Shown piece by piece: positions 1-64,000 of a stretch of 64,000 nt of DNA (position 1 is the first letter of the stretch; every line of letters starts with the position of its first letter). This DNA comes from Ruania suaedae. GTDB lineage: Bacteria > Actinomycetota > Actinomycetes > Actinomycetales > Beutenbergiaceae. The notes beneath the pieces were generated by a model. That model searched no databases, was not told the DNA's origin, and saw only the letters and a list, made by a program, of their open reading frames with translations. Position numbers and translations under genes: made by a program. The DNA lies in contig NZ_CP088018.1 in the NCBI RefSeq assembly GCF_021049265.1, positions 3,472,001 to 3,536,000 on the forward strand, read 5' to 3'.

Positions 1-533
1 ACGATCTCGACGTCGTGGCCGAGGTGGGCACCGGGGACGCGGTACTTGCCGCGGCCCGCGAGCACGAGGCGCAGGTCTGCCTGCTCGATATCGAGATGCC
101 GGGGAAGGACGGGATCGCGGTGGCCGCCCAGCTGCGTGCCGAGCTGCCGGAGGTCCGCTCGCTGATGGTCACCACGTTCGGCCGGCCCGGCTATCTGCGG
201 CGCGCCCTCGAGGCCGGTGCCGCGGGGTTCGTGGTCAAGGACACCCCCGCCACCGAACTGGCTGATGCGATCCGCGCAGTCCATGCCGGAAGGCGAGTGG
301 TCGATCCGACCCTCGCCACCGAGTCGCTGACCGGGGGCCCGAACCCCTTGACCGAGCGGGAGGCCCAGGTGCTGCGTGCCTGCCTGGACGGCGAGCCGAT
401 CGCCACGATCGCGGGGCGGGTGCACCTGAGCCAGGGCACCGTGCGCAACTACATCTCCTCCGCCATCGGGAAGGTGGGCGCCTCGAACCGGGTGGAGGCG
501 GCGCGCACCGCCGACCGGTATGGGTGGCTGTAG
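1..533 (+). CDS. LuxR/NarL-family two-component response regulator (5' truncated by window edge)
   Basis: The reading frame is open from base 3 to the TAG at 531-533, so the N-terminus lies outside the window. The visible part starts inside the receiver domain (DLDVVAEVGTGD). It contains the phospho-acceptor Asp in CLLDIEMPG, the conserved Thr in LMVTTFG and the Lys in FVVKD. A LuxR-type helix-turn-helix follows (LTEREAQVLRACLDG, then TVRNYISSAIGKV). NarL-type regulators bind DNA after phosphorylation by a partner histidine kinase, which probably lies just upstream. The target genes cannot be told from the sequence. The gene is convergent with terC, and a palindromic repeat separates them. 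Confidence 0.9.
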   Translation, partial: DLDVVAEVGTGDAVLAAAREHEAQVCLLDIEMPGKDGIAVAAQLRAELPEVRSLMVTTFGRPGYLRRALEAGAAGFVVKDTPATELADAIRAVHAGRRVVDPTLATESLTGGPNPLTEREAQVLRACLDGEPIATIAGRVHLSQGTVRNYISSAIGKVGASNRVEAARTADRYGWL

Positions 534-546
534 GCCGGGAGCGGGA

Positions 547-614
547 CGCAACTGACGGCCTGCACGGCATCCGTGCCCCATCTGGCACGGAGTCGCTGGG
601 GCCCGTCAGTTGCG
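547..614. repeat. Dispersed palindromic repeat, copy A
   Basis: Outer arms of 12 bp are perfectly complementary (CGCAACTGACGG at 547-558 and its complement at 603-614). Inside sits a second 7-bp stem, CCGTGCC/GGCACGG (571-577 and 584-590). The element lies between two convergent stop codons and may end transcription from both sides. Related copies occur at 50312-50377 and, as a partial copy, at 11138-11180. Confidence 0.75.
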
Positions 615-630
615 GTCGGCGGCTGCGTTC

Positions 631-1431
631 TCAGACGCCGGCGCCGGTGCGCGGTTCGCGGTACTTGCCCTTGAGGTGCACCGGCTCCGGGCTCGCGCCG
701 GCCTTCTTCGCGCTGCGGTTGCGGTAGATGAGGTTGAGCACCTCCACGCCGATCGCGAAGGCGATCGGCCCGTAGATCATCCCCTTGCTGACGTGCACAT
801 CGAAGCCCTCGGCGAGCAGCGTGGCGCCGATGAGCACCAGGAAGGCCAGGCACAGCATCTTCACGGTCGGGTGGCGGTCGACGAAGTCACCGATCGACTT
901 GGCCAGGAACATCATCAGCACGATCGCCACCACCACTGCGGTGATCATCACCCACAGCTGGTCGACCATGCCGACGGCGGTGATCACCGAGTCGAGCGAG
1001 AACACCATGTCGATGAGGACGATCTGCAGGATCACCCGACCGAAGGTGGTGGCAGCCTGGGAGGCCGTGCCTTCCTGCGCGCCCTCGGCGCCCTCGAGCT
1101 TGTGGTGGATCTCGGTGACGGCCTTGTAGATCAGGAACGCACCGCCGGCGATCAGGATCAGGTCGCGGCCCGAGAAGGCCAGCGCCTCGATCCCACCGAT
1201 CGTGAACCACGGATCGGTCAGGCCCACGATCCAGGAGGCGAAGAACAGCAGGATCACCCGCATCACCAGCGCGAGCGCCAGGCCGATGACGCGCGCCCGC
1301 TGGCGCTGCTCGGCCGGGAGCCGGTTGGCGAGGATGGAGATGAAGACGACGTTGTCGACGCCGAGCACGAGCTCGAGTGCGAGCAGCGTGGCGAGGGCGA
1401 TCCAGACGTCCGGGCTGGCGAGTGATTCCAC
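631..1431 (-). CDS. TerC family integral membrane protein
   Basis: About 266 aa with seven or more hydrophobic segments. It carries the TerC signatures ELVLGVDNVVFISI near the N-terminus and FSLDSVITAVG in the middle; the paired acidic residues in these membrane segments are typical of the family. TerC/Alx proteins export or handle metal ions, notably manganese, and some confer tellurite resistance. The frame could open at 1506, but the GTG at 1431 is preferred. It starts where family members start (VESLASPDVWIAL), and TACTCT at 1439-1444 lies 7 nt upstream, which fits a leaderless transcript. The extra 25 upstream residues are Arg-rich and unlike a TerC N-terminus. Confidence 0.9.
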   Translation of the reverse strand: MESLASPDVWIALATLLALELVLGVDNVVFISILANRLPAEQRQRARVIGLALALVMRVILLFFASWIVGLTDPWFTIGGIEALAFSGRDLILIAGGAFLIYKAVTEIHHKLEGAEGAQEGTASQAATTFGRVILQIVLIDMVFSLDSVITAVGMVDQLWVMITAVVVAIVLMMFLAKSIGDFVDRHPTVKMLCLAFLVLIGATLLAEGFDVHVSKGMIYGPIAFAIGVEVLNLIYRNRSAKKAGASPEPVHLKGKYREPRTGAGV

Positions 1432-1438
1432 GAGCCAG

Positions 1439-1444
1439 AGAGTA
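1439..1444 (-). promoter_or_regulatory. Predicted -10 element (TACTCT) of leaderless terC
   Basis: TANNNT hexamer ending 7 nt before the GTG at 1431, with no Shine-Dalgarno sequence. One of twelve start codons in the window with this layout. Confidence 0.5.
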
Positions 1445-1580
1445 GCCCTATCGACGGCCCCGCGGTGGCGGTGTGCGGCGCGGCGAGTGCTTTCACCGCG
1501 CGCCACCGGCTCGGTACTACTACGTTGAGTGCTGCCCGGGCGAGATCCGCCCCGGGCCAGTTACTGCAGGAGGCAACACC

Positions 1581-1847
1581 ATGGGAATTCTCGGCTATCT
1601 GATCGTCGGGCTCATCTGCGGCGCCCTGGCCAAGGCGATCCTGAAGGACCGTGCCGTCGGTGGCTGGCTCGCCAGCCTCGTGATCGGCGTGGTCGGAGCG
1701 ATCGTCGGCGGTTTCCTCGGCTCCGCCCTTCTCGGTGAGGGCATCGAGGACTTCTTCAGCATCCAGACCTGGCTGCTGGCCCTCGCCGGCTCCATCCTCG
1801 TCCTGGTGATCTACACCGCCGTCACCGGACGCCGCAAGCGCACCTGA
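1581..1847 (+). CDS. GlsB/YeaQ/YmgE family membrane protein
   Basis: 88 aa, almost wholly hydrophobic, with three predicted membrane helices and a basic tail (RRKRT). The glycine-rich pattern MGILGYLIVGLICGALAK followed by IGVVGAIVGGFLG is the transglycosylase-associated/GlsB signature. These small inner-membrane proteins are often stress-induced, and their biochemical role is not established. AGGAGG at 1568-1573 lies 7 nt before the ATG and fixes the start. An in-frame upstream start at 1473 is rejected because it lacks a ribosome binding site. A strong hairpin follows directly, so this looks like a single-gene transcript. Confidence 0.88.
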   Translation: MGILGYLIVGLICGALAKAILKDRAVGGWLASLVIGVVGAIVGGFLGSALLGEGIEDFFSIQTWLLALAGSILVLVIYTAVTGRRKRT

Positions 1848-1854
1848 TCTCGCG

Positions 1855-1888
1855 ACCTGGGGCCCGTCCGGAGGGGCGGGCCCCAGGT
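1855..1888 (+). terminator. Hairpin terminator after the GlsB-type gene
   Basis: Perfect 12-bp stem ACCTGGGGCCCG/CGGGCCCCAGGT with a 10-nt loop, starting 8 nt after the stop codon. There is no clear U-tract, as is common in actinobacteria. Confidence 0.75.
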
Positions 1889-1948
1889 GCGGGCCAGGAT
1901 GGGTCCGCACCCACACCACCGAACGGGAGCACCGACCAGGAGCACCGC

Positions 1949-2374
1949 ATGACCGAGGCGAATGTTCGACATCCCCGCATCAGACAGACGGTGATCGACG
2001 CGAGCGATGTGCGTGCGTTGGCCGAGTTCTATCGCCGTCTACTCAGCTTGGAGTACCGGCCCGGCGACGATGCCGACGCCGCTGGTCACCAGCCGGACTG
2101 GCTCGTCCTGCGCGATCCGAGCGGAGGCCCGCACCTCGCGTTCCAGCACGTGGCTGACCTCCCTCGCCCGGTGTGGCCCGATGGCCGGCCGCCACAGATG
2201 ATGCACCTGGACACGAGCGTGCCCGGTGCTGAAGCGCTCGAGCAGCAACGGCAACGGGCCCTGGCGCTGGGGGCGACACTCCTCCTCGACCGGTCCGACG
2301 ACGAGGACGAACCCCTGTACGTGTTCGCCGATCCGGCCGGCCATCCGTTCTGCATCTTCGTCAGTACCGACTGA
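1949..2374 (+). CDS. VOC family (glyoxalase/bleomycin-resistance-like) protein
   Basis: 141 aa with the two beta-alpha-beta-beta-beta halves of the vicinal-oxygen-chelate fold. The first half runs from RQTVIDASDVRALAEFYRRLL to HLAFQHV, the second from MHLDTSV to DPAGHPFCIFV. The metal-ligand positions of the fold appear to be present (His in MHLDT, acidic and aromatic residues in the last strand). Substrates in this superfamily vary widely, and nothing here identifies one. AGGAG at 1939-1943 supports the ATG at 1949. It stands alone between a terminator and the convergent dgoD. Confidence 0.85.
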   Translation: MTEANVRHPRIRQTVIDASDVRALAEFYRRLLSLEYRPGDDADAAGHQPDWLVLRDPSGGPHLAFQHVADLPRPVWPDGRPPQMMHLDTSVPGAEALEQQRQRALALGATLLLDRSDDEDEPLYVFADPAGHPFCIFVSTD

Positions 2375-2401
2375 CCGACCCACCGCCGGCGCAGTGGGCC
2401 C

Positions 2402-3553
2402 CTACCACTCGGCGAGGCTGCCGTCCGCGTGGTTCCACGTCGGTGTGGTCCACTCGTGGCCGCGGGCGGCGGCCTTGCGCACCTCCGCCTCGTCGATCTC
2501 CACGCCCAGGCCGGGGCCGGTGAGGCGGTCGATGTGGCCGTCGCGTACCTCGAACGGGCTCGTGTCGACCAGGTAGTCGAGCAGGTCCCAGCCCTCGTTG
2601 TAGTGGATGCCCAGGCTCGACTCCTGGATCACCGTGTTCGCCGAGACGAGGTCGACCTGCAGGCAGGAGGCCAGGGCGATCGGCCCGAGCGGGCAGTGCG
2701 GCGCCAGGCCCACGCCGTAGGTCTCGGCCATCGTGGCGATCCTGCGGGTCTCGGAGATCCCGCCGGCGTGGGAGATGTCCGGCTGTGCCACCGCGATCCC
2801 GGACTCCAGCAGCGCCTTGAAGTCCCAGCGGGAGAAGGCCCGCTCCCCGGTGGCGATCGGGACCGAGCTGCGCGCCACCAGTGCCGGCAGGTGCTGGGCG
2901 GAGAGCTCGGGCACCACCGGCTCCTCCACCCACATGGGCAAGAGCTCGGCCAGCAGCGGCAGCAGCCGGTGGGCCATCGCCGGGGAGACGCGGCCGTGGA
3001 AGTCCAGGGCGAAGTCGCCGTCGGGCCCCAGCGTCTCGCGGGCGGCACGCGCCCGCTCGATCACGCCCGCCGTGGCGGCCGGGGAGTCGATGTGGCGCAG
3101 CGCGGCCGAGGCATTCATCTTCACCGCGGTGAAGCCCTGGTCCAGCCGGGCCTGGATGTGCTCACGTACGCCGGCCGGATCATCCCCGCCCACCCACGAA
3201 TAGGTGCGCACCCGGTCCCGGACAGCACCACCGAGCAGCTCGTGCACCGGCACGCCGAGCCGCTTGCCCGCAATGTCCCACAGGGCCTGGTCGTAGCCGG
3301 CGATCGCACTGTTGAGGACCGGCCCGTGGCGGTAGAAGGCCGACCGGGTCAGTCGCTGCCAGATGTCCTCGATGCGACGCGAGTCGCTGCCCATGACCTG
3401 CGGCGCCATCTCGTGCACGGCCGCCTCGACCGTGGCCGCGCGGCCCTCGAGCACGGGCTCGCCCCAGCCGACGACGCCGTCGGAGGTCTCGACCCGCAGG
3501 AACAGCCAGCGCGGGGGGACCCGGAAGGTCTCGATCTTGGTGATGGTCGTCAT
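2402..3553 (-). CDS. dgoD: D-galactonate dehydratase (enolase superfamily)
   Basis: 383 aa, collinear with E. coli DgoD and highly similar throughout (for example VETSDGVVGWGEP, HGPVLNSAIAGYDQALWDI, APHCPLGPIALA). The enzyme removes water from D-galactonate to give 2-keto-3-deoxygalactonate in the De Ley-Doudoroff route of galactose breakdown. Metal ligands and catalytic residues are visible: Asp184 and His186 in LDFHG, Glu210 in VEEP, Glu237 in TGER and His286 in APHCP. GGGAG just before the ATG supports the start. The gene is divergent from a FadR-type regulator, with a palindrome between them. No kinase or aldolase of the pathway is in the window. Confidence 0.95.
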   Translation of the reverse strand: MTTITKIETFRVPPRWLFLRVETSDGVVGWGEPVLEGRAATVEAAVHEMAPQVMGSDSRRIEDIWQRLTRSAFYRHGPVLNSAIAGYDQALWDIAGKRLGVPVHELLGGAVRDRVRTYSWVGGDDPAGVREHIQARLDQGFTAVKMNASAALRHIDSPAATAGVIERARAARETLGPDGDFALDFHGRVSPAMAHRLLPLLAELLPMWVEEPVVPELSAQHLPALVARSSVPIATGERAFSRWDFKALLESGIAVAQPDISHAGGISETRRIATMAETYGVGLAPHCPLGPIALASCLQVDLVSANTVIQESSLGIHYNEGWDLLDYLVDTSPFEVRDGHIDRLTGPGLGVEIDEAEVRKAAARGHEWTTPTWNHADGSLAEW

Positions 3554-3583
3554 GGTGGCTCCCTCGCTCCGTCCGTCAGCCGG

Positions 3584-3600
3584 AACCTATCAGACAGGTT
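3584..3600. promoter_or_regulatory. Candidate operator of the FadR-type regulator
   Basis: 17-bp imperfect palindrome AACCTATCAGACAGGTT with perfect 5-bp arms (AACCT/AGGTT), in the 79-bp space between dgoD and the regulator. It overlaps the expected -35 position of the regulator's own promoter, consistent with autoregulation and control of dgoD. Confidence 0.55.
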
Positions 3601-3619
3601 GGCGGGTCGGTGCCGGTGA

Positions 3620-3625
3620 TACGTT
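3620..3625 (+). promoter_or_regulatory. Predicted -10 element (TACGTT) of the leaderless FadR-type regulator
   Basis: TANNNT hexamer ending 7 nt before the GTG at 3633, with no ribosome binding site. Confidence 0.5.
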
Positions 3626-3632
3626 GCGCTGC

Positions 3633-4352
3633 GTGCCCACGCCGTTCGACGACGTCGTCTCCCGCCTCGAGGCGATCGTGCTCGCACATCCCGCGGGCGA
3701 GCGGCTCCCGGCGGAGAAGCAGCTCGCGGACGATCTCGGCGTCTCCCGGTTGACGGTCCGGGAGGCGTTGCGCGCGCTCGGGGCCCGCGGCCTGGTCGAG
3801 GTGAGCCAGGGGCGGCGAGCCGTCGTGCGCGACCCCACCAGCGCGGTGCTGGCCGGCTACTTCTCGGTCTCGGTCCGGCGCGAGCCCCGGGGTCTGGCCG
3901 AGCTGCTGGAGATCCGCCGCTCGCTGGAGGGACTCAGTGCCGCCGATGCCGCCCGGCACGCGACCCAGCCGGGGCTGGTCGAGCTCGACGAGGCGATCGC
4001 GCGGATGGCCGGCGCGGCACGCGCGCTCGACTCCGCGCGGGAGGGACCCTCGCCCGAGTCGGTGCAGGCCTACGTGACGGCGGACGTCTCCTTCCACGGC
4101 ACGCTCGCCCACGTCAGCGGAAACAGACTCCTGAGCCAGCTGCTGGAAGGGCTCTCGGACGCCCTCGGCCACGCTTTCACCGAGTCGATCCGCGGGCACG
4201 TCGCCCGGGGCGGGACGCACCACGACGTGGTCGAGCAGCACCGCGGCGTCGTCGAGGCGGTCCGCCGCGGTGACCCGGTGGGCGCCGCCACGGCGATGGA
4301 GCGCCACCTGGCCGAGACCGCCGAGGACCTGCGGGCCGCCGTCGACGGCTGA
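3633..4352 (+). CDS. FadR/GntR family transcriptional regulator
   Basis: 239 aa. The N-terminal winged helix-turn-helix (residues about 1-70) has the GntR pattern GERLPAEKQLADDLGVSRLTVREALRALGARGLVEV. The C-terminal helical FCD ligand domain includes the metal-site motifs DVSFHGTLAHVSGN and HHDVVEQHRGVVEAV. Its position opposite dgoD suggests it senses galactonate or a related sugar acid and represses the pathway, as DgoR does in E. coli; that is inference. The frame extends upstream to 3363, but the GTG at 3633 is chosen because homologues start there and a -10 hexamer lies 7 nt away. Confidence 0.9.
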   Translation: MPTPFDDVVSRLEAIVLAHPAGERLPAEKQLADDLGVSRLTVREALRALGARGLVEVSQGRRAVVRDPTSAVLAGYFSVSVRREPRGLAELLEIRRSLEGLSAADAARHATQPGLVELDEAIARMAGAARALDSAREGPSPESVQAYVTADVSFHGTLAHVSGNRLLSQLLEGLSDALGHAFTESIRGHVARGGTHHDVVEQHRGVVEAVRRGDPVGAATAMERHLAETAEDLRAAVDG

Positions 4353-4415
4353 GCAGGGTCGTCTCGATCGCCTTGACCACCTCGGTCTCCCTCCTGGCCG
4401 CACGACGCCCGGGTC

Positions 4416-4421
4416 TACGCT
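4416..4421 (+). promoter_or_regulatory. Predicted -10 element (TACGCT) of leaderless pip
   Basis: TANNNT hexamer ending 7 nt before the GTG at 4429. No Shine-Dalgarno sequence is visible. Confidence 0.45.
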
Positions 4422-4428
4422 CGCACTC

Positions 4429-5424
4429 GTGTCCCCGCCCGCCGTGCCCCGCATTCATGGCCTGCTCACCGCCTCCGACGGTCAGCACCTCCAGTGGGAG
4501 GAGTCCGGCCATCCCGACGGCGTCCCCGCCCTCTACCTGCACGGCGGCCCGGGCGGTGGGCTCGGTCAGGGCGGGTACGTCTCCAGGTTCGATCCGGACC
4601 GGTACCGCGTCATCGGGCTCGACCAGCGCGGTTGCGGGCGCTCGCTGCCGCTCGCTCACGACCCCTCCCACGACCTCGTTGCCAACACCACCCCGCGACT
4701 GATCGCCGACCTCGAGGAGCTGCGCACGCACCTCGGGATCGACGCCTGGGTGCTGAACGGCGTGTCCTGGGGCAGCACCCTGGCGATCGCCTACGCCCAG
4801 GCGCACCCGGAGCGGGTGCTCGGCATGGTCCTGTTCGCCGTCACGACGACGTCCCGCACCGAGGTGGCCTGGCTCACCGAGGGGGTCGGGATGATCTTCC
4901 CGGAGGAGTGGGAGCGCTACGCAACCTTCGCCGAGACGCACGACCCGGCCTACCGCCGTCGGGAGTCCCGCCTGGTGGAGGCCTACGCGCGGCTCCTGCG
5001 TGACCCGGCCACCCGGGAGGAGGCCTCGCAGGCGTGGGCCCGGTGGGAGGACGTGCACGTCTCGATCGGAGCGGGTGGGTTCGCGCCGGACCCGCGCTGG
5101 CGGGATGCGGACTTCCGGCACGCGTTCACCGTGCTGACCAGCCACTACTGGGCCCACGACGGGTTCTGCGACCCTCCCCTGCTCGCCCGGGTCGAGCGCA
5201 TCGCCCACATCCGGGCCGTCCTGATCCACGGGCGACGTGACATCAGCGGTCCGGTGCGCACGGCGTGGGAGCTGCACCGGCGGTGGCCCGCGAGCCGGCT
5301 GGTGATCGACGAGGGCGACGGCCACGGCGGCGACGGTATGGCAGCGGCGTGGACCGGCGCGAACGACGAGCTGGCGCGGATCCTCAGGGCAGCGAACCGT
5401 CGTAGTGGGGCCACAGGACGATGA
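4429..5424 (+). CDS. pip: Prolyl aminopeptidase (proline iminopeptidase), alpha/beta hydrolase fold
   Basis: 331 aa. It shows the proline iminopeptidase signatures YLHGGPGGG (oxyanion hole), IGLDQRGCGRS, and the nucleophile elbow GVSWGSTLAIAYAQAHP. The acid and base of the triad are likely the Asp in HGRRDISGP and the His in DGHGGDG. The enzyme releases N-terminal proline from peptides (EC 3.4.11.5) in the cytoplasm; there is no signal peptide. The start at GTG 4429 rests on the leaderless -10 element, and the frame is open further upstream into the regulator gene. The 3' end overlaps a small convergent gene by 41 bp. Confidence 0.92.
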   Translation: MSPPAVPRIHGLLTASDGQHLQWEESGHPDGVPALYLHGGPGGGLGQGGYVSRFDPDRYRVIGLDQRGCGRSLPLAHDPSHDLVANTTPRLIADLEELRTHLGIDAWVLNGVSWGSTLAIAYAQAHPERVLGMVLFAVTTTSRTEVAWLTEGVGMIFPEEWERYATFAETHDPAYRRRESRLVEAYARLLRDPATREEASQAWARWEDVHVSIGAGGFAPDPRWRDADFRHAFTVLTSHYWAHDGFCDPPLLARVERIAHIRAVLIHGRRDISGPVRTAWELHRRWPASRLVIDEGDGHGGDGMAAAWTGANDELARILRAANRRSGATGR

Positions 5425-5668
5425 CCCGGATCGCGTGGTTGGAGCTGTCGAACCTCGCATAGCCGTGCGGTGGGGGATCGCCGTCCAGGACCCGGTCGAC
5501 GTCCGGTGCGAGCCGGTCGAAACCACGCACCCGGGCGAAGGCGCGCAGTCGCTCCAGGGCGTGCCGCTGCGGTTCGCGCACCGCCAGCAGCCGCCGGCTC
5601 GGAGCGGTCGGGCGGTCGGGGTCGATCTGGTTCACCAGCAGGCGCACGGGCGTGTCGTACCCGATCAC
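5384..5668 (-). CDS. Small hypothetical protein
   Basis: 94 aa with no recognised domain. The sequence VIGYDTPVRLLVNQIDPD is followed by an Arg-rich helical part and a C-terminal stretch ending RVIVLWPHYDGSLP. It is soluble in character, without signal peptide or membrane helix. The start is GTG at 5668, preceded by a good GGAAGGAG Shine-Dalgarno 5 nt away, which makes a real gene likely. The 3' end overlaps the convergent pip gene by 41 bp. A role cannot be inferred. Confidence 0.6.
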   Translation of the reverse strand: MIGYDTPVRLLVNQIDPDRPTAPSRRLLAVREPQRHALERLRAFARVRGFDRLAPDVDRVLDGDPPPHGYARFDSSNHAIRVIVLWPHYDGSLP

Positions 5669-5714
5669 ACCATCTCCTTCCGGGGGTGGTGCCGACGTCG
5701 TCGGCACGGCAGGA

Positions 5715-5750
5715 AGTTCCCGCGGCGCGCTCGTGCGCGCCGCGGGAACT
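5715..5750 (-). terminator. Strong hairpin terminator after the LamG-domain surface protein gene
   Basis: Perfect 16-bp stem (arms at 5715-5730 and 5735-5750) with the tetraloop TCGT, 13 bp beyond the stop codon at 5763. Confidence 0.8.
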
Positions 5751-5762
5751 GTGGCGGGAGGG

Positions 5763-8606
5763 TTACCGACCGGCGTTCAGCCGGCGGCGGAGGATGAGCA
5801 GGACCGTGCCGCCCGCGAGCGTGAGCGCGCCGAGCACTGCGAGGATCACCGTGGCCGGGCTCGTCCCGGTGTCGGCCAGGTCGCCGTCACCACCCACGTC
5901 GTCACCAGCACCCGCTGACCCGTCATCGGTCGGGTCCGGATCGGTGGGGTCCGGATCCGTGGGATCGGGGTCCGTGGGGTCCGGGTCCGTGGGGTCCGGA
6001 TCCGTCGGATCGGGGTCCGTGGGATCGGGGTCCGTGGGATCGGTGGGGTCGACCACCTCGAGGACGATCTCCGCCTCGGCCGAGGACTCACCGTTCTCGG
6101 CGCGGATGGTGAGCGTGCCCGACGCTGTCTCCGGCAGCGTGAGCAGGGCCAGACCGGCCCCGTCCGCTCCGGTGGTCAGCGTCGCCAGCTCCTCGCCGTC
6201 GACGAGCAGCCGGTACTCGGTGTCCGGCTCGCCACCGGTGAGCCCGATGCTGATCTCATCCCCGGCGTCGGCCTTGCCGGGCGCCGTGATGGCGATCGGC
6301 ATGTCGATGGTGCACTGCTGCGCCTGGTCGAGCACCGCCCGGATCTCGGTGAGAACCGGCGCCTCCCCGGCGGCGACGAGCTCGAGCTGGAGTGCTCGCA
6401 CCGCCGCTTCCACGGTCGCGTCGTCGCCGTCGGTGCGGGCACTCTCCAGGTCGGCCAGGGCCGCCCCGAGTGTTTCGCGGACCTCGGTCGAGAGCTCCTC
6501 CCACTCCGGCGTCGCCATGAGCTCGCGCACGATCTCGAGCTCACCGAGCAACGCGTCGTCGGTGTCGCTGGTGTACGGGCGATCGGTCATGCACACCTGC
6601 TCGGCGTTGAGGAAGCGGGTCAGGAAGGTGTGCGCGGCGATCTGGGCCGTGCGCTCCTCCCGGAGCCCGTAGTTGCTCTCGGAGTTGTCGAGGTAGGTGC
6701 GCCCGTCCTCGAACCGGTCCTGCAGGTCGATCGCGTCCTGCAGGTGACGTTCGGCCCAGACGGCGGGCGGGGTGCTGACGTCCCCACCGACGCCGTAGGT
6801 CGCGGCGATCACGTCGCCCTGGGCGAAGTAGAGCGGGAAGGTGCTGCCCCAGTCGTTGCCGTCGGGGTAGTAGATCGAGGACTCACCGGGCACATAGATG
6901 GTGCCACCCGGCGCCTGCCACGGCGGGGAGTCGAACTGCTGGTCGACGAAAGCCTCGTAGGTCAGGTCGATGTTGTGGAAGAAGCCCTCCGCCGGCCGCT
7001 GGCCGGCCAACTGCTGGGTGAGGGCGGAGTTGACGTTCTGGTCGAAGGCGAGCATGTAGATCGGGTGCATGAGGTTGTGGTTCTCGACCGTGCCGTCGGA
7101 CTCGACATTCGAGCCGGTCAGCAGCTCATCCAGGGCGCGGCCGTTGATGACCTCGTCGCTCTCGACGTCCTCCGGGGTCGCCCATGCGGCCAGGGCGAGG
7201 TCGATGGCGTCCGACCGCCATTCCTGGCTGTTGGCCGCGCCCGGCATCATCGTGGCGGCCAGGCCCGAGAGCGAGCTGCGCCAGGCGTTCTCCTCGGACT
7301 TGGTGTCACCCGGGATCACGATGGTGCCCTCGGCGTTGCGGTAGTACTCGGGGGCGACCATCTGGTCCGCCTCCATGGCGACCATGTTGGTCACGCAGGC
7401 CTGCTGGGCCGGGCTGAAGTCGTCCCAGAGGAGCCAGGCGGCGAAGCCGTTGTAGTAGGCCCACAGCGATGCCTGCCACCGGTCCGCCTCCGGTCCCCAT
7501 CCGGCGGAGTTGTTCGACCGGTGCTCGACGGCGGCGGAGGAGACCATCCGCACGATGCGCTCGCGGACCTCGGCCTCGCTGACGCCGGTGTCCTCGGGGT
7601 CGTAGCCGCCGGTGGCGACCAGGATCGACATGTTGACCGCGGCCATCGACACACCGCGCAGTGCGTACTCAGGCGCTCCCACCCGGCGCGAGAGCGGGAT
7701 GTAGTCACCGGGCTCGGAGGCGAACTCCTCGTCCCAGAAGGTGGTCGTGATGTAGCGGTTGGCGTTCTGCGCGGCTTCCAGGCTCAGCTGGGTGAGCTCA
7801 TCGTCCGGGATCGCTCGATCCAGCACGGCCGCGTCTGGGGTCGCCACCGGCAGCGCGGCACCGTCACCGGCCTCGCACGCCGCCCAGGGCTCCTGCCTGG
7901 GGGAGGACGTGAGCGACATGCTCCCGATGGATCCGCGGTAGAAGAAGCCGTCACCGAAGTCGTTGCCGTTGCCGAGGCGCATCGGCATGTTGCCGCTGCT
8001 GATCAGCGGGATACCGATCTCGTCGGTGACGGTGACGTCGGCGCCGCCGCTGATCTCGGTGGTCACCGACCCCGGTGTGTAGGTGACGGTGATGTCATAG
8101 CTCGTGCCGGGCTGTGCGATCACGTCGGTGGGGAACTGCGCCCACTGGCTCTGGCCCACCACCCGGGCCCAGAAGCGGAACTCGCCGTTGGGCATGATGT
8201 AGAGGGCCCAGCCCTGGTTGTTGCTCGAACGGCTGGTCGCGACCGCCTGGTGGGAGCCGGTGCGCGTGCCGGGGACCACATCGGTCAGCTCGAGGATCCA
8301 CTCGCCGTTGCCCGGCTCGAGGTTGCGCTCGTACGGGAGGCGGATCTCGGAGTTGTCGGCCGCGGTGAACTGGGCGCTGCCGTCGGCGAAGGTGACACCG
8401 GGCAGCACCTCACCGTCGCGGTCCTCGACCGAGTCGCTCGCGTCGCCGTCGAGCTCCCAGGTGGAGCTGAAGACGTCGCCTTCGTCGGCCACCGCCGGGG
8501 AGACGGCCAGGAGGCCGAGCGCGAGGGCGGTGGTCACGGTGCCGGCGAGCATCCGCCGGGCGTGCCTGGCCGGGCGCGATCGTCGTGGTGGGTGGGACGA
8601 GGACAT
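5763..8606 (-). CDS. Large LAxTG-anchored surface protein with LamG-like domain, putative polysaccharide-active enzyme
   Basis: 947 aa. An N-terminal signal peptide (basic RRSRPARHARRM, then a hydrophobic core ending AVADEG) precedes a LamG/concanavalin-type beta-sandwich (about 45-250). A long helix-rich middle (about 280-670) resembles (alpha/alpha)-barrel carbohydrate enzymes in character. Then come further helices, a small beta domain (about 765-850), a DPTDPD repeat linker and the sorting signal LADTG (910-914) with a membrane helix and RRR tail. LAxTG is the class E sortase motif of high-GC actinobacteria. The middle domain could be a lyase or hydrolase, and I could not place it in a named family. 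GAGGAG supports the start. It is divergent from a ROK regulator that probably controls it. Confidence 0.8.
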   Translation of the reverse strand: MSSSHPPRRSRPARHARRMLAGTVTTALALGLLAVSPAVADEGDVFSSTWELDGDASDSVEDRDGEVLPGVTFADGSAQFTAADNSEIRLPYERNLEPGNGEWILELTDVVPGTRTGSHQAVATSRSSNNQGWALYIMPNGEFRFWARVVGQSQWAQFPTDVIAQPGTSYDITVTYTPGSVTTEISGGADVTVTDEIGIPLISSGNMPMRLGNGNDFGDGFFYRGSIGSMSLTSSPRQEPWAACEAGDGAALPVATPDAAVLDRAIPDDELTQLSLEAAQNANRYITTTFWDEEFASEPGDYIPLSRRVGAPEYALRGVSMAAVNMSILVATGGYDPEDTGVSEAEVRERIVRMVSSAAVEHRSNNSAGWGPEADRWQASLWAYYNGFAAWLLWDDFSPAQQACVTNMVAMEADQMVAPEYYRNAEGTIVIPGDTKSEENAWRSSLSGLAATMMPGAANSQEWRSDAIDLALAAWATPEDVESDEVINGRALDELLTGSNVESDGTVENHNLMHPIYMLAFDQNVNSALTQQLAGQRPAEGFFHNIDLTYEAFVDQQFDSPPWQAPGGTIYVPGESSIYYPDGNDWGSTFPLYFAQGDVIAATYGVGGDVSTPPAVWAERHLQDAIDLQDRFEDGRTYLDNSESNYGLREERTAQIAAHTFLTRFLNAEQVCMTDRPYTSDTDDALLGELEIVRELMATPEWEELSTEVRETLGAALADLESARTDGDDATVEAAVRALQLELVAAGEAPVLTEIRAVLDQAQQCTIDMPIAITAPGKADAGDEISIGLTGGEPDTEYRLLVDGEELATLTTGADGAGLALLTLPETASGTLTIRAENGESSAEAEIVLEVVDPTDPTDPDPTDPDPTDPDPTDPDPTDPDPTDPDPTDPDPTDDGSAGAGDDVGGDGDLADTGTSPATVILAVLGALTLAGGTVLLILRRRLNAGR
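5926..6052. repeat. 18-bp tandem repeats encoding the Asp-Pro-Thr wall-spanning linker
   Basis: About seven units of an 18-nt motif (GGGTCCGTGGGATCGGG-like on the plus strand) encode repeated DPTDPD. Such linkers carry sortase-anchored domains through the cell wall. The repeat number is probably variable between strains. Confidence 0.85.
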
Positions 8607-8720
8607 GGGCAGGTCTCCTCAGTGCGGGGGATGGAAGCGAACAAAGCATGTGTAACAGGGATCACATGACATATGCAAGGTCAATTCATAAAGGATCTTT
8701 CGTTTGAGTAGGATGCGTGG
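8607..8720. promoter_or_regulatory. Divergent promoter region between the surface protein and the ROK regulator
   Basis: 114 bp that are clearly more AT-rich than the surroundings. TAGGAT at 8709-8714 ends 6 nt before the ROK GTG and fits a leaderless start. An 11-bp palindrome AAAGGATCTTT (8690-8700) overlaps the spacer of that promoter and is a candidate ROK operator. On the minus strand, TTGCAT and TTACAC spaced 17 nt apart could serve the surface protein gene. Confidence 0.4.
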
Positions 8721-9896
8721 GTGACTGCCGGCAAGAACGCGACCACGGTCGAGAGCACGCGCGGGACTGCGCGCCTCCGGGTGCTGAACACCCGGCGCGT
8801 GCTCACCGCGATGCGGCAACTACGCGAACCGGTGCGCATCTCCGAGCTGGCGGAGACGACCTCGCTGACCCGGCCGACGGTCTCGAACATCGTGGCGACC
8901 CTGGAGGCTCGCGGGTGGCTCGATCGGCACGAACCCGCCGGTACGGCGGGCCGGCCGGCGATCCGGTTCGCCGTGGCGCTCGACCGCTTCGCCGTCATCG
9001 GTGCGGACGCCGGAGCCCACCGCGCCGTCGTCGAGGTCGCCTCCCTGGACGGGACGCGCAAGGCACGCCTGCAGCACCGACGCCCCATCCAGCTCGGCGA
9101 GGACATGCTCAGCGTTCTCGGCACGCTGGTGAGCGATGCCCTGGTCGAGACCGGACTGACCCGGGCCGCCGTGCTGGCCGCCACCGTGGCGAGCCCTGGC
9201 ATCGTCGAGGAGTCCTCCGGCGGTATCGAGCTGCGCCCCGGGCTCGGGGCCTGGACGGCCGCGGAGGTGGTCGGGGCACTGGCGACCTCGGTGAGCGGTC
9301 ACGTCGCCGTCGAGAACGACGCCAACCTGGCGGCGCGTGCGATGCGGACCGTGCCCGATATGCCCGAGGACTTCCTGAGCCTGCAATGGGGCCAGCGCCT
9401 GGGCGCCGGCCTGGTGCTGGACGGGCAGATCTACCGCGGACGGCACGGCGCGGCAGGCGAGCTCGGAGCCCTGTTGGTCCGCGACCCCGCCACCGGGCGC
9501 CGGTGCCACCTCGAGCAGGTGGTCCGCTCGGATCGGCTCCCGCTCCACGGCGAGCTCCCCGAGCTGAGCACCGAGGAGCTGATCAGCAGGGCCGACGCAG
9601 GTGACGCCGTCGCGCTGAGCGCCCTGGCCCAGGGGATCGACCCGCTCGCCGCCGCGGTGGCTCCGCTCTGCGTGGGACTCGAACTGCGCACGGTCGCGAT
9701 CTCGGGCGGGATCGCCCGCTCCGGCCCGGCGCTGGTCACCGTGTTGCAGGAACGGTTGGCGGAGCACGGCGCGACCGGTGTCGAGTGTCGCCTCTCGGCC
9801 TTCCAGGAGGACACGGTGCTCCGCGGCGCGGTGCAGACCGCCGTCGACAGCGGCTGGGAGACCCTGATGGAGGCGTGCGACTCCGACGCCGACTGA
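8721..9896 (+). CDS. ROK family transcriptional regulator
   Basis: 391 aa. The N-terminal winged helix-turn-helix (about 25-80: RISELAETTSLTRPTVSNIVATLEARGWL) is followed by a ROK sugar-kinase-like domain. That domain shows the actin-fold turns (VIGADAGAH, VENDANLAARA) and a GAAGELGAL segment. The zinc-binding cysteine cluster usual in ROK proteins is weak: only one Cys-His pair (GRRCHLEQV) is seen. ROK repressors respond to sugars, so control of the divergent LAxTG protein and perhaps the downstream MFS carrier is likely. The GTG start is supported by the leaderless -10 at 8709. Confidence 0.9.
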   Translation: MTAGKNATTVESTRGTARLRVLNTRRVLTAMRQLREPVRISELAETTSLTRPTVSNIVATLEARGWLDRHEPAGTAGRPAIRFAVALDRFAVIGADAGAHRAVVEVASLDGTRKARLQHRRPIQLGEDMLSVLGTLVSDALVETGLTRAAVLAATVASPGIVEESSGGIELRPGLGAWTAAEVVGALATSVSGHVAVENDANLAARAMRTVPDMPEDFLSLQWGQRLGAGLVLDGQIYRGRHGAAGELGALLVRDPATGRRCHLEQVVRSDRLPLHGELPELSTEELISRADAGDAVALSALAQGIDPLAAAVAPLCVGLELRTVAISGGIARSGPALVTVLQERLAEHGATGVECRLSAFQEDTVLRGAVQTAVDSGWETLMEACDSDAD

Positions 9897-9930
9897 GGAG
9901 GGCGAACAGCACACCGACCCGCAGCCCTCG

Positions 9931-9936
9931 TACGAT
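9931..9936 (+). promoter_or_regulatory. Predicted -10 element (TACGAT) of the leaderless MFS gene
   Basis: TANNNT hexamer ending 7 nt before the ATG at 9944. It lies in the 47 bp after the ROK gene, so the carrier may have its own promoter. Confidence 0.5.
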
Positions 9937-9943
9937 CGAGGCC

Positions 9944-11146
9944 ATGCCCTCCCTGCGACGCCGTCGCTACTCGCTGTTCGCGCTCATCCTGATCGTCGGG
10001 ATCGGGTTGTCCTCCTGGGTGACGCGCACCCCGGCGATCCGGGACGCGGTGGAGGCCTCGACAGCACAGATGGGGCTGATCCTGTTCGGCCTCAGCGTCG
10101 GCTCGATGGCGGGTGTCCTCAGTGCGGGCCGGTTCGTCCGCCGCTGGGGGACCCGGCCGGTGATCGCGATCGGGACGGTCTGCGTGATCGCCGGCACGGC
10201 GCTGGTCGGTCTGGGCGCCCTGTGGTCAGCGGCACCGGTCGTCTTCGCCGGCCTGCTGGTCTTCGGGATCGGTGGCGGTCTCGGGGAGATCGGCCTGAAC
10301 ATCTCCGGCGCCGACCTCGAACGGCTGATCGGCCGCCCGGTGCTGCCGATCCTGCACGGGAGCTTCAGCCTCGGCACGGTGATCGGCGCGCTCGCCGGCA
10401 TCGGCCTGACGGCGATCGACTTCTCCCCCGCCTGGCACCTGCTGCTCGCCGCGACGCTCATGATCGGGCTCACGGTGTGGGCGCTCCCGGGGGTGATCGC
10501 CGGTACCGGGAAGGAGCCTGCGCTCGCCTCCGGGGCGGGGGCCGCGACGGCGCCGGCTCGCCCGAGCGTGTGGCGGGACCGTCGGCTGCTCCTCATCGGT
10601 GTCGTCGTCCTCGCGATGGCGTTCGCCGAAGGGTCGGCCAACGACTGGCTGCCGCTGCTCATGGTCGACGGCCACGACGTCTCCGCCACGGCGGGCTCGC
10701 TCGTCTTCGCCGGGTTCGCCGCCGCGATGACCGTCGGGCGCTTCCTCGGCGGGCCCGTGGTGGAGCGGTTCGGCCGGCCGGTGGTGCTGCGGCTGAGCGC
10801 CGTGTGCGCGATCGCGGGAATCGCCGTCGTGGTCTTCTCCCCCAGCGCACTCTTCGCGGGCGTGGCCGTGGTGCTGTGGGGGCTGGGCGCCTCGCTCGGG
10901 TTTCCGGTGGCGATCTCGGCCGCCGGGGACGATCCCGATCGTGCCTCCGAGCGGGTCAGCGCGGTGGCCACGTGCGGATACCTCGCGTTCCTGGTGGGCC
11001 CACCGTTGCTCGGTTTCGTCGGCGAGGAGGTGGGGCTGCGCCTGGCGATGATGATCGTGGTCGCATTGCTGGTGGCAGCGGCGTTCACCGCCGGTGCCGC
11101 CCGCCGGGTGCATCAGCCGCTGCCATCGGTAGGCGCACGCAACTGA
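9944..11146 (+). CDS. MFS transporter (YbjJ-like)
   Basis: 400 aa with about twelve hydrophobic segments and a central loop (about 190-215). The arrangement resembles the YbjJ/FucP-like MFS group: the N-terminal TRTPAIRDAVEASTAQMGLILFGLSVGSMAG, the charged RFVRRWGTRPVI loop, and ERFGRPVVLR in the second half. The substrate is unknown. The short space to the ROK gene suggests a sugar or sugar derivative, but that is only context. The stop codon lies inside a partial copy of the dispersed palindromic repeat. Confidence 0.85.
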   Translation: MPSLRRRRYSLFALILIVGIGLSSWVTRTPAIRDAVEASTAQMGLILFGLSVGSMAGVLSAGRFVRRWGTRPVIAIGTVCVIAGTALVGLGALWSAAPVVFAGLLVFGIGGGLGEIGLNISGADLERLIGRPVLPILHGSFSLGTVIGALAGIGLTAIDFSPAWHLLLAATLMIGLTVWALPGVIAGTGKEPALASGAGAATAPARPSVWRDRRLLLIGVVVLAMAFAEGSANDWLPLLMVDGHDVSATAGSLVFAGFAAAMTVGRFLGGPVVERFGRPVVLRLSAVCAIAGIAVVVFSPSALFAGVAVVLWGLGASLGFPVAISAAGDDPDRASERVSAVATCGYLAFLVGPPLLGFVGEEVGLRLAMMIVVALLVAAAFTAGAARRVHQPLPSVGARN

Positions 11147-11180
11147 CGCCGCTGGGAACTTCCGTGCCATATCCGCCACG
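11138..11180. repeat. Dispersed palindromic repeat, partial copy C
   Basis: CGCAACTGACG (11138-11148) matches the left arm of copy A exactly. CCGTGCCATATCCGCCACG (11162-11180) matches the inner stem of copies A and B with a few changes. The right arm is missing. The stop codon of the MFS gene is formed by repeat sequence. Confidence 0.55.
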
Positions 11181-11219
11181 ATCTGCCCCTCCGCCGTCGC
11201 GAGCGTGCGCGCTTCGGCG

Positions 11220-11225
11220 TAGCGT
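11220..11225 (+). promoter_or_regulatory. Predicted -10 element (TAGCGT) of leaderless poxB
   Basis: TANNNT hexamer ending 6 nt before the ATG at 11232. No ribosome binding site is visible. Confidence 0.45.
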
Positions 11226-11231
11226 CGAGGC

Positions 11232-12974
11232 ATGAAGGTTGCCGAACAGCTCGTCAGTCAGCTCCAGGCCGCGGGAGTACGCCGCATCTACGGGATCGTC
11301 GGGGACAGCCTGAATCCCGTGGTCGACGCCGTGCGCCGCACCGGCGGGTCCGCCGAGGGCGGGATCGACTGGATCCACGTGCGGCACGAGGAATCCGCCG
11401 CATTCGCTGCGGCCGCCGATGCCCAGCTCACCGGCGAGCTCGCCGTGTGCGCCGGTTCCTGCGGCCCCGGGAACCTGCACCTGATCAACGGCCTCTACGA
11501 CGCCAACCGCACCGGCGCACCGGTGCTCGCGATCGCCAGTCACATCCCTAGCACCGAGATCGGTCAGGGCTTCTTCCAGGAGACCCACCCGGACCGGATC
11601 TTCACCGAGTGCTCGGTCTACTCCGAGCTGGTCAGCACCACCGACCAGGCGCCCCGGGTGGTGCACTCGGCCATGTCGCACGCCCTCGCCCGCGGAGGGG
11701 TCGCCGTCGTGACCCTGCCCGGTGACGTGGCCGACGAGGAGGCCACGGCGGCCACGCCCCCGTTCACCCGGGTCTCCCCCGGCGTCCTGACGCCGGACCC
11801 CGCCTGCCTGCAGGCGCTCGCCGAGGCGATCGACAAGGCGAAGAACGTCGCGCTGTTCGTCGGCTACGGCGCCATGGGTGCCCACGAGCTGGTGGTGGAC
11901 CTGGCGGAGAAGATCAAGGCGCCGGTCGGCCACTCGCTGCGCGGCAAGGACCTCATCCAGTACGACAACCCCTACGACGTCGGGATGACCGGCTTGCTCG
12001 GCTACGGTGCCGCGGCCGCCGGGCTGGAGGATGCCGACCTCATCGTCCTGCTGGGCACCGACTTCCCCTACGAGCAGTTCCTCCCGGACACGCCCACCGC
12101 GCAGGTGGACACCGATGCCGCGATCATCGGCCGGCGCACCGCCGTGCAGTACCCCGTACACGGGGATGTCGCCGCCACGATCGAGGCGCTGCTGCCGCAG
12201 ATCAAGACCAAGCGCAGCCGCCGCTTCCTGGACAAGATGCTCGACAAGCACGACCGGCTGATGAACAAGTCGGTGGGGGCGTACACCAAGGATGTCGAGC
12301 ACCTGCGCCCGATCCACCCCGAGTACGCCGCCTCGGTGCTCGACCAGGTGGCTGCCGCGGATGCGATCGTCACGGCGGACACCGGGATGGGGAACGTGTG
12401 GACGGCACGGTACCTGAACCCGAACGGGAAGCGCCGGCTGATCGGCTCCTTCAAGCACGGCTCGATGGCGAACGCGATGCCGCAGGCGCTCGGCGCCCAG
12501 CTCGCCTACCCGGGCCGTCAGGTGATCTCGGTGTCCGGTGACGGCGGGCTCTCGATGCTGCTGGGCGACCTGCTCACCGCGGTGATGTACGACCTGCCGA
12601 TCACGGTGGTGGTGTTCAACAACTCCAGCCTCGGCATGGTCAAGCTGGAGATGCTCGTGGACAAGCTGCCCGATCACGGGGTGGATGTGCCCGCCACCGA
12701 CTACGCGGCGATCGGGGCGGCCATGGGTCTGCAGACCCAGCGGGTGGCGGATCCGGTGGAGCTGCGTAGCGCATTCGAGACCGCGCTGGCGCACCGGGGG
12801 CCCTCGCTGGTGGACGTGGTGACCGACCCGAACGCCCTGTCCATCCCGCCCAAGATCACGCGCGGTCAGGTGTTCGGGTTCGCGACGGCGCTGAGCAAGA
12901 TCGTGTTGAACGGCGGCGCCGGGGAGGCGGTCTCGATGGCGCGCTCGAACCTGCGGAACGTGCCGCGCGGGTAG
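11232..12974 (+). CDS. poxB: Pyruvate dehydrogenase (quinone), PoxB
   Basis: 580 aa, close to the 572 aa of E. coli PoxB. It has the three thiamine-diphosphate enzyme domains: the PYR domain with the catalytic Glu in HVRHEESAAFAAAADAQ, the central FAD-binding domain, and the PP domain with the ThDP motif GDGGLSMLLGDLLTAVMYDLPITVVVFNN. The enzyme decarboxylates pyruvate to acetate and passes electrons to the membrane quinone pool (EC 1.2.5.1). The C-terminal helix that binds lipid in E. coli is only loosely similar here. It appears to be a single gene with a leaderless promoter. Confidence 0.93.
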   Translation: MKVAEQLVSQLQAAGVRRIYGIVGDSLNPVVDAVRRTGGSAEGGIDWIHVRHEESAAFAAAADAQLTGELAVCAGSCGPGNLHLINGLYDANRTGAPVLAIASHIPSTEIGQGFFQETHPDRIFTECSVYSELVSTTDQAPRVVHSAMSHALARGGVAVVTLPGDVADEEATAATPPFTRVSPGVLTPDPACLQALAEAIDKAKNVALFVGYGAMGAHELVVDLAEKIKAPVGHSLRGKDLIQYDNPYDVGMTGLLGYGAAAAGLEDADLIVLLGTDFPYEQFLPDTPTAQVDTDAAIIGRRTAVQYPVHGDVAATIEALLPQIKTKRSRRFLDKMLDKHDRLMNKSVGAYTKDVEHLRPIHPEYAASVLDQVAAADAIVTADTGMGNVWTARYLNPNGKRRLIGSFKHGSMANAMPQALGAQLAYPGRQVISVSGDGGLSMLLGDLLTAVMYDLPITVVVFNNSSLGMVKLEMLVDKLPDHGVDVPATDYAAIGAAMGLQTQRVADPVELRSAFETALAHRGPSLVDVVTDPNALSIPPKITRGQVFGFATALSKIVLNGGAGEAVSMARSNLRNVPRG

Positions 12975-13113
12975 GCTCGCACGGGTAGCTGGGACGACCC
13001 CGGCGCGCTCCGTGTCCTAATCGTGATACTTCCGGCTGTTGTGCATCTGTGCAAGACACCGCTAGACATGGTCTGGGTGTGGTGACTCGGCCGCCCCATG
13101 ACCCGGGGGTCCC

Positions 13114-16100
13114 ATGTCTGCCAGTCCTGCGGCGTCGCGCACCAGCGCCTCGCTCACGCGCCTCGTCTCCTGCGCCGTCGTAGCGTTCCTCGTCCTGGTG
13201 GGGGTGGTCGCGGTGGCGGCGCCCGCGCAGGCGGCCACGCCAGTGGCGTATGGCGATACCTATGGCTCGCCGATGGACGTGCCGATCACCGTCCCGGCCC
13301 CGGGTGTGATGAGCAATGACGTCGCAGCCGCCGGCTATGAGGTGCTCGTGGTGGAGACGAGCGTGGGCATTGGGAACACCCTCGAAGTCAGTCCTACTGG
13401 ATCCCTCACCTTCACCACCCGCCCGGGATTCGCCGGTGAGAGCTCGTTCGACTACTGTCTCGCCTCCGGTGGGACGTGCGTCTCGAACACGGCGACGGCG
13501 TTTCTCTACGTCGGACAGCCCTACCTCTACTCGAAGGCCTACCAGGCGCTCGAAGGTCAGACGCTGACCGTCCCCGCGTCCGAGGGCCTCCTCGTCGACG
13601 CCGGCAACATCGACGATGAGACGCTGCGGGTCCTTCGTTCGTCCGGGGGCACTGTGACCGTGGCACCGGACGGCTCGTTCAGTTTCGCGCCCAGCGCCGG
13701 ATTCACCGGTCGGGCGTTCTTCGAGTACTGCCTGGCCAGGGACGGATCCTGCATCAGTGCTGGGGCACAGGCCTCGATCGCCGTCTACCCAACCCTGAGC
13801 GGCCAATCCTTCTCGGTAGCGCAGGATTCCTCCTACGGCGGCACGCTCTATCCCGCCCCGTCCGGTGGTGTCAGCTACGTCGGTCTCGTCACCGCCGACC
13901 CCGCGAACGGCGACCTGGAGGTGGCCAACAGCGGCACCTTCACCTACACCCCCGACGCCGGCTACACCGGGCCGGACTCCTTCTCCTACTGCCTGAGCAT
14001 CGACGGCGCCGCCTGCATCAGCGGCACCTCCGCCGTGACGGCCTCGGTCACGGTGACCCCGAACGACATCGTCACCACCACCACCCTCACCGGCGAAACC
14101 TCGCTGCGCTTCGGCGAGTCGCTGGCGCTGACCGCCACGGTCGACCCAACTCCTGGCGGCGGGATCGTCGCCTTCTCCGAGGGCGGGGCGGTCTGCGCGG
14201 ACCAGCCCGTCAGCGGGGGCACCGCCTCCTGCACGATCGCCCAGCCGACCGTCGGCAGCCACTCCTACTCGGCTCAGTACAGCGGATCCGGACTGTACCT
14301 CCCCTCCAGCGACAACCTCGAGGTCACGGTGAGCAAGGCGCAGTCCGCCCTCGCCTACACCGGACCGAACACAGCGACGGTCGGGGAGCCGTTGGAGCTC
14401 GCGATGCTCCTGACCAGCCCGACGCTCGATCTCAACGGAGAGAACGTCTCGCTCTCCTTCGACGGACAGAACTGCTCCGGCGCGGTCGATGACGACAGCT
14501 CCTTCTCGTGCACCGTCACGCCGAGCTCTGCCGGGCCGGTCGAACTGGCCCTCACCTACGGCGGGTCGCCCACGGTCGAGGCCGCCACCGAGATCGGCGA
14601 CATCCAGGTCGCCCGGCAGACCAGCACCACCACGCTGACCGTCGACGACGACACGCCCGTGTGGGGTGAGGCGGTCATGTTCACCGCCGCCGTGCCCGGC
14701 AGCGCCACCGGAACCGTGGCGTTCTCCACGGAATACGGCCCGCTGACCGGCTGCGGCTCGGTCGTCGTCAGCAACGGCGCCGCCAACTGCTCGACCGCCT
14801 TCGACGTCGGTGACCACGAGGTCACCGCCACCTACTCCGGTGACGCCACCTTCGACGGCTCCTCGGACACGATCGCGATCGAGGCGCTGCGCCGCCTCAC
14901 CACCCTCGCGTACACCGGCCCGCAGTCGGGCACGGTCGGCGAGGAGTTCACGGCGACGGCGCTGCTCACCCAGGGCGATGCCCCGCTCCCCGGTATCGAC
15001 GTCGCGTTCACCCTGGCCGGCAGCGGCTCCGCGGACTGCATCGCGGCCACCGACGAGGACGGGATCGCCAGCTGCGAGCTGACGGTGCCGGCCGCTGGGC
15101 CGATCGCGCTCGAGATCACGCAGGCGGGCACCGCGCTCTACCAGCCGAACTCGATCACCGAGCAGCTGCAGGTCGGCGCCGCCGCCACGACCACCACTCT
15201 CACCGGTACCGAGCAGGTCGTCGTCGGGGGCACGGCAAGCCTCACCGCGACCGTGAGCCCGACCGACGGCGACGGCACCGTGACCCTCACCGCGGGTGAG
15301 GACACCATCGATGGTTGCGAGGAGATCGCGCTGACCGACGTCGAGGGTGTCTGGACGGCCGAGTGCACCACGGCCACCCTGCCCGTCGGTGAGAACGAGA
15401 TCGTGGCCACCTACAGCGGCACGCCGGACTACCTCGCATCCTCCGACACCACGACGGTCGAGGTGCTCCGCGCCCCCGCCACCCTCACCTACACCGGCGA
15501 TGTCACCGGCGTGGTCGGGCAGCCGCTGGTGGTCTCCGCCGACCTCGACGTCGACTTCGCCGGCTCTCCGACGGCCCTCGACGGTGTCGAGCTCACGTTC
15601 ACTTTCGACGGGGAGACGTGCGTGGGGACCGCCGACGCCGACGGTGTCGCCGAGTGCACGTTCATCCCGACGGCGGCCCAGACCTCTCTCGTCTCCGTCT
15701 CCTTCGCGGGGACGACCGACATCACCCCGGCGCAGACCTCCGAGCCGGTGACCATCGCGGCCGCCCCCACCACCACCGAGATCAGCGGCCCGGAGGCAGG
15801 CGAGTTCACCGAGCCGCTGACCTTCACCGCTCAGGTCGCACCGACCGACGGCGCCGGCACCGTGACCTTCACTGCCGGTGGGGACGTGATCGAGGGGTGC
15901 GAGGAGCTGGCGCTCACCGACGTCGAGGGCACCTGGACGACCGAGTGCACCACGTCGGTCCTGCCGGTCGGCGAGACCACGGTCACCGTCTCCTACACCG
16001 GGACGGCCGACTACGAGACCTCCGAGGACTCCACGGTCGTCACCGTGGCACCGGCACCGACCGCTCTCTCGCTCGAGGCACCCGAGACGGTCATCGTCGG

Positions 16101-17124
16101 CGAGGAGGTCGCGGTCACCGCCACGCTGACCAACGATGTCGACGGATCCGCACTGGCCGACGCGCCGCTGACCTTCACCTGGGCCGGCGAGGAGTGCCTC
16201 GCCACCACCGGCGCCGAGGGCATCGCCACCTGCGGCTTCGACGCCGCGACCGTCGCCCAGTCCGGTGACGTGCAGGTCACCTACGCCGGGAGCGAGGACT
16301 TCGAACCCGGCTCGGCCTCCGCCGTCGTCGACGTGCAGCCCGCTGCGACCGAGACGACTCTCACCGCGACGCCGTCGGGCGCGTTCCCCGCCCCGGCGAC
16401 CCTGGTGGCCACGGTCAGCCCGACCGACGGCGCCGGCACCGTCACCTTCACCGCCGGCGGCGAGCCGATCGCCGAGTGCGCCGAGGTGACGCTCACCGAG
16501 ACCGACGAGGGTTGGATCGCGACCTGCGCGGCTGCCCCGGCCGGCGCCGGGCCGCAGGAGTACGGCGCCGAGTTCTCGGGTACCGCTGACTACCTGCCCT
16601 CCACGGGAACTGCCACCGCCGATCTGGACAAGGCCCCCACAGTGCTCGCGGGCCTCGGCCCGGACGAGGCGATCGCCGGGGAGCCGGTGACGGTCAGCGC
16701 GCTGCTGTCGCTGCCCGAGGCCACGACTGCGGCCGGCGAGCGCAGCCGGTTCGCCATCGCGCCGATCTCCTCCGAGGTCATCGGCGCCGACGCGGACGTC
16801 ACCGGCCTGGAGGTCGTCTTCGCCGTCGGGGAGGCCACGTGCACCGCGACCACCGATGACGACGGCCTCGCCGAGTGCGAGCTGACCGTCGCCGAGGCGG
16901 GCGAGGCCGAGCTGGTGGCGACGTTCGCCGGGACCGACGATCTCGCCGCCTCCTCCGCCACGGTCACGCTCACCGTGGACGAGGCCCCCGCCGAGGCTCC
17001 GGACGGCGCCGAGGACGAGGACCTGCCGAGCACCGGCGCCGGATTCTCGGCCGCGGCCCTGGCGGCGGGCGTGCTGGTCCTCCTGGGCGCCGTCCTCATG
17101 GTGGCGCGCACCCGCCGCGCCTGA
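13114..17124 (+). CDS. Giant LPxTG-anchored surface protein with tandem Ig-like repeats
   Basis: 1336 aa. The signal peptide (about 1-42) ends near AQAATP. Three cadherin/VCBS-like modules follow (about 45-310, each with a F.YC pattern such as SFDYCLA). Then about eight bacterial Ig-like domains alternate between two types, a TTLTG...SPTDGAGTVTFTAGG type and an APATLTYTG...GQPL type, giving a paired unit of about 193 aa. The C-terminus has LPSTG, a membrane helix and RTRRA, so the protein is probably sortase-anchored. No catalytic domain is seen. Adhesion or a structural wall layer is the most likely role. Paired cysteines in each Ig module could form disulfides. Confidence 0.85.
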   Translation: MSASPAASRTSASLTRLVSCAVVAFLVLVGVVAVAAPAQAATPVAYGDTYGSPMDVPITVPAPGVMSNDVAAAGYEVLVVETSVGIGNTLEVSPTGSLTFTTRPGFAGESSFDYCLASGGTCVSNTATAFLYVGQPYLYSKAYQALEGQTLTVPASEGLLVDAGNIDDETLRVLRSSGGTVTVAPDGSFSFAPSAGFTGRAFFEYCLARDGSCISAGAQASIAVYPTLSGQSFSVAQDSSYGGTLYPAPSGGVSYVGLVTADPANGDLEVANSGTFTYTPDAGYTGPDSFSYCLSIDGAACISGTSAVTASVTVTPNDIVTTTTLTGETSLRFGESLALTATVDPTPGGGIVAFSEGGAVCADQPVSGGTASCTIAQPTVGSHSYSAQYSGSGLYLPSSDNLEVTVSKAQSALAYTGPNTATVGEPLELAMLLTSPTLDLNGENVSLSFDGQNCSGAVDDDSSFSCTVTPSSAGPVELALTYGGSPTVEAATEIGDIQVARQTSTTTLTVDDDTPVWGEAVMFTAAVPGSATGTVAFSTEYGPLTGCGSVVVSNGAANCSTAFDVGDHEVTATYSGDATFDGSSDTIAIEALRRLTTLAYTGPQSGTVGEEFTATALLTQGDAPLPGIDVAFTLAGSGSADCIAATDEDGIASCELTVPAAGPIALEITQAGTALYQPNSITEQLQVGAAATTTTLTGTEQVVVGGTASLTATVSPTDGDGTVTLTAGEDTIDGCEEIALTDVEGVWTAECTTATLPVGENEIVATYSGTPDYLASSDTTTVEVLRAPATLTYTGDVTGVVGQPLVVSADLDVDFAGSPTALDGVELTFTFDGETCVGTADADGVAECTFIPTAAQTSLVSVSFAGTTDITPAQTSEPVTIAAAPTTTEISGPEAGEFTEPLTFTAQVAPTDGAGTVTFTAGGDVIEGCEELALTDVEGTWTTECTTSVLPVGETTVTVSYTGTADYETSEDSTVVTVAPAPTALSLEAPETVIVGEEVAVTATLTNDVDGSALADAPLTFTWAGEECLATTGAEGIATCGFDAATVAQSGDVQVTYAGSEDFEPGSASAVVDVQPAATETTLTATPSGAFPAPATLVATVSPTDGAGTVTFTAGGEPIAECAEVTLTETDEGWIATCAAAPAGAGPQEYGAEFSGTADYLPSTGTATADLDKAPTVLAGLGPDEAIAGEPVTVSALLSLPEATTAAGERSRFAIAPISSEVIGADADVTGLEVVFAVGEATCTATTDDDGLAECELTVAEAGEAELVATFAGTDDLAASSATVTLTVDEAPAEAPDGAEDEDLPSTGAGFSAAALAAGVLVLLGAVLMVARTRRA

Positions 17125-17139
17125 GACGCTCGACCGGCG

Positions 17140-17174
17140 CCCCGGTGACGATCAGGCCGTGATCGTCACCGGGG
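17140..17174. terminator. Bidirectional hairpin between convergent genes, partly inside a coding region
   Basis: Perfect 15-bp stem CCCCGGTGACGATCA/TGATCGTCACCGGGG with a 5-nt loop. The left arm starts 15 bp after the Ig-protein stop. The right part encodes the last residues (VTITA) and stop of the L,D-transpeptidase. Confidence 0.75.
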
Positions 17175-17973
17175 TGCCGAGCGGTAGACCGATCTGCTCG
17201 ACCAGGGCCACGATCTGCTCGTTCGGCAGCCGGATGCATCCGGAGCTGACGTCCTGACCGACGAGCTCGGGCTCGTCGGTGCCATGGATGCCGATCACGG
17301 CATCGCCGCCGTAGAACTCGGTGAACACCGTGGAGAAGCCGGACAGGCCGTAGGCGTACGGCCCGTAGAGCCCCTCCGGGTCCGGCGGGGCCAGGAGCTC
17401 CTTGATGTAGTAGTTCCCGCCCGGCGTCGGGCGATCGGTCCGCCCGACACCGACGTCGGTGCGCAGCACCTCGCTGCCCCGCTCGGTCACCACCAGCTCG
17501 TGGTCGCTCAGGAACACCTCGACGGCGAAGGAGTGCCGGCTCAGGCGCACATCACGCGCGCGCACCCAGCCGGTGGTGCCGTTCGGCCGGATGGGCAGCT
17601 GTACGTGCACCCACGCCCGGCCGGTCTCCAGCGCCAGCAGCACCAGCTCACCGGAGATCTCCTCGGCGCGCTCGAGCACGCGCTCCTGGTCGACGTCGGC
17701 GTCCCGGTCGTCCAGATCGCCGGGCTGGGCGAAGACGGGCAGTGAGGCCACCACCGACGTCGCCACGGTGGTGGTGTACTCATCCGTCGGCCGCTCGCTG
17801 GGCTCGGGCTCGGTGGGCTCCGCGCTCGGCTGCTCGGTCGGTGAGGCCGATCGGGTGGATGCCTCGGGGCTCGGCTCGGCGTCCGGCTCGGCGGTGCACC
17901 CGGCGAGCACGGCAGCGGCGCCGCCGAGCAGCACCGCCCGGCGGCTGGCGAGCATTCCTGCGTGGGTCCTCAC
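17152..17973 (-). CDS. L,D-transpeptidase (YkuD domain) lipoprotein
   Basis: 273 aa. The N-terminus has a twin-Arg-like SRRAVLLGG signal and the lipobox LAGC, then a Ser/Pro/Glu/Thr-rich spacer. The C-terminal YkuD domain has the catalytic motif HGT...SSGCIRLPN with the nucleophilic Cys. L,D-transpeptidases make 3-3 cross-links in peptidoglycan or attach proteins to it. The frame opens at 18096, but GTG 17973 is chosen because TACGAT at 17981-17986 lies 7 nt upstream and the lipoprotein signal then has a normal length. An ATG at 17982 is the main alternative. It is convergent with the Ig-repeat gene and divergent from the beta-helix gene. Confidence 0.88.
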   Translation of the reverse strand: MRTHAGMLASRRAVLLGGAAAVLAGCTAEPDAEPSPEASTRSASPTEQPSAEPTEPEPSERPTDEYTTTVATSVVASLPVFAQPGDLDDRDADVDQERVLERAEEISGELVLLALETGRAWVHVQLPIRPNGTTGWVRARDVRLSRHSFAVEVFLSDHELVVTERGSEVLRTDVGVGRTDRPTPGGNYYIKELLAPPDPEGLYGPYAYGLSGFSTVFTEFYGGDAVIGIHGTDEPELVGQDVSSGCIRLPNEQIVALVEQIGLPLGTPVTITA

Positions 17974-17980
17974 GCGGCTC

Positions 17981-17986
17981 ATCGTA
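17981..17986 (-). promoter_or_regulatory. Predicted -10 element (TACGAT) of the leaderless L,D-transpeptidase gene
   Basis: TANNNT hexamer ending 7 nt before the GTG at 17973. It decides the start among several in-frame candidates. Confidence 0.4.
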
Positions 17987-18129
17987 GGTCGGGGCACCGG
18001 GGGCCGGTACCCGGCGAGCATGTGGGGATCCCGACGCACATCCATGTGTGACGAATCACCGTCGGCGCTCATGTAGTCACCAAGGGCGGTTTCCACCGTC
18101 CTGATCCAATCGACGAGGAGCAGACCACG

Positions 18130-20775
18130 ATGCGCAGATGGACCTACGCCCTGGGGGTTCCGACCCTCGTGGGCGCGTGCCTCATCGCGACGCCGGTCGT
18201 CAGCACGGCGGCGACCCTACCGGTGACGAGCACAGCCGACGACGCCGGTGACTCCGGTTCCCTCCGTGGCGCCGTCCTGGCCGCCGAGGCCAACGACGAG
18301 GCCGACACGATCGAGCTCGAGGCCGGGGAGACCTACGTGCTCGACATCGCCGGTGCCTCCGAGGACGACGGCGAGACCGGCGACCTGGACATCAGCACAT
18401 CGATCACGATCGAGGGCAACGGCGCGACGATCGACGCCTCCGCCCTCGGCGACCGGGCCTTCCACGTCCTCTCCGGCGGCGAGCTGACGCTGGTCGACGT
18501 CACGGTCACCGGCGGCACCGCCGACGACGAGCCGTCGGGCGAGGGCGGCGGATCCGGTGGTGCGGTGCTCAACGCCGGCACCCTGACCGTCTCCGGCTCC
18601 ACCTTCACCGGCAACAGTGCCGGTCGTGCCGGTGGTGCCGTCGAGGCCTCCGCGGGCAGCACCACCACCCTCAGCGACACCGACATGACCGACAACACCG
18701 CGGGCGAGGCCCCGGGTAACGGCGGCGCCTTCCACCTCACCGGTGCGGGCACCGTGGAGGTCACCGGCGGCACCGTCTCCGGCAACACCGCCACCGCCGA
18801 GGGCGGCGGTCTGTGGAACTCCGCAGCCGGCACCATGACCCTCACCGACGTCACCATCACCGGCAACACCGCCTCGGGCGCCGAGGCCACCCAGGGTGGC
18901 GGCGGCCTCTTCCAGGACGCCGGCGAGGGCACACTCACCGTCATCGGCGGCTCGATCACCGGCAACACGGCCGATGGCGAGGCCGGCTCCGGCGGCGGCA
19001 TCCTCAACGATCAGGGCACCGTGGTCGTCGAGGGGACCACGATCAGCGACAACACCTCCCTGCGCGCCGGCGGCGGCATCGAGGCGAACGTGGGCAGCAC
19101 CGCGCTGACCGACGTCACGCTGTCCGACAACTCCACCGGCGCTGCGCCGGGCAACGGCGGCGGCCTGCACATCACCGGCGCCGGCGAGGCCACGATCAGC
19201 GGCTCCACCGTCACCGGGAACACCGCAGCCCTCGAGGGCGGCGGTCTGTGGAACGGGTCCGGCACGATGACCGTGACCGACTCCGACATCAGCGGCAACA
19301 CCGCCTCCGGCGCGGCTGCCGACGACGGCGGCGGCGGCCTGTTCAACAACGGCGGCACGCTCACCGTCTCGGGCAGCACCGTCTCCGGCAACACCGCCGA
19401 CGGCGAGGCCGGCTCCGAGGGTGGCATCCTCACCCTGGGCGGGACCCTCGAGGTCACCGACACCTCGGTGGAGGAGAACAGCGCCACCCGCGCCGGTGGC
19501 GGCATCGAGGCCACCGAGGGCTCGGCCACCACCATCACCGGGGCGACGCTGTGGCAGAACAGCACGGGCAGCGCACCGGGGAACGGCGGCGCCTTCCACC
19601 TCACGGGTGAGGGCACCGTCGACGTCACCGACACGATGGTCGCCGACAACACCGCGGCGAACGAGGGCGGCGGGCTGTGGAACTCCGCGGCCGGCACCAT
19701 GACCGTCACCGCGAGCACCATCAGCGGCAACGTCGCCTCGGGTGCCGAGGCGGACGCCGGCGGCGGCGGCCTCTACAACGACGGCGGCAGCCTCACGGTC
19801 GACTCCTCGACCGTGGAGGCCAACTCCGCCGACGGTGAGGCCGGCTCCGGCGGTGGGCTCCTGAACGTCGCCGGTTCGCTCACCATCACCGGCAGTGACG
19901 TGGTCGGAAACGACTCCGTGCGCGCCGGTGGCGGCATCGAGGCCGCGGGCGAAGGTTCCGAGACCGACATCTCCGACACCCTCCTGCAGAGCAACTCCAC
20001 CGGTGCCTCCCCGGGCAACGGCGGCGGGCTTCACCTCACCGGCCCCGGCTCGGTGACCGTGGACACCTCCACCGTCTCCGAGAACAGCGCCGCCAACCAG
20101 GGCGGCGGCCTGTGGAACTCCGCCGCCGGCACCATGACCGTCACGCGGACCACGCTCTCGGGCAACAGCACCGACGGCGTCGGTGGCGGGCTCTACAACG
20201 ACGGCGGCACCATGGCGGTCGAGGCCTCGACCGTCAGCGGCAACACCGCTGCCGACGGCGGTGGCGGCATCGCCGTCGCCGAGGCGACCGACCCGGCCGA
20301 TGTCACGCTCGTGCACGTCACGGTCGCGGCCAACGACACCGGTGCGCTCGGCTCGCTCACGCTGGCCAACAGCGTGCTCGCCGGCAACGAGGGCGCGGAC
20401 GCCGACGGCGAGATCGTCTCCGAGGGCGGCAACGTCGTCGGGACGGGCGTGGCCGCCGACGGTGAGGGTGACGTGCAGACCGACGACCCGGGTCTGGGTG
20501 AGCTCGCCGACAACGGCGGTCCCACGCTGACCCACCTGCCTGCCGCCGGCAGCCCGGTGATCGACGCCGGACTGGACGGAGCCGGTGAACTCACCACCGA
20601 CCAGCGCGGGAGCGAGCGCCCGGTGGGCGACGCACCGGACGCCGGTGCGGTCGAGGTCGGCGCCGAGCCCGATGAGGACGACGAGGACGAGGACGACCGA
20701 GCCGGGAACGACGACGGTTCCGGCCCGGCCGCGCCGGCTCGCCCGGTCGTGGAGCAGCCGACCTACACCGGCTGA
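18130..20775 (+). CDS. Secreted right-handed beta-helix repeat protein
   Basis: 881 aa with a signal peptide ending near VSTAATLP. The TADDAGDSGSLRGAVLAAEAND segment is the usual N-terminal cap of secreted parallel beta-helix (choice-of-anchor Q/POMP-like) proteins. A long array of turns follows, with SGNTA, GGGLWNSAAGTMT and GGGLYNDGG motifs. The C-terminal cap (NGGPTLTHLPAAGSPVIDAG) is typical too. It ends in an acidic tail and PTYTG without a membrane helix, so it is probably secreted rather than anchored. No catalytic residues can be named. Carbohydrate binding or adhesion is possible. GAGGAG supports the start. Confidence 0.85.
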   Translation: MRRWTYALGVPTLVGACLIATPVVSTAATLPVTSTADDAGDSGSLRGAVLAAEANDEADTIELEAGETYVLDIAGASEDDGETGDLDISTSITIEGNGATIDASALGDRAFHVLSGGELTLVDVTVTGGTADDEPSGEGGGSGGAVLNAGTLTVSGSTFTGNSAGRAGGAVEASAGSTTTLSDTDMTDNTAGEAPGNGGAFHLTGAGTVEVTGGTVSGNTATAEGGGLWNSAAGTMTLTDVTITGNTASGAEATQGGGGLFQDAGEGTLTVIGGSITGNTADGEAGSGGGILNDQGTVVVEGTTISDNTSLRAGGGIEANVGSTALTDVTLSDNSTGAAPGNGGGLHITGAGEATISGSTVTGNTAALEGGGLWNGSGTMTVTDSDISGNTASGAAADDGGGGLFNNGGTLTVSGSTVSGNTADGEAGSEGGILTLGGTLEVTDTSVEENSATRAGGGIEATEGSATTITGATLWQNSTGSAPGNGGAFHLTGEGTVDVTDTMVADNTAANEGGGLWNSAAGTMTVTASTISGNVASGAEADAGGGGLYNDGGSLTVDSSTVEANSADGEAGSGGGLLNVAGSLTITGSDVVGNDSVRAGGGIEAAGEGSETDISDTLLQSNSTGASPGNGGGLHLTGPGSVTVDTSTVSENSAANQGGGLWNSAAGTMTVTRTTLSGNSTDGVGGGLYNDGGTMAVEASTVSGNTAADGGGGIAVAEATDPADVTLVHVTVAANDTGALGSLTLANSVLAGNEGADADGEIVSEGGNVVGTGVAADGEGDVQTDDPGLGELADNGGPTLTHLPAAGSPVIDAGLDGAGELTTDQRGSERPVGDAPDAGAVEVGAEPDEDDEDEDDRAGNDDGSGPAAPARPVVEQPTYTG
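18601..20330. repeat. Roughly 432-bp super-repeats within the beta-helix gene
   Basis: The string CTGTGGAAC, encoding the LWN of each GGGLWN turn, recurs at 18811, 19246, 19675 and 20110, a spacing of 435, 429 and 435 bp. Each unit (about 144 aa) has the same order of turns, so the gene grew by duplication of blocks of several coils. Confidence 0.8.
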
Positions 20776-20791
20776 TCCCAGGGGGTAGGAC

Positions 20792-20831
20792 TCCGGGCGT
20801 GGTGGTTGGCGGATCGACCACCACGCCCGGA
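20792..20831 (+). terminator. Hairpin terminator after the beta-helix gene
   Basis: Perfect 15-bp stem TCCGGGCGTGGTGGT/ACCACCACGCCCGGA with a 10-nt loop, 17 bp after the stop codon. Confidence 0.8.
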
Positions 20832-20874
20832 CTTGTGTCCGCAGCGAGGGAGGAGCAATCGTCGAGGACTGCAG

Positions 20875-20880
20875 TATTGT
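20875..20880 (+). promoter_or_regulatory. Predicted -10 element (TATTGT) of the leaderless sigma factor gene
   Basis: TANNNT hexamer ending 7 nt before the ATG at 20888. Confidence 0.5.
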
Positions 20881-20887
20881 CGACGGC

Positions 20888-21445
20888 ATGGATCCCGGCG
20901 CGTCCGAGCGTGAGCTGCTCGCGCGGTTCCGGGATCTCGACCCGGACGCCTGGGAGACGGTGTACCGGCGCTCCTACCCCCGGTTGCGCGACTTCGCCCG
21001 GCGCCGGTTGCCCGCGGGCATGGACGCCGACGACGCTGTGAGCGAGTGCCTGGCGCGCGCGGTGCACCGGGTCGCCGACCTGACCGACCGCGGCCTGCGC
21101 GTCGAGGCCTGGCTCTTCGGCATCCTGCGGCTGGTGGTGCTCGAGCACCAGCGCAGCGCGGGCCGTCATCGCCGCGAGCACCCCGCGACCGCCGAGGCCT
21201 CCGCACACCCTGCCGAGCACGGTCCCCTGACCGAGCTGCTCGAACGTGAGCTCCAGGGATCGGTGCGCGAGGCCTTCTCCCGGCTGCGGCCCGACGACCA
21301 GGAGATCCTCTGGCTGCGCCTGGTCGCGGACCTGTCCGCCGCGGAGGTCGGCAGCGTCATCGGTCGAGCCGAGGGCGCCGTCCGGCAGGCACAGTCCAGA
21401 GCCCTGGAACGACTACGACACCAGCTGAAGGAGGTGCACCCGTGA
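20888..21445 (+). CDS. RNA polymerase sigma factor, ECF-like (sigma-70 family)
   Basis: 185 aa. Region 2 runs over about residues 15-90 (WETVYRRSYPRLRDFARRRLP, then DADDAVSECLARAVHRV). A variable linker leads to region 4 (about 120-180) with the helix-turn-helix RPDDQEILWLRLVADLSAAEVGSVIGRAEGAVRQAQSRALERLR split over its two helices. It overlaps the downstream anti-sigma gene by four bases (GTGA), the usual sign of translational coupling. The partner would hold it at the membrane until a signal releases it. The regulon is unknown. Neighbouring surface-protein genes are possible targets, but no shared promoter motif was found. Confidence 0.9.
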   Translation: MDPGASERELLARFRDLDPDAWETVYRRSYPRLRDFARRRLPAGMDADDAVSECLARAVHRVADLTDRGLRVEAWLFGILRLVVLEHQRSAGRHRREHPATAEASAHPAEHGPLTELLERELQGSVREAFSRLRPDDQEILWLRLVADLSAAEVGSVIGRAEGAVRQAQSRALERLRHQLKEVHP

Positions 21446-22107
21446 GCGATCATCGTCAGGATCCCGCCGGTGAGCCTCTGAGCGACGCCGAGCTGGAGGC
21501 CGCACTGCGTGCCTCCCTCGCGCCCGAGCCCGTGGAGCCACCCCAGGCCCAGCTCGATGCCCTGCGCGCCCAGCTCGGCACGGCACGCACCTCCCAGCGG
21601 CCTGCCCAGGCGCCGGCCTCCCCCATCCGTCCCCGCCGCGCCCGCGCACCGCGCGCCCGCTGGCTGCTGGCCGCCGCGGCGGTCCTGCTGCTGGTGGTGG
21701 GCGGGCTCGTCGGTGCCGGGATCACCTCCGCCGGCCAGGAGGAGGACCTGCTCGCCCGGGGCACACCCGAGTTCGAGGCCACTCTCTCCGAGGGTGACCT
21801 GGCGGTCCAGCTCGAGGGCGACGCCGCTCCGGAGGGACGTATCGTCACGCTGCGTTCGGACTCCCTCCCGGTGCTGCCCACCGGCGAGTATTACGAGCTC
21901 TGGTTCGTCACCGATGGCACCGACGAGCCCACGCGGATCTCCGCCGGGACCTTCCATCCGGACACCGAGGGCCGCACCCTCGTCGTGCTGCACGCTGCGG
22001 TCGACCCGAACCTGGTCGGCACCCTCGAGATCACGCGTGAACCCGGCGACGGCGATCCCGCACCCTCGGGTGACGTGGTGCTCCGGGGGGCACTCGACCT
22101 GCTGTGA
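21442..22107 (+). CDS. Membrane anti-sigma factor with RskA-like domain
   Basis: 221 aa. A short cytoplasmic N-terminal part (about 1-70) lacks the usual zinc-binding His-x3-Cys-x2-Cys motif. One membrane helix follows (about 73-97: WLLAAAAVLLLVVGGLVGAG). The outer domain has the anti-sigma-K factor RskA pattern (GRIVTLRSDSLPVLPTGEYYELWFV). Such proteins bind their sigma factor and are cut by membrane proteases on signalling. The start is a GTG overlapping the sigma gene stop. The missing zinc motif means it is not a ZAS-type anti-sigma factor. Confidence 0.85.
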   Translation: MSDHRQDPAGEPLSDAELEAALRASLAPEPVEPPQAQLDALRAQLGTARTSQRPAQAPASPIRPRRARAPRARWLLAAAAVLLLVVGGLVGAGITSAGQEEDLLARGTPEFEATLSEGDLAVQLEGDAAPEGRIVTLRSDSLPVLPTGEYYELWFVTDGTDEPTRISAGTFHPDTEGRTLVVLHAAVDPNLVGTLEITREPGDGDPAPSGDVVLRGALDLL

Positions 22108-22119
22108 GGGCTAGCCGGC

Positions 22120-23127
22120 TCACCCCACGGCTGCGAGCGCATCCCGCACCTCACCGGCGTGCTGCTCGGCAAGGTCGACGATCCTGTCCTCGGCGGCGCT
22201 GGCCGCGGTCAGCGCCGGCGGGGTCCGCGGCGAGCCGAGCACGTGTGGGATCGCCGCGATCGTCTCCGCGAGCATCGACCCGAGGGTGGCCTCGGGTGCG
22301 CGGCCGAGCACCCGCACCGCCTTGGCGCAGCTGTAGGGCCGGTGGAACAGGAACGGGTTGGCGATCCCTGCCTGCGCGAGCGCGGCACCGGGCACCGACA
22401 CCGCGCGTAACGGCACCCCGAGCAGCTCGGCGATCGCCGCGTAGTAGTGCCACTGGGTCGTGATCTGCGCGCCGACGGCGTTGAAGACCTCCCCGTCGGC
22501 GGCCGGGTTGTCCACCGTGGCCAGCACCCACGCGGCCACGTCGGCGGCGTGGACCGGCGTGGTCACCCCGCGGCCGCCGTCGATCATGGCGATCGGCAGC
22601 CCGGCGCGAAGCCGGGCGACGACGTGCTCGGTGCGGCCCCACAGGCCTGCAGTGCCGTATCCACGGCCGAGCATGTGGCTGGGACGGACCACCACCGCCC
22701 GTGAGCCCAGGCCCTCGAGCACGATCTGTTCGGCTGCCACCTTCCCGCGCGCATAGTCCGAGACCGGCGCGCAGGGCCGGTCCTCGCCGACCGGCGCCGC
22801 GCCCACATCGGCGCCGTAGACGTCGACCGTGCTGATCATCACCACCCGCCGGGTGCCGTCGAAGAGCTCGACCAGCTGCTGGGCGTGCTCCGCGGTGAAG
22901 CAGATGGCGTCCACCACCACGTCCGGACCGAACGCATCCAGCTCGTCCCGGTGCCGACGGAGATCGTGGCGATCGGCCTGGAGTGAGGAGAGCCGTTCGC
23001 TCTGCACAGTCGTGGCCGGTGCGCGCCGGCCCCGGGTGAGGATCATGACCTGATCACCACGGTCGAGGAAGGCTTGCGTGACCCGGGAACCGAAGGCTCC
23101 CGTGCCGCCGAGGACGAGTGTGCGCAT
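22120..23127 (-). CDS. NAD-dependent epimerase/dehydratase family protein (extended SDR)
   Basis: 335 aa. The Rossmann dinucleotide motif GGTGAFGSRV is at the N-terminus. The extended-SDR substrate half follows, with the STVDVYGADVG strand and a Tyr-x3-Lys pair in SDYARGKVAAE. Members of this atypical SDR group act on nucleotide sugars or other hydroxy compounds, and the substrate is not evident. The frame continues upstream to 23370, but the ATG at 23127 is chosen for the GGGAG ribosome site and because the Rossmann motif then sits at residue 8. It ends 12 bp from the convergent anti-sigma gene. Confidence 0.88.
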   Translation of the reverse strand: MRTLVLGGTGAFGSRVTQAFLDRGDQVMILTRGRRAPATTVQSERLSSLQADRHDLRRHRDELDAFGPDVVVDAICFTAEHAQQLVELFDGTRRVVMISTVDVYGADVGAAPVGEDRPCAPVSDYARGKVAAEQIVLEGLGSRAVVVRPSHMLGRGYGTAGLWGRTEHVVARLRAGLPIAMIDGGRGVTTPVHAADVAAWVLATVDNPAADGEVFNAVGAQITTQWHYYAAIAELLGVPLRAVSVPGAALAQAGIANPFLFHRPYSCAKAVRVLGRAPEATLGSMLAETIAAIPHVLGSPRTPPALTAASAAEDRIVDLAEQHAGEVRDALAAVG

Positions 23128-23225
23128 CGGTGCTCCCGTTCGTCGTGGTCGGACGCTCACCCGCCATCGTGCCCGACGCGGACACAGCGTGCTCCACGTC
23201 GACCACGAGGCCGCACACAGTGGTA

Positions 23226-23243
23226 AGTTCGGCGCGTCGAACA
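23226..23243. promoter_or_regulatory. Candidate MntR box upstream of mntH
   Basis: AGTTCGGCGCGTCGAACA, an 18-bp partial palindrome with GTTCG/CGAAC arms, 30 bp before the mntH start. It resembles actinobacterial MntR sites of the form TGTTCAA-N4-TTGAACA, recalled from corynebacterial work. A similar site precedes mntR. Confidence 0.55.
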
Positions 23244-23273
23244 TTTGAGTTCTCACCACCAGGAGTGACAGCG

Positions 23274-24542
23274 ATGCGCGCGCCCACCCCCCGCACCGAC
23301 GCTCAGGCGGCCGGCTCGGCCACCCCGCGCCGCCCCCGCACGAGCGGTCTACGCCTGCTCGGGCCGGCATTCGTGGCCGCAGTGGCCTATGTCGACCCCG
23401 GGAACGTCGCCGCGAACGTCTCCGCGGGCTCGCAGTTCGGCTTCCTGCTGATCTGGGTGCTGGTAGCGGCGAACGCGATGGCCGTGATCGTGCAGTACCT
23501 CTCGGCCAAGGTCGGCATCGTCACGGGGAAGTCGCTGCCCGAGCTCGTGGGCGAACGACTCGGCCGCCGGGCGCGCCTGGCCTACTGGAGTCAGGCGGAG
23601 CTGATCGCCGTGGCGACCGATCTCGCCGAGGTGATCGGTGGCGCCATTGCTCTCAACCTGCTCTTCGGGGTGCCGCTGGTGGTCGGCGGTGCGATCACCG
23701 GCGTGATCTCCATGGCGCTGCTTGTGCTGCAGCAGCGGCGCCGGCAGCGCCACTTCGAGTTCGTCATCACCGCGATGCTGATCATCCTCACGGTCGGGTT
23801 CACCGCCGGGCTGTTCGTTGCACCCCCCGACTGGGGAGCGGCCGCCACCGGGCTGGTTCCCGGGCTGGCCGGACCGGACTCGGTGCTGCTGGCGGCTTCG
23901 ATGCTCGGGGCCACGGTGATGCCGCACGTGATCTACCTGCACTCCTCCCTCGCCCGCGACCGGCACGGGCGCGGCCACGACCAGCCCACGATCACGCGTC
24001 TGCTCCGCGCCACCCGGTGGGACGTCGTCGGCGCTCTGGTCCTGGCCGGAGGCGTGAACATCAGCATGCTGCTGCTCGCGGCCAGCACGCTCCAGGGGCA
24101 AGCGGTCGAGGACTCCATCGAGGGTGCCCATGCGGCCATCGCAGGCGCGCTGGGGCCCGTGGTGGCGACGTTGTTCGCCGTCGGTCTGCTCGCCTCCGGC
24201 CTGGCGTCGACGTCGGTGGGCGCCTACGCGGGCGCGGAGATCATGCAGGGTCTGCTGCGGGTGCGAGTCCCGCTGATGCTGCGGCGCGTGGTCACCCTGC
24301 TGCCCGCGCTGATCCTGCTCAGCACCGACCTGTCCCCCACCCTGATGCTCGTCCTCAGCCAGGTGGTGCTCAGCTTCGGCATCCCGTTCGCGCTCATCCC
24401 CCTGGTGCAGCTCACCCGCAGCACCGAGCTCATGGGCCCGCGTCGCAACGGCCCGGTGCTCCAGGTGGCCGCGGTCGTCATCGTCGCGGCGATCGTGACG
24501 CTCAACGTGGCGCTGCTGGTGCTGACGTTCTGGCCGCGGTGA
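23274..24542 (+). CDS. mntH: Nramp family Mn2+/divalent metal transporter
   Basis: 422 aa with eleven predicted membrane helices. The first helix carries the metal-binding DPGN motif (AAVAYVDPGNVAANV), and helix 6 carries the companion MPHVIYLHSS motif, both diagnostic of Nramp transporters. The protein imports manganese, and to a lesser degree iron, with protons. An in-frame upstream ATG at 23118 is rejected in favour of ATG 23274, which has AGGAG at 23261-23265. The 3' end overlaps the convergent mntR gene by 41 bp. Regulation by MntR through the box at 23226 is expected: uptake is shut off when manganese is plentiful. Confidence 0.93.
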   Translation: MRAPTPRTDAQAAGSATPRRPRTSGLRLLGPAFVAAVAYVDPGNVAANVSAGSQFGFLLIWVLVAANAMAVIVQYLSAKVGIVTGKSLPELVGERLGRRARLAYWSQAELIAVATDLAEVIGGAIALNLLFGVPLVVGGAITGVISMALLVLQQRRRQRHFEFVITAMLIILTVGFTAGLFVAPPDWGAAATGLVPGLAGPDSVLLAASMLGATVMPHVIYLHSSLARDRHGRGHDQPTITRLLRATRWDVVGALVLAGGVNISMLLLAASTLQGQAVEDSIEGAHAAIAGALGPVVATLFAVGLLASGLASTSVGAYAGAEIMQGLLRVRVPLMLRRVVTLLPALILLSTDLSPTLMLVLSQVVLSFGIPFALIPLVQLTRSTELMGPRRNGPVLQVAAVVIVAAIVTLNVALLVLTFWPR

Positions 24543-25203
24543 CCCACACCGCGTCGGTGGCCGAACGCCCCAACGTCAGGGGGGCTGCGCCGTCGGGCAG
24601 GACCACCTCGAGCGCCTCCGAATAGGGGGCGCCGGCGCGGATCTCCAGCTCGGAGCCCACGCCGAGGCCGCGCTCGGCGAAGTGCTGCAGCAGCGCGGGA
24701 TCGTCGTCGGAGATGCGCTCCACCCGCACCCGGGCACCGGGCTCGACCGTCGAGAGCACGACGGCGTCCGGTAGCTCGATCTGCCCGTCCGGGGTGGGGA
24801 TGGGGTCGCCGTGGGGGTCGCGGGTCGGGTGCCCGAGGTGGTGGTCGATCCGGTCGACCATGAAGTCCGAGACGGCGTGCTCGAGGGTCTCGGCCTCATC
24901 GTGGACCTGGTCCCAGGTGTAGCCCAGCACCTGCACGAGGAAGGACTCGATGAGGCGGTGGCGGCGCACCATCGCCAGGGCGTGGAGGCGGCCGGCGTCG
25001 GTGAGGGTGATCGCGCCGTAGGGGGCGTGCTCCACCAGGCCCTGCTCGGCGAGTTTGCGGACCGCGTCGGAGACGGTGGACAGGCGCACACCCGCGCGCG
25101 CGGCGATCTGGGAGGGGCTCGCCTCCTCGCCGGTCCACTCCTGCAGCGCCCAGATCACCTTGAGGTAGTTCTGCGCACTCGCCGAGAGCTGGGAGACCGA
25201 CAT
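24502..25203 (-). CDS. mntR: DtxR-family metal-dependent regulator (MntR/IdeR type)
   Basis: 233 aa. The winged helix-turn-helix (about 1-70: SPSQIAARAGVRLSTVSDAVRKLAEQGLV) is followed by the dimerisation domain with metal-site residues (HRLIESFLVQVLGYTWDQVHDEAETLEHAVSD interrupted by none of the usual gaps; key residues His and Glu present). A C-terminal FeoA/SH3-like domain occupies about residues 155-225. Convergence with mntH and the matching boxes argue for manganese rather than iron as co-repressor; that is inference. The ATG at 25203 has a leaderless -10 6 nt upstream, and the longer frame from 25320 is not used. Confidence 0.9.
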   Translation of the reverse strand: MSVSQLSASAQNYLKVIWALQEWTGEEASPSQIAARAGVRLSTVSDAVRKLAEQGLVEHAPYGAITLTDAGRLHALAMVRRHRLIESFLVQVLGYTWDQVHDEAETLEHAVSDFMVDRIDHHLGHPTRDPHGDPIPTPDGQIELPDAVVLSTVEPGARVRVERISDDDPALLQHFAERGLGVGSELEIRAGAPYSEALEVVLPDGAAPLTLGRSATDAVWVTAARTSAPAAPR

Positions 25204-25209
25204 GCCAGC

Positions 25210-25215
25210 ACGGTA
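25210..25215 (-). promoter_or_regulatory. Predicted -10 element (TACCGT) of leaderless mntR
   Basis: TANNNT hexamer ending 6 nt before the ATG at 25203. The expected -35 position falls inside the box at 25227-25245. Confidence 0.45.
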
Positions 25216-25226
25216 ACAAACATCAG

Positions 25227-25245
25227 TGTTCGGCTTGGTTGAACT
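25227..25245. promoter_or_regulatory. Candidate MntR box upstream of mntR
   Basis: TGTTCGGCTTGGTTGAACT shares the GTTCGGC...GAAC pattern with the box before mntH and is one base longer. It overlaps the -35 region, as expected for autoregulation. Confidence 0.45.
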
Positions 25246-25359
25246 CTCGCCGGCCGCACTACCCCGTGACCGGAGAGACACGGCTGCGTCGGTCTGCGGC
25301 AGCATGACGCCGCACCTCACGCATCCGTGTCGCTGCCGTCAGCGAGGCCCGGCACAGCA

Positions 25360-25395
25360 GAAGGGCCGGCCGACCTTGCGGTCGACCGGCCCTTC
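25360..25395 (-). terminator. Hairpin terminator of the osmolyte-transport operon
   Basis: 15-bp stem with one mismatch (GAAGGGCCGGCCGAC against GTCGACCGGCCCTTC) and a 6-nt loop, 17 bp beyond the stop codon of the substrate-binding protein gene. Confidence 0.75.
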
Positions 25396-25412
25396 AAGGG
25401 TTGATCAGGCGA

Positions 25413-26348
25413 TCACTCGCTGACCGAGCCCACGAGGTCCGGGTACTCCTCCAGCCAGGCGCTCACGCCGGCGGCCGGGTCGTCCGGGTTCTCGACCGTC
25501 ACCAGGTTCTCGAGCTCACCGTACTGCGTGTCATCGAGGCTGATGGTGCCGACGAAGTCAGCCACCTCGGGGAACTCGTCGGAGAAACCGCTGGTGGCGA
25601 GGAAGTGCAGGCCCTCGGTCTCGCCCATCGCGCCCTCCGGGTCCTCCAGGTCACGCACGTTGTACTCGGCGTTGGCCCAGAACGGACGCCACAGGGTGAC
25701 GACGATCTCCTCCTCGGCGGCGATCGCACTCTCGAGCTCGGCGAGCATCGCGGAGGTGGAAGAGGTCACGAGCTCGAAGCCCGCCTCGTCCAGACCGTAG
25801 GTCGGGAAGGCGGAGTCCTGCGTGACGCCGGTCAGACCCGCGCCCGGCTCGATGCCGACCACGCGATTGTCGAGCTCATCGGCGTAGTCCGGCAGCTCGT
25901 CGATCGAGGTGATCTCGCTGTACTCGGGCACCGCCATGGTCAGCACCGCGCCCTCGTAGTAGGTGCCGATGTCCTCGATGTTGTCGCCGTACTCGTCCAT
26001 GTACTGCGCGTGCGTGACGTCGGGCCACGCGGACGGGTAGATGTCGACGTCACCCTCGGAGAGGGCGGTGTAGAGGATCCCCGCCTCGGTGAACTCCTCG
26101 TGCTCGACCGTGTACCCGGCCTCCTCGAGCTTGTTCTCCAGCAGGTAGGCGGTGCTCAGACCGTCGGTCCACGACGGGATGTAGCCCATCGTGATGGTGC
26201 CCATGTCACCATCGCTGCCGGTGTCGTCGCCATCGGTCGTCTCCGAGTCGCCGGAGTCGGTGCCGCAGGCGGCCAGCGTGAGCCCGAGGGCTCCGGCGGC
26301 GAACAGGGCGGTCGCCTGGCGGCGACGGTTCATACGGGGGGACTTCAT
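25413..26348 (-). CDS. proX: Glycine betaine/proline ABC transporter substrate-binding lipoprotein
   Basis: 311 aa. The signal peptide has the lipobox LAAC, followed by an acidic linker. The OpuAC/ProX-type binding fold starts at TITMGYIPSWTDGLSTAYLLENKLEEAGY. Tryptophans in SWTDG, SAWPD and LWRPFWA fit the aromatic cage that binds quaternary amines. The protein is tethered outside the membrane and hands substrate to the permease encoded just upstream. GAAGGAG precedes the ATG. It is last in the V-W-X operon and is followed by a terminator. The exact substrate (betaine, proline betaine, choline or carnitine) cannot be read from the sequence. Confidence 0.9.
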   Translation of the reverse strand: MKSPRMNRRRQATALFAAGALGLTLAACGTDSGDSETTDGDDTGSDGDMGTITMGYIPSWTDGLSTAYLLENKLEEAGYTVEHEEFTEAGILYTALSEGDVDIYPSAWPDVTHAQYMDEYGDNIEDIGTYYEGAVLTMAVPEYSEITSIDELPDYADELDNRVVGIEPGAGLTGVTQDSAFPTYGLDEAGFELVTSSTSAMLAELESAIAAEEEIVVTLWRPFWANAEYNVRDLEDPEGAMGETEGLHFLATSGFSDEFPEVADFVGTISLDDTQYGELENLVTVENPDDPAAGVSAWLEEYPDLVGSVSE

Positions 26349-26389
26349 GTGAACTCCTTCTCTCCAGAGGTGTCTGGTTCGAACGGTGG

Positions 26390-27319
26390 TCAGTGGGCGC
26401 CGGCAGTTGCGGGCTCGTGGCCCGCCTCCGCCTGTGCGTTCTGTGCTGCCGCCTTACGGCGCTTGCGGACCAGTGCGCTGATCGAGCCGCCCGTGGGCTG
26501 TCCGATCGCACCGGTCAGCCGGTCGAGGAAGATGGCGAGGAAGACGATGGCGAGGCCGGCCTCGGCACCGGTGGCGACGTCCACCGTCGAGAGGGCGCTG
26601 GCGACGACCTTGCCCAGGCCCGGCGCCCCGACGAGGCCGGCGAGCACGGCCATCGACAGCCCGAGCATGATCACCTGGTTGACGCCGGCCATGATCGTGG
26701 GCAGGCCGAGGGGGAGCTGGATGCCGCGCAGGATCTGCCGCGAGGTACCGCCGAAGGCCTCGCCGGCCTCGACCGTCTCGTGGTCGACCTGGCGGATCCC
26801 GAGCTCGGTCAGCCGGACCCCGGGCGCCATCGCGAAGATGATCGTGGCGACCACACCGGGCGGGTAGCCGATGCTGAAGAACAGCACCACCGGCACCAGG
26901 TAGGCCAGGGCAGGCATGGTCTGCATGAAGTCGAGGATCGGGCGCACGACGGCGCTGACGGTGTCATTCTTCGCCGCCAAGATTCCGACCGGGATCGCGA
27001 TGACCGTCGCCACGAGTGTGGCCACGAGCACCATCGAGAGCGTCTGCATCGCCGGCTCCCACAGCTCCATGCTGATCACCAGGAGCATGCTGATGAGAAC
27101 GAAGACGGCGAACTGGATCGAGCGGAACCAGGCTGCCAGCAGGAGGAACAGGGCGGTCATCACCAGGGCAGGCGGGACGAGCAGGAGCTCGGTCAGGCTC
27201 TCGGCCATCCAGCCGAAGCCCTCCTGGATCGCGTCCAGCAGCCAGGGCAGGTTCGCCTTGATCCAGTCGACAGCGCCCTCGGCTGCTTCACCGATCGGGA
27301 TGCGGGGAAGAAAGCTCAT
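26390..27319 (-). CDS. proW: Glycine betaine/proline ABC transporter permease
   Basis: 309 aa with an N-terminal helix-rich segment and about six membrane helices. The binding-protein-dependent transport loop EAGEAFGGTSRQILRGIQLPLGLPTIMAGVN contains the conserved EA-A---G motif that contacts the ATPase. The phrase MQTMPALAYLVPVVLFFSIG is typical of ProW/OpuAB. It overlaps the ATPase gene by four bases (ATGA), so translation is probably coupled. Confidence 0.9.
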   Translation of the reverse strand: MSFLPRIPIGEAAEGAVDWIKANLPWLLDAIQEGFGWMAESLTELLLVPPALVMTALFLLLAAWFRSIQFAVFVLISMLLVISMELWEPAMQTLSMVLVATLVATVIAIPVGILAAKNDTVSAVVRPILDFMQTMPALAYLVPVVLFFSIGYPPGVVATIIFAMAPGVRLTELGIRQVDHETVEAGEAFGGTSRQILRGIQLPLGLPTIMAGVNQVIMLGLSMAVLAGLVGAPGLGKVVASALSTVDVATGAEAGLAIVFLAIFLDRLTGAIGQPTGGSISALVRKRRKAAAQNAQAEAGHEPATAGAH

Positions 27320-28602
27320 CGCGGGCCTCCGGTGGTCGTCTCGACGTCGGGCTCGCTGCCGATTGCGCTCTCGGGCTCGCCGCCTGCCGGCTCGGGGTCG
27401 CTGGGAGCGGGCGTGTCGGTGTCCGTGCTGACAGGTCCGGCGAGGGCGCTCAGCAGCGTCACCCGGGGGATCACGCCGATGAGCGCACCCTTGTCATTGA
27501 TGACGGCGAGCGGACTGCGGCTCTCGGCGGCGTCACCGAACAGGTCGGCCAGCGGGGCATCCGGGCTCACGGTGACGACCGTGCGGGACAGGCGCGGCAG
27601 ACTGTCACTGCCCTGGCGCACCGCCTCGGCCACGTCGTCCTCCCAGACCACACCGGCAACCTTGCGGTCGCGGCCGACCACGAGCAGGGAACCGGTCTGG
27701 TGCTCGCGCATCAGCTTGTGCGCCGCGCGCGGGCCGGACTCGGTGCCGATCACGGCCACCGGGCGTTCCATCACGGCACCGGCGGTGAGCACCCGGGTGC
27801 GGTCGACATCCGCGACGAACTGGGAGACATAGTCGGTGGCGGGCTCGTTGAGGATCTGCTCGGCGGTGCCGATCTGCACGATCTTCCCGTCGCGCATCAT
27901 GGCGATGCGATCGCCGAGGCGCATGGCCTCGTTCAGGTCGTGGGTGATGAACAGGATCGTCTTCCCGAGGTCGGCCTGCAGCTCGAGCAGCTGGTCCTGC
28001 ATCTCCTTGCGGATCAGCGGGTCGAGGGCGCTGAATGCCTCGTCCATCAGCATGATCTCCGTGCCGGCAGCGAGCGCGCGGGCCAGGCCCACGCGCTGAC
28101 GCATCCCGCCGGAGAGCTCCGAGGGCAGGTGACCGCCCCATCCGTCCAGGCCGACCATCCCGAGCGCCTCGTTCGCCGCCTTCTCGCGATCGGAGCGCGA
28201 GACGCCCCTGAGCTCGAGCGCGTAGGCGGCGTTCTCGCCGACCGTGCGGTGGGGAAGCAGAGCGAAGTGCTGGAACACCATGCTGACCTTGTTGCGCCGC
28301 AGGGCGCGCAGGCCGGCTGGGGAGAGGTGGGTGACGTCGTCGCCGTCCACGAGCAGCGTGCCCGCCGTGGGCTCCAGCAGCCCGTTGACGTTACGGATCA
28401 GCGTGGACTTGCCTGAACCGGACAGCCCCATGACGACGAAGATCTCACCGGGCTTCACCTCGAAGGTGGCATCGATGACCGCCGCCGTCAGCCCTTCCTT
28501 CATGAGCTGTTCACGGGTCGCGCCCTCGCGCAGCATGCGCACTCCGCGCTGCGGACGACGGCCGAAGATCTTCGTCAGACCTGTTGCCTCGATGGCCGGC
28601 AC
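27316..28602 (-). CDS. proV: Glycine betaine/proline ABC transporter ATP-binding protein with CBS domains
   Basis: 428 aa. The ATPase domain has Walker A GLSGSGKST, the signature LSGGMRQRVGLARAL and Walker B EIMLMDEAFSALDP with the switch His in FITHDLNEAM. The pre-Walker segment with REGATREQLMKEGLTAAV is typical of the ProV/OpuAA subgroup. Two CBS domains (about 270-390) follow, which in homologues sense ionic strength. The acidic C-terminal tail could add to osmotic sensing. The start is a GTG behind a short GGGGG stretch; no better start was found. The gene is first in the operon. Confidence 0.9.
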   Translation of the reverse strand: MPAIEATGLTKIFGRRPQRGVRMLREGATREQLMKEGLTAAVIDATFEVKPGEIFVVMGLSGSGKSTLIRNVNGLLEPTAGTLLVDGDDVTHLSPAGLRALRRNKVSMVFQHFALLPHRTVGENAAYALELRGVSRSDREKAANEALGMVGLDGWGGHLPSELSGGMRQRVGLARALAAGTEIMLMDEAFSALDPLIRKEMQDQLLELQADLGKTILFITHDLNEAMRLGDRIAMMRDGKIVQIGTAEQILNEPATDYVSQFVADVDRTRVLTAGAVMERPVAVIGTESGPRAAHKLMREHQTGSLLVVGRDRKVAGVVWEDDVAEAVRQGSDSLPRLSRTVVTVSPDAPLADLFGDAAESRSPLAVINDKGALIGVIPRVTLLSALAGPVSTDTDTPAPSDPEPAGGEPESAIGSEPDVETTTGGPR

Positions 28603-29164
28603 AGTACCCCCGGGTCGGGTTAGATGGATGGTTCACGGTGCGGACGATCATCCGCGTGGTGAAGATGCGGCAAGCACACGATCGGATACCCTCTCGGCTC
28701 GCTGCGACTCTCCACCATTGCATGACTCTTCGGCGCTATGCACATTCATACGGTCACGGCGTTGTAACGATCAGGGTCTGGTGGCACAGGCCTGTCACGG
28801 CCCCACCGAGGGCGCGCCGATGGCATCCGGGGTGCCGCCATCCGTCTCGTACAAGCGTTCAATGAACTGCTTGGCCGGCGCCTACGGCCGGATCGAACCG
28901 GTGCGATTCCAACGAATACCACCAGAGGAGTCGGAGCCCGGTGTCGCTGACGCCCGGCCCGGAGGGCGCCGGTTGAACGCAGGGCGACGGCGCGGTACTC
29001 GCCCCAGCTACCGCCACGATCCGGTCAAGACTCGGTGTGGTCCTCCCCACGTCGTCCGTGGGCGCAGTCAGCAGCCCGTTGCTCTCGGTGGCAAGCCCAG
29101 GAACCGCACAGATCCTGCCAGTGCTCGCGCACGAGTTGCGGCCGCGGATAGTCCAGCTCTGCGC
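28603..29164. other. 562-bp stretch with no supported gene
   Basis: This is the space between the proV start and the GH51 stop. The part at 28680-28780 is more AT-rich and should hold the proVWX promoter, but no convincing -35/-10 pair was found. Open frames here lack ribosome sites, domain matches and start context. A short perfect palindrome ACAGGCCTGT lies near 28786-28795. No terminator clear enough to call was found for the GH51 operon. Confidence 0.6.
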
Positions 29165-30811
29165 TCACACCTGCCCCAGGGTGAGCACGGTGACGGAGTG
29201 GGGCGGCAGCAGCCAGCCGCCGCCGTCCGCCTCGACCTGGCCGTGGTCGCGGACGGTGACGGCGTCCGGCCGCCCGAGGTCGTTGACGGTGTCCACACCG
29301 TCCAGGTCGCCTCCCAGGCAGTGCACCTGCGCACGGCGAGGCCCCTCGGTGCTGCCATCGATCACCGGGTGCACCCGGATCGACTCGTCCCGGTGCCGGT
29401 TGATCACGGCCAGGCGCACCGATCCATCCTCGGCCCGGGTGGCGCAGGCATCCACGTACGGCACGGTCATCGGCACCGACAGTTGCTCGCCGCGACCGCT
29501 GCGCTGATCGCCTTGGCGCACGTGGGCCGAGCGCGCAGGCCCCTCCACCGCGCACGGCAGCACCGTGCGGCCGAGGTGGTGCCGGTACATGTCCCACACG
29601 TGATAGATCGCTGACCGGAACGCCCCACCGGGCCGGGAGACCACGAGACCGTTGGCGTTGACGAGGTTGACGGGGTTCGCCATCGCCACCGGTGCCGGCG
29701 AACCGGCCGTGCGGTGAATGGCATGGAAGACCCCGGCACAGAAGACGGCGTCACCGATGGTGCGCGGGCTCCACCGGTTCACGCGCATCCGGCCCGGCCA
29801 CTCCTCGACCGGCTCGAGCTCGCGTGGTGCTGTCCCGCCGTCCGCACCGGCCTCGGGCGCAGGCCATGACGCCGGTTCCAGGTGGCGCATCGTCCACTCG
29901 TCCAGCGCGAGTGCCGGCGGGCGGTCCAGGCCGGCCTCGGTGGCCAGATCGGTCACCAGCTGGGAGTAGGTGGAGATCTCTTGCTCGAAGTAGAGCGACT
30001 GGGCCACCATGGCGTCGTAGTCGTCGCCGGCCCACAGGTGGTTGCTGGCTCCGTACAGGTGTAGCGAGACGTAATCGAGGTAGCGGCCGGCGCGGGTCAG
30101 CAGCGGCCGGGTCCACGCCTCCTGATTCCACGGGATCCCGACGCCGATCAACCGGATATCCGGATCGACCGCCCGCATGAAGCGGGCGTGCTCCAGTGCG
30201 TCCGCGGCGTGCTGCTCGGGTGTGCGGTGGCCCATCTGCCACGGTCCGTACACCTCGTTGCCCACGCCCCAGTACCGGACGTTCCAGGGTTCGTCGCGAC
30301 CGTTCGCGGCCCGGCGACGGGTCAGGGTGGTGTCCTGCCGCGCGTTCGTGTACTCGACCCACCGCACCGCCTCGTCGACGTCGCGGGCGGAGTGCGCGAG
30401 ATAGGCGAGGGCACCCACCTGCTCGCACCAGGCAAGGAACTCGTCGGTGCCGAAGCGGTTGGTCTCCACGTCACCCCAGGCCAGTTCCAGCCGGGTGGGC
30501 CGCTGGTCCCGCGGGCCGATACCGTCCTCCCAGTGGTAGGCCGAGGTGAAGTTGCCGCCCGGCCAGCGGATGACTCCCGGATCGAGGTCGCTGACGAGCC
30601 TCATCACGTCCGAGCGCACACCCTGGAGCAGGCCGGGCTCGCTGACGGCGAGCTCGGAGCCTTCGTCGAGGACGCCGCCGTCGATGTTCCCGAAGAAGGC
30701 GGACTCCAGGAAATGACCGTAGATGTTGTCATCGACCCGGCCCAGGGATCGCCTCGAGTCGATGGCGACCACGGCCTCGCGGGCCGGGGCGGACGGACGC
30801 TGGTCAGACAT
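29165..30811 (-). CDS. GH51 family alpha-L-arabinofuranosidase
   Basis: 548 aa with no signal peptide, so cytoplasmic. The TIM-barrel domain carries the GH51 acid/base Glu186 in YWGVGNEVYG and the nucleophile Glu305 in LALDEWTMRH. A C-terminal beta-sandwich ends at HSVTVLTLGQV. Family GH51 enzymes release terminal alpha-L-arabinofuranosyl residues, and a few act on related sugars. It is the last gene of the importer operon, 18 bp after the second permease. In this setting it probably cleaves an imported arabinose-containing oligosaccharide, perhaps after the sulfatases across the divergent promoter act. Confidence 0.88.
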   Translation of the reverse strand: MSDQRPSAPAREAVVAIDSRRSLGRVDDNIYGHFLESAFFGNIDGGVLDEGSELAVSEPGLLQGVRSDVMRLVSDLDPGVIRWPGGNFTSAYHWEDGIGPRDQRPTRLELAWGDVETNRFGTDEFLAWCEQVGALAYLAHSARDVDEAVRWVEYTNARQDTTLTRRRAANGRDEPWNVRYWGVGNEVYGPWQMGHRTPEQHAADALEHARFMRAVDPDIRLIGVGIPWNQEAWTRPLLTRAGRYLDYVSLHLYGASNHLWAGDDYDAMVAQSLYFEQEISTYSQLVTDLATEAGLDRPPALALDEWTMRHLEPASWPAPEAGADGGTAPRELEPVEEWPGRMRVNRWSPRTIGDAVFCAGVFHAIHRTAGSPAPVAMANPVNLVNANGLVVSRPGGAFRSAIYHVWDMYRHHLGRTVLPCAVEGPARSAHVRQGDQRSGRGEQLSVPMTVPYVDACATRAEDGSVRLAVINRHRDESIRVHPVIDGSTEGPRRAQVHCLGGDLDGVDTVNDLGRPDAVTVRDHGQVEADGGGWLLPPHSVTVLTLGQV

Positions 30812-30829
30812 GGTGGGGCTCCGTTCGGG

Positions 30830-31747
30830 TCATTGTTTGACTGCTCCGGCGATGGAGTCGACGAACTTGCGTTGCAAAGCGATGAAGACGGCCATGACCG
30901 GGAGCAACGAGATCACGGCGGCAGCAGCCAGACCGGACCAGTCGGTGGAGTATTCGCCGATGAAGGCGCTCATGCCGACTGCCAGGGTGCGCAGCGCCGG
31001 TTCGGAGAGGGTGAACACCAGGGGCAGGAGGTAGACGTTCCACGCGAACAGGAAGTTCAGGATGATCACGGTGGCGGTGATGGGCCAGGCCAGGGGGAGC
31101 ATCACCTGGAAGAAGGTCCGGAAGTGGCCGGCGCCGTCCAGGCGGGCGCATTCCTCGAGCTCCTTGGGCAGGCCGCTGAAGTACCCGGCGTACAGCAACG
31201 TCGCGGCCACCTGCCCGCCGGCGCCCAGGCCAAGGATCACGCCGAGATGGGTGTTGAGCAGCCCGATCTGGTCGGTGAGCTGGACCACCGGGATGATGGT
31301 GTAGCCCTCGGGCAGGAAGAAGGTGATCAGGAAGATCGCGATCAGCAGCTTCTTGCCGACGAACTGGTACCTGCCCAGCACATACCCGGCGAGCGCACTG
31401 CGCACCACGATCAGCAGCACCGTCCCGCCGGTGATGATCACCGAGTTCAGGAAGTACCGGTCGAACCCGACCACGGTCCAGGCGCGGGAGTAGTTCTCCC
31501 ACACGGGGGTCTCGGGGATCAGGCCCAGCCCGGAGCCGAAGATCTCCGGCTGGGTCTTCAACGAGGCCGAGACCAGCCAGATGAAGGGATAGATCCAGAT
31601 CAGCGCGGCGATGAGCAGGCCGAGGAAGATGAGCAGGCTCCCCGGTCGCGTCAGCTGCGCCCGGAGCCCGTCGGGGCGGATCGCACCGCGACCGGGGGCC
31701 GGCAGGCGCCGGCCACCTGTGGTGCGCTCGCGCGTCGGGGCGCTCAC
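30830..31747 (-). CDS. Carbohydrate ABC transporter permease (MalG type)
   Basis: 305 aa with six membrane helices. The N-terminal cytoplasmic stretch is followed by WIYPFIWLVSASLKTQPEIF, a MalG-family opening. The ATPase-contact loop ECARLDGAGHFRTFFQVMLPLAWP carries the EA-A---G-type motif. The GTG start at 31747 overlaps the stop of the first permease gene (GTGA), which marks translational coupling and rejects the longer frame to 32155. It forms the inner-membrane channel with the other permease. The operon has no ATPase gene, so a shared MsiK-type ATPase encoded elsewhere must power it. Confidence 0.9.
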   Translation of the reverse strand: MSAPTRERTTGGRRLPAPGRGAIRPDGLRAQLTRPGSLLIFLGLLIAALIWIYPFIWLVSASLKTQPEIFGSGLGLIPETPVWENYSRAWTVVGFDRYFLNSVIITGGTVLLIVVRSALAGYVLGRYQFVGKKLLIAIFLITFFLPEGYTIIPVVQLTDQIGLLNTHLGVILGLGAGGQVAATLLYAGYFSGLPKELEECARLDGAGHFRTFFQVMLPLAWPITATVIILNFLFAWNVYLLPLVFTLSEPALRTLAVGMSAFIGEYSTDWSGLAAAAVISLLPVMAVFIALQRKFVDSIAGAVKQ

Positions 31748-32715
31748 TTCATGCCTCCCGTCGCCCGGCGTGCCCACCGCACGCCGACGGCCTGGGCGAC
31801 GGCCAGACCCATGGTCAGCACCCCGAACAGCACAGCAGCGGCTGAGGCGTACCCCAGCTGAGGCACAGTGGCGCCGAAGGCGGTGCGGAAGATGAAGATC
31901 TCGATCACCTCGGAGGAGAAGGCGGGGCCACCGCCGGTCATCGTGTACATCAGGTCGAACACGTTCAGCGCACCGACGGTGTCGATGAGGGTGATGATCA
32001 CCAGGAACGGGATCAGCAGCGGCAGCGTGATCGAGCGGAACTCCTGCCAGGGCCGGGCACCGTCGAGCATCGCTGCCTCGTGGACCTCGTCCGGGATGGT
32101 CTGCAGCGCGGCCAGCCAGTAGATCATCGTGATCCCCAGCCACTTCCACACCCATACCGCCACACCGGCGTACAAGGAGGTGCCGGACTCGGCGACGAAG
32201 TTGGCCGGGGAGTCGAGCAACCCCAGCCCGACCATCGCCACACTGATCGGTCCGCTCCCGTCCAGCAACAGCGTGAACACCACGCCGATGATCGCGCCGG
32301 TGGTGACCACCGGCAGGAAGAACAGCGTGCGCAGCAACCCCTTGAACGGGGTCCGCTTCCGGTTCAGCAGGATCGCCAGGAACAACGCCAGACCGACTCG
32401 CAACGGAACGGCAAGGGCCAGGAAGACCAGGGAGTTGCGGAAGGAGTTCCAGAACAGGTCATCACCGACGAGGCGCTCGAAGTTCTCGATTCCGATGAAC
32501 GTGCCCGCATCGGCAAATCCAGGCCAGTCCAGGAACGCGAACCACCAGGAGGCCACCAAGGGGTAGACGGTGTACGCCCCGTACCCGACCAGCGTGGGCA
32601 GCAGGAACAGGTAGATCCACCAGTCCTTGCGCAGTCGACGCCACAGCCCGCCCTGCCGTGGCGCCTTCCCTGCCGAGGCGGCCAGATCGCGGCTCTTGTC
32701 GAGCGTCGCAGTCAT
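31744..32715 (-). CDS. Carbohydrate ABC transporter permease (MalF type)
   Basis: 323 aa with six membrane helices. It begins with a basic cytoplasmic stretch and WWIYLFLLPTLVGYGAYTVYPLVASWWFAF, typical of UgpA/MalF permeases. The ATPase-contact loop is EAAMLDGARPWQEFRSITLPLL. It overlaps the binding-protein gene by four bases (ATGA) and the second permease gene likewise. It belongs to the CUT1 family, which imports di- and oligosaccharides, consistent with an oligosaccharide substrate for the locus. Confidence 0.9.
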   Translation of the reverse strand: MTATLDKSRDLAASAGKAPRQGGLWRRLRKDWWIYLFLLPTLVGYGAYTVYPLVASWWFAFLDWPGFADAGTFIGIENFERLVGDDLFWNSFRNSLVFLALAVPLRVGLALFLAILLNRKRTPFKGLLRTLFFLPVVTTGAIIGVVFTLLLDGSGPISVAMVGLGLLDSPANFVAESGTSLYAGVAVWVWKWLGITMIYWLAALQTIPDEVHEAAMLDGARPWQEFRSITLPLLIPFLVIITLIDTVGALNVFDLMYTMTGGGPAFSSEVIEIFIFRTAFGATVPQLGYASAAAVLFGVLTMGLAVAQAVGVRWARRATGGMK

Positions 32716-34223
32716 CGTGCGTCGTAGTCGGCGAGTTCGTAGTCGGACTCGGGGTCCCAGTTGCCGAAGGCCCAGGCGTCCAGGCTGACCTCGTCGCCGT
32801 CCTCCTGCACATCGGCGATGGCGCGCTCACGCTCGGCACTGATCTCGTCCTTGTACCGTGCGAGACCATCCTCGATGTCGACGTCCTCTCCCGCGAGCAT
32901 CGATTGCAGCAGGTCGCCGACATGCGGACGGATGTCGCGCATCGCGGCCTGGACCCGCCACACGCCGGGGCTGCCCACCTCGGGGCTGGGCGCAATGCGC
33001 ACGTCCTCGGCGAAGTTGGCCACGGCCTGAGCGTAGGCGGGATGCACGTCGGCGTCCTCGACCACCTCGAGCAACGCAGGCGGCTGGTCCATCGCGGCAG
33101 CGAGCTCGGCCTGGAACTCCGGCGTGGCCATCTGCAGGATGAGCTCGGAGGCAGCCTGAGGCTCCCGCGCATCCGCGGACAGCCAGAAGACGCCGCCCGG
33201 CGGGGCGCTGTAGACGGGGTTGCGGGTGGTCTCCGGGCCGGGGATGCGCCAGCAGCCCATGCCCCGTTCGACGGCGTCCGGCTCGTCGACCATCAGGCCG
33301 CCGATGAACCAGGGACCCCAGGGGTAGATGGCCCCCTCCCCGGCGGCCCAGCGGGCGCGCGCGTCGCGCGGTCCCATCGACGGCGAGGCGGGGTGGATGA
33401 CGCCATCGGTCTGGAGCGCTCGGAGGAACTCGATCGCCTGGATGAAGGCGTCGGAGTCCTGCACGTACTCGCCGGTCCTCCAGTCGATCTCGCCGGGCGC
33501 GCCGGCGGTCTGGGCGAGCCGGATGGCGAGCGCGTTCAGGTAGGCGGGCTCCTGGCCCGGCACGAAGATGCCGTGCGCGTCGGTGTTCTGGGAGACGCGC
33601 CGGGCCAGGGCACGCAGCTCGTCCCACGTGGCCGGCTCCTCCTCGGGATCGATGCCCGCCTCCTCGAGCAGCGCCGAGTTGTACCAGGGGGTGGCATCGT
33701 GCCACCGGCTGGAGAAGAGGGGCACGGAGTAGACGGCGCCGTCGAAGCGCTGCCGGCCGTCGTAGAGCTGGTCACCGAGCTCGCTGCCCTCGATGTCGAC
33801 GTAGTCGCTGATCGGCTGGAACCATCCCTCGCTGACCAACGCAGCCGGGGCGGCGTCCAGCCCGGCCAGGGAGTGCACGTCGGGGAGCTGATTGCTCCGG
33901 CGCGCCACCTGCAGCGCCTGCCCGAGATCCGGACCCTCCAACTGCCGTCGCTCGACCGTGATGTCCGGATGGTCGCTCATGTACGGGGCGAAGAGCGCCT
34001 CATCGAAGGTGGTCGTCAGCGGACGGAACTGGTCCCACCACTGCACCGTGCCGTCGCCACCACCGCTCGGCTGCTCCTGCGAGCTCTGGCCACCACCGGT
34101 ACAGCTCGCCAGTGCGCCGGCGAGCAGGCCCGCGCCCGATCCTGCGATGAGGCTCCGCCGACTGACGGATGCCCGCGGACGCCACTGCTGCCCAGTGCTG
34201 CGAGTCAAGCGCTTACTGCTCAT
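32712..34223 (-). CDS. Extracellular sugar-binding lipoprotein of CUT1 ABC importer
   Basis: 503 aa, a family-1 solute-binding protein. The signal peptide is Tat-like (SRRSLIAGSG) and ends in the lipobox LASC. The mature part starts TVQWWDQFRPLTTTFDEALF and keeps the two-lobe binding-protein pattern, with many aromatic residues (WHDATPWYN, IYPWGPWF) that suit stacking on sugar rings. First gene of the operon; an AAGGGAG site precedes the ATG. The operator at 34292-34307 overlaps its likely -10, so LacI-type repression of importer and GH51 together is expected. Confidence 0.9.
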   Translation of the reverse strand: MSSKRLTRSTGQQWRPRASVSRRSLIAGSGAGLLAGALASCTGGGQSSQEQPSGGGDGTVQWWDQFRPLTTTFDEALFAPYMSDHPDITVERRQLEGPDLGQALQVARRSNQLPDVHSLAGLDAAPAALVSEGWFQPISDYVDIEGSELGDQLYDGRQRFDGAVYSVPLFSSRWHDATPWYNSALLEEAGIDPEEEPATWDELRALARRVSQNTDAHGIFVPGQEPAYLNALAIRLAQTAGAPGEIDWRTGEYVQDSDAFIQAIEFLRALQTDGVIHPASPSMGPRDARARWAAGEGAIYPWGPWFIGGLMVDEPDAVERGMGCWRIPGPETTRNPVYSAPPGGVFWLSADAREPQAASELILQMATPEFQAELAAAMDQPPALLEVVEDADVHPAYAQAVANFAEDVRIAPSPEVGSPGVWRVQAAMRDIRPHVGDLLQSMLAGEDVDIEDGLARYKDEISAERERAIADVQEDGDEVSLDAWAFGNWDPESDYELADYDAR

Positions 34224-34291
34224 CAGGACACTCCCTTGTCGTCCCTGCAGGTGGCTCCGTCACGCTGGCGGGCCGACCTGATCAGCGGGTG

Positions 34292-34307
34292 ATGTTTGCG
34301 CAAACTT
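34292..34307. promoter_or_regulatory. LacI-type operator 1, before the importer operon
   Basis: ATGTTTGCGCAAACTT, with a perfect 12-bp core GTTTGCGCAAAC, 69 bp before the binding-protein start. On the minus strand it overlaps TAAGTT (34303-34308), a likely -10 element. Confidence 0.8.
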
Positions 34308-34351
34308 AACACAGCACGGACGACGGTCAAGGGCCAGTTTCCGTTGCCGCT

Positions 34352-34387
34352 GCACCAGATCTGAGCCCAAGGAGCCGCATCTGGTGC
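34352..34387. promoter_or_regulatory. Spaced inverted repeat between the two LacI-type operators
   Basis: Perfect 9-bp arms GCACCAGAT (34352-34360) and ATCTGGTGC (34379-34387), 18 nt apart, in the middle of the divergent promoter region. It could be two half-sites for another regulator or a weak hairpin. Confidence 0.35.
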
Positions 34388-34405
34388 CTCAACGCGCGAT
34401 GAGAT

Positions 34406-34421
34406 ACGTTTGCGCAAACAT
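34406..34421. promoter_or_regulatory. LacI-type operator 2, before sulfatase 1
   Basis: ACGTTTGCGCAAACAT shares the same 12-bp core. It overlaps TACGTT (34405-34410), a likely -10, and ends just before the AGGAGG ribosome site at 34423-34428. Confidence 0.8.
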
Positions 34422-34432
34422 TAGGAGGCCCG

Positions 34433-35929
34433 ATGACCGACCGCTCGAACATCCTCTTCGTGATGACCGACCAACACCGCGTGGACACGCTCGGTTGCTA
34501 CGGCAATCGGCACGGCACCTCACCGCATCTGGACGCCCTCGCGGCATCCGGCACGACCTTCGATGCCTGCTACACGCCGTCAGCGATCTGCACCCCGGCG
34601 CGAGCGAGCCTGCTCACCGGTGTCCTGCCCTATCGGCATCAGCTGCTCGCCAACTACGAACGCAACGTCGGCTACGCCGAGGAGCTCTCGGACGAGTTCA
34701 CCCCGTTCTCGCAGCGCCTGCGGGCCGCCGGCTACAACGTGGGGCTGGAAGGGAAGTGGCATGTCGGGCGGCAGCGGGGGCCCGGCGAGTTCGGCTTCGA
34801 CGGGTCGCACTACCCCGGGTGGCACAATCCGATCGCCCACCCGGAGTACCGGGAGTGGCTGGCGGCCCGAGGGCTGCCCGAGCCGCGGATCACGGACGAG
34901 GTGCGTGGCACCTTCCCCAACGGTGAGCCGGGCAACCTGCTCGCCGGGGTTCTGCACCAGCCGGCCGAGGCCACCTTCGAGCACTTCCTCACCGACCGGA
35001 CCATCGAACGGCTGGAACAGTATGCCGAGAAGCGGCACCGGGACGGCACGCCCTTCTACCTGGCGACCCACTTCTTCGGCCCGCATCTGCCCTACCTGCT
35101 CCCGGCGCAGTATCTGGATCTCTACGACCCGGCGCTGGTGGAGCTGCCCGCCTCGGTCGCGGAGACGTTCGAGGGCAAGCCCCCGGTGCAGCGCAGGTAC
35201 TCCGAGCACTGGACGCACGACACTCTCGACGACGGCACCCGCCGCTGGCTCGTGGCCGCCTACTGGGGGTACGTGCGGTTGATCGACGAGCAGGTGGGCC
35301 GCCTCGTCGAGGCACTGCACCGCCTGGACCTGTGGGACAGCACGGCGGTCGCCTTCACCGCTGACCACGGTGAGTTCACCGGCGCACACCGGCTGCACGA
35401 CAAGGGGCCGGCGATGTACGAGGACATCTACCGGATCCCAGGACTGCTCCGGTTACCCGACTCCGCGGGTGGCCGGCGATCGGAGGCGTTCACCAGTCTG
35501 ATCGACTACACCGCCACGATCCTCGACCTCGCCGGGCTCGAGCCGGACGCGCACGCCGATGGCCGCAGCCTCCTCCCGCTCGCACACGGGCAGGAGCCGG
35601 CCGACTGGCGCCAGGACATCACCGCCGAGTTCCATGGCCACCACTTCCCCTACCCGCAGCGCATGCTCCGGACCCGCCGCCACAAGCTGGTCGTGAATCC
35701 CGAGAGCGTCAACGAGCTCTACGATCTGGAGGCGGATCCGGACGAGATGCACAACCGCTACCAGGACGAGGCGCTGGCCGACGTCCGCGCCGAGCTGCTC
35801 CACCGCCTCTACGAACATCTGCGGGAGGGCGGGGACAATTTCCACCACTGGATGACGTCGATGTACGACGTCGGCGGCAAGAGCTACGACACCTCGCTCA
35901 GCGATTTCGAAGGCGTCCAGCACCAGTAG
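34433..35929 (+). CDS. Class I (formylglycine) sulfatase 1
   Basis: 498 aa. The N-terminal alkaline-phosphatase-like fold starts NILFVMTDQHRVDTLGCYG, with the metal-binding Asp and Gln of type I sulfatases. The active-site signature is C53-T-P-A-R57 in AICTPARASLLTG, where Cys53 is converted to formylglycine by a dedicated enzyme. GKWHVG and TADHGEFTGAH supply further catalytic and calcium-site residues. There is no signal peptide, so it should act in the cytoplasm, removing sulfate esters from an imported sugar. It is the first gene of the rightward group, under operator 2. No formylglycine-generating enzyme is encoded in the window. Confidence 0.92.
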   Translation: MTDRSNILFVMTDQHRVDTLGCYGNRHGTSPHLDALAASGTTFDACYTPSAICTPARASLLTGVLPYRHQLLANYERNVGYAEELSDEFTPFSQRLRAAGYNVGLEGKWHVGRQRGPGEFGFDGSHYPGWHNPIAHPEYREWLAARGLPEPRITDEVRGTFPNGEPGNLLAGVLHQPAEATFEHFLTDRTIERLEQYAEKRHRDGTPFYLATHFFGPHLPYLLPAQYLDLYDPALVELPASVAETFEGKPPVQRRYSEHWTHDTLDDGTRRWLVAAYWGYVRLIDEQVGRLVEALHRLDLWDSTAVAFTADHGEFTGAHRLHDKGPAMYEDIYRIPGLLRLPDSAGGRRSEAFTSLIDYTATILDLAGLEPDAHADGRSLLPLAHGQEPADWRQDITAEFHGHHFPYPQRMLRTRRHKLVVNPESVNELYDLEADPDEMHNRYQDEALADVRAELLHRLYEHLREGGDNFHHWMTSMYDVGGKSYDTSLSDFEGVQHQ

Positions 35930-36010
35930 TGGCGCGCGGGCGGACCGCCGGCACGCAGGTCGGGGCAGAATGGTCCGGCAAGCCGCCCGATGCACCGAGA
36001 GGAGCGAGCC

Positions 36011-37042
36011 ATGGCCCGACGCCCCGGCACCGGCGCCACCAAGGGCGCGTCGATGGCCGACGTCGCCCGGCTCGCCCGCGTCTCCGGCCAGACCGTCTCA
36101 CGGGTCGCCAACGGCAACGCCCGGGTGACGCCCGAGACGCGCGAGAAGGTCGAGGCGGCGATGCAGCAGCTGGGCTACCGCGCGAACGCGGCTGCGCGGG
36201 CACTGGCCACCGGGAAGTTCCGCACCATCGGCGTGGTGACGTTCAACCTCACCGCGGTCGGGAACATCCGCATCGTCGACGCCGTCATCGCCGAGGCACA
36301 GGAGCAGGGGTACTCCGTCAGCCTCGCCGTCGTGGAGACTCCCACCGAACAGGGAGTACGGGCCGCGGTCCGCGGCCTGACCGACCGCGCCGTCGACGGC
36401 ATCATCGTCATCGAGGCACGGGTGCTGGACACGCCCAACCTGCAGCTGCCGGAGGAGGTGCCGGTGGTCGTGGCCGACAGCGGCGCGACCCGGACCCACC
36501 CGAGCTTCGGGATGGATGAGGCTGCCGGCGCCCGGGCTGCCGTCGAGCATCTGCTCGACCTGGGCCATCGCACGGTGCACCACGTCTCCGGGCCCACGGG
36601 ATCGCACCCGGGTGCACGGCGCCGCAACGCCTGGCGCACGACGTTGCGGCGGGCCGGCCGCACCGTCCCCGCCCCGCTGATCGGGGACTGGTCGCCGCAA
36701 TCGGGCTATGACGCCGGGTCCGAACTGCTCACGCGCGAGGGAGTGACCGCGATCTTCGCAGCCAACGACCAGATGGCCGCCGGGATTCTGCACGCGGCGC
36801 ACGAGCGCGGGCGCCGGGTGCCGGACCAGCTCAGCGTCATCGGCTACGACGACAGCGATGTGACCCCCTTCCTGACCCCTCCGCTCACGACCGTCAACCA
36901 GGATCTGGAGGAGGTGGGCCGCCGCTGCCTGGGCCTGCTGCTGAGCGTGGTGAACGGCTCCTCCGACGCCCCCGGACCGCGCGAGAAGCTCGTCCGACCG
37001 CGCCTCGTGGTGCGCTCCTCGACGGCGCCACCCCCTCGCTGA
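36011..37042 (+). CDS. LacI family transcriptional regulator of the sulfated-sugar locus
   Basis: 343 aa. The N-terminal LacI helix-turn-helix is MADVARLARVSGQTVSRVANGNARVTPETREKV, with the hinge helix around RANAAARALATGK. A periplasmic-binding-like effector domain follows (TIGVVTFNL to RPRLVVRSS). It lies 81 bp after sulfatase 1 and probably shares its transcript, so it represses its own synthesis. The three GTTTGCGCAAAC palindromes around it are its likely operators; the central CG step and 12-bp symmetry fit LacI-family sites. The ATG at 36011 follows GAGGAGCG; an in-frame ATG at 35990 is less likely. Confidence 0.9.
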   Translation: MARRPGTGATKGASMADVARLARVSGQTVSRVANGNARVTPETREKVEAAMQQLGYRANAAARALATGKFRTIGVVTFNLTAVGNIRIVDAVIAEAQEQGYSVSLAVVETPTEQGVRAAVRGLTDRAVDGIIVIEARVLDTPNLQLPEEVPVVVADSGATRTHPSFGMDEAAGARAAVEHLLDLGHRTVHHVSGPTGSHPGARRRNAWRTTLRRAGRTVPAPLIGDWSPQSGYDAGSELLTREGVTAIFAANDQMAAGILHAAHERGRRVPDQLSVIGYDDSDVTPFLTPPLTTVNQDLEEVGRRCLGLLLSVVNGSSDAPGPREKLVRPRLVVRSSTAPPPR

Positions 37043-37077
37043 GGGAGCACCGAGCGTTGGGTTCTTGACCCGTCTCG

Positions 37078-37093
37078 ATGTTTGCGCAAACAT
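37078..37093. promoter_or_regulatory. LacI-type operator 3, before sulfatase 2
   Basis: ATGTTTGCGCAAACAT is a perfect 16-bp palindrome, 73 bp before the sulfatase 2 ATG. It lies downstream of a good -35 (TTGACC at 37065-37070), so it would cover the spacer and -10. Confidence 0.85.
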
Positions 37094-37166
37094 GGCTGAG
37101 GGGTCCGACGCTGTCGCCGGACCCGCCCTGCCCCGTCTCGATGCCGAACGCCGGAGGAACCCCGCC

Positions 37167-38594
37167 ATGAGCCGCCCGAGCATCCTCCTCATCTGCACCG
37201 ATCAGCAGCGCTATGACGCCCTCGGAGCCGCCGGGAACCCGCACATCGTGACCCCGAATCTCGATCGCCTCGCCGCCCAGGGCGCGCGGTTCTCGAACTG
37301 CTACGTCCAGGCCACGGTCTGCGCCCCCTCCCGCGCCAGCCTGATGACGAGCCGCTACGTGCACAACCACGGCGTATGGGCCAACGGCGTGGACGTCAGC
37401 CCCGATGAGCAGTTCTTCACCCGCACCCTCGCCGATGCCGGCTACGACTGCGGTCTGGCAGGCAAGCTGCACCTGGGCTCCGCCTTCGGCGGCCGGATCG
37501 AGCCACGGATCGACGACGGCTTCCGCATCTTCCGCTGGGCCCACGACCCGTACCTGCCCTCCCCGGGCAACGAGTACCACCACTGGCTCCGGCGGCACTT
37601 CCCCGGGCTGCTCGAGGAGACCATGGCCCAGGGGCGCCAGGCGATCGACCGGTTGCCGCGGGAGGCGCACTACAGCCACTGGGTGGGTGAGGAGACGATC
37701 GAGTTCCTCACCAGCACCCGCGATCGGAGCGCGCCGTTCTGCTTCATCGCCAACTTCTTCGACCCCCACCACGGGTTCGGCGCTCCGCCGGAGTATCGCG
37801 ACCGCTACGACGCCGGGGCCCTGCCCGCGCCGGTCACCTCGGATCTGAGCACCAAGCCGGCCATCTACTCCGACGCCTCACGCGAGTCCTACGCCGGCGC
37901 CCTCCCGGGCTTCACCGACTACACCGCCGAGCAGATCCAGGAGATCAAGGCGCACTACTACGCCATGGTCTCGCTCGTCGACGATGAGGTCGGCCGGATC
38001 CTCGATGCCCTCGCGCAGGAGGGACTGGAGGAGGAGACCATCGTCCTGTTCACCAGCGACCACGGCGAGATGCTGGGCGACCACCAGATGCTCCTGAAGG
38101 GGCCGATGATGTTCGACTGCGCGGTCCGGGTGCCACTCATCGTGCGCTGGCCGGGCCACGTTCCGGCCGGCGCCGTGCACGAGGAGCTGGTGGAGTGGAT
38201 CGACCTCGCGCCCACGCTGGTTGCTGCGGCGCAGGCTGAGGAGATGCCCCGCGCGCAGGGTCGTGACCTCGCGCCGTTGTGGTCCGGTGAGCACTGGCCC
38301 GACCGGGACTGGGTGCTCTCGGAGTACCGCAACAGCGGTTCGGCCTACGACCCTGCGGTGCACACCACGATGCTGCGCACCCACGACTGGAAGCTGGTGG
38401 TCCACCACGGCGCGACGGCCTCGACCCGCGATCGCGATGGTGAGCTCTACGACATGGCCTCCGATCCCGACGAGCAGGTCAACCTCTGGCACGACGACGC
38501 CTTCCGGGCCCGCCGGCTCGAGATGCAGAGCGACCTGCTCGACGTGCTGGTGGCGACCGAGGACCGGTCGCAGCCGCGGATCGCCGCATTTTGA
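37167..38594 (+). CDS. Class I (formylglycine) sulfatase 2
   Basis: 475 aa. It begins SILLICTDQQRYDALGAAGNP and has the sulfatase signature C52-A-P-S-R56 (TVCAPSRASLM). Metal-site and catalytic motifs include AGKLHLG, DPHHGF and TSDHGEMLGDHQ. It differs clearly from sulfatase 1 and so probably removes sulfate from another ring position. There is no signal peptide. GGAGGA at 37152-37157 supports the ATG; the frame opens earlier at 37065, inside the promoter. Its own promoter carries operator 3, but it may also be read from the sulfatase 1-regulator transcript. Confidence 0.92.
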   Translation: MSRPSILLICTDQQRYDALGAAGNPHIVTPNLDRLAAQGARFSNCYVQATVCAPSRASLMTSRYVHNHGVWANGVDVSPDEQFFTRTLADAGYDCGLAGKLHLGSAFGGRIEPRIDDGFRIFRWAHDPYLPSPGNEYHHWLRRHFPGLLEETMAQGRQAIDRLPREAHYSHWVGEETIEFLTSTRDRSAPFCFIANFFDPHHGFGAPPEYRDRYDAGALPAPVTSDLSTKPAIYSDASRESYAGALPGFTDYTAEQIQEIKAHYYAMVSLVDDEVGRILDALAQEGLEEETIVLFTSDHGEMLGDHQMLLKGPMMFDCAVRVPLIVRWPGHVPAGAVHEELVEWIDLAPTLVAAAQAEEMPRAQGRDLAPLWSGEHWPDRDWVLSEYRNSGSAYDPAVHTTMLRTHDWKLVVHHGATASTRDRDGELYDMASDPDEQVNLWHDDAFRARRLEMQSDLLDVLVATEDRSQPRIAAF

Positions 38595-38624
38595 CGAGGC
38601 CACGAGCCCCGGGAGGCCACGCCG

Positions 38625-40784
38625 TCAGGTCAGCACCACCAGCTCACGGGTGGACCGGGTCATCGCGACGTAGCGGTCCACCGCGCCGGTGATCCCGTCA
38701 CCGAACTCCTCCGGTCGCACGAGCACCACCAGGTCGAACTCCAGACCCTTGGCGAGCTGCGGCGTCAGCGACTGCACCCGGTCGGTGCCCGGGAAGTCCG
38801 GGTGCCCGATCACACAGGCCGTACCGGGGTGCTCGGCCGGCCACTCCTCGACGATCGCCTCCAGCTCCGCGACCGATCCGCGCCGCACCGGTACGCCGCC
38901 GGCCCGGATCGAGGTGGGCACGTTCGCGTCCGGCAGCGCGGCGCGGATCACCGGTTCGGCCTCGGCCATCACCTCCGACGGCGTGCGGTAGTTCGTGGAC
39001 AGGCTCGCCACGCGGGTGCGCGTGAGACCGATACGTTCCAACCGCTGCTGCCAGGACTCCGGGAAACCCTGGCGCGCCTGCGCCCGGTCACCCACGATCG
39101 TCAGGCTCGCCGAGGGGCATCGGGCGAGAACCATCTGCCACTCGGCGTCGGTGAGCTCCTGCGCCTCGTCCACCACCACATGGGCGAACGGTCCGGCAAG
39201 CCGGTCCCGGACCTCCCGCGGGAGCGCCGAGTCGTCCACCAGCGCCTCCTGCAGGTCCTCGTGCCGGAGCATGCTCATCACGCCGAGCTCGGAGTCGTCG
39301 TGCTCCATCAGGTGGTCGATGACCTCCCCGATGGCGGCACGTTCACTCGCGACGGCGGTCGCCCGCTCCCGTTCCCGGCGCACCAGATCCGCGTCCCCCA
39401 GCAGGCGGCGGGCCACGTCGAGCAGTGGCAGGTCGGCGGTGGTCCAGGCGCGGGGGTCACTGCGTTGGAGGAGCCGGATCTCCTCGCGGTCCAGCCACGG
39501 GGCGCAGAGTTTCAGGAACGCCGGCACCGTCCACAGGTCCCCGACGACGTCCGTCGCGGCCAGCCTCGGCCACGCGTTCCCGAGGGCGTCGGTGAGGGCG
39601 GTGCTGCGGGTGAGGTTGCGCCGGATCACCTCGGGGGAGGCCTCCTCGTCGCCGGTGAGCTTGTCGGCGACGATCTCGACCAGGGCGTCCCAGATGTCGG
39701 TGAGCGCCTCGTTGTGGGGCACGCTCGGGTCGACGGCGCGAAAGGCCTCGGCCCAGTCCTCGGGCGTGAGCACGATCGTCGCCCAGGGCAGCGTGACGCG
39801 GGTCTCCTCGGTGGGCGGCTCCTCGTAGAACCGGATGCCGGTGCGGATGCCGCGCACCATCGCGGCGGTGGACTTCAGCCGGGCGACCTCGGGATCGGTC
39901 TCGGGTGCGGCAGTGGCGCCCTCCGGCTGGAGGTCCGCCAGGGTGCAGGTGGCCACCCCGTCCTCCCCGAGGCTGGGCAGGACGTCGGAGACGTAGTGGA
40001 GATAGGGCCGGTGCGGGCCGACCACGAGCACCCCACCGCGACCCTCGCCGAGCTGCGGGTCCGAGTAGGTGAGATAGGCGGCCCGGTGCAGGGCGACCAC
40101 GGTCTTCCCGGTGCCCGGTCCGCCGTCGACGATCAACGCACCGCTGCCCGGCGCCCGGATGATCGCGTCCTGGTCGGCGGCGATGGTGCCGAGCACGTCC
40201 CGCATCCGGTCCGACCGGGACGCGCCGAGGCTGGCGATGAATGCCGACTGGTCGTCCATCGCCGCGCTCTGCTGCTCACCATCGCTGCGGTAGACCTCGT
40301 CCCAGTAGTCGACGATGCGGCCCTGGCTCCAGCGATAACGCCGCCGGCTGGACAGACCCATCGGATCGCCGTGGGTGGCGCCGAAGAACGGTTCAGCGGC
40401 CGGGGAGCGCCAGTCCACCAGCAACCGGTGGCCGGCGTGATCGGTCAGGCCGAGCCGGCCGACATAGGTGCTCTCGCCGTCGGCGGAGACCATCCGGCCC
40501 AGCACGAGATCGAGCCCGAACCGGCGCAGGGTGCGGATGCGCGTGGTGAGCCGGCGGATCTCGGCGTCGCGCTCGAGCGCGGCCTGGCCGGACCGGCCGG
40601 GATCCCTCCTGGTCCTGGTGAGCCGGTCGGTGAGGGCGGAGATCTGGGACTGGAGCGCGGCGGCGACGTCGGCCAGATGCGCCGCATCGTCGGCGATCAG
40701 GGCCGAGTCGGACTTGGCGTGGAGGTGGCCGGGCAGCGCGAACGGGGCCGGGGGCGAGATATCGGCAGCGGTGGCGGTGGGCAT
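38625..40784 (-). CDS. helR: HelR-type RNA polymerase recycling ATPase (UvrD-like superfamily 1)
   Basis: 719 aa. Architecture as in HelD/HelR: an N-terminal antiparallel coiled-coil (about 30-95), the DWRSPAAEPFF motif, Walker A GGPGTGKT (221-228), a long inserted helical domain, then VVVDEAQELTD, the NYRT motif and a C-terminal VAMTRSTRELVVL end. HelR proteins bind RNA polymerase, push its active site and clamp open, and displace rifamycins, which gives tolerance and works beside RNAP recycling. GGAG 7 nt before the ATG supports the start. A rifamycin-associated element lies 84 bp upstream, arguing for the HelR rather than the generic HelD subgroup. It is convergent with sulfatase 2. Confidence 0.9.
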   Translation of the reverse strand: MPTATAADISPPAPFALPGHLHAKSDSALIADDAAHLADVAAALQSQISALTDRLTRTRRDPGRSGQAALERDAEIRRLTTRIRTLRRFGLDLVLGRMVSADGESTYVGRLGLTDHAGHRLLVDWRSPAAEPFFGATHGDPMGLSSRRRYRWSQGRIVDYWDEVYRSDGEQQSAAMDDQSAFIASLGASRSDRMRDVLGTIAADQDAIIRAPGSGALIVDGGPGTGKTVVALHRAAYLTYSDPQLGEGRGGVLVVGPHRPYLHYVSDVLPSLGEDGVATCTLADLQPEGATAAPETDPEVARLKSTAAMVRGIRTGIRFYEEPPTEETRVTLPWATIVLTPEDWAEAFRAVDPSVPHNEALTDIWDALVEIVADKLTGDEEASPEVIRRNLTRSTALTDALGNAWPRLAATDVVGDLWTVPAFLKLCAPWLDREEIRLLQRSDPRAWTTADLPLLDVARRLLGDADLVRRERERATAVASERAAIGEVIDHLMEHDDSELGVMSMLRHEDLQEALVDDSALPREVRDRLAGPFAHVVVDEAQELTDAEWQMVLARCPSASLTIVGDRAQARQGFPESWQQRLERIGLTRTRVASLSTNYRTPSEVMAEAEPVIRAALPDANVPTSIRAGGVPVRRGSVAELEAIVEEWPAEHPGTACVIGHPDFPGTDRVQSLTPQLAKGLEFDLVVLVRPEEFGDGITGAVDRYVAMTRSTRELVVLT

Positions 40785-40867
40785 GGTGAGGCTCCGGGGA
40801 GGTGGACGGGCCGGTCGGGGCGAGGGACGCCGTCGCCGGGACGAAGCGACGATTGTGAGTCACGACG

Positions 40868-40888
40868 GGGGCCTTGCCGCAAGGCCCC
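40868..40888 (-). promoter_or_regulatory. Rifamycin-associated element (RAE) upstream of helR
   Basis: Perfect inverted repeat with 10-bp arms, GGGGCCTTGC and GCAAGGCCCC read on the helR strand, around a single G. The published RAE of rifamycin-inactivating genes, from memory, is GGGGCTTGCGGCAAGGCCC, and this site differs by one extra base in the left arm and additional flanking symmetry. TTGCGG inside it could act as the -35. Confidence 0.8.
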
Positions 40889-40945
40889 ACCTGCGCTATA
40901 CCTTGGAAAGGGCAAGGGGGCGCGCAGCCCCCGGTGTCGGCCCGA

Positions 40946-42631
40946 TCAGGGCTCGGCGATCTCCACATCGGCCTCCCGCCGCTCATCGGCGGCGCCCCTG
41001 ACCTGGCCGGACTCATGGTCGACCTCGAGGGCCTGGACCGAGCCGAAGACGGCGTCGGCGGCCGGGACCACCTCGACCGACCAGCCCAGGGCGTTCAGCT
41101 GCGAGGTCACCTCGGCAGGGGGTTGTCGCTCGGTCACCAGCACGGTGCCGTCGAGGATGAAGCGCGGCGCCGCCACCGCCTCCTCGAGGGACTGCCCGTG
41201 CAGCGCCCACCGGGTGATGACGGTGGCGAGGATGTTCGGGATCTGGCGGCCTCCGGGCGAACCGATGCCCAGGACCGGCCGGCCCTCGGCGTCGAGCACG
41301 ACGGTCGGCAACGACCAGCTGACCGATCGCCGGCCCGCCTCGGGCGTGTTGGCGGTGCTGGAGATCGCCTCGAATCTGCTGAGCTGGTTGTTGAGGAAGA
41401 ACCCAGCGACCATGTCACCCGAGCCCCAGAAGTTGGTCAGGGTGTTCGTCATCGAGACCATCAGGCCGTCGGAGTCGACGACCGTGAGGTGGGTGGTGTT
41501 GCCGGCCGTCACACCCTGCGGTGGCGCGGGCTCGCGCATCGCCGACGACGGTGCCGAGATGACTTGTGCGGCGCGGTCGGCATTGGCGCCGGGGTCCGTC
41601 AGCTCCTCGACGGGGACCTCCACGAAGGCCGGGTCACCCATCACGGTGTTCGCCGTCTCCTCCGCCACCAGCCACGCCCGGGACAGCGTCTCGACGTAGT
41701 CCGCCGACGACGGCGAGACCTCCCCGGCCCCACCGGACTCGGCGACCTGGAGCATCTGCACCAGGGCGGCGCCCGGAAGTGCGGGCGCCGCGGAGACGAC
41801 CTCGTAGTCACCGACCTGGCCCGAGACCGGGTCGGACCGGACGGTCTCGTATCCGGCGAGGGCTGCGGCGTCGATCCCCTCGACCCGGGCGAGCTCGCCG
41901 GCGAGCGCGCCCTCGTAGAACGCTCTTGACCCGTCCGCGGCGATCGCACGCAGGGTGGTGGCCAGATCCTCCTGCACCAGCCTCTCGCCCGCCTCCAGGA
42001 GAGCCCCGCCCGGGGCGAACTGGCCGAGGGAGCCGACGGCGCCGGGACCGTAGTCGCTGCGCATCCGCAAGGCCAGGAAGTCCGAGACCTCGAAGCCGTC
42101 CTCGGCGAGGGCGACCGCCGGGTCGAGCAGGTCCTCCCACGCCACCTCGCCATGCTGCTCGTGCAGCTCGGCCATTCCGGCCACGAAGCCCGGGATACCG
42201 GTACCGCTGGCCGGGACCCGCCCGTCGCTACCCACTTCCTCGCGGTAGTCATACGATTCGGGCCGGCCGCCGGTGGGCGCGACGATCGCGGATCCACCGC
42301 CACCGATGCCGGAGGCGAACGGTTCCACCACGCTCACCGCGAAGGCGGTGGCGATCGCGGCATCCACCGCGGTGCCGCCCTGCTCGAGGATCCGCATCCC
42401 GGCATCGACGGCCCTCGGGTGGGCGGCGCTGACGCCGTGCTCGGCCAGGGCCGGTGGCGGCGGCTCCGGATCCTCGGTGGTCGGCTCCGGTGAGGGCTCC
42501 GCCGTCGGGCCCGGCGGCGCCGAGGATGCGGTGGGGCTCTCCTGCGGGGTTTCATCGGGGGCGGTGCAGCCGGCCAGCACGAGTGCCAGCGCGGCCGGGG
42601 CGGCGGTCAGGGCGCGGGTGGCGCGTCGCAT
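40946..42631 (-). CDS. ggt: Gamma-glutamyltransferase family lipoprotein
   Basis: 561 aa. The signal peptide ends in lipobox LAGC (Cys22), and a Pro/Glu/Thr-rich spacer follows. The enzyme part has the usual order: HPRAVDAGMRILEQGGTAVDAAIATAFAVSVVEP, the large-subunit GGGGSAIV strand, and the self-cleavage/nucleophile site GNTTHLTVVD with Thr379 predicted to become the new N-terminus of the small subunit. The SPGGRQI oxyanion segment is present. The protein would hydrolyse or transfer gamma-glutamyl groups from glutathione-like compounds outside the cell. Actinobacteria make mycothiol, so the natural substrate is uncertain. GGAGG supports the start. Confidence 0.9.
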   Translation of the reverse strand: MRRATRALTAAPAALALVLAGCTAPDETPQESPTASSAPPGPTAEPSPEPTTEDPEPPPPALAEHGVSAAHPRAVDAGMRILEQGGTAVDAAIATAFAVSVVEPFASGIGGGGSAIVAPTGGRPESYDYREEVGSDGRVPASGTGIPGFVAGMAELHEQHGEVAWEDLLDPAVALAEDGFEVSDFLALRMRSDYGPGAVGSLGQFAPGGALLEAGERLVQEDLATTLRAIAADGSRAFYEGALAGELARVEGIDAAALAGYETVRSDPVSGQVGDYEVVSAAPALPGAALVQMLQVAESGGAGEVSPSSADYVETLSRAWLVAEETANTVMGDPAFVEVPVEELTDPGANADRAAQVISAPSSAMREPAPPQGVTAGNTTHLTVVDSDGLMVSMTNTLTNFWGSGDMVAGFFLNNQLSRFEAISSTANTPEAGRRSVSWSLPTVVLDAEGRPVLGIGSPGGRQIPNILATVITRWALHGQSLEEAVAAPRFILDGTVLVTERQPPAEVTSQLNALGWSVEVVPAADAVFGSVQALEVDHESGQVRGAADERREADVEIAEP

Positions 42632-42638
42632 GATCCTC

Positions 42639-43751
42639 CTACGGCGTGCGGGAGCGGTGGCGGAACGGGTGATGCATGAGCGCCTCGAACGGTCCGCGCT
42701 CGAAGCGGGATCGCCACAGGGTGGCGAGCAGGATGGAAACGGCGAGGATGGCGCCGGTGATGGCCAGGCCGGCCCACGCCGTCGTCGGACCCGGCCGGAT
42801 CACGGTGGCCAGCAGGATCAGGTGCAGCACGTAGACCGTCAGCGAGAGCTGACCGAGAGCGATGAGCGGGCGTAACCATCGAGCGCGCGGTGCCAGCAAC
42901 AGCATCGCGCCGAGCACGGCAGTGGCCAGGCCGGTGCCCGAGATCAGCCACAGTGGCATCTGCGAGTGAGCGACGGCCGAGACCAGCCGGTCGAACCCGA
43001 CCTGCTGCTCGTCGGGCTGTCCGGTGAGCGCCACGAGCAGCCGGGATCCGAGCACGGCGAGCGCGGCGGCGCCGAGACCGGCCACGACCAGCCGCCTCTG
43101 CACCGCCGGCGAGGCGAGGTCGCACCGGCCGAGCCAGAGCCCGCACAGGAACGGGGCGAGCCAGGTGATCACCGGGTAGGGTCCGCTGAGCAGGATGGCG
43201 GTCAGGATCGCGACCGGCCCGGCGGTGATCGGGGCAAGTGCCAGGTCGAACGGCTCGGTCGGTTGTTGCGCGAGGATCCAGAGGATCGGTCCGACCACGG
43301 TGATGGCCGATGCTGCGCCGATCAGCGCCCACCGGGGCAGCCGGACCGCGCCGAGAGCCAGCGCGAAGAGCACGGCATAGGTCGGCAGGATGACGCTGAC
43401 GTCGTGACTCAGCGGCTGCAGCGCGAGCCCGATGACGATCAGCACGCCTGCTCGCCACGCCAGGCTGCCGGCGACCCGCCCGGTACCGGTGCGGCTGACG
43501 AGCAGGCCGATGCCCACCCCGGCCAGCAGGACGAACAGCAACGACGCCCGGCCGTGCGCGGCGCGGATGACCAGATCGGCCGGTCCGGAATCATCCCGCG
43601 GGCCGACGTTGACCGCCACCATCCCGGCGATCGCGACGGCGCGCGCCAGATCGACTCCCAGGAGCCTGCCTCCCGCCCTCCCAGGCTGGTGCGCGGGCTC
43701 TGTGGCCGGGACCGGGGTGCTGGACTCGGGCGCCGACCCAGCTCTCGTCAT
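42639..43751 (-). CDS. Polytopic membrane protein, DUF418/DUF1624 (heparan-N-acetyltransferase-like) family
   Basis: 370 aa with about ten membrane helices. The first conserved block LLGVDLARAVAIAGMVAVNVGP is shared by DUF1624 and DUF418 acyltransferase-like proteins. The ending LWRSRFERGPFEALMHHPF is the DUF418 C-terminal motif. Some relatives are proposed to move acyl groups to cell-envelope sugars, but function is not established. It lies 7 bp upstream of the ggt-type gene and is probably co-transcribed with it. The start is uncertain: the ATG at 43751 has only a weak GAGGGCGG nearby. Confidence 0.8.
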   Translation of the reverse strand: MTRAGSAPESSTPVPATEPAHQPGRAGGRLLGVDLARAVAIAGMVAVNVGPRDDSGPADLVIRAAHGRASLLFVLLAGVGIGLLVSRTGTGRVAGSLAWRAGVLIVIGLALQPLSHDVSVILPTYAVLFALALGAVRLPRWALIGAASAITVVGPILWILAQQPTEPFDLALAPITAGPVAILTAILLSGPYPVITWLAPFLCGLWLGRCDLASPAVQRRLVVAGLGAAALAVLGSRLLVALTGQPDEQQVGFDRLVSAVAHSQMPLWLISGTGLATAVLGAMLLLAPRARWLRPLIALGQLSLTVYVLHLILLATVIRPGPTTAWAGLAITGAILAVSILLATLWRSRFERGPFEALMHHPFRHRSRTP

Positions 43752-43896
43752 CCGCCCTCGGCCGAGTCCGAGTCGCGGCGACCCGGATCCTCGAGCGCGG
43801 CGTCCATGCCTGTGATGCTAAGCCACCCACCTGGGCTCTGCCGGGTGATGCTGCCCGCCGGGACCCCCGGCACGGGGGCGGTCAGGGCAGGACACA

Positions 43897-43902
43897 TAGG
43901 AT
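43897..43902 (+). promoter_or_regulatory. Predicted -10 element (TAGGAT) of the leaderless alcohol dehydrogenase gene
   Basis: TANNNT hexamer ending 7 nt before the ATG at 43910. Confidence 0.5.
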
Positions 43903-43909
43903 CGCCGTC

Positions 43910-44905
43910 ATGCGAGCAGTGCGGATCCATGGCAAGCAGGACATGCGACTCGAGGACGTCCCGGCGCCCGAGCCCGGGCCGGGGCAGGTCGCCATCCGTC
44001 CCACCTACGTGGGGATCTGCGGGTCCGACCTGCACTACTTCTCCGACGGCGCGGCCGGCATCTTCCGGATCGTCGATCCGCTGATCCCCGGGCACGAGAT
44101 GTCCGGGACGATCGAGTCCGACCCCTCGGGACGGTACGAACCCGGCACGCCGGTGACCGTCCACCCCTCGACGTGGGGGCCGCCGTCGGACGGGCCACGG
44201 CACACGTGGGCCGGGGGCTCGTTCCTGGGAAGCGCCTCCACCTCCCCGCACACCCACGGGGCGATGGCAGAACGACTGATCGTGACCGTCGACCAGGTAC
44301 GCCCCCTGCCCGCCGGCCTCTCGCTGCGCACCGCGGCGCTGGTCGAGCCGCTTGCCGTCGCCCTGCATGCGCTGTCGGTGGCGCCGGTGCACGGGCGCCG
44401 GGTGCTGGTCTCGGGCTCGGGCCCGATCGGGCTGCTCACCGCCGCGGCCGCCCTGGCGCAGGGCGCGGCGGAGGTGTGGTGCGCGGACGTGCGCTCGGGC
44501 CCGCTCGAGCGGGCCACGACGCTCGGGGCGAGCGAGGTGGTCGACGTCTCACAGGCGGGGTTGCCCGAATCGGCCTTCGACGTCGTCTTCGAGTGCGCCG
44601 GGCTGCCGCAGACCGTGCACCCCCTGCTGCAGGCGTGCCGGCGGGGCGGGACGCTCGTGCAGGTCGGCAACGTCCCGAACTCCGACCGGCCAGTGAACCT
44701 GGCACCGATCGTGTCGAAGGAGATCACGCTGCGCGGGGTGTTCCGCTACGACGCCGAGATCGATGAGGCGATCACGATGCTCGCCGGTAACCCGCAGATC
44801 GAGGCGGTCATCACGCACGAGCTCGCCCTCGAGGACGTTCAGGACGCCTTCGCGGTGGCGGCGGATTCGCAGGCCTCGGGGAAGGTGATCGTGCGCGTCG
44901 GCTGA
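43910..44905 (+). CDS. Zinc-dependent alcohol dehydrogenase family protein, L-idonate 5-dehydrogenase-like
   Basis: 331 aa, medium-chain dehydrogenase fold. The catalytic zinc ligands are present (Cys in GICGSDLHY, His and Glu in PGHEMSG), with FLGSASTSPHTHG matching L-idonate 5-dehydrogenases. The NAD(P)-binding motif is SGSGPIGLL. The lobe that normally carries four cysteines for a structural zinc is replaced by VHPSTWGPPSDGPRHTWAGG, with none of them. It may therefore oxidise a polyol or sugar acid with a changed quaternary structure. The natural substrate is uncertain. The leaderless -10 supports the start; the next gene follows 28 bp later. Confidence 0.85.
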   Translation: MRAVRIHGKQDMRLEDVPAPEPGPGQVAIRPTYVGICGSDLHYFSDGAAGIFRIVDPLIPGHEMSGTIESDPSGRYEPGTPVTVHPSTWGPPSDGPRHTWAGGSFLGSASTSPHTHGAMAERLIVTVDQVRPLPAGLSLRTAALVEPLAVALHALSVAPVHGRRVLVSGSGPIGLLTAAAALAQGAAEVWCADVRSGPLERATTLGASEVVDVSQAGLPESAFDVVFECAGLPQTVHPLLQACRRGGTLVQVGNVPNSDRPVNLAPIVSKEITLRGVFRYDAEIDEAITMLAGNPQIEAVITHELALEDVQDAFAVAADSQASGKVIVRVG

Positions 44906-44933
44906 CGGCGCGCACCGGAGGTCAGGAGGTCTC

Positions 44934-45329
44934 ATGCGTCGCACGATCGCGGTGACGGGCGACGCCTCGCCCGAGGAGGTCTGGAGCCGCTACGTCCATC
45001 CCGGCCGGTGGCCCGAGTGGGCCGGCCACATCCGCTCGGTCACCTGCGATGACGAGATTCTGCGCGTGGGCTCGCGCGGGGCGGTCCACGGCCCGCTGGG
45101 ACTGCGCGCCGACTTCACGGTGACCGAGGTGGACAGCGCCGCGTGGGAGTGGGCGTGGCGGGTGCGCTGTGGACCGATCCGGCTCCGGCTCGCTCACGGC
45201 GTACAGCCCGGGTGCGGGGGGAACGCCGGCTCCCGGACATGGCTGACGATCGACGGCGCTGCGCCGGTGGTGCTCGGGTACGCGCTACCGGCCGCATGGG
45301 CGCTACGCCGGCTGGTCGCGCTGCGGTGA
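44934..45329 (+). CDS. SRPBCC family protein (START-like)
   Basis: 131 aa with the polyketide-cyclase/START-like pattern: MRRTIAVTGDASPEEVWSRYVHPGRWPEWAGHIRSV, a curved-sheet middle (LGLRADFTVTEVD, WEWAWRVRCGP), and a C-terminal helix (LPAAWALRRLVALR). These proteins bind hydrophobic ligands in a cavity, and many have no known role. GGAGG precedes the ATG. It probably shares a transcript with the dehydrogenase upstream, but no functional link can be seen. Confidence 0.8.
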   Translation: MRRTIAVTGDASPEEVWSRYVHPGRWPEWAGHIRSVTCDDEILRVGSRGAVHGPLGLRADFTVTEVDSAAWEWAWRVRCGPIRLRLAHGVQPGCGGNAGSRTWLTIDGAAPVVLGYALPAAWALRRLVALR

Positions 45330-45879
<550 letters not shown>

Positions 45880-46029
45880 GTCAGGCTCCTCGCTCGGTCA
45901 GCACACATCACGGCTGCAATCCCACACGGTGTGGTGAGCACACGGTCAAGCCAGACCGCGCATCCCCCTCCCCGGCTGCCAGCCCGGGCCGGCGGGCTCG
46001 TCCGAAGCGCCCGACGGCGTTGCCGGGCA

Positions 46030-48660
46030 TCAGTGGGCCATGTCGACGAACCGTGCGTAGTGCCCCTGGAACGCCACCACGATCGTGTCGGTGGGCCCGT
46101 TGCGGTGCTTGGCCACGATCACGTCGGCCTCGCCGGCACGGGGCGACTCCTTCTCGTACATGTCGTCGCGATGGAGCAGGATGACCATATCGGCGTCCTG
46201 CTCGATGCTGTTGTGGACAGCGATACCGTTCGCCACGAAGTTGTGGTTGCCCGCCACTGTGGCGTCATAGACCTCCTCCACGCCGTCCGGGGTGATGGAC
46301 ACCACCGAATCCCAGAGAAGGTCATTGACGGCCATCACCTCCAGCTCCTGGCTCTCCAGGAGGGTCGCCACCCTCCCGAGCCGCGCGCGCGATGGGGAAC
46401 GCCTCCACATCGTCGAGCCGCAGAACTGTGTGCCCATGGCCGCGGCGAACTCACGATGAGTCATCGCACGCTCCGCCAGCACGTCCCGAACGTCGGTCCA
46501 CACCTCTCGGGGCACTGTGTCGACGTTGGTGTTGGCTTGTACATCGCGGATGATTGCGAGGAGCCTCTCGGCCTGCTGCCCACGGGAACCGTGCACGCCG
46601 ATCTCTTGGAGGAAGCGCCGCTGATCGTCCACCCCTGAGAGGTCGACGCTGTAGTTCGGGCGATACGCACCCTTGACGGTCGCGCGAACGCGCGTGGAGA
46701 TCCCGAACCTGAGCAGGAGTCGGCTCAATCCGTCAGCCAAGCGGCGCGAGGTCGTGGCGTAGTAGATGCGGCCAGATCGTGCGCCCTTCGTGATGGTGAC
46801 CGAACCGTCCGTGCTCCACAGGTGCCGGATGAACAAGGCAATCTGGGCCTTGGGCAGGTGGAAGACGGGATCGGGGATGAACTTCTCGTGACTGCGGCGA
46901 CCGAACAGCGAGAACTCGTCCAGCCAGGAAGCAATGGGGTTTCTCCTGCCGTGAGTCAACCGGTACGGCGCGGGCAGCCGGAGCGTGGTGCACCGGGCAG
47001 CCGGGTAGTCGTCGCGCTGGGCCGTGATCCCGAACGCTTCGGCTGCCGTGGTCACTGCCGTCAGGTTGTCCGGATCGACGGAGGCGTACCGGATCGGCTG
47101 GCGCGGCACGAACGAGCCGTCACCGAGGAGGTGGGCGAGCATGATGACCTTCCGGTCATCCCACTCCATCGATTCGCTCGGCGCAGGCACGTGGCGTGGC
47201 ACACCGATCCTCGAGCCTTCCTCCAGCTCTCCCAATGGCGTCCATCCCGAGTACGTGAGAAACGGATGGTTCGCAGTCGCACGGATCTCCTTGCCGGAGG
47301 CCAACCGCAACCGGTACACCTGCTTCGTCCCCGTGCTGAAGACGTGCGTGAGGTGACGGCGAACGTACTTGAGACGATCGTCCAGCGCCCATACCGGGAC
47401 GTCCGTCGCACCCTGACGGAAGAGTTCACCCATCGTGACCTCGGCACCGGTGTCGGCGCGCAGCACTGTGGTCTCGGCCGTCAGGCAGCCGGACTCACGA
47501 AGGTCGCTCACCTGTGGCTTCTTGTCCGTGCGCTGTTCCGAGCCACGGTTCAGCTGCGAGATCGCGATCACCGGAACCTCGAGCTCCTTCGCGAGGAGCT
47601 TGATCGCGCGGGAGAACTCCGAGACCTCCTGCTGGCGGGACTCGACCCGCTTGCCCGAGCTCATCAGCTGCAGGTAGTCGATGATGACGAGCTTGAGATC
47701 GTTGCGCTGCTTCAGGCGGCGGCACTTGGCCCGGATCTCCATCAGCGACATGTTCGGGCTGTCGTCGATGTAGAGCGGTGCCTCGGACACCTTGCCCATC
47801 GTGCGGGCCAGCCGCGTCCAGTCCTCGTCGCGCATATTGCCCTTGCGCATATTCTGCAGCGGCACCTGCGACTCGGCCGAGAGCATACGCATGGTGATCT
47901 CGTTGCGGCTCATCTCCAGCGAGAAGATGACCGACGTCAGCCCGTTCTTGATCGAGGCTGCCCGGGCGATGTCCAGTCCCAGGGTACTTTTCCCCATCGC
48001 CGGCCTGGCCGCCACGACGATCATCTGCCCCGGGTGCAAGCCGTTCGTCAAGGCGTCCAGATCCGCGAACCCCGTGGGCACGCCGATCATCCCCTCCCCA
48101 CGATGGGAGGCGGCGTCGATCTCCTCCATGGTGGAGTTGATGACGTCCTTCAGCGGCACGTAGTCCTCGGAGGTGCGCCGCTCGGTGACGGCGTAGATCT
48201 CCGCCTGTGCGGTGTTGACCAGATCGTCCACGTCGCCGCCGTCGGTGGCGTAACCGAGCTGGACGATCCGCGTTCCGGCATCGACCAGACGGCGCAGCAC
48301 CGCCTGCTCGCGCACGATCCGCGCGTAGTAGCCGGCGTTCGCCGCCGTCGGCACCGACGACAGCAGCGTGTGCAGATAGGGCGCCCCACCGATCCGGCTG
48401 AGCTCACCGCGCTTGGTCAGCTCGGCCGCGATCGTGACGGCGTCCGCCGGCTCCCCCCGCCCGTACAGGTCGAGGATGGCGTCGTAGATGGCCTCGTGCG
48501 CCGGCCGGTAGAAGTCGTTGCCCCGCAACACCTCGACCACATCGGCGATGGCGTCCTTGGACAGCAGCATCCCGCCGATCACCGACTGCTCGGCCGCGAC
48601 GTCCTGCGGTGGGGTGCGATCGAAGCTCTCCGGCGCCTCGGTGATCTCGGAGACGCTCAT
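46030..48660 (-). CDS. dnaB: Replicative DNA helicase DnaB containing an intein
   Basis: 876 aa as translated; 450 aa after splicing, a normal DnaB length. The N-terminal domain (about 18-120) binds primase. The RecA-like ATPase domain has Walker A AARPAMGKST (217-226), Walker B KLVIIDYLQLM and the ISQLNRGSEQR motif. The coding region is interrupted after DLRESG (residue 391) by an intein and resumes at SIEQDADMVILLHR. DnaB unwinds DNA at the replication fork. Splicing is needed for function. The ATG is followed by MSVSEITEAPESFDRTPPQD, typical of actinobacterial DnaB. Confidence 0.95.
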   Translation of the reverse strand: MSVSEITEAPESFDRTPPQDVAAEQSVIGGMLLSKDAIADVVEVLRGNDFYRPAHEAIYDAILDLYGRGEPADAVTIAAELTKRGELSRIGGAPYLHTLLSSVPTAANAGYYARIVREQAVLRRLVDAGTRIVQLGYATDGGDVDDLVNTAQAEIYAVTERRTSEDYVPLKDVINSTMEEIDAASHRGEGMIGVPTGFADLDALTNGLHPGQMIVVAARPAMGKSTLGLDIARAASIKNGLTSVIFSLEMSRNEITMRMLSAESQVPLQNMRKGNMRDEDWTRLARTMGKVSEAPLYIDDSPNMSLMEIRAKCRRLKQRNDLKLVIIDYLQLMSSGKRVESRQQEVSEFSRAIKLLAKELEVPVIAISQLNRGSEQRTDKKPQVSDLRESGCLTAETTVLRADTGAEVTMGELFRQGATDVPVWALDDRLKYVRRHLTHVFSTGTKQVYRLRLASGKEIRATANHPFLTYSGWTPLGELEEGSRIGVPRHVPAPSESMEWDDRKVIMLAHLLGDGSFVPRQPIRYASVDPDNLTAVTTAAEAFGITAQRDDYPAARCTTLRLPAPYRLTHGRRNPIASWLDEFSLFGRRSHEKFIPDPVFHLPKAQIALFIRHLWSTDGSVTITKGARSGRIYYATTSRRLADGLSRLLLRFGISTRVRATVKGAYRPNYSVDLSGVDDQRRFLQEIGVHGSRGQQAERLLAIIRDVQANTNVDTVPREVWTDVRDVLAERAMTHREFAAAMGTQFCGSTMWRRSPSRARLGRVATLLESQELEVMAVNDLLWDSVVSITPDGVEEVYDATVAGNHNFVANGIAVHNSIEQDADMVILLHRDDMYEKESPRAGEADVIVAKHRNGPTDTIVVAFQGHYARFVDMAH
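46210..47487 (-). other. DnaB intein with LAGLIDADG homing endonuclease domain
   Basis: 426 aa, from Cys392 (CLTAETTVLR) to the terminal His-Asn before extein Ser. Splicing blocks are visible: A at the Cys, B with TANHPF (block-B Thr-x-x-His), and F/G with VYDATVAGNHNFVANGIAVHN. Two LAGLIDADG-type blocks, LAHLLGDGSFV and FIRHLWSTDGSV, each with the catalytic-position Asp, indicate an endonuclease that may still be active. The site, ESG before and SIEQDAD after, is the one used by the Synechocystis DnaB intein. Confidence 0.93.
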
Positions 48661-48856
48661 CGCCGCACCATCCTCTGCTCCACCAACACCGGTTCCTCCC
48701 TCGCCACGACCACGTCACCCAGGCCTATCAGGGACCACCGACACGGCACCGGGCGACGGTACGCACTCGCCCACACCGTGGCAAGCGGCTGCTCATGCGC
48801 CCTGGGGACGAAGACGTCCTAGGCTGTGCACGGCCTGTGGAGGACAGTGCTCGTGG

Positions 48857-48942
48857 TTGTGCACAGGTCGGCAGCGGCCATGTGGACAACCGTTCAGACC
48901 CCAGTGATTGCCGTGGTCCTGGCGCCCACCGCCTGTGGACAG
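48857..48942. promoter_or_regulatory. Cluster of DnaA-box-like sites upstream of dnaB
   Basis: TTGTGCACA at 48857-48865 (one mismatch to the high-GC consensus TTGTCCACA), a perfect TTGTCCACA on the minus strand at 48881-48889, and CTGTCCACA on the minus strand at 48934-48942 (one mismatch). Weaker relatives lie at 48825-48845. They occupy the 300-bp space between divergent dnaB and the MATE gene. Confidence 0.5.
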
Positions 48943-48960
48943 AAGAAAGTCGGAGGATCC

Positions 48961-50310
48961 GTGGACGACACGCCGGACGCACAGGCGCGACCCGCCGGGC
49001 GCGTACTCGATCGCCGCATCCTTGACCTCGCGCTGCCCGCCCTCGGCGCCCTCGTGGCCGAGCCGCTGTTCGTCCTGATCGACTCCGCCGTCGTGGGCCA
49101 TCTCGGAACCTCTCAGCTCGCGGGCCTCACCCTCGCCTCGACCCTGCTCATGACCACCGTGGCGCTGTTCATCTTCCTCGCCTACGCCACCACGGGCGCG
49201 GTGGCCCGGCGCCTCGGCGCCGGGGACGAGAAGGGGGCCCTCGCCGTCGGGATGGACGGCATCTGGCTGGCGCTCGGACTGGGCGCACTGCTGCTGATCG
49301 CCGGCTACGCCGCCGCGGATCCGGTGGTCCGCGCGATGGGCGCGTCGGCGGAGGTCGCACCCCATGCCCTGGCGTACCTGCGCAGCAGCCTCCCCGGCAT
49401 CCCCGGGATGCTCGTGGTGCTCGCCGCCACCGGCGCGTTGCGGGGTCTGCAGGACACCCGCACGCCGCTGCGGGTCGCCGTCACCGGCGCCATCGCGAAC
49501 GCCGCCGGCTCGGTGCTCCTCGTCTACGGCGCCGGGATGGGGATCGCCGGGTCGGGCCTGGCGACGGCGGTGGTCCAGATCGGCATGGGTGTGTGGCTGA
49601 TCCGGGTGGTCGTGCGGGCGGCACGGGCCCGAGGGGTCTCGCTGCGGCCGGCGCCCGGCGGGATCCTCGCGAACGCGCGGGCGGGGCTGCCGCTGCTCAT
49701 CCGCACCCTCACGCTGCGGGTGGCGATCCTGCTCACCGTCGCCACCGCCACGTCGTTGGGCAGCGTGCCACTCGCGGCGCACCAGATCGTCAACTCGGTG
49801 TGGGGGCTGGCCGCGTTCGCGCTGGACGCCCTCGCCATCGCGGCACAGGCGCTGGTCGGCCACGGACTCGGGGCGCGCCGGCCGGAGGAGGTCCGGGCCG
49901 TCGTCCGGCGGTGCCTGCAGTGGGGCACGCTCGCCGGGGTCGGGATCGGTGTGGTGATCGCGGGCCTCGGCGGGTTCCTCACCCCGCTGTTCACCTCCGA
50001 CCCGGCGGTGCAGCACGCCGCGCACCTGGGACTGATCGTCATCGGAGTCCTGATGCCGGTGGCCGCCTGGCCGTTCGTCCTCGACGGGGTGCTGATGGGC
50101 GCCGGCGACGGCGTCTATCTCGCCGTCGCCGGAGCGATCGCGCTCGTCGTCTATCTGCCGCTGCTCTGGGCGGTCGCGAGATGGGCGCCCGAGGGCGCGC
50201 TGGGTCTGGTCTGGCTGTGGATCGCCTTCGCCGGCGGCTTCCTGGGCGCGCGAGCGCTCACGACATGGCTGCGCTCACGCGGTAGCCGGTGGATGGTGCT
50301 CGGAGTCTGA
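48961..50310 (+). CDS. MATE family efflux transporter (DinF-like)
   Basis: 449 aa with twelve predicted helices in two matching halves. The opening RRILDLALPALGALVAEPLFVLIDSAVVGHLGTSQLAGL is the DinF-type MATE signature; the second half repeats it with SVPLAAHQIVNSVWGLAAFALDALAIAAQALVGHGLG. MATE proteins expel cationic drugs or metabolites using sodium or protons. CGGAGGA ten bases before GTG 48961 fixes the start; an open frame extends upstream to 48826 through the DnaA-box region. It sits between dnaB and the ribosomal-protein cluster, in the opposite direction. Confidence 0.9.
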   Translation: MDDTPDAQARPAGRVLDRRILDLALPALGALVAEPLFVLIDSAVVGHLGTSQLAGLTLASTLLMTTVALFIFLAYATTGAVARRLGAGDEKGALAVGMDGIWLALGLGALLLIAGYAAADPVVRAMGASAEVAPHALAYLRSSLPGIPGMLVVLAATGALRGLQDTRTPLRVAVTGAIANAAGSVLLVYGAGMGIAGSGLATAVVQIGMGVWLIRVVVRAARARGVSLRPAPGGILANARAGLPLLIRTLTLRVAILLTVATATSLGSVPLAAHQIVNSVWGLAAFALDALAIAAQALVGHGLGARRPEEVRAVVRRCLQWGTLAGVGIGVVIAGLGGFLTPLFTSDPAVQHAAHLGLIVIGVLMPVAAWPFVLDGVLMGAGDGVYLAVAGAIALVVYLPLLWAVARWAPEGALGLVWLWIAFAGGFLGARALTTWLRSRGSRWMVLGV

Positions 50311-50311
50311 A

Positions 50312-50377
50312 CGCATCTGACGGGCCTGGGATCAGCCGCGCCATATCTGGCACGGACCTCGCGTGGGCCGTCAGTTG
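50312..50377. repeat. Dispersed palindromic repeat, copy B
   Basis: Same layout as copy A: arms CTGACGG (50317-50323) and CCGTCAG (50368-50374), and inner GCGCCATATCTGGCAC-like stem (50338-50354). It starts one base after the MATE stop codon, again between convergent genes. Confidence 0.7.
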
Positions 50378-50403
50378 GTGACGGCCCACCCCCGGACGCA
50401 CGA

Positions 50404-50433
50404 CGGCCCGGCCACCCTGGGGTGACCGGGCCG
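50404..50433 (-). terminator. Hairpin terminator of the rpsF-ssb-rpsR-rplI operon
   Basis: 13-bp stem with one mismatch (CGGCCCGGCCACC against GGTGACCGGGCCG) and a 4-nt loop, 16 bp after the rplI stop. Confidence 0.75.
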
Positions 50434-50448
50434 TGCGTCGGCGGAACG

Positions 50449-50901
50449 TCAGGCGCCGGGGACCACGTTCAGGTCCACGGTGGCCGAGACGTCGGCGTGC
50501 AGGCGCACCTGCACCTGGTGGCTGCCGAGGCTCTTGATCGGCTGACCGATCTCGATGGTGCGACGGTCGACCTGCTGACCACCCGAGGCCTTGATGGCAT
50601 CGGCGATGTCAGCGGTGGTGACCGAACCGAACAGACGGCCGTTCGGGCCGGCGTTGACCTGCACCACGAACGTCTTGGCCTGCAGGGAGTCCCGCACCGC
50701 GCGAGCATCCTCGATCGAGGCGATCGCACGCTTGCGGCGAGCCGCGGTGATCTGGTCGATCTGCTTCTGCCCACCCTTGGTCCACGGAGTGGCCAGGTTG
50801 CGCGGGAGCAGGAAGTTACGGGCGTACCCGTCCTTGACGTCGACGATGTCGCCGGCAGTGCCGAGGCCGGTGACCTCGTGGGTGAGAATGAGCTTTGCCA
50901 T
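50449..50901 (-). CDS. rplI: 50S ribosomal protein L9
   Basis: 150 aa, full length. The N-terminal rRNA-binding domain has [34 protein letters not shown], the L9 signature; a long connecting helix leads to the C-terminal domain ([33 protein letters not shown]). L9 binds 23S rRNA near the L1 stalk and affects frame maintenance between ribosomes. Last gene of the operon, followed by a terminator hairpin; 17 bp after rpsR. Confidence 0.97.
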
Positions 50902-50918
50902 GGCTGTTCCTCCCGGCC

Positions 50919-51164
50919 TCAGCGAGCAGAGCTCGAGTAGGGGAGCAGGGCCATCTCACGGGCGTTCTTGACGGCCCGTGCGATCTGACGCTGCTCCTGG
51001 ACGGAGACACCGGTCACTCGGCGGGCGCGGATCTTCCCGCGGTCCGAGATGAACTTCCGCAGCAGCGCGGTGTCCTTGTAGTCGATGGGCCCCTCGAGCT
51101 TGACGGTCTTGAGGGGATTGGCCTTCTTCTTCACGACAGGCTTGCGGTTGTCGCGCTTCGCCAT
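50919..51164 (-). CDS. rpsR: 30S ribosomal protein S18
   Basis: 81 aa. The core [50 protein letters not shown] is highly conserved. The N-terminal tail holds only Lys/Arg and no cysteine, so this is the zinc-free form, unlike the CxxC form of Streptomyces. In some actinobacteria zinc-free S18 is a zinc-starvation paralogue under Zur, but here it sits in the main rpsF operon, as I recall for other Micrococcales. S18 pairs with S6 on the 30S platform. Confidence 0.97.
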
Positions 51165-51220
51165 TGTTCTGTGCTCCTTGAATACTCGCGCCGCTCACGC
51201 GGGCGCGCAGTGGTGATGGT

Positions 51221-51757
51221 CTAGAAGGGAGGCTCGTCGCCGAAGCTCGAGCCACCCGTTGCCCACGGGTCCTCGGACTGGCCACGCGAGGGCTGTCCCC
51301 CGCCGTAGCCGCCCTGGCCACCCTGGTCTCCGCCGTAACCGCCGCCGGCGTTCCCGCCGCCGCCGAAGCCGCCACCACCGCCGCCACCACCGCGCTGGGC
51401 GCGGGTGACCTTGGCCGTGGCGTACCGCAGCGAGGGGCCGACCTCGTCGACCTGCATCTCGACGACGGTGCGCTTCTCACCCTCCCGGGTCTCGAAGGAG
51501 CGCTGGACGAGACGGCCCTGAGCGACGACGCGCATGCCCTTGGTGAGGGACTCCGCGACGTTCTCGGCCGCTTCACGCCAGATCGAGCACCGCATGAACA
51601 GCGTCTCGGCGTCCTTCCACTCGTTCGACTGACGGTCGAACGTGCGGGGGGTGGACGCGATCGTGAAGTTGGCTACGGCTGCACCCGACGGGGTGAACCG
51701 GAGCTCCGGGTCGGCCGTGAGGTTGCCGATCACGGTGATGACGGTCTCGCCTGCCAT
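51221..51757 (-). CDS. ssb: Single-stranded DNA-binding protein
   Basis: 178 aa. The N-terminal OB-fold (about 1-110: [56 protein letters not shown]) binds single-stranded DNA as a tetramer. A long Gly-rich linker follows. The C-terminal tip [10 protein letters not shown] is the acidic peptide that recruits replication and repair partners. Its place between rpsF and rpsR is the classic arrangement, which marks it as the essential SSB rather than a competence-type paralogue. Confidence 0.97.
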
Positions 51758-51782
51758 GACGCTCCTTTACGGGAGAACGCGC

Positions 51783-52073
51783 TCAGCGCGTCTCGGGTCG
51801 GATGAGCTTGGTGCGGAGAATGGACTCGCTGAGGCCGAGCTGGCGATCGAGCTCCTGGGCGAGCTCCGGCGTCGCGTGCATGTCCACGACGGCGTAGATG
51901 CCCTCGGGATTCTTCGCGATCTCGAATGCCAGGCGGCGCTTGCCCCAGATGTCGACGTTGTCGACGGTCCCACCACCACTGGTGATGACGTTGAGGAACT
52001 TCTCGAGCGACGCGGGAACCGTGCGCTCGTCGATCGCCGGGTCGAGAATCACCATCAGTTCGTAGTGACGCAT
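51783..52073 (-). CDS. rpsF: 30S ribosomal protein S6
   Basis: 96 aa. It opens [26 protein letters not shown] and keeps the ferredoxin-like S6 pattern with [21 protein letters not shown]. The ATG at 52073 is preferred over 52085 because AGGAGG lies 9 nt upstream and homologues start with MRHYE. S6 binds S18 and the central domain of 16S rRNA. First gene of the operon; the promoter should lie in the 286 bp between this gene and the PBP stop, where nothing else was found. Confidence 0.97.
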
Positions 52074-52359
52074 GCTTGAACCCACCTCCTTCGGACTAGG
52101 CGGTCACGGTCCTTCCGTGACAGGAGGGTGATGCGTGCTCTCGTGCCCGCTCGCCGGACGGGTGCCCGGCATGACGGTGCACGAGATTCCCCACCAGCCT
52201 ACCGGACCGGCGCGACATCCCGGGCGTGATCTCCGCGACGCCGCCGAGTGACGCATCTGCGGCAGAGCGAGCGACCGTCAGCAGTGGCTCCGACTGACCG
52301 CGGGGCGAGGGACCTACCGGCGGCAACGGGTCAGACTGCGGGCGGCGTGTCGGACGGCC

Positions 52360-54756
52360 CTATCCCCCGCCGGACCCGCCTGACCCACCGTCGGACCCGC
52401 CGTCCGAACCCTCGCCCGAACCTCCGTCGCTGCCACCGTCGGGATCCTCCGACGGTTCCTCGGTCGGCGTCGGGGAGGGCGACGGCGTCGGACTCGGGGT
52501 GGGCTCCTCGGTCGGTGTCGGCGTCGGGGTCGGAGTAGGCGTCGGCGTCGGCTCCTCGGTGGGCTCCTCGGTCGGCTCCTCGGTGGTCTCCTCCTCCGTC
52601 GGCTCCTCGGTAGGCTCCGGCGAGGGCTCGCGCTGCGGCGGGTTCGCCGGCGGCACGTACACCCGCTCGGGCGCGGACCGCTCCGGGAACTCCTCCACGG
52701 CGAGGCCCTCGACGGCGGAACTCATGTACTGCGTCCAGATGTCGGTGGGGTAGCTCCCACCGGAGATCGGCGCCACGCCGCCCCAGCCATCCACCATGGA
52801 GACCTCTTCGCCGTCGGCCCCGATCTGGTACATCGCCACCGAGGTGGTGATCTGCGGCACGAAGCCCACGAACCACGCCGATCGGTAGTCGTTGGAGCTA
52901 CCGGTCTTGCCGGCCGCCGGCCGGCCGATCTGCGACGCCGTCTCACCCGTGCCGCTCTGGACCACCTGCTGCATCGCGAAGGTGGCGTCGGCGACCACCT
53001 GGGCCTCGACCACCCGCTCCCCCTCGGCGCCACCGGTGTAGACGACGTCCCCGTCGCGGTTGGTCACCGACCCCACGATGAACCGCTCGTGGTGCACGCC
53101 GCCGGAGGCGATGGTCGAGTACGCCTCGGCCATGTCCGCCGGGTGCGGAGAGGCGGTGCCGAGCACGTTGACCAGGTTGCCCTCCAGGCCGGAGGTGTCT
53201 TCGGGCAGGCCGAGCCGGTGCGCGACGTCGACCAGGTTGTCCGGGCCGTACTCGTTGTTGAGCTGGACGTAGGCGGTGTTGACCGAGTTCTCCGTGGCCG
53301 TCACCAGGTCGATCGAGCCGCGGTTGATCCGGTCGAAGTTGTTGACCTCGAACCCCTCGATCTCCATCGGGGCGTAGCTGGGGTAGCGCTGCTCGAGCGT
53401 GGCGCCGTTCTCGAGCGCCGCGATCAGTGCGAACGGCTTGAACGTGGAGCCTCCCTGGGCCACATCCTGTGTGGCGGCGTTGCGCTGGCGCTCCACGAAG
53501 TCGGGCCCGCCGTAGAGCGCGAGGATCCCGCCGGTGCTGTTGTCGATCGAGGTCAGCGCCACCCGCACGCCGTCGGGAGTGTCCTCGGGCAGGTTCTCGG
53601 CGGCCTCCACGGCCTGGGCCTGGAGATCGGCGTCGATGGTGGACGCGATCTGCAGACCGCCGCCGTCGATCTCGTCCTCGGTGAAGCCGGCGGCGATCAG
53701 CTCCTCGCGGATCATCGCCAGCAGGTACCCGTTCGGCCCGCCGTAGGTGTCGGTGCGGGTGGGCTCGGCGACCTCGGGGAACTCCTGGGAGTCCGCCTCG
53801 GCCTGGGTGAGCACGTCGTTCTCGACCATGAACGACAGCGTCCGCTCCCAGCGCGCCTGCGCCTGGTCGGGGGCCACGGCCGGGTCCCAGTTGCCCGGCG
53901 AGGGGATGATGCCGGCCAGCAGCGCCGACTCCGAGACCGTCAGCTCCGAGGCCGGGTGGCCGAAGTACTCCTGCGCGGCACGCTCGATCCCGTACGCCCC
54001 GCGGCCGAAGTAGATGGTGTTCATGTAGGCGCCGAGGATCTCGTCCTTGCTCTGCTGCTGGTCGATCTTCAGCGCCAGGATGGCCTCCCGGAACTTGTCG
54101 ACGTAGCCGGAGGTCTGGCCGGTGTAGTACCGCTCGACGTACTGCATCGTCAGGGTGGAGCCACCCTGGGTGTCGTTGCCGCGCAGGTTGTTCCACAACG
54201 CGCGCGCGATCGCCACCGGATCGACGCCGACGTTGGAGTAGAAGCGGCGATCCTCGGAGGCCACGATCGCTGCACCGACGTGCTCGGGCACCTGTGCCGG
54301 GTCGACGATCTCGCGATCGACCTCTGCGAACGAGCCCATGCTCGTCTCACCGTCGGCGTAGGTGATGTCCGAGCCCTCGGCGAGGGCGAAGTCGTCCGGA
54401 TCGGGCACCTCGACCATGGCGTAGGCGATGCCGAACAGGACCGCCCCCACGAGCACCAGGCTGCCCGCCGCGCCGAGCAGGAAGCGCCAGCCCGGCAGCC
54501 AGCGCATCACGGGGCCCTTGCCCCGGCGCGGGTAGTTCCAGAACCGCTTCCTGCCCCCGCCGCGCGCGCTCGCGGCGGTGCCGGCGGCTGCCGACGCCGG
54601 CCGCTTGCCCGACGGCGCACCCGACCCTCCCGAGCCCGAGCGCCCCGCGGAGGTGCTCAGCCCGGAGTCACGTACGCTGCGCCGCTTCGGCGCACTGTCA
54701 CCCTCGCGGCCGGAGGAGTCCGATGATCCGCGACCTGTACCTCGTCCTTGTGCCAC
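52360..54756 (-). CDS. Class A penicillin-binding protein (PBP1A-type transglycosylase/transpeptidase)
   Basis: 798 aa. A long basic/Ser-Gly cytoplasmic tail (1-90) precedes one membrane helix (92-113). The GT51 glycosyltransferase domain has the catalytic Glu in EDRRFYSN (168-175) and GGSTLTMQYVERYYTG. The transpeptidase domain has Ser437 in GGSTFKPF, ENSVNTAY (SxN) and AGKTGSSNDY (KTG). A Pro/Thr/Glu-rich, then Gly/Ser-rich, tail follows (about 700-798) and may span the wall. The enzyme polymerises and cross-links peptidoglycan. The start is a GTG with AGGAAGG 6 nt upstream. It is divergent from ino1. Confidence 0.94.
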   Translation of the reverse strand: MAQGRGTGRGSSDSSGREGDSAPKRRSVRDSGLSTSAGRSGSGGSGAPSGKRPASAAAGTAASARGGGRKRFWNYPRRGKGPVMRWLPGWRFLLGAAGSLVLVGAVLFGIAYAMVEVPDPDDFALAEGSDITYADGETSMGSFAEVDREIVDPAQVPEHVGAAIVASEDRRFYSNVGVDPVAIARALWNNLRGNDTQGGSTLTMQYVERYYTGQTSGYVDKFREAILALKIDQQQSKDEILGAYMNTIYFGRGAYGIERAAQEYFGHPASELTVSESALLAGIIPSPGNWDPAVAPDQAQARWERTLSFMVENDVLTQAEADSQEFPEVAEPTRTDTYGGPNGYLLAMIREELIAAGFTEDEIDGGGLQIASTIDADLQAQAVEAAENLPEDTPDGVRVALTSIDNSTGGILALYGGPDFVERQRNAATQDVAQGGSTFKPFALIAALENGATLEQRYPSYAPMEIEGFEVNNFDRINRGSIDLVTATENSVNTAYVQLNNEYGPDNLVDVAHRLGLPEDTSGLEGNLVNVLGTASPHPADMAEAYSTIASGGVHHERFIVGSVTNRDGDVVYTGGAEGERVVEAQVVADATFAMQQVVQSGTGETASQIGRPAAGKTGSSNDYRSAWFVGFVPQITTSVAMYQIGADGEEVSMVDGWGGVAPISGGSYPTDIWTQYMSSAVEGLAVEEFPERSAPERVYVPPANPPQREPSPEPTEEPTEEETTEEPTEEPTEEPTPTPTPTPTPTPTEEPTPSPTPSPSPTPTEEPSEDPDGGSDGGSGEGSDGGSDGGSGGSGGG

Positions 54757-54948
54757 TGGGGGCCTTCCTGGTCGTCCTGGCCCGCACGGGGTCCGCCGCG
54801 CGTGCGCACTCTCCCCAGTATGCGTTCCACTCCTGGACCCCGCCGCCGCTCTTCACGTGCCTTCCACACAATCCGCGCCCCGCTGGTGAGCGTGCTCACA
54901 CCGCGCCCGACGGCGGCCGCTGCCACAACGAGCCCACCTCGCCCTACC

Positions 54949-54969
54949 ATAGGTACCAGACATACCTAT
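54949..54969. promoter_or_regulatory. Palindromic operator between the PBP gene and ino1
   Basis: Perfect 7-bp arms ATAGGTA (54949-54955) and TACCTAT (54963-54969) with a 7-nt spacer; a third half-site TACC lies just upstream at 54945-54948. It is in an AT-richer stretch 74 bp before the ino1 start. The regulator is not known. Confidence 0.6.
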
Positions 54970-55042
54970 CGGTTTGTCACCTCGCGCTAGTCATCCCGGC
55001 ACCGCCGTCGACGGCCGGTGCCGCCACGTCAAGGAGAGAACA

Positions 55043-56110
55043 TTGAGCAGCATCCGCGTAGCGATCGCGGGGGTCGGCAACTGCGCCGCCTCCCTCGTCC
55101 AGGGCGTGCACTTCTACGCTGACGCCGACCCCGCCGGCTCCGTCCCCGGCCTCATGCACGTGCAGTTCGGCCCCTATCACGTCCGCGACATCGAGTTCGT
55201 CGCCGCATTCGACGTCGATGCGAAGAAGGTCGGCTTCGACCTGTCCGAGGCGATCGGCTCGAGCGAGAACAACACCATCACGATCGCCGACGTCCCGCCG
55301 CTGGGGGTCTCGGTCCAGCGCGGCCCGACCCTGGACGGGCTCGGGAAGTACTACCTGGAGACGATCGAGGAGTCACCGGCCGCCTCGGTCGATGTGGCCG
55401 CGGCACTGCGCGAGTCGCAGGCGGACGTGCTCATCTGCTACCTCCCCGTGGGTTCGGAGGAGGCGGCCAAGCACTACGCCCAGGCCGCGCTGGATGCCGG
55501 CGTCGCGTTCGTCAACGCGCTGCCGGTGTTCATCGCCAGCGACCCGGTGTGGGCGCAGAAGTTCACCGACGCCGGGGTGCCGATCGTGGGCGACGACATC
55601 AAGTCCCAGGTCGGGGCGACCATCACCCACCGGGTGCTGGCGCGACTGTTCCAGGAGCGGGGTGTGGTGCTGGACCGGACCTACCAGCTCAACGTCGGCG
55701 GCAACATGGACTTCAAGAACATGCTCGAGCGGGACCGCCTGGAGTCGAAGAAGGTGTCCAAGACCCGGGCCGTGACCTCCAACGTGGACCACGATCTCGG
55801 CGCCCGCAACGTCCACATCGGCCCCTCCGACTACGTGCAGTGGCTCGACGACCGCAAGTGGGCCTACGTGCGCCTCGAGGGGCGCGCGTTCGGCGAGGTG
55901 CCCCTCAACCTGGAGTACAAGCTCGAGGTGTGGGACTCACCCAACTCGGCCGGCATCATCATCGACGCCCTGCGCGCGGCCAAGATCGCCCAGGACCGTG
56001 GGCTCGGGGGTCCGGTGCTGGCAGCCTCGGGCTACTTCATGAAGTCCCCGCCCGAGCAGTACGAGGATCAGGCCGGCCGGGTGAAGGTCGAGGAGTTCAT
56101 CGCGGGCTGA
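55043..56110 (+). CDS. ino1: Inositol-3-phosphate synthase (actinobacterial type)
   Basis: 355 aa. The NAD-binding motif is [17 protein letters not shown], and [21 protein letters not shown] and [26 protein letters not shown] are the conserved catalytic segments of this enzyme. It turns glucose-6-phosphate into myo-inositol-3-phosphate, the first step to phosphatidylinositol and mycothiol in actinobacteria. The start is a rare TTG at 55043, behind AAGGAGA at 55031-55037; the upstream ATG/GTG frame to 54974 lacks a site and would add residues not found in the family. The palindrome at 54949 probably controls it. A terminator follows. Confidence 0.94.
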
Positions 56111-56116
56111 GCGACC

Positions 56117-56153
56117 GATCGCTCGCCGGCCCGCGATGGTCCGGCGAGCGATC
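56117..56153 (+). terminator. Hairpin terminator after ino1
   Basis: Perfect 13-bp stem GATCGCTCGCCGG/CCGGCGAGCGATC with an 11-nt loop, 7 bp beyond the stop. Confidence 0.75.
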
Positions 56154-56227
56154 CGGGGCGCCGGCTCCCGGAACTCCCGGCCGGGGCCACGCGTTGAGCA
56201 CGCTGGACCTGCCTGAAGGAGAGTGCG

Positions 56228-56611
56228 ATGAAGTGCCCCACCGATGGCGCCACACTCGTGATGAGCGAACGCAGTGGCGTCGAGATCGACTACTGCCCCG
56301 ACTGCCGCGGCGTCTGGCTGGACCGCGGCGAGCTCGACAAGATCATCGACCGGGCGGGTCCGGACCCGCTCGGGCAGACCACGCCCCCGCCTCCCCCGGC
56401 GGCGAGGTACGAGCCGGCTCCCGTCGACGAGGGTCGCTACGGCAGCCCGTTCGACGACGGCCCCGTCCCGGGACCGCCACCGCCCCCGGCGCCGATGCCG
56501 GGGTACGGACACCCGGGCGGCCGCGGCTATCACCCCGACGACCGCCGCGACCCGCGCTACCGTCGCAAGCGCAAGGACAGCTGGCTCGAGGACCTGTTCG
56601 ACTTCGACTGA
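56228..56611 (+). CDS. zf-TFIIB domain protein
   Basis: 127 aa. The N-terminal zinc ribbon MKCPTDGATLVMSERSGVEIDYCPDCRGVWLDRGELDKI has Cys-x2 and CPDC ligands and is the TFIIB-like zinc-finger family common in bacteria. A Pro-rich middle (PPPPPAARYEPAP, PPPPPAPMPGYG) is followed by a basic, then acidic tail ending SWLEDLFDFD. The role of these small proteins is not known. GAAGGAG before the ATG supports the start. It is separate from ino1 by a terminator. Confidence 0.85.
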   Translation: MKCPTDGATLVMSERSGVEIDYCPDCRGVWLDRGELDKIIDRAGPDPLGQTTPPPPPAARYEPAPVDEGRYGSPFDDGPVPGPPPPPAPMPGYGHPGGRGYHPDDRRDPRYRRKRKDSWLEDLFDFD

Positions 56612-56689
56612 GGCGTCCACGATGAGGGCGGCCACGCACCACCGTCGAGGCCTGCCTTACGGTGGGGGCAGCGACGAAAGGGAGCACAG

Positions 56690-57739
56690 GTGCTGGCCTA
56701 CGAGTACGGCAGCGACGGCCGATTGGCGTTGCGCGAGAAGGACGTCCCGAGAGCGGCCGAGGGCGAGGTGACCATCGACGTGGTCGCCGCCGGCATCTGC
56801 GGCACCGACCTGAAGATCGCCCGCGGGCAGCACCGGCTGTTCCCGCCCGGCACGGTGCGCGTGCCCGGCCATGAATCGGTGGGCCGGGTGCGCGAGAACC
56901 GCTCCGGGCGCAGCGACCTGGAGCCCGGCACGCCGGTGGCCATCGCCCCCAATATCGCGTGCGGGCAGTGCCCCCCGTGCCGCAAGGGCCTGGGGCCGCT
57001 GTGCGAGGACTACACCTCCGTGGGGCTGACCTTCGACGGCGGTTTCGCCGAGGTCGTGCGGGTCACCGCCCGGGGTGTCGCGGGCGGGAACGTGCTGCCG
57101 CTCCCGCCGGGGCTGGACCTGATCACCGCGGCGATGATCGAACCGGTCGCGGCCGTGGTGCGCGGCCTGCGCCCGCTGCGACTGACGAGCGAGGACACCG
57201 TGCTGGTGTGCGGCGCCGGCCCGATCGGGCTGACCGCGGTGGTGCTGGCCAAGCAGGCGGGCGTGCGCCGCATCATCGTCAGCCAGACCTCGGCCGCCCG
57301 CCGTGAGCTGGCACGCCACTACGGTGCCGACGAGACCATCGACCCACGCGCGGTGGACCTGGTCGAGACGGTGTTCGAGCTCACCGACGGCATCGGTGCC
57401 GAGGTGGTCATCGCCGCCACCCCGGTGCACCAGGTGTTCACCGACGCCGTCCGGGCCGCCGCCAAGGGCGGCAGGGTGAACTTCTTCGCCGGCCTCCCCT
57501 CCGGCAAGGGTGAGGTCACCGTGGATGCGAACCTCATCCACTACCGCGAGCTGCTGGTCACCGGCTCGACGGCGAACACCGCCGCCGACTGCGCCGAGGC
57601 GATGGAGATCGTCGCGAGGGCACCGGAGGCGTTCGCCGAGCTGATCACCCACCGGGTGCCGCTGCGCGAGGCTGACCGGGCGTTCGAGCTGGCCAAGGCC
57701 GGCGAGGCGCTGAAGGTGCTGCTCGAACCTCAGGCCTGA
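56690..57739 (+). CDS. Zinc-binding medium-chain alcohol dehydrogenase
   Basis: 349 aa. Catalytic zinc ligands are in AGICGTDLKIARG and VPGHESVG; the structural-zinc cysteines are complete in IACGQCPPCRKGLGPLCEDY (four Cys). The nucleotide motif is CGAGPIGL. The closest named relatives by pattern are sorbitol/threonine-type and L-sorbose-related dehydrogenases, but the substrate is unclear. The start is GTG 56690 with AAGGGAG upstream. Its stop overlaps the stop of the convergent signal-peptidase gene by ten bases. Confidence 0.88.
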   Translation: MLAYEYGSDGRLALREKDVPRAAEGEVTIDVVAAGICGTDLKIARGQHRLFPPGTVRVPGHESVGRVRENRSGRSDLEPGTPVAIAPNIACGQCPPCRKGLGPLCEDYTSVGLTFDGGFAEVVRVTARGVAGGNVLPLPPGLDLITAAMIEPVAAVVRGLRPLRLTSEDTVLVCGAGPIGLTAVVLAKQAGVRRIIVSQTSAARRELARHYGADETIDPRAVDLVETVFELTDGIGAEVVIAATPVHQVFTDAVRAAAKGGRVNFFAGLPSGKGEVTVDANLIHYRELLVTGSTANTAADCAEAMEIVARAPEAFAELITHRVPLREADRAFELAKAGEALKVLLEPQA

Positions 57740-58269
57740 TCGGCCGTCGCGGGTGGCTCCTTGCCCGAGCGATCCCGGCCGCGGCGGGGCCAGAACGCCC
57801 AGGTGACCAGCGCCGTCGCCGTGACGGTGAGGCCGCCCAGCACGAACGGGTGGCCGAACCACACGACGACGGAGGCCAGGTAGGGCACGGACGCCAGCAC
57901 CAGCCGCACCCGCTCGACCGTGTAGGGGGCCGGGTCCGGGTCCTCGTTCGCGTCGCCCTGCATGGTGAAGGTGACCGACTCGCCGTCGGTCTCCAGGATC
58001 TCCAGCACCCGGTGCGTGACCGGGAGGGCGCCCGGGCGGTCGACGGTGACCACGTCGCCGGGCTCGATCTCGGTGGCGGGGATCTCCTGGACCACGGCGA
58101 CCGATCCGGCCGGGATGGTCGGGGCCATCGAGCCGGTCGAGAACATGATCAGCGTGATGTTCATGACCACGGCCAGGACGACGGCGAGGATGCACAGGCC
58201 GCCCCCGACGGCGAGGGCGGTGAGGGCGGCGTCGCCGAGGCGGGCGAGGGTCGGGCGTGGGCGGGTCAT
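57730..58269 (-). CDS. sipW: Signal peptidase I, SipW type (S26B)
   Basis: 179 aa with an N-terminal membrane helix, the catalytic Ser in MFSTGSMAPTIPAGS and a second membrane helix near the C-terminus. The S26B family of archaea, eukaryotes and SipW has a His instead of the general-base Lys; here LPVTHRVLEI supplies that His, and no Lys follows at the usual spot. The ATG at 58269 overlaps the previous gene (ATGA). Being last in the operon of alternate-signal-peptide proteins makes it their processing enzyme, as SipW is for TasA in Bacillus. Confidence 0.9.
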   Translation of the reverse strand: MTRPRPTLARLGDAALTALAVGGGLCILAVVLAVVMNITLIMFSTGSMAPTIPAGSVAVVQEIPATEIEPGDVVTVDRPGALPVTHRVLEILETDGESVTFTMQGDANEDPDPAPYTVERVRLVLASVPYLASVVVWFGHPFVLGGLTVTATALVTWAFWPRRGRDRSGKEPPATADQA

Positions 58270-58721
58270 GTCCAATAGCAATCACCGATGAGGCCACCGA
58301 CCACTGTCACGATCTGACCATTGAGCCAGGCACTCTGCCACGAGCCCGACACCACGCGCACCTGGAACGTGCGTGTGGTCTGAGCCAGGGCCGCGGAGAC
58401 CTGACGTTCTCGCGTACTGCTGGTCAGGGTTCCGTTGCTTGCGACACTTCCGTCGGATCTCAGGACTCGCCACTCATAGCTGAAACTGCTGGGAGCGGGT
58501 TCCGGGGCGAGCCATGTAAAGGTTGAGGTGCCGCTCAGTACGCCGATCGTGCAGGTGCCCGCCCGAGGTGAAGCAAGCGTCGCCGCCATCACCGACGCCC
58601 GCGCGACCTCGGCGTCCGTCCAGGCCGCCGTCGTCGGCTCAGGCCCCCCGGCCGCCACGGCCGCGAGCACCAGCACACCAGCCGCCGCGAGCGCCGCCCG
58701 CACCCGCCTCCCGCCCGTCAT
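58266..58721 (-). CDS. Small secreted protein with SipW-type signal peptide
   Basis: 151 aa. The N-terminal region RRVRAALAAAGVLVLAAVAAGGPEPTTAAWTDAE ends in the AAWTDAE motif that marks SipW-processed precursors. The mature part is short, Ser/Thr-rich, with two cysteines (CTIGVL near the start, DCYWT at the end) that could pair, and a FTWLAPEPAPSSFSYEWRV segment like a beta-sandwich. Function unknown. Overlaps both neighbours by four bases, so it is tightly coupled to the peptidase and the LPxTG protein. Confidence 0.75.
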   Translation of the reverse strand: MTGGRRVRAALAAAGVLVLAAVAAGGPEPTTAAWTDAEVARASVMAATLASPRAGTCTIGVLSGTSTFTWLAPEPAPSSFSYEWRVLRSDGSVASNGTLTSSTRERQVSAALAQTTRTFQVRVVSGSWQSAWLNGQIVTVVGGLIGDCYWT

Positions 58722-59359
58722 CGCAGCCTCCGCCGGGCCACGACCGCGATCGCCGCCCCGAGCAACACCGCACCGAGAGCCAGCACGGCCGGCCACAGCA
58801 GTGAGGCGCCCGTGGTCGGAAGGCCCACCTCGCCGTCGGTGGAGATCTCATCACCGGCCCCCTCGGCGAGCAGGCGTAGCGTAGTCGAGGCCGGAGCGGT
58901 GGCCTCCTCCGAGAGCTGGACGCTCACGCGGTACCAGATCGCCTCGGCGGCGGCCTGCGTGGCGATCTCCAGCGAGGACCCGCCGGTCACCGGTACCCGG
59001 TCGAGCACCGCGCGGCCACAACCGCTCGCCTCGGCCTCGCAGGCGGCGACCGAGACGGTGAACCCGCCCTCGGCCTGGACGGCCACCAGCGAGAGGTCGA
59101 TACTCCCCTCGGGTTCGTTCGCGGACACCTGCACGTCCCACGGCACGGACTCGCCCGGCTCCATCGACCTCATCGCCGCGCGGTCCTGCACCGAGACCAG
59201 GCGGAGCACGTCACCGACGATCTCCTCGCGCTCGGGCCCGGCAGCGGCCGAGGCCGCCGAGCCCGCGGCCACCAGCAGCACGCCGGCGGTCAGCACCGCG
59301 CACACGGCGCGTGCCATCGGTGCGGCCCGGGCCGGGCACGGACGAGGGATCAGGTCCAC
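58718..59359 (-). CDS. LPxTG-anchored surface protein of the SipW operon
   Basis: 213 aa. Signal peptide with core VCAVLTAGVLLVAAGSAASAAAG; the mature beta-rich domain has two or three cysteines (VAACEAEASGCG). The C-terminus has LPTTG, a membrane helix (SLLWPAVLALGAVLLGAAIAVV) and ARRRLR: a sortase substrate. The start is GTG 59359, three bases after the previous stop; an internal ATG at 59317 is possible. It could anchor a fibre made of the other secreted proteins to the wall; that is inference from context. Confidence 0.8.
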   Translation of the reverse strand: MDLIPRPCPARAAPMARAVCAVLTAGVLLVAAGSAASAAAGPEREEIVGDVLRLVSVQDRAAMRSMEPGESVPWDVQVSANEPEGSIDLSLVAVQAEGGFTVSVAACEAEASGCGRAVLDRVPVTGGSSLEIATQAAAEAIWYRVSVQLSEEATAPASTTLRLLAEGAGDEISTDGEVGLPTTGASLLWPAVLALGAVLLGAAIAVVARRRLR

Positions 59360-59362
59360 GGG

Positions 59363-60022
59363 CTACTCCGACGTCGCCAGGAACTGCCAGGTGGCGATGA
59401 GCGTCTGCCCCTGGGCGTCGGTCGAGGCTCCGGCGATCATGCTCATCCGCACACAGAAGGACACCGTGCTCCCCGCCGCCGCCGTCAGTGGCCGCGCGTT
59501 CGGCAGCACCGCCGTGGCCAGCGCGGTCTCGTTCGGCACGATCACCGGGGCGGAGGTGTTGGTGAACAGCGCGGCGTTGCACGACGATCCGCTAGGGATC
59601 AGCCGTACGGCGTATCGCATCGCGTTCTGCAGCGCGGCCGGTCCCGCGATCGTCGGGGTCTGCATGGTCACCGAACCCCCGACGGTCGAGGATGCCGTGG
59701 TCCGGACGCCGAAGCTCGTGTACCCGGCCGTTCCGGGCGAGAAGGCGGGGACCGCCGGCGAGAAGGCGAGCGTGGCCGCGGAGCCGCTGGTGGGATGTTC
59801 GGAGAACGCACCCCCGTTCACCGACCCCACCACACCGAAGGTGCTGGCGGTGACCGTGGTGGTGGCGTACTCGCTGTCGTTCCACGCCGCCAGGGTCACC
59901 GCACTGCCGAGGCCGAGCACCAGCCCGCCGGCGAGCAGCGCACGCAGCCGGAGCAGCCGCGTGCGCCGCGGGCCCGAACCCCTCACCCGGGCGTGCCGTG
60001 GTTCGTGCCGCGTGCGCCCCAC
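59363..60022 (-). CDS. TasA/camelysin-like secreted protein with alternate signal peptide (2)
   Basis: 219 aa from GTG 60022, one base after the previous stop. The N-terminal helix ends ALLAGGLVLGLGSAVTLAAWNDSEYA, the same signature as the upstream protein. The mature part is beta-rich, with a cysteine pair (SSCNAALF, VSFCVRM). It ends ATWQFLATSE, nearly the same ending as the upstream protein (AVWQYTATSE), so the two are paralogues. The earlier in-frame ATG at 60070 would lie inside the upstream gene. Likely exported and cut by the SipW-type peptidase. Confidence 0.8.
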   Translation of the reverse strand: MGRTRHEPRHARVRGSGPRRTRLLRLRALLAGGLVLGLGSAVTLAAWNDSEYATTTVTASTFGVVGSVNGGAFSEHPTSGSAATLAFSPAVPAFSPGTAGYTSFGVRTTASSTVGGSVTMQTPTIAGPAALQNAMRYAVRLIPSGSSCNAALFTNTSAPVIVPNETALATAVLPNARPLTAAAGSTVSFCVRMSMIAGASTDAQGQTLIATWQFLATSE

Positions 60023-60023
60023 G

Positions 60024-60653
60024 TCACTCAGAGGTCGCGGTGTACTGCCACACGGCGGTGGTGTCGCCACCCTGCTCCAGGTCCTCGCCCGCGGTGACGA
60101 CGGTGCACAGCAGCACGGCCTCGCCGGGCTCCGTGGTCGGGTCGCCGATGGTCAGCGGCACGGTCTCGCCGGCGACGGCCGGGTCGTCGGTGAGGGTGTC
60201 ACCGGAGCCGAGGAGGGTGCCCTCGGTCGCGGTCTCGTCGCAGGTGGCGTCCACGGCGATGGCGTAGATCTCGTAGCTGAGGTTCTCCGAGTTCGTGCCC
60301 GTGCCATCGGTGGAGTCGAGGGTGACCAGGTCGAGCGTGGCCGGGCTGGTGGTCTCGGCCGCCAGGCGCACCCAGAACGGGGCGTAGACCACGTCCTCGG
60401 GCGCCAGGTTGTCGAACGGCGCGGTGAACGTGAGCTCGGCGGCGCCGCCGGCGGACTCGTGATCGGTGTAGCCCTCCGTGGCGCCCGTCGTCGAGCCCTG
60501 CAGGTCGAACTGCCCGGCGGTGAACAGGCCGGAGGCGAACTCGCTGTCGTTCCAGGCGGCGAGCGTGACGGCGGCGCCGACGCCCAGGACGAGCCCTCCG
60601 GCGAGAACGGCGCGGACCTTGCGGCTGCGGGTGGAGCGGTGGACCTCGGTCAT
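60024..60653 (-). CDS. TasA/camelysin-like secreted protein with alternate signal peptide (1)
   Basis: 209 aa. The basic N-terminus (RSTRSRKVR) and helix AVLAGGLVLGVGAAVTLAAWNDSEFASGLF form the alternate-type signal peptide. The mature domain is acidic and beta-rich, with cysteines in DATCDETA and LLCTVVT. It ends AVWQYTATSE. First gene of a five-gene operon with gaps or overlaps of at most four bases. GAGGGGAAG precedes the ATG. By analogy with Bacillus TasA it may be a structural surface fibre protein, but similarity is limited to signal and general fold character. Confidence 0.82.
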   Translation of the reverse strand: MTEVHRSTRSRKVRAVLAGGLVLGVGAAVTLAAWNDSEFASGLFTAGQFDLQGSTTGATEGYTDHESAGGAAELTFTAPFDNLAPEDVVYAPFWVRLAAETTSPATLDLVTLDSTDGTGTNSENLSYEIYAIAVDATCDETATEGTLLGSGDTLTDDPAVAGETVPLTIGDPTTEPGEAVLLCTVVTAGEDLEQGGDTTAVWQYTATSE

Positions 60654-60781
60654 GGTGTCTTCCCCTCGTGGTGACATATGCGGCGTCGACACGCGCCCAG
60701 CGCCCGGCCGTACCCCGTTGTTGAACAGCAGAGTAGGCCGGGTTGAACGGACGATCAAGGTGGGGCGGGCCACACACGACA

Positions 60782-60815
60782 ACGGCGCCCGCCCCTCGAA
60801 GGGGGCGGGCGCCGT
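60782..60815 (-). terminator. Hairpin terminator after katA
   Basis: Perfect 14-bp stem ACGGCGCCCGCCCC/GGGGCGGGCGCCGT with a 6-nt loop; outer bases extend the pairing past a small bulge. It starts 38 bp after the katA stop. Confidence 0.8.
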
Positions 60816-60853
60816 CGTGCACGGGCTGCTCGTCAGCCCGGTTCAGCTCGCTC

Positions 60854-62317
60854 TCAGCTCACCGAGGCCCCGCGCAGGGCGTGCACGGCCTCGCGCACCC
60901 GACGGCCCAGATCGGCGTCCACCTGGTCCCAGTAGGCGAAGGCACGCTCGCGGATGTCCTCCGAGCGGACCTCGCCCACGTGCCCGGCGATGTTGCCCAC
61001 GAGCCGCTCGCGGGCGGCGTCGTCGAGGACCTCGCGCACGAGCGTGCCGGCCTGGACGAAGTCGTCGTCCTCGGCGTGCAGGTTCTGCGCCGCCCGCTGC
61101 ATCTCGCCGTCGGACTCCCAGTTGCCCTCACCGGCCGCGGCCGGGTCAGCGGCGGGCCCGCCGAAGCTGTTCGGCGCGTACACCGGGGTGTCGGCCGGGC
61201 GGAAGTCGTGCCGCATGGCGCCGTCCTTGGAGTAGGAGTGCACCGGCGACTTCGGGGCGTTTACCGGCAGCTCGGCGTGGTTGGTCCCCACCCGGTAGCG
61301 GTGCGCGTCGGCGTAGGAGAAGATCCGCGCGAGCAGCATCTTGTCCGGGCTGGCCGCGATGCCCGGCACGAAGTTCGAGGGCGCGAACGCCGCCTGCTCG
61401 ATCTGCGCGTGGAAGTTCTCCGGGTTCTTGTTCAGCGTCATCGTGCCGACCTCGATCAGCGGGTAGTCGCCCTTGGGCCACACCTTGGTCAGGTCGAACG
61501 GGTTGAACCGGTAGGTCTTGGCGTCCTCGTACGGCATCACCTGCACCTTGAGCGTCCAGGAGGGGAAGTCGCCGGACTCGATCGCGTTGTACAGGTCGCG
61601 CCGGTGGTGGTCGGCGTCCTGACCGGCGAGCTCGTCCGCCTCGGCAGCGCTGAGGAACTCGTTCCCCTGGTTGGTCTCGAAGTGGTACTTCACCCAGAAG
61701 CGCTCACCTTGAGCGTTGATCCACTGGTAGGTGTGGGAGCCGAAGCCGTCCATGTGGCGCCAGGTGGCGGGGATGCCGCGGTCGCCCATCAGCCAGGTCA
61801 CCTGGTGGGCGCTCTCCGGGGAGAGACTCCAGAAGTCCCACTGCATGTCGTGGTCGCGCAGCGCCGAGCCGGGCAGGCGCTTCTGGGAGCGGATGAAGTC
61901 AGGGAACTTGATCCCGTCCCGGATGAAGAAGACCGGGGTGTTGTTGCCGACCAGGTCGTAGTTGCCCTCGCTGGTGTAGAACTTCACCGCGAATCCGCGC
62001 GGGTCGCGCCAGGTGTCGGGACTGCCCTGCTCCCCGGCCACGGTGGAGAAGCGGATCAGCATGTCGGTCTCCGCGCCCGGCTGGAACAGCGCCGCCCGGG
62101 TGTACTTCGACACGTCGCCGGTGGTGACGAAGGTGCCGAAGGCGCCGCCGCCCTTGGCGTGGACCACGCGCTCGGGGACGCGCTCGCGGTTGAACTGCGC
62201 GAGCTTCTCCACCACGTAGTGGTCGTGCAGCGCGATCGGGCCGGTGTTGCCGACGGTGAGCGAGTGCTCGTCACTCGCCACCGGGGTGCCGGTGTTGGTC
62301 GTGGTCACATCGGTCAT
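60854..62317 (-). CDS. katA: Catalase (heme, small-subunit clade)
   Basis: 487 aa, the normal size of clade 3 catalases. The distal His lies in [13 protein letters not shown], the distal Asn in [15 protein letters not shown], and the heme-ligand Tyr in [19 protein letters not shown]-site residues are in line with the family. It breaks hydrogen peroxide to water and oxygen in the cytoplasm. CAGGAG supports the ATG at 62317, whose first bases overlap the furA stop (ATGA), so the two are translated together. A terminator follows. Induction by peroxide through FurA is expected. Confidence 0.95.
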
Positions 62318-62832
62318 ACGGGACTCCTGGTGGGATCGGGGACGGGTTGTCCGGGAATGTCGAGGGGTGGGTACCGGCCGGCCTCGTGCCCGCCGGCCAC
62401 CTGGCTGCTCTCGCAGGAGGCGCAGATGCCCTGGAAGAGCACGTCCGCCGTCAGGACGCGCATGCCGGTGCCGGGCGCGGGGGTCAGGCACGGCGCGTGC
62501 CCGACGATGCAGGGCACGTCCTCCACCGCGCCGCACCGGATGCACATCACGTGGTGGTGGTTGTCGCCGATCCGGGTCTCATAGCGCGCCGGGGAACCGG
62601 GGGTCTCGAGCTTGCGCAGCAGCTCCCACTCGGTCAGGTCGGCGAGCACCTGGTACACCGAGGGTGCAGTGAGGTCGGGCAGTGCGGTGCGCGCCTCGTG
62701 CAGGATCGCCTCCGCACTGGCGTGCGGCAGCCGGTGCGCGGCCTCGAGCACGGCGAGCCGCTGGCGTGTGACCCGCCGGCCCATGGCGCGCAGGGCGGCA
62801 CTCCAGGCGTCGCGGCTCATCGGTGCGGTCAT
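62314..62832 (-). CDS. furA: Fur family peroxide-responsive repressor
   Basis: 172 aa. The winged-helix domain has [54 protein letters not shown]. The metal domain has the [11 protein letters not shown] cluster and the C-terminal CASC zinc ligands. Genes of this type directly before catalase act as PerR/FurA peroxide sensors that repress furA-katA until oxidised. A longer His/Pro-poor tail follows CASC. The ATG at 62832 lies 7 nt from the -10 hexamer TAGGGT; an ATG four codons later (62820) is the alternative. Confidence 0.92.
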
Positions 62833-62839
62833 CGCCCCG

Positions 62840-62845
62840 ACCCTA
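62840..62845 (-). promoter_or_regulatory. Predicted -10 element (TAGGGT) of leaderless furA-katA
   Basis: TANNNT hexamer ending 7 nt before the furA ATG. The expected -35 lies inside the palindrome at 62852-62872. Confidence 0.55.
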
Positions 62846-62851
62846 GCACGC

Positions 62852-62872
62852 TATTACGATCGATTCGCAATA
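62852..62872. promoter_or_regulatory. Candidate FurA box
   Basis: AT-rich imperfect palindrome with arms TATTACGA (62852-62859) and TCGCAATA (62865-62872), 7 of 8 positions paired, around 5 nt. It overlaps the -35 region of furA, as expected for autorepression. Confidence 0.6.
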
Positions 62873-62912
62873 AGGCTGACCTTGCCTGCCACGGCTGAGG
62901 AGCGGCAGGCGA

Positions 62913-62918
62913 TAGATT
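62913..62918 (+). promoter_or_regulatory. Predicted -10 element (TAGATT) of the leaderless MFS gene at the right edge
   Basis: TANNNT hexamer ending 8 nt before the ATG at 62927, one base more than most others here. Confidence 0.35.
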
Positions 62919-62926
62919 GCGCAGCG

Positions 62927-64000
62927 ATGAGCGTCCTGACCGACCTGCGCACCGTCGCGGTCCACCGCGGCTTCCGCCGCCTGTTCACGGTGCGCCTGGT
63001 CTCCCAGAGCGGGGACGGGATGTTCCAGGCCGGCCTGGCCACGCTGTTCTTCTTCTCCCCGGAGAATCTCGCGACGGCCGAGGCGGTGGCAGCGGCCTTC
63101 GCGGTGCTGCTGCTGCCGTTCACGATCGTCGGTCCGTTCGCCGGACCGCTGCTGGACCGCTGGCGACGGCGGCAGGTGCTCGCCGTCGGCAACGCCGCGC
63201 GGGTCGTGCTGGCACTGGCCCTGGCCGTGCTGATGGTCACCGACGGCGTGTCCGTGGCCGTCTACGTCCTCGCCCTGGTCACGCTCGGGGTGAACCGGTT
63301 CCTGCTCGCCGCACTCTCGGCCGCCCTGCCCCGCGTGGTGCCGCGCGAGCAGCTGCTCATCGCCAACACCCTCAGCCCCACCCTCGGCGCGGTCGCCGCG
63401 GTACTCGGGGCCGGCGTCGGGTTCCTGCTGGGACTGCTGGTGCCGGACGGGCCGGGCAAGGACGGACTCGTGCTGACCCTCGCCGCCGTCGTCTTCGGCC
63501 TCGCCTCGCTGCTGGCGCTGCGGCTCGGCAAGGATCAGCTCGGCCCCGACCTGGGCGCACGGCTGCGCGGCGCGGGCCAGGCGTGGGCGGACATCCGCGC
63601 CACTGCCGCGGACCTGGTGGCCGGGGCGCGCTATCTGGTGGCGCGGCGCACCCCGGGGGCGGCCCTGGGCGTGATGGCCACCCACCGGTTCCTCTACGGC
63701 GTGAACTTCATCGCGCTGATCCTCATCTCCCGCAATCTGCTGGCCGACCCGGCCGACCCGGCTGCGGGGCTGGCGATGTTCGGGCTGCTCTCGGGCATCT
63801 CCTTCGCCGGGAACGGACTGGCGATCGTGCTGACGCCGCTGGCCCACGAGCGGGTCTCCCCGTCGACCTGGGTGGTCATCTGCCTCGGGCTGGGGGCACT
63901 GAGCCAGGTACTGATGGCCACGGCACCGACGTTCGCGGTCATCGCCCCGGCGGCGGTGCTGATGGGCCTGGCGGTGCAGGGAGCCAAGATCGCCGTCGAC
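62927..64000 (+). CDS. MFS transporter (3' truncated by window edge)
   Basis: The frame is open from ATG 62927 to the last base (358 codons) and continues outside the window. It begins MSVLTDLRTVAVHRGFRRLFTVRLVSQSGDGMFQAGLATLFFFSPENL, the opening of EntS/MefA-like drug-efflux MFS proteins. At least nine hydrophobic segments are visible, with the loop DRWRRRQVL between helices 2 and 3 as the MFS motif A. The substrate is unknown. It is divergent from furA; the 94-bp space holds both promoters and the FurA box, so co-regulation is possible. Confidence 0.88.
   Translation, partial: MSVLTDLRTVAVHRGFRRLFTVRLVSQSGDGMFQAGLATLFFFSPENLATAEAVAAAFAVLLLPFTIVGPFAGPLLDRWRRRQVLAVGNAARVVLALALAVLMVTDGVSVAVYVLALVTLGVNRFLLAALSAALPRVVPREQLLIANTLSPTLGAVAAVLGAGVGFLLGLLVPDGPGKDGLVLTLAAVVFGLASLLALRLGKDQLGPDLGARLRGAGQAWADIRATAADLVAGARYLVARRTPGAALGVMATHRFLYGVNFIALILISRNLLADPADPAAGLAMFGLLSGISFAGNGLAIVLTPLAHERVSPSTWVVICLGLGALSQVLMATAPTFAVIAPAAVLMGLAVQGAKIAVD

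Follow-up and report, generated by a model that had tools for sequence, protein, structure and literature searches.

The window analysed here is a 64,000-nucleotide stretch of the Ruania suaedae chromosome (3.56 Mb, one contig), and the locus under study lies on its minus strand between positions 60653 and 57730, where five tightly packed open reading frames (ORFs) follow each other in the order A-B-C-D-E (Table 1). The initial annotation had described five adjacent genes separated by gaps or overlaps of at most four bases, and this description was confirmed, all five ORFs being present with junctions of +1 bp (A/B), +3 bp (B/C), -4 bp (C/D) and -4 bp (D/E). A terminator-like hairpin is found between A and an upstream co-directional catalase gene, while a convergent dehydrogenase gene abuts or overlaps the end of E. 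Consequently, the operon unit can be delimited to the five genes A to E, which presumably share one transcript. A scan for sigma-70-type promoters, which is uninformative for this bacterial group, found none.

Table 1. Coordinates of the five genes and associated features in the window
Feature	Position	Strand	Basis and remarks
Gene A: SipW-type exported TasA-like subunit (predicted)	60024..60653	-	209 aa precursor; TIGR04088 and model
Gene B: paralogue of A	59363..60022	-	219 aa, GTG start; TIGR04088
Gene C: LPTTG-type protein, ordinary signal peptide, predicted closed Ig-like sandwich	58718..59359	-	213 aa, GTG start
C sorting region: LPTTG signal, membrane segment, basic tail	58721..58823	-	sequence and genome search
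Gene D: small SipW-type protein, putative Fn3-like domain, conserved Cys pair	58266..58721	-	151 aa; N-terminal profile, alignment
Gene E: SipW/S26B signal peptidase, Ser-His type	57730..58269	-	179 aa; TIGR02228, motifs
Strong terminator-like hairpin, upstream operon boundary	60773..60819	-	RNA fold z -5.85

The first two genes had been proposed to encode paralogous alternate-signal-peptide proteins, and both products indeed match TIGR04088, a 34-residue model of the SipW-dependent signal, with 33.4 bits for A and 29.9 bits for B (cut-off 19). Searches of Pfam and NCBIfam, including TasA (NF046066), BsaA (TIGR04090), TIGR04089 and Peptidase_M73, returned no further curated-family match for either protein. 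B aligns with the A family (alignment A2) and shares 28% identity with A. Cleavage of A is predicted between A32 and A33, giving a mature protein that begins with AWNDSEF and whose N-terminus, AWNDSEFASGLFTAGQFDLQGS, is a putative donor segment; mature TasA and TapA begin with AFNDI and AFHDI respectively (PMC10151520). The tryptophan at P2' (W2) is invariant among the 57 aligned A/B proteins. An aromatic residue at this position hinders the common (P-type) signal peptidase, and cleavage of TasA needs SipW (PMC10269814).

In order to follow up the TasA-like beta-sandwich proposed for the paralogues, an AlphaFold2 model of A was built from 57 window and locus sequences (pLDDT 91.7, pTM 0.85) and compared by Foldseek with 350,542 PDB chains. 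The sole match below 1e-3 was the TasA fibre 8aur (E 8.2e-5, probability 1.00), in agreement with the proposed fold for paralogue A. In VIA-align 2, residues 1-177 of the model pair with residues 28-233 of TasA, that is, from the mature N-terminus onwards (Z 7.4, rmsd 4.2, 146 residues), and the donor strand of TasA, located at the N-terminus of the mature protein, comprises residues 28-38 (PMC9674648). Residues 1-18 of the A model have no strand, as would be the case for an extended donor arm. The highest VIA score was obtained with the Sulfolobus 0406 filament (Z 8.1, rmsd 9.1, 147 aligned), and many other top matches are donor-strand pilins or filaments (Fim, Pap, Csu, Sulfolobus), glycosidase domains also being among those that score. 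The Z value with TasA is middling and tied with many others; therefore, the claim that A adopts a TasA-like sandwich fold, as modelled here, rests jointly on the Foldseek match, on the donor segment common to A and TasA and on the association with SipW. A profile search of PDB sequences with the A2 and A3 alignments and with the mature N-terminus of A gave no relevant match, so that the kinship of A with TasA is one of fold and signal, not of sequence. The initial annotation had also presented TasA as an amyloid-type fibre matured by SipW. Its cleavage by SipW stands (PMC10269814), but the amyloid label does not, cryo-EM having revealed a donor-strand-exchange fibre (PMC9674648).

The last gene of the operon encodes the expected S26B signal peptidase, E matching TIGR02228, the archaeal/ER-type signal peptidase I model, with 66.4 bits (cut-off 51.85) and carrying a Ser-His signature whose Ser motif GSM and His motif THR are kept in all 84 relatives checked. 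A dedicated Ser-His signal peptidase is hence encoded together with its SipW-type substrates, as in TasA/SipW fibre systems. D, annotated as a third alternate-signal-peptide protein, has no match to TIGR04088, yet its N-terminus reaches 14.2 bits on a profile of the A/B N-termini, compared with a maximum of 8.5 for shuffled sequences and 3.8 for C of the window, in keeping with that assignment. Its N-terminus is donor-like (AWTDAE...), the P2' residue is aromatic in eight of eight D sequences and a pair of cysteines is conserved; these residue counts were taken from a separate D alignment, profile D2 having contained A-like proteins. In one close orthologue, the D protein of Ruania rhizosphaerae, fn3 was matched with E 2.9e-5, slightly below the gathering score. 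RskA_C, another Pfam candidate for D, was far below its gathering score and was discarded. TapA combines a TasA-like N-terminus with a complete Ig domain (PMC10151520), and the putative layout of D, a donor-like N-terminus followed by an Fn3-like domain, would match it; by analogy, D may start or cap the fibre.

As for C, the annotated LPxTG protein, its end reads LPTTG followed by a hydrophobic stretch and RRRLR, and its sorting signal scores 18.3 bits on TIGR01167 in the genome search (cut-off 15.9) and 14.5 bits in the protein scan. The layout of a sortase substrate is thereby complete (signal peptide, LPxTG-type motif, hydrophobic stretch, basic tail), and the motif is conserved in relatives. 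Two sortase genes, both over the Pfam cut-off, lie far from the operon, L123 (79.5 kb) and L124 (36.7 kb); judged by its sequence and neighbourhood, we take the former to be a class E sortase. From these sequence features, C would be cut by the ordinary signal peptidase and linked to peptidoglycan by a sortase, probably of class E. The C model (pLDDT 95.6) predicts a closed Ig-like sandwich, with the N3 domains of staphylococcal LPxTG adhesins (MSCRAMM) as best VIA matches (Z up to 9.3), the basal pilin EbpB at Z 8.4 and the TasA fibre at rank 8 in Foldseek (E 7.9e-4). Since Ig-like folds are common and unrelated sandwiches (MSCRAMM, arrestin, adaptin and others) crowd the matches, the fold of C was not used to assign it a function. 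Homology of C to A was likewise dropped (hhalign probability 3%, no evidence of homology), as was the Pfam family DUF3710, which scored far below its gathering score.

Conservation of the cluster was assessed by a contig scan with the A alignment, which yielded 229 relatives, the nearest named one being Ruania rhizosphaerae (Ruaniaceae, Micrococcales). Eighty of these 229 loci, from Microbacterium, Brevibacterium, Arthrobacter, Kocuria, Leifsonia, Agrococcus, Mycetocola, Nesterenkonia and other genera, were kept for locus profile searches. SipW lies beside A in nearly all 80, and either C or an LPxTG ORF occupying its position was found in about 68 (61 by profile, seven by eye), Agreia and a few other lineages of this set being without it. 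An even sample of 149 Micrococcales genomes contained A in 24, and in 21 of the latter C occurs on the same strand within about 2.5 kb of A. The five-gene cluster is not a chance arrangement: the genes occur together in several other Ruania genomes and the set recurs across Micrococcales. The order A-B-C-D-E is kept in several Ruania genomes (two of them without B); outside Ruania the order is not fixed and is mostly A-B-E-C-D.

A closer coupling of the sortase substrate with the peptidase was seen in 33 of the 80 loci, where SipW (E) and C form a single fused ORF, and this fusion is also present in L034, a relative that belongs to the same family as the window. Each of the 33 fused ORFs has an LPxTG-like motif and a basic tail at its end, and in 31 a hydrophobic segment separates the last peptidase membrane helix from the C domain. 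When NCBI models were applied to five fused proteins, the SipW part exceeded its cut-off in all five and the LPxTG part in one. In a phylogeny built on the SipW core, counted without two mis-scored rows (L083 and L120), the fused or split state changed at least seven times, at least five of these changes being forced by well-supported branches. Such repeated fusion or fission strongly suggests that C and SipW function together. An AxA check for internal cleavage of the fused proteins was set aside, being too lax to show cleavage.

The same genome holds two other SipW loci (L025 and L026), with substrates of the TIGR04089 type, each having an LPxTG gene adjoining SipW, that of L026 scoring 13.9 bits, just below the model cut-off. 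Only 24 LPxTG signals over the cut-off are present in the genome, and the share of SipW loci expected to have one within 3 kb is about 4% by our own arithmetic. The occurrence of a nearby LPxTG protein at three of three SipW loci is therefore unlikely to be due to chance.

Taken together, the SipW-type signals, the TasA-like fold, the operon and the coupling of C with E are supported by prediction and comparison, and the reading that we consider probable, if not strongly so, is that the operon encodes a TasA-like surface fibre assembled by donor-strand exchange and attached to the cell wall. The predicted fold of A and the conserved gene set, the two points on which the initial annotation could have been refuted, both support its cautious proposal that the operon is of SipW type and may make a surface fibre fixed to the wall. 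According to this model, A, B and D would be exported via Sec with signal peptides that are poor substrates of the general peptidase because of the Trp at P2', and E would cleave them to free their N-terminal donor strands. A, probably along with B, would then polymerise by insertion of the donor strand of one subunit into the next, and D would initiate the fibre or form its tip, much like TapA. After processing by the ordinary signal peptidase, C would be joined to peptidoglycan by a sortase whose gene lies elsewhere in the genome, and would hold at the wall, near SipW, either the fibre itself or the site where it is assembled. Polymerisation, the roles of D and C, the wall linkage and a function in biofilms are what we infer from this arrangement. 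Several results weigh against the model: A and B match neither the TasA nor the camelysin family by sequence, the Z value with TasA is only 7.4, C shows no clear homology to A and has a closed predicted fold, and some lineages, such as Agreia, lack C. More tentatively, and in our judgement doubtful as it stands, SipW and the LPxTG protein could form one assembly platform where, in the fused forms, sortase would tie the peptidase-bearing protein, or a released C part, to the wall, bringing cleavage, nucleation and anchoring to one spot. Were this so, the platform would be the Gram-positive equivalent of the base of chaperone-usher systems, a signal peptidase serving as assembly enzyme.

The main rival is a CapP-like role of C without fibre anchoring, in which A and B would make a free, shed matrix fibre resembling TasA or BsaA and C would be an independent wall-bound chaperone or adhesin that helps assembly and is not an anchor. 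TasA/CalY filaments are described as sortase-independent, with CapP staying at the wall (PMC13082335), BsaA needs no sortase to polymerise (PMC7395162) and the predicted fold of C is closed, all of which is consistent with such a fibre. On the other hand, the conserved LPxTG signal and the repeated fusion of C with SipW favour a wall-fixed role of C, though they give no link to the fibre, and we hold the rival to be rather unlikely. It is improbable that A and B are merely monomeric secreted or surface-coat proteins of TasA-like fold, SipW being nothing more than their dedicated processing enzyme: a TasA-like fold is by itself no proof of polymerisation and the VIA Z values are middling, but the modelled N-terminus of A is extended, matching the fibre state of TasA, and two paralogues accompany a putatively TapA-like partner within one operon. 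The LPxTG protein in the operon and the resemblance of C to the EbpB domain (Z 8.4) could also recall a covalent pilus built by sortase, with C as one pilin among SipW-exported subunits; as A, B and D all lack a sorting signal, the operon has no sortase gene and both genomic sortases are distant, this is very improbable.

TasA-like proteins have been reported in various bacteria and archaea (PMC10151520), and TasA-like fibres with SipW are already known, so that A and B alone would represent a further subfamily of a known kind. A literature search, with most subscription journals outside its reach, found no mention of the TIGR04088-04090 names, and a search for SipW with LPxTG or Micrococcales genera found no description of such an operon, which is weak evidence given that same coverage. 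The new element, for which no description was found, is the conserved and often SipW-fused sortase-substrate partner. If the preferred reading is correct, the operon extends TasA-type donor-strand fibres to many actinobacteria (Microbacterium, Brevibacterium, Arthrobacter, Kocuria, Leifsonia, Ruania and others), joins SipW processing and sortase anchoring, hitherto treated separately, at times in one polypeptide, and makes the surface retention of TasA-like fibres a testable question.

Compared with known systems, the operon resembles tapA-sipW-tasA of Bacillus subtilis in its dedicated Ser-His SipW, its substrates with an aromatic P2' residue, the predicted TasA-like sandwich with an N-terminal donor segment and the small, putatively Ig-type partner with a donor-like N-terminus. 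It differs in having two paralogues without a match to the TasA sequence family and in adding C, an LPxTG protein that in relatives is often part of the same ORF as SipW, while D resembles TapA solely in its layout. The sipW-tasA/calY/capP system of Bacillus cereus likewise has two TasA-like paralogues and a wall-retained helper of their filaments, CapP (PMC13082335), which by analogy is the nearest functional precedent for C; that system is described as sortase-independent, whereas here the presumed wall protein carries an LPxTG signal. A SipW-dependent matrix polymer is also made by sipW-bsaABCRSD of Clostridium perfringens (TIGR04090; PMC7395162), but A and B do not match TIGR04090, and BsaA has no LPxTG and forms its polymer independently of the neighbouring sortase. 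Archaeal threads and bundling pili are donor-strand filaments too, although they belong to another domain of life, with a different envelope and different partner genes. Finally, the TIGR04089 alternate-signal operons of actinobacteria (such as L025 and L026) share SipW, SipW-type substrates and an adjoining LPxTG protein with the present operon, but they have a different substrate subfamily, a larger gene set and, in L025 and L026, separate SipW and LPxTG genes with no fusion seen.

Elsewhere in the chromosome of Ruania suaedae, a SipW locus separate from the main operon (L026) was found, whose gene layout is similar to that of loci L039, L040 and L041 in relatives, and a third SipW locus (L025) is also present. 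An additional LPxTG sorting signal (21.7 bits) lies in the window itself, inside an open frame of 1340 residues.

Coordinates and content of the SipW loci and of the additional sorting signal
Feature	Position	Chromosome (kb)	Content
L026	3822-9667	~318.8-324.7	large surface protein; substrate of the TIGR04089 subfamily; SipW; another weak SipW-type protein; LPETG protein
L025	4589-7712	~1993.6-1996.7	two SipW genes; two SipW-type substrates; one LPDTG protein
L083, Arthrobacter crystallopoietes	2194-4466		SipW-like and A-like ORFs
Sorting signal, window	~17023-17118 (+)		LPxTG

Among the Ruania relatives, gene B, the paralogue of gene A, is absent from two (L027 and L028), and in two others (L029 and L030) gene C has longer Gly/Pro-rich spacers ahead of its LPxTG motif. 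In Arthrobacter crystallopoietes, the ORFs listed constitute a second, partial set located upstream of the main operon.
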